The notes under the pieces were generated by a model. It ran no database searches. It had not been told where the DNA came from and worked only from the letters and a program-made list of their open reading frames with translations. This document shows, in pieces, positions 1 through 7,835 of a DNA stretch of 7,835 nt. The stretch spans positions 8,777 through 16,611 of the forward strand of contig DDHL01000033.1 in NCBI GenBank assembly GCA_002352945.1, read 5' to 3'. A program made the position numbers and the translations under genes. The stretch's first letter is position 1. The number at the start of each line of letters is the position of its first letter. Source of the stretch: Campylobacteraceae bacterium UBA1877. Its GTDB lineage: Bacteria > Campylobacterota > Campylobacteria > Campylobacterales > Campylobacteraceae.

Positions 1-924
1 AAAGAGGTCGCAGCAATGGCGATTGACAAGGTTATGAAAAATATTAAAGAGGGAATTGTAATGGGTGATTTTAATGACCCATTTTCAATCGATAGTGTAG
101 CTTCAAAAATGTGGGCTCCGCTAGAAGAGCATAGGGGCTGGTTTGATCCTTGGATGGATCTGTATCCAAGGTGGAGCCACGACTTTTTTGGTGATAAAAA
201 AGCTTTAGACAGGATGCTTTTAAGTGAGGGGCTTTTTGATAAAAAAGGTCTTGAATATAAGTGCAAAAGTTTTAAACCCCTTGCGCAAAAACCTTTTATA
301 AAAGATGGTATTCCCTGTCGGTGGCAAATTTCACAGCGCGGCAAAGGAAGGCATTTAGGAAAAGGCTATTCGGACCATTTGCCCTTGGTTTTAGAGCTTA
401 GCAAAAAACCTTTTACATGTAATGAAAAAAGGGTGCAAATAAGAGATTTATATAAGATAAAAAAGAAAAACGTAAATCTTGAGATTAAAAAGGCAGTGGT
501 TTTATACAGTAGTGATGATGGGATGATTTTAAGTGATGGCAGCGCAAATATTTATCTTTATAAGCCCCAATTTTCAAAACCAATTGGAACTATGATGGAT
601 ATTCATGTAAGCGCAATGGATGATTTTTTTGGAGTGCGTGAAATTAGAGCTTTACATGTAAAGAAAGTGTATAAGCAAAAAGGTGATCTTAACTCTTTAA
701 TGCTTCCGTTTTCAAAGCTGCGTGAAGCAAAAGCATCTGATGTGCTTGAGTATGTAGAAGGGGTTGTTCAAAATAAAAGATTTAAAACAAGATATGGCAC
801 AATCGATTTACATGTAAAGCCAAATTTTCCCAAGCCAAAAGAGGGTGAAGTGTTAAAGTTAGAGCGAGTTAGAGTTGGAAAGTATAGAGGAAGGATTCAG
901 CTAATTTTAGAGGAGCGTCAATGA
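1..924 (+). CDS. Endonuclease/exonuclease/phosphatase family protein, 3' part (5' end outside window)
   Basis: The frame is open to the left edge (bases 1-15 read KEVAA), so the ATG at 16 is internal and not the start. The visible part carries the C-terminal half of an EEP (DNase I-like) metal-dependent phosphoesterase domain. GDFND is encoded at 64-78 (catalytic Asp/Asn), an LDRMLL stretch matches the usual 'D-Y-I-L' core strand, and SDHLPL starts at base 370 with the catalytic Asp-His pair. The N-terminal Glu-bearing motif would lie upstream. After the catalytic domain come about 160 residues that are lysine-rich and beta-rich; they read like one or two OB-fold units (for example AVVLYSSDDGMILSDG and YVEGVVQNKRF), which is inference. 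The substrate is unknown, with DNA, RNA or a phosphoester all possible in this superfamily. The stop overlaps the next gene by ATGA. Two exact TTTACATGTAAA palindromes and one near match lie within it. The family call is firm; the biological role is not. Confidence 0.88.
   Translation, partial: KEVAAMAIDKVMKNIKEGIVMGDFNDPFSIDSVASKMWAPLEEHRGWFDPWMDLYPRWSHDFFGDKKALDRMLLSEGLFDKKGLEYKCKSFKPLAQKPFIKDGIPCRWQISQRGKGRHLGKGYSDHLPLVLELSKKPFTCNEKRVQIRDLYKIKKKNVNLEIKKAVVLYSSDDGMILSDGSANIYLYKPQFSKPIGTMMDIHVSAMDDFFGVREIRALHVKKVYKQKGDLNSLMLPFSKLREAKASDVLEYVEGVVQNKRFKTRYGTIDLHVKPNFPKPKEGEVLKLERVRVGKYRGRIQLILEERQ
413..422. repeat. TTACATGTAA palindrome, near copy inside the nuclease gene
   Basis: The 10-base core is exact; the twelfth base differs (TTTACATGTAAT). 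It is read as Phe-Thr-Cys-Asn in the nuclease gene, a different frame from the exact coding copies. Confidence 0.6.
651..662. repeat. TTTACATGTAAA palindrome, exact copy inside the nuclease gene
   Basis: Flanking C and G extend it to a perfect 14-base palindrome (650-663). It is read as Leu-His-Val-Lys within the C-terminal domain of the nuclease. Confidence 0.7.
807..818. repeat. TTTACATGTAAA palindrome, second exact copy in the nuclease gene
   Basis: It is again read as Leu-His-Val-Lys and followed by G, as are the other exact copies. It lies 156 bases after the previous one. Confidence 0.7.
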
Positions 925-1085
925 AAACAGTTTTAGATGCACTAGTGCTTGGAGGATTTGTACTTTTCTTGATTTTTCTAATTCGGGGGTTTTATCTTCA
1001 GGTTCAAGACCGCCAAGCAAAAAGAGAAGCGAAGGCTAAAGCAAGAGAAAAAATGAGTAAAAAAGGGAGTTTTAACGAAGAATAG
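921..1085 (+). CDS. Small single-pass membrane protein, 54 aa, unknown function
   Basis: ATG at 921 is preceded by AGAGGAG (909-915, five bases from the start) and overlaps the TGA of the nuclease gene as ATGA, so translation is probably coupled. The 54-residue product starts MKTVLDALVL, has one hydrophobic helix at about residues 5-22 (GGFVLFLIFLI), and ends in a strongly charged tail rich in Lys, Arg, Ala and Glu (about 30-54) that may be helical. The positive charge following the helix predicts the tail in the cytoplasm. I do not recognise a named family. The good ribosome-binding site, the coupling and the sensible protein composition make it a likely real gene despite its size. It might anchor or assist the upstream nuclease, but nothing in the sequence proves that. 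Confidence 0.75.
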   Translation: MKTVLDALVLGGFVLFLIFLIRGFYLQVQDRQAKREAKAKAREKMSKKGSFNEE

Positions 1086-1100
1086 GCTAAAATCTAGCCT
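1084..1100 (+). terminator. Short hairpin between the small membrane gene and glyS
   Basis: AGGCTA (1084-1089) and TAGCCT (1095-1100) form a 6-bp stem with a 5-base loop. It begins within the TAG stop of the 54-aa gene and is followed only by TTTAAAC. It is a weak intrinsic terminator at best, and it could equally be an RNA processing or stability element in the leader of glyS, whose ATG lies 24 bases downstream. No clear separate promoter for glyS is visible, so some read-through into glyS is likely. Confidence 0.4.
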
Positions 1101-1124
1101 TTAAACTCTACTAAAAGAGGTCGT

Positions 1125-3173
1125 ATGTTAAAGCCATTACTTATTGAAATAGGTGTAGAAGAATTACCTGCAATTCCATTTTTACGTGAACTTCCAAATA
1201 TAGAATCCAAGTGGCGCAAAGTATTAAAGTCGCAAGAATTAGAGTGTGCGTTTAAGTTTTACTACACTCCGCGCCGATTAGTTTTATGGCATCCAGAATT
1301 TCCATCTTATCAGCCAACAAGAGTTGAGGAGTTTTTTGGAGCTCCCGTTGAGATTGCTTTTAAAGATGGTAAGCCGACTCCGGCTGCACTTGGTTTTGCT
1401 AAAAAGTGTCAAGTGGATGTCTCAGAGCTTAAAGAGAGTGAGAGAAATGGCAAAAAGGTACTCTATTATCAAAAAGAGATTGAAGGAAGCGCCTCCATTG
1501 AGCTTTTAAAAGATATGGTAAAAACTTGGCTTGAGAGTTTAAGCTTTGGAAAATCGATGCGTTGGGGAAGTTTAAAAGAGAGTTTTATCCGCCCCATTCG
1601 CTCTATTGCGATTTTACTAGGAGATGAAGCACTTGAGTGTGAAATTTTTGGAGTAAAATCGAGCCCAAAATTTTATCCCCATAGAACAGTTTCGTATGAG
1701 CCGATCTCTTTTAGCCATGCAAATGACTATTTTGATAAATTAAAAGAGGGTGGGGTTGTGCTCTATCCAAACGAGCGCAAAGAGATTATTTTAAACCAAA
1801 TGGAAGCGCTTGAAAAAGAAGAAGGTATTACAATCCAAAAAGATTTGGACCTTTTAGCTGAGGTTGTAGCAATAACAGAGCATCCAAAAGCGCTTTTGGG
1901 AAGTTTTGATGAAAAGTTTTTAGTGCTTCCGCCTGAAGTAATTATTACTTCAATGAAGGAGCATCAGCGCTATTTTCCAGTCTTTTTAGATGGAAAGTTA
2001 ACAAACCGTTTTGTAGTAGTTTCTAATGCCATTGCAGATGATTATAAACTCATTGTTTCTGGAAATGAAAAGGTGCTTCGAGCCCGACTTGAGGATGCAC
2101 TCTTTTTCTGGGAGAATGATTTAAAAAATGGACTCTCAAGCGAGGGTTTAAAAGATATTGTCTATCTTGAGGGCTTAGGATCATTGTACGATAAGGTTCA
2201 AAGAGAGCAAAAAATTGGAGCTTATTTAGCTAAAAAGTATCTATCTCGCTTAAAAAGCGAGCAGCCAAAAAAAGATAACGAGCAGATTTTAGCCCTGCTT
2301 GATCGAACAATTGGATTGTGTAAGGCAGACTTGCTTAGTGAAATGGTTTATGAGTTTACTGAATTGCAAGGAGTTATGGGTTATTACTATGCAAAACAGA
2401 GCGGACAAGATGAAGCTTTGGCGCTTGCTTTTAAAGAGCAGTATCTTCCAGACAGTGAAGATAGCGACCTCCCAAGTACATACTTTAGTGCAATTGTAGC
2501 TCTTAGCTATAAGATCGACTCTCTTTTGGCTCTATTTAGTATTGGCAAAATTCCAACAGGAACAAAAGATCCATTTGCTCTAAGACGGGCAGTAAGTGGA
2601 ATCGTAAAAATTGTTCTAGCTTTTAACCTTCCTTTTGATATTAAAGCAGATTTTGCCAAGCTTGCAAAGGAGTATAAAGAGTTTGATTTAAGTTTGCTAG
2701 AAAACTTTTTTATTGAGCGATTATATAGCATATTTGATGCAAATCCATCAATCATCCACGCAGTTTTACAAAGTAAAGAGAGAGATTTGTTGGAGCTTTC
2801 ATCTAAAATTTCAGCCCTTAAAGAGTTAAGTCAAAGTAAAGATTTTAAAAATGAGTTTGCAACATTTAAAAGGGTTGCAAATATTGTCAAAAATGTCGAA
2901 CTTGACTCTTTACATGTAAAGCCTGAGCTTTTTGAAGATGAGCATGAAAAGGCTCTGTGGGAAGCTTTTTTAGAGTGTGATTCAAAAGAGTATAAAAACT
3001 ATCTAGATCGATTAAATGCTCTTTTTGGATTAAGAGGTCAAATTAATGCATTTTTTGATAATGTGATGGTAAATACAGATAATTTACAAGTGCGTCAAAA
3101 TCGCCACCACTTAATCGCTTCAATATACCGAGCATTCTTAAAGGTAGCAGATATTAAAGAGATTGGAGTTTAA
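1125..3173 (+). CDS. glyS: Glycyl-tRNA synthetase beta subunit
   Basis: The product is the beta chain of the bacterial alpha2beta2 glycyl-tRNA synthetase, which attaches glycine to tRNA-Gly in the cytoplasm. The alpha chain (glyQ) is not in this window. The 682 residues match the usual length for this chain. Landmarks are the N-terminal LIEIGVEELPA, the central block LPPEVIITSMKEHQRYFPVF, the GTKDPFALRRAVSGI motif, and the C-terminal anticodon-binding part ending with VMVNTDNLQVRQNRHHLI and FLKVADIKEI. The start at 1125 has AAGAGG four bases upstream and gives the expected N-terminus. The gene follows the nuclease and small membrane genes on the same strand. Its last four bases overlap the end of the convergent GGDEF-EAL gene. 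A TTTACATGTAAA palindrome at 2909-2920 encodes LHVK in the C-terminal region. It appears intact. Confidence 0.97.
   Translation: MLKPLLIEIGVEELPAIPFLRELPNIESKWRKVLKSQELECAFKFYYTPRRLVLWHPEFPSYQPTRVEEFFGAPVEIAFKDGKPTPAALGFAKKCQVDVSELKESERNGKKVLYYQKEIEGSASIELLKDMVKTWLESLSFGKSMRWGSLKESFIRPIRSIAILLGDEALECEIFGVKSSPKFYPHRTVSYEPISFSHANDYFDKLKEGGVVLYPNERKEIILNQMEALEKEEGITIQKDLDLLAEVVAITEHPKALLGSFDEKFLVLPPEVIITSMKEHQRYFPVFLDGKLTNRFVVVSNAIADDYKLIVSGNEKVLRARLEDALFFWENDLKNGLSSEGLKDIVYLEGLGSLYDKVQREQKIGAYLAKKYLSRLKSEQPKKDNEQILALLDRTIGLCKADLLSEMVYEFTELQGVMGYYYAKQSGQDEALALAFKEQYLPDSEDSDLPSTYFSAIVALSYKIDSLLALFSIGKIPTGTKDPFALRRAVSGIVKIVLAFNLPFDIKADFAKLAKEYKEFDLSLLENFFIERLYSIFDANPSIIHAVLQSKERDLLELSSKISALKELSQSKDFKNEFATFKRVANIVKNVELDSLHVKPELFEDEHEKALWEAFLECDSKEYKNYLDRLNALFGLRGQINAFFDNVMVNTDNLQVRQNRHHLIASIYRAFLKVADIKEIGV
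2909..2920. repeat. TTTACATGTAAA palindrome, exact copy inside glyS
   Basis: It is a 14-base perfect palindrome with its flanks (2908-2921) and is read as Leu-His-Val-Lys in the C-terminal domain of the synthetase beta chain. Confidence 0.7.
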
Positions 3174-3183
3174 AACTCCAATC
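3161..3183. terminator. Inverted repeat over the two convergent stop codons, possible bidirectional terminator
   Basis: GATTGGAGTTT (3161-3171) is repeated as its exact reverse complement AAACTCCAATC (3173-3183) around one central base. As a hairpin it gives at least an 8-bp stem (GATTGGAG/CTCCAATC) with a 7-base AT loop. Both stop codons (TAA at 3171-3173 on +, TAA at 3172-3170 on -) lie in the loop. The flanks are only modestly T-rich (TCTCTTTAATAT on the - strand side), so termination may be partial. Position and symmetry fit a shared terminator for glyS and the - strand operon. Confidence 0.55.
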
Positions 3184-5086
3184 GCTCTATTGATTCTCTT
3201 GGGGCAGAGAAGTGGTATCCTTGGGCGTATTCAATTCCAAGGGATTTAATGATTTGATAAATCTCTTCATTGCTTACATGCTCTGCAACCACTTTAATAT
3301 TTGCCTCTTTGGCAAAATTTACTATGCTTTTTACAATGGCTAAAGAGAGTTTATCGTTGAGGATATTTTTGATAATATTTCCATCAATTTTTATAAAGTC
3401 GGTTTTAATTTGGGCAAGGTAAATAAAGTTTGAATATCCTGTTCCAAAATCATCAATAAAAATCTTATACCCCATCTTTTTTAATTTTAAAAGATTTTTA
3501 TCTGCATGCTGTAGACGAATCAAATCCTCACTCTCAACAATTTCAAGCCCGATTCTTTGGGCAATATCTCTTTTTTTTGCATACATTTGCAATCTATCAA
3601 TTATAGTATCGTTTATAATATCTTGCGGGTTGATATTTACCGTTATTTGGATATCTGGGTTATCTTTTAGAGTTTTGTAGCAAATTTTTAATACCCTTTT
3701 CGTAATATTTCGTAAAATAAACGTTCCTTTAATTGCTGGCAAAATCTTATCTGGAGTTATAATTTTTCCATCATAATCTACAATCCTAAGAAGCGCCTCG
3801 TAGTGAGAAACTGTATTTGTTTTGGAGTGGACTATTGGTTGAAAATAGCAAATAACTCTATCTTCTTCTAAAGCAGCATTTATTTCACTAATTGAAAGGT
3901 GTCCACTTTGGCGCGCTTTAGAGCCATCTTCGTAAATTTCAATACTATTTCTTCCTTTGTTTTTTGCATTATAAAGTGCAATATCTGCCAACTTAAAAGC
4001 ATCTGAGAAGGTTCTTGACTGTCCTGGAGTTAAATTAACGCCCATTGAAACAGTAATATTTACATATTCTGTATCGGATATATAAAATTGATGGGATTGG
4101 ATGCTTGAGTGAATTCTTTTACATGTATCAATAGATGTTTTACGCTCATCTCTTTTTGACTTAACAAGGATAACAAACTCTTCTCCGCCATAACGGATGA
4201 CAATATCTTCTTCTTTTCTACAATTTTTTAGAATTATTTGTGCAATCTCTTTTAAAATCCTATCTCCAACTTCATGTCCATATGTATCATTAAATCTTTT
4301 AAAATGGTCAATATCTAAAGCTGCTAGGGCATAATTGTCTAGATTGATAAAGTTTTCTATCTCTTGAAGATAGTTTCTATTGTATACATTTGTTAACTTG
4401 TCCAAAAAAGCACTATTTCTTGCAACAATAAAGCGAAAAGTTTGGATTGCAAGTACGGTTAAAAAGAGAAAAATAATTACAATAGTTGCGATGATTGTGG
4501 TTTTCATAGTTGAGATAATAGTATTTACATCTTCGATTTTGCCTATTGAAAAATCAATAGCAAGAATCATCTCAACTTCTTTATTTTGACAAAATGGATA
4601 CAAGTAGGTGATAAAAAGCTCTTTTAAAAATTCATGATGGATAATAACTGGTTTTTTTGTTTTGTATAAGTCCTTCCATAAAGGGCTTGTGACATCAAAC
4701 TTTTGGCCAATCATTGCCTTTTCTTGTGGTGACGAACCATCGCTTATAAAGCGAAAAGTCCCATTTTTGTCTTTATAAACGATATAGGCATATTTGACAT
4801 TTTTAGTTAATAGTATTTTTAGGGCATTGTCGATCTTTTCTTGCAGCTTTTTATCGCTTTTAATCTGCTCAATGTAACTTTTGTCTTTATCTAAAAATGA
4901 GGTTATATATTGAGCGTTATTAGCAGCAATTTTCAATACATCTGAAGTGGAAATTTTGATTATTTTTGACTCCACATCTTCTTCAAGTTTTAGGGTTCCA
5001 TAGAGTAAAATTGCCAAAATAATTGCAAAAAAAGCACTTATTGTAATAAGATATAATGGATTTCTTAACTTTGTTTTATGGATCAT
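3170..5086 (-). CDS. Membrane sensor GGDEF-EAL protein (c-di-GMP synthesis/breakdown)
   Basis: This is a 638-aa inner-membrane signalling protein. A first helix (about 11-30) and a second (about 197-217) enclose a periplasmic segment of about 165 residues. That segment resembles a Cache-type sensor, with KYAYIVYKDKNGTFRFISDG and a following SPLWKDLYKTKKPVI block. The GGDEF domain (about 228-385) has the metal Asp in LDIDHFKRFND and an intact GGEEF at 300-304. The inhibitory RxxD site is changed to KEED (291-294). The EAL domain (about 398-638) keeps EALLR (E430), N484, E515, DDFGTGYS (D545, D546), K567, E602 and Q622, so phosphodiesterase activity is plausible. AEHV replaces the common AEGV. 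It could make or degrade c-di-GMP depending on the periplasmic signal; the direction cannot be read from sequence. ATG 5086 overlaps the preceding stop by ATGA. It is the last gene of the operon. Confidence 0.95.
   Translation of the reverse strand: MIHKTKLRNPLYLITISAFFAIILAILLYGTLKLEEDVESKIIKISTSDVLKIAANNAQYITSFLDKDKSYIEQIKSDKKLQEKIDNALKILLTKNVKYAYIVYKDKNGTFRFISDGSSPQEKAMIGQKFDVTSPLWKDLYKTKKPVIIHHEFLKELFITYLYPFCQNKEVEMILAIDFSIGKIEDVNTIISTMKTTIIATIVIIFLFLTVLAIQTFRFIVARNSAFLDKLTNVYNRNYLQEIENFINLDNYALAALDIDHFKRFNDTYGHEVGDRILKEIAQIILKNCRKEEDIVIRYGGEEFVILVKSKRDERKTSIDTCKRIHSSIQSHQFYISDTEYVNITVSMGVNLTPGQSRTFSDAFKLADIALYNAKNKGRNSIEIYEDGSKARQSGHLSISEINAALEEDRVICYFQPIVHSKTNTVSHYEALLRIVDYDGKIITPDKILPAIKGTFILRNITKRVLKICYKTLKDNPDIQITVNINPQDIINDTIIDRLQMYAKKRDIAQRIGLEIVESEDLIRLQHADKNLLKLKKMGYKIFIDDFGTGYSNFIYLAQIKTDFIKIDGNIIKNILNDKLSLAIVKSIVNFAKEANIKVVAEHVSNEEIYQIIKSLGIEYAQGYHFSAPRESIERLEF
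4119..4128. repeat. TACATGTA palindrome, partial copy inside the GGDEF-EAL gene
   Basis: TTACATGTAT matches nine of the ten core bases. On the - strand it is read as Asp-Thr-Cys-Lys in the GGDEF domain. Confidence 0.45.
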
Positions 5087-5535
5087 TGCAACTCTTCTAT
5101 GTATCTATTGTAATTTTCAGGAAGGGTTATCTTTTGGGCTTTGAGTCTTTTTTTGATAAAGATGATATTTGGTCTGCTTTTTGACCAAAAAAGAGCTCCA
5201 AAAAATCTTTCATCTGCAATGAGCTTTTTGTAGTTGTTTGTAAAAAAGTACCCTTCACACATTGCAAAATTGTGCTCATAATTTTTATTTACAAAGATAA
5301 GATTGGCATCTTTGCAATTTTTGGATATTGAGAAAAATTTGCCATAAACTTTTTTTTCTGATTTTGTTATGTCTGGTATAAAAAGAGTTATAGGTGTTTT
5401 GATGCCATCTTTTGCTATTTGGGAGAGGATTTTTGCTTCAAGCTCCATCTCTTTATCATATTCATCGAGCAAGAAAGTGTATTGGTCGGCAAAAATGAAA
5501 GAGTGTAGTAAAAAAATGAATAGAGCAAAGCGCAT
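5083..5535 (-). CDS. Small secreted, probably periplasmic protein, 150 aa (YfiR-like role inferred)
   Basis: The preferred start is the ATG at 5535, which forms TAATG with the receptor stop and yields a clean signal peptide (MRFALFIFLLHSFIFA, then DQY). An upstream in-frame ATG at 5547 would add MDFL. The mature part is about 134 residues with two cysteines (C74 and C93) that could form a disulfide. Its ending reads FFGALFWSKSRPNIIFIKKR followed by KITLPENYNRYIEEL. I do not recognise a named family with certainty. The size, the signal peptide, the C-(x)n-'NLIFV' core and the position before a membrane GGDEF protein recall YfiR/DUF4154 proteins, which bind and restrain a diguanylate cyclase from the periplasm. 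That analogy is inference. It overlaps the GGDEF-EAL gene by ATGA, so the two are probably made together and may interact. Confidence 0.85.
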   Translation of the reverse strand: MRFALFIFLLHSFIFADQYTFLLDEYDKEMELEAKILSQIAKDGIKTPITLFIPDITKSEKKVYGKFFSISKNCKDANLIFVNKNYEHNFAMCEGYFFTNNYKKLIADERFFGALFWSKSRPNIIFIKKRLKAQKITLPENYNRYIEELQ

Positions 5536-6734
5536 TAGAAAATCCATTTAAAAGATACTCCCACAACTCTTTCTGGTTCGTTTGCTATAAGAATAGGAGG
5601 TGATGAAAAACTCTCTTGATAGATTGATTGGGTCGATTTTTTTAAGAGGTTTTTGCCTTTTAAGCTTACGCTAAAATCTTTTGTAAAATTGTATGTAGCT
5701 CCCAAAGATAGATCAAAACTATCTTTTATGTATAAATCATCATAAGTAAAAGAGTCTTTGTAGATGAGTGAGCCAAAATAGTCAATCTTTTTGAAGCTAC
5801 CCATATACTTTACATAGCCGCCTTTTTGGTAATTGCTTGCATTTTGGTTTTGGGTCGAGAAGTAGTAGTTAAGATAAAATTTATCTGAAGGTGAAAAATT
5901 GTAAGTATAGCTAAAAGAGACTCCTTGTGTTTTAATTCTTTCATCAACGTTGATAAAACCTTGTTGAGTAAGGTAGATAAAATCATCAATTGTGGTGTAA
6001 TTGTAGATGATATTGAGTTTTGATTTTTTGTATGTGTATGCCATCTCTGCGGTGTAAAATTGATACTGCTGGGAGTTTAGCTCTGGCGCGGCAATGTTTT
6101 CAAAGTCAACATTGTAAAAAGATACAGGAAGGTAGGTTTTTGTAAAAAAAGTTTTAAAACCTAAATTTTCATAAGGTGTATAGATTGCTCCAACTCGAAA
6201 AAGCCTTTCTGTGCTATTTTTTAAGCTTCCTTCTCGAATATATTTATCTATTTTAAAATTTGCCAATAGTGTGAGATTATCAAAAACTTTATAATCATCT
6301 TGCAATAAAAATGAGTAGGTATTTTCTTTGTCAAAGTCATTTATGCTTAAATCCATCTCTTGATTAAGACTATTTGTAGCGCTAAAGGTTGTGGTGTCAT
6401 ATTTTTTGCTAAAAAAGTGCACTCCTGTTAAGAGGGTGTGTTTGTTTAGTTGAAAGGTTTTTAACAAGCTTGCATTGATTTTTGAAAAAGTTAAATCTTG
6501 ATATAGAGTTATTGGTGTGGTGGTGTCTGGGTCTGAAAAGTCAATGAGGGGCAAAAAGCCAATGCCTTCTGAATTCTCTTCGTCATATTGGTATTGGTTT
6601 ACTCCAATGGAAAAATTTGCTTTTAGCGATTCATCGTATAAAAAGTAGCTTGTAACATCTAAAAAGTAGCTTTTTTCCTCCATCTCTCCACTGTCTGGAT
6701 CTGCATCTAAAGACATGCCTGTAAAAATATCTTT
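5535..6734 (-). pseudogene. TonB-dependent-receptor-like protein, beta-barrel part after the internal stop
   Basis: This continues the receptor gene in the same frame directly after the TAA at 6735-6737: KDIFTG, then MSLDADPDSGEMEEKSYF. The remaining 398 or so residues are rich in alternating aromatic/polar strands (YNYTTIDDFIYLTQQ, SFSYTYNFSPSDKFYLNYYF) typical of a 22-strand outer-membrane barrel. They end with VVGVSFKWIF, the terminal aromatic residue used as the barrel assembly signal. Taken alone this part has no signal peptide. The first ATG (6716) has no convincing ribosome-binding site and falls seven codons after the stop, so an independent product is unlikely. No other frameshift or stop is seen, so the decay, if real, is recent. 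Its TAA overlaps the start of the small periplasmic gene. Confidence 0.85.
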
Positions 6735-6737
6735 TTA
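6735..6737 (-). other. In-frame TAA interrupting the receptor gene
   Basis: The codons around it read GAT GCT TAA AAA GAT ATT. The frame before and after is the same, so this is one nonsense codon and not a frameshift. A sense codon such as AAA or CAA one base away would restore a 635-residue receptor. A sequencing error remains possible. Confidence 0.85.
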
Positions 6738-7442
6738 AGCATCGGTGTATCCAAAATTTATCTTGGTTGTTTCATTGCTGATATCTGCAAAAAAGAATTT
6801 TGTATCTTTATTGTTATAAAGCTCTTTGTCTTTTGTTGTGAAATTTTCTTTTGAAATTGAATTGTTTGCAAAAAAGAGATAGGACCAGCCATCTTCAAAG
6901 CTTTGAGAGTGCATGATGCTTTGCGAGTGGGAATTTTCAGAGTTTGCGTGAATTTGCAACTGCGTGCCATTTTCTTTTTTAGCAGATTTTGTGTAGATTC
7001 TAACAAAATATACCCCAGTTGAATCGCCTAGTTTAAAAGAGCTATCCCCATAGTAAATTTCGATATGATCTATAAAATCAAGGGGTATATCAGCCCAGCC
7101 AAAAGAGGGAGAGTGTAGATAGGCTGAGCTAAACTCATAATCATTTATAAAAAATCGAAAAAATCCACTAACTGACTTGCTGCCAGTCAAAAGAGGAGTT
7201 TCATTGCCAAGCTTATTTTTTCCCATACTCATAAGAGGAAGCTCTTTTAAAATGTCATTTAAACTTTGGTATTGGAACTTGCGAATCTCTTCTTGAGAGT
7301 AGATGATTACATGCCCTAGTTTTTCATCAACTGTTTGTAAAGATTGCTCAACGGTGCTTTTATACTGTTTTAAAAGCATATCAAGCGATTCGCCAAAAAG
7401 AGAGTTGATAATAAAGAGTAAAAAGAAGCCAGCTTTCTTCAT
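6735..7442 (-). pseudogene. TonB-dependent-receptor-like protein, signal peptide and plug part
   Basis: This is the N-terminal 235 residues of an outer-membrane receptor. ATG 7442 is chosen because AAGG (7451-7448) lies five bases upstream; the GTG at 7448 overlaps that site. A signal peptide (MKKAGFFLLFIINSLFG) is followed by LDMLLKQYK, then the plug domain at about 40-155: TVDEKLGHVIIYSQEEIRKF, SLNDILKELPLM, the GSKSVSGFFRFFINDYE strand, and PLDFIDHIEIYYGDSSFKLG, which matches the usual 'IERIEV.RGP' plug motif in altered form. The first barrel strands follow. I see no clear TonB box after the signal peptide, which would fit a receptor used for sensing or with atypical energising; the ligand is unknown. 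Translation ends at the internal TAA. Unless it is read through, no barrel would be made and the product should be non-functional. Confidence 0.87.
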
Positions 7443-7472
7443 AAGCACCTTAATTCTTTAGTTAAAGGGGGC

Positions 7473-7500
7473 ATTGTACTCAAAACTTCCTTAAATGTAA
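7473..7500 (-). promoter_or_regulatory. Probable sigma-70 promoter of the receptor/c-di-GMP operon
   Basis: Read on the - strand, TTACAT (7500-7495) and TACAAT (7478-7473) are separated by 16 bases, with TTTTGAG before the -10 as is common in Campylobacterota. The predicted start near 7466 gives a leader of about 24 bases before ATG 7442. The -35 lies in TTACATTTAA, one base from the TTACATGTAA palindrome core. The start region carries the short near-palindrome CTTTAGTTAAAG (7456-7467). Confidence 0.55.
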
Positions 7501-7567
7501 TGAAACAAATGTTCTAAAATACTCATAAAAAATGATTTTGCTTATCAAAAAATTTAACTTTTTTGCG

Positions 7568-7573
7568 TATAAT
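7568..7573 (+). promoter_or_regulatory. Probable -10 element of the ion channel gene
   Basis: A perfect TATAAT sits after TTTTGCG, 26 bases before ATG 7600. No good -35 is seen, which is normal for Campylobacterota promoters that rely on an AT-rich upstream region. The transcript would start at about 7580, directly on the TTTACATGTAAA palindrome, leaving a very short leader. Confidence 0.6.
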
Positions 7574-7579
7574 TCCATT

Positions 7580-7591
7580 TTTACATGTAAA
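7580..7591. repeat. TTTACATGTAAA palindrome at the start of the ion channel transcript
   Basis: This is the only exact copy outside a gene. It lies six bases after TATAAT and its last base is shared with the AAGGAG ribosome-binding site, so a protein bound here would block both transcription start and translation. Confidence 0.7.
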
Positions 7592-7599
7592 GGAGAGCA

Positions 7600-7835
7600 A
7601 TGAAAAAAGAGTTGTTTGATTCAATCAAAAAAGTGCGTGATGCAAGATGGTTTTCAAACCTTACTACTGCAATCATTATCTTTTACGCTTCTGTTTTGGG
7701 TTTTAAAACCTTAGAGGAAGCCGCGCAACCTTATGGAAATATTTTATTTGTTTTAGACTGGATAGTTACAATCTATTTTGTTGTTGAGATTGCAATAAAG
7801 CTTGCCGCTGAAGAGAGATGGCAAGATTTTTTCAA
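7600..7835 (+). CDS. Voltage-gated ion channel family protein (BacNav-like), N-terminal part, cut by window end
   Basis: ATG 7600 follows AAAGGAGAG, a strong ribosome-binding site. The 78 visible codons start MKKELFDSIKKVRDARWFSN and contain two membrane helices. S1 is about 19-36 (LTTAIIIFYASVLGFKT). S2 is about 50-69 (ILFVLDWIVTIYFVVEIAIK), with the acidic residue in FVVEIAIKL that is typical of S2 in six-helix voltage-gated cation channels; DFF follows at the edge. The pattern and spacing resemble the bacterial sodium channel family, which includes the Arcobacter butzleri channel NavAb. The S4 voltage sensor and the pore filter are outside the window, so ion selectivity cannot be judged and a potassium or non-selective channel remains possible. 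Confidence 0.8.
   Translation, partial: MKKELFDSIKKVRDARWFSNLTTAIIIFYASVLGFKTLEEAAQPYGNILFVLDWIVTIYFVVEIAIKLAAEERWQDFF

What the first reader, a model, noticed from the sequence alone, without database searches (positions are those of the whole stretch)
3170..7442. Three-layer operon: outer-membrane receptor, periplasmic protein, inner-membrane GGDEF-EAL enzyme
The sequence shows three genes on one strand with one promoter, joined by TAATG and ATGA overlaps. Their products are predicted for the outer membrane, periplasm and inner membrane/cytoplasm, in that order. In the known YfiBNR system, a periplasmic protein (YfiR) represses a membrane diguanylate cyclase and an outer-membrane lipoprotein relieves it. 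Here the outer component is TonB-receptor-like without a clear TonB box, and the enzyme has both GGDEF and EAL domains. I infer a ligand- or envelope-sensing chain that sets c-di-GMP.
Basis: partly seen in the sequence, partly recalled or inferred. Interest (0 to 1): 0.72.

Follow-up and report, generated by a model that had tools for sequence, protein, structure and literature searches.

The report
Surface-receptor relay to c-di-GMP enzyme
Three neighbouring genes, found side by side in 97 of 104 related bacterial loci, encode a TonB-type outer-membrane receptor, a small protein predicted to sit in the periplasm and to fold like the repressor YfiR, and an inner-membrane sensor whose inner part is predicted to be a c-di-GMP enzyme or a histidine kinase; together they likely carry an outside signal across the whole cell envelope, although in this genome the receptor gene is cut by a stop codon.

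The parts
6735..7442 (-). Receptor gene, first part (signal-peptide-like start, periplasmic tail, Plug domain), ends at an in-frame TAA
   Evidence: Plug PF07715 32.9 bits
5535..6734 (-). Receptor gene, second part in the same frame after the TAA (beta-barrel)
   Evidence: PF00593 48.7 bits
7314..7391 (-). Conserved receptor tail before the plug, without a TonB-box-like pattern; candidate periplasmic contact (inferred)
5083..5547 (-). Periplasmic protein, 154 aa (or from the inner ATG at 5535), predicted YfiR-like fold; C78 in 88 of 88 and C97 in 84 of 88 near relatives
3170..5086 (-). Inner-membrane enzyme, 638 aa: Cache-like sensor, GGDEF, EAL
4403..5086 (-). Sensor stretch of the enzyme (membrane segments and Cache-like domain), shared with the kinases of sister operons
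3947..4411 (-). GGDEF domain, motif GGEEF
   Evidence: motif read from the translation
3200..3886 (-). EAL domain, motifs EALLR and DDFGTG
   Evidence: motifs read from the translation

Best explanation
The operon encodes what is likely a three-layer relay: a TonB-type outer-membrane receptor would control whether a periplasmic protein, predicted to fold like YfiR, binds and holds back the Cache-like sensor of an inner-membrane enzyme predicted to make and break c-di-GMP. Shown: gene order and overlap, domain content, co-occurrence of receptor, periplasmic protein and sensor, and exchange of the output domain between operons. Predicted: the YfiR-like fold, the receptor fold, the cell compartments. 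Inferred: that the receptor, through its short conserved periplasmic tail or its plug, draws the periplasmic protein away from the sensor when an outside ligand is bound, by analogy with YfiB sequestering YfiR. In the window genome as assembled the receptor is interrupted, so the relay would there lack its outer input.
Confidence: 0.58

Rival explanations
1. Ligand relay: the receptor imports a small molecule, the periplasmic protein binds it as a small solute-binding protein and, when loaded, docks on the sensor and switches it, as NspS does for MbaA. The periplasmic protein is then a messenger, not a repressor that is sequestered.
Against: No TonB-box-like pattern in 89 of 89 receptors (control of only two receptors). 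Bridge operons hold a genuine YfiR in this place. No transporter was seen in the neighbourhood classes that I labelled, which were only receptor, periplasmic, GGDEF, EAL and kinase.
Confidence: 0.27
2. Envelope-stress gauge: the receptor binds no ligand but reports outer-membrane or peptidoglycan state, as YfiB is thought to do, and the rest works like YfiR and YfiN.
For: Same logic as YfiBNR (PMC3375315, passages and section 12). No ligand is known for these receptors.
Against: A plugged 22-strand-type barrel with a conserved plug is built for ligands; no peptidoglycan-binding domain was found in the receptor.
Confidence: 0.1
3. Clustering without contact: the genes share a promoter and a condition of use, and the three products do not work on one another.
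For: Contact is unproven; overlap of genes alone does not show it.
Against: Output classes are exchanged while the sensor domain stays with the periplasmic gene, in 26 of 69 genera.
Confidence: 0.05

Closest known systems
YfiBNR (YfiB, YfiR, YfiN/DgcN) of Pseudomonas aeruginosa and Escherichia coli
   Same: Outer-membrane part, periplasmic YfiR-fold part and inner-membrane enzyme with periplasmic sensor; outputs of distant Yfi systems also vary (GGDEF-EAL, kinases; PMC3375315 section 12).
   Different: TonB-type receptor instead of a Pal-like lipoprotein; periplasmic protein without a PF13689 match; Cache-like sensor without the AAVVF motif and without a CHASE8 match.
NspS-MbaA of Vibrio cholerae
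   Same: Periplasmic protein thought to switch a membrane GGDEF-EAL enzyme (PMC8967002, passages).
   Different: Here an outer-membrane receptor is part of the unit, and the periplasmic protein is only 154 aa and YfiR-like; that NspS is a much larger PotD-type protein is recalled.
TonB-dependent transducers (FecA, PupB, FpvA with sigma regulators)
   Same: TonB-type receptor that passes an outside signal inward (abstracts in the listing).
   Different: Pfam shows only Plug and barrel, no N-terminal signalling domain; the partner is a soluble periplasmic protein and the output c-di-GMP or a kinase, not a sigma factor.
Genuine YfiR operons in the same class (L080, L212, L213)
   Same: TonB-type receptor next to YfiR and a membrane sensor protein.
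   Different: YfiR matches PF13689; in L212 and L213 the order is YfiR, receptor, kinase.

Membership tests
YfiR/HmsC family (PF13689) | Sequence match to PF13689 over its cut-off | tested here: not met
   Window protein and 10 relatives: no PF13689 match; control L212 and L213 match at 125.6 and 126.9 bits
YfiR/HmsC family (PF13689) | YfiR fold | tested here: inconclusive
YfiR/HmsC family (PF13689) | Common descent by profile comparison | tested here: inconclusive
   77%, E 2e-5 with A1; 47%, E 2e-4 with A2
YfiBNR system | YfiB, a Pal-like outer-membrane lipoprotein, in the operon | tested here: not met
   The outer gene is a Plug/barrel receptor; a yfiB elsewhere in the genome was not searched
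YfiBNR system | YfiN sensor with the AAVVF contact motif | tested here: not met
   0 of 99 outputs; present in E. coli YfiN as control
YfiBNR system | Periplasmic protein represses the enzyme and is sequestered at the outer membrane | not testable with these tools
   Needs deletions and binding tests
TonB-dependent receptors | Plug inside a large beta-barrel | tested here: met
TonB-dependent receptors | TonB box | tested here: inconclusive
   Own simple pattern: 0 of 89, two control receptors match; a divergent box is not excluded
TonB-dependent transducers | N-terminal signalling domain | tested here: not met
   Only Plug and barrel found in the window and in three intact relatives
NspS-MbaA | NspS-type (PotD-like) periplasmic binding protein | tested here: not met
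   154 aa, no binding-protein Pfam match; NspS type recalled

The most novel reading that the evidence does not exclude
A general, unnamed class of envelope-spanning relay: TonB-type receptors that signal rather than import, each through a dedicated YfiR-fold protein and a matching Cache sensor, straight into exchangeable outputs (c-di-GMP synthesis and breakdown, or a phosphorelay). It would be a route for TonB-type receptors to signal besides sigma-factor transducers, and would make such receptors a common outer partner of YfiR-like proteins.
Probability: 0.42. Interest if true: 0.8.

Novelty: new variant of a known kind. Interest (0 to 1): 0.6.

Why it matters
How c-di-GMP enzymes read signals from outside the outer membrane is largely open (my view). 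Here the candidate surface input, messenger and sensor come as one compact, repeatedly conserved unit, with a natural experiment built in: the output is exchanged among GGDEF-EAL, GGDEF and kinase while the rest stays. It also puts a TonB-type receptor in the outer slot of a YfiR-like system; Malone et al. report that almost all of the more divergent Yfi operons lacked a yfiB homolog (PMC3375315, section 12). Single deletions in Sulfurospirillum strains with intact operons would test it.

Tried and rejected
Pfam, NCBIfam and solved-structure sequence searches with the periplasmic protein gave no family. The sensor profile gave nothing significant among solved structures, so the Cache assignment rests on sub-threshold matches. 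Mirror-tree correlations over 56 operons were 0.88 to 0.96 for every pair and separated nothing. Phase variation of the receptor: no homopolymer run at the window stop or at L055, L127, L149 and L157, short runs of 6-7 near L030 and L181 (L032 not examined for this), so scattered inactivation or assembly error is likelier. RNA family in the window: none at gathering score. Plasmids: no match in 72,556 records. Rows set aside: L207 (a ModA-like protein by eye, false match) and L206 (contig edge) held no periplasmic gene; receptors of L034 (masked stretch) and L194 (contig edge) and the output of L046 (contig edge) were left out of the lesion counts. L052, L053 and L054 were not counted because their contigs equal those of L031, L124 and L128 by length. 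Occurrence outside the window's class was not searched systematically: one search lists 119 of 119 protein matches, one search lists 120 of 191; source names there are mostly Campylobacterota, with one 'Proteobacteria bacterium' and one 'Thermoprotei archaeon' label. Complex prediction was not run.

Full report
WHAT IS THERE. The window lies in G000:C47:8777-16611, a draft genome of 1.94 Mb, 82% complete. On the minus strand stand, in order, a receptor gene (ATG 7442 to stop 5535), a 154-aa gene (5547-5083, or from the inner ATG at 5535) and a 638-aa enzyme gene (5086-3170). The junctions are TAATG and ATGA. The receptor frame holds a TAA at 6735-6737; both halves are in one frame. The first half carries a Plug domain, the second a TonB-receptor barrel, the enzyme GGDEF and EAL; the motifs GGEEF, EALLR and DDFGTG can be read in its translation. 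The convergent neighbour is a glycyl-tRNA synthetase beta subunit gene.

IS IT MORE THAN CHANCE. The periplasmic protein was searched in 100 relatives (16 hit), in the GTDB species set (4 loci) and as a 23-row profile in 397 genomes of the class (88 hit, 26 of 69 genera, 100 matches); 309 of 397 have no match. Wider stretches were read for all 100 matches, for 5 further loci and for L055: 106 stretches with the window. Of these 104 held the gene; L206 is a contig edge and L207 a false match. Of 104, 99 have the receptor directly upstream, 99 a signalling protein directly downstream, 97 both (within 300 bases, same strand). In 82 of the 97 both gaps are 0 or less. The seven others: L035 and L176 (no receptor next door), L045 (no output next door), L048 (enzyme upstream of the receptor), L174 and L183 (neither), L182 (near a contig end). 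L032 and L127 have identical periplasmic proteins, so the loci are not all independent.

THE UNIT IS RECEPTOR, PERIPLASMIC PROTEIN AND SENSOR. Outputs are GGDEF-EAL in 73, GGDEF alone in 16, histidine kinase in 10; seven of the ten kinases are followed by an EAL protein. A model of the stretch before GGDEF, built from 64 of the cyclases, matches 98 of 99 outputs, 9 of 10 kinases among them at E 3e-37 to 3e-53; the kinase of L173 is the exception. Its only other matches among the open frames of these stretches were three proteins of the same operons or contig ends. Searched alone in the same 397 genomes (32-row alignment, four kinases included), the sensor gives 96 matches above 100 bits in 87 genomes; 93 have the periplasmic gene directly upstream, and 93 of 100 periplasmic matches have the sensor directly downstream. 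Weaker matches, all under 50 bits, occur in other membrane proteins and were not counted. Of the three strong matches left over, one is the rearranged operon L048; the other two (L212, L213) belong to operons of a PF13689 YfiR (125.6 and 126.9 bits) and a large receptor; in L212, the one scanned fully, Plug/barrel receptor and kinase. There the order is YfiR, receptor, output. This is a bridge: the same kind of sensor stands once with the new periplasmic family and once with a genuine YfiR, each time with a TonB-type receptor.

INTERRUPTED RECEPTORS. 8 of 97 evaluable receptors are interrupted: the window, L055, L127 and L149 by in-frame stops, L030, L157 and L181 by frameshift, L032 by an insertion with ORFs that look, by eye, like transposase genes. 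Outputs are shortened in 1 of 98 (L196, near a contig end) and the periplasmic gene in 1 of 104 (L155, in-frame stop). Receptor against output: Fisher P 0.018. Several genomes are drafts, so part may be error; it hints that the outer input is the part most easily lost.

HOW IT LIKELY WORKS. In YfiBNR, YfiB at the outer membrane sequesters YfiR away from YfiN (PMC3375315, passages and section 12; PMC4887326, passages). By analogy I propose that the receptor's state decides whether the YfiR-fold protein sits on the Cache-like sensor. GGEEF or GGDEF is kept in 83 of 89 outputs with that domain, and 63 of 73 EAL domains show both motifs that I looked for, so the enzyme may switch between synthesis and breakdown as in NspS-MbaA (PMC8967002, passages). 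The sign of control is unknown.

KNOWN OR NEW. Malone et al. describe the YfiR-YfiN core as modular, with GGDEF-EAL, Hpt and kinase outputs; section 12 does not mention TonB-type receptors (supplementary tables not seen). Searches for YfiR with TonB terms, DUF4154, Sulfurospirillum with c-di-GMP and TonB, and TonB-dependent with cyclase terms listed no paper whose title or shown abstract describes such a unit. Only the open-access library was searched, and most listed papers were not opened. PMC9239204 surveys signalling in Campylobacterota; its one TonB passage concerns FecA with FecI and FecR. Of the 100 relatives, 10 have a PF13689 match; in L080 the order is Plug/barrel receptor, YfiR, CHASE8-HAMP-GGDEF, which shows a TonB-type receptor beside a YfiN-like pair too. 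Hence a new variant of a known kind, with the wider reading left open. Interest was set at 0.60 (0.62 in the returned draft), because the fold tie was stated too weakly there; the other odds changed by at most 0.02 for the same reason or were newly written out.

Noticed in passing
L080:4335-8007 (G018:C42): Receptor, PF13689 YfiR, CHASE8-HAMP-GGDEF operon: a TonB-type receptor beside a canonical YfiR and YfiN-like pair.
   Followed up: partly
L084:5122-7035 and L085:4357-6909: YfiR domain fused to a SpoIIE phosphatase domain (L084) and to a histidine kinase with receiver domain (L085) in one chain.
   Followed up: partly
L032:8558-10478 (G079): Insertion inside the receptor gene carrying three ORFs that look by eye like transposase genes.
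   Followed up: no
L179, L180, L201-L205: In the kinase versions the gene after the kinase encodes an EAL protein, suggesting a kinase-to-phosphodiesterase phosphorelay with the same sensory front end.
   Followed up: no
P0128 and G070:C47: A protein record named 'Thermoprotei archaeon' lies on a contig of 7347 bases, the same length as G070:C47, so the name is probably a mislabelled metagenome bin.
   Followed up: no
G064: One relative has seven PF13689 (YfiR) matches.
   Followed up: no
window 1-924 and 7600-7833: Flanking genes: a nuclease/phosphatase-like protein cut by the window edge (below the Pfam cut-off) and the start of an ion-channel-like protein, divergent from the receptor.
   Followed up: no
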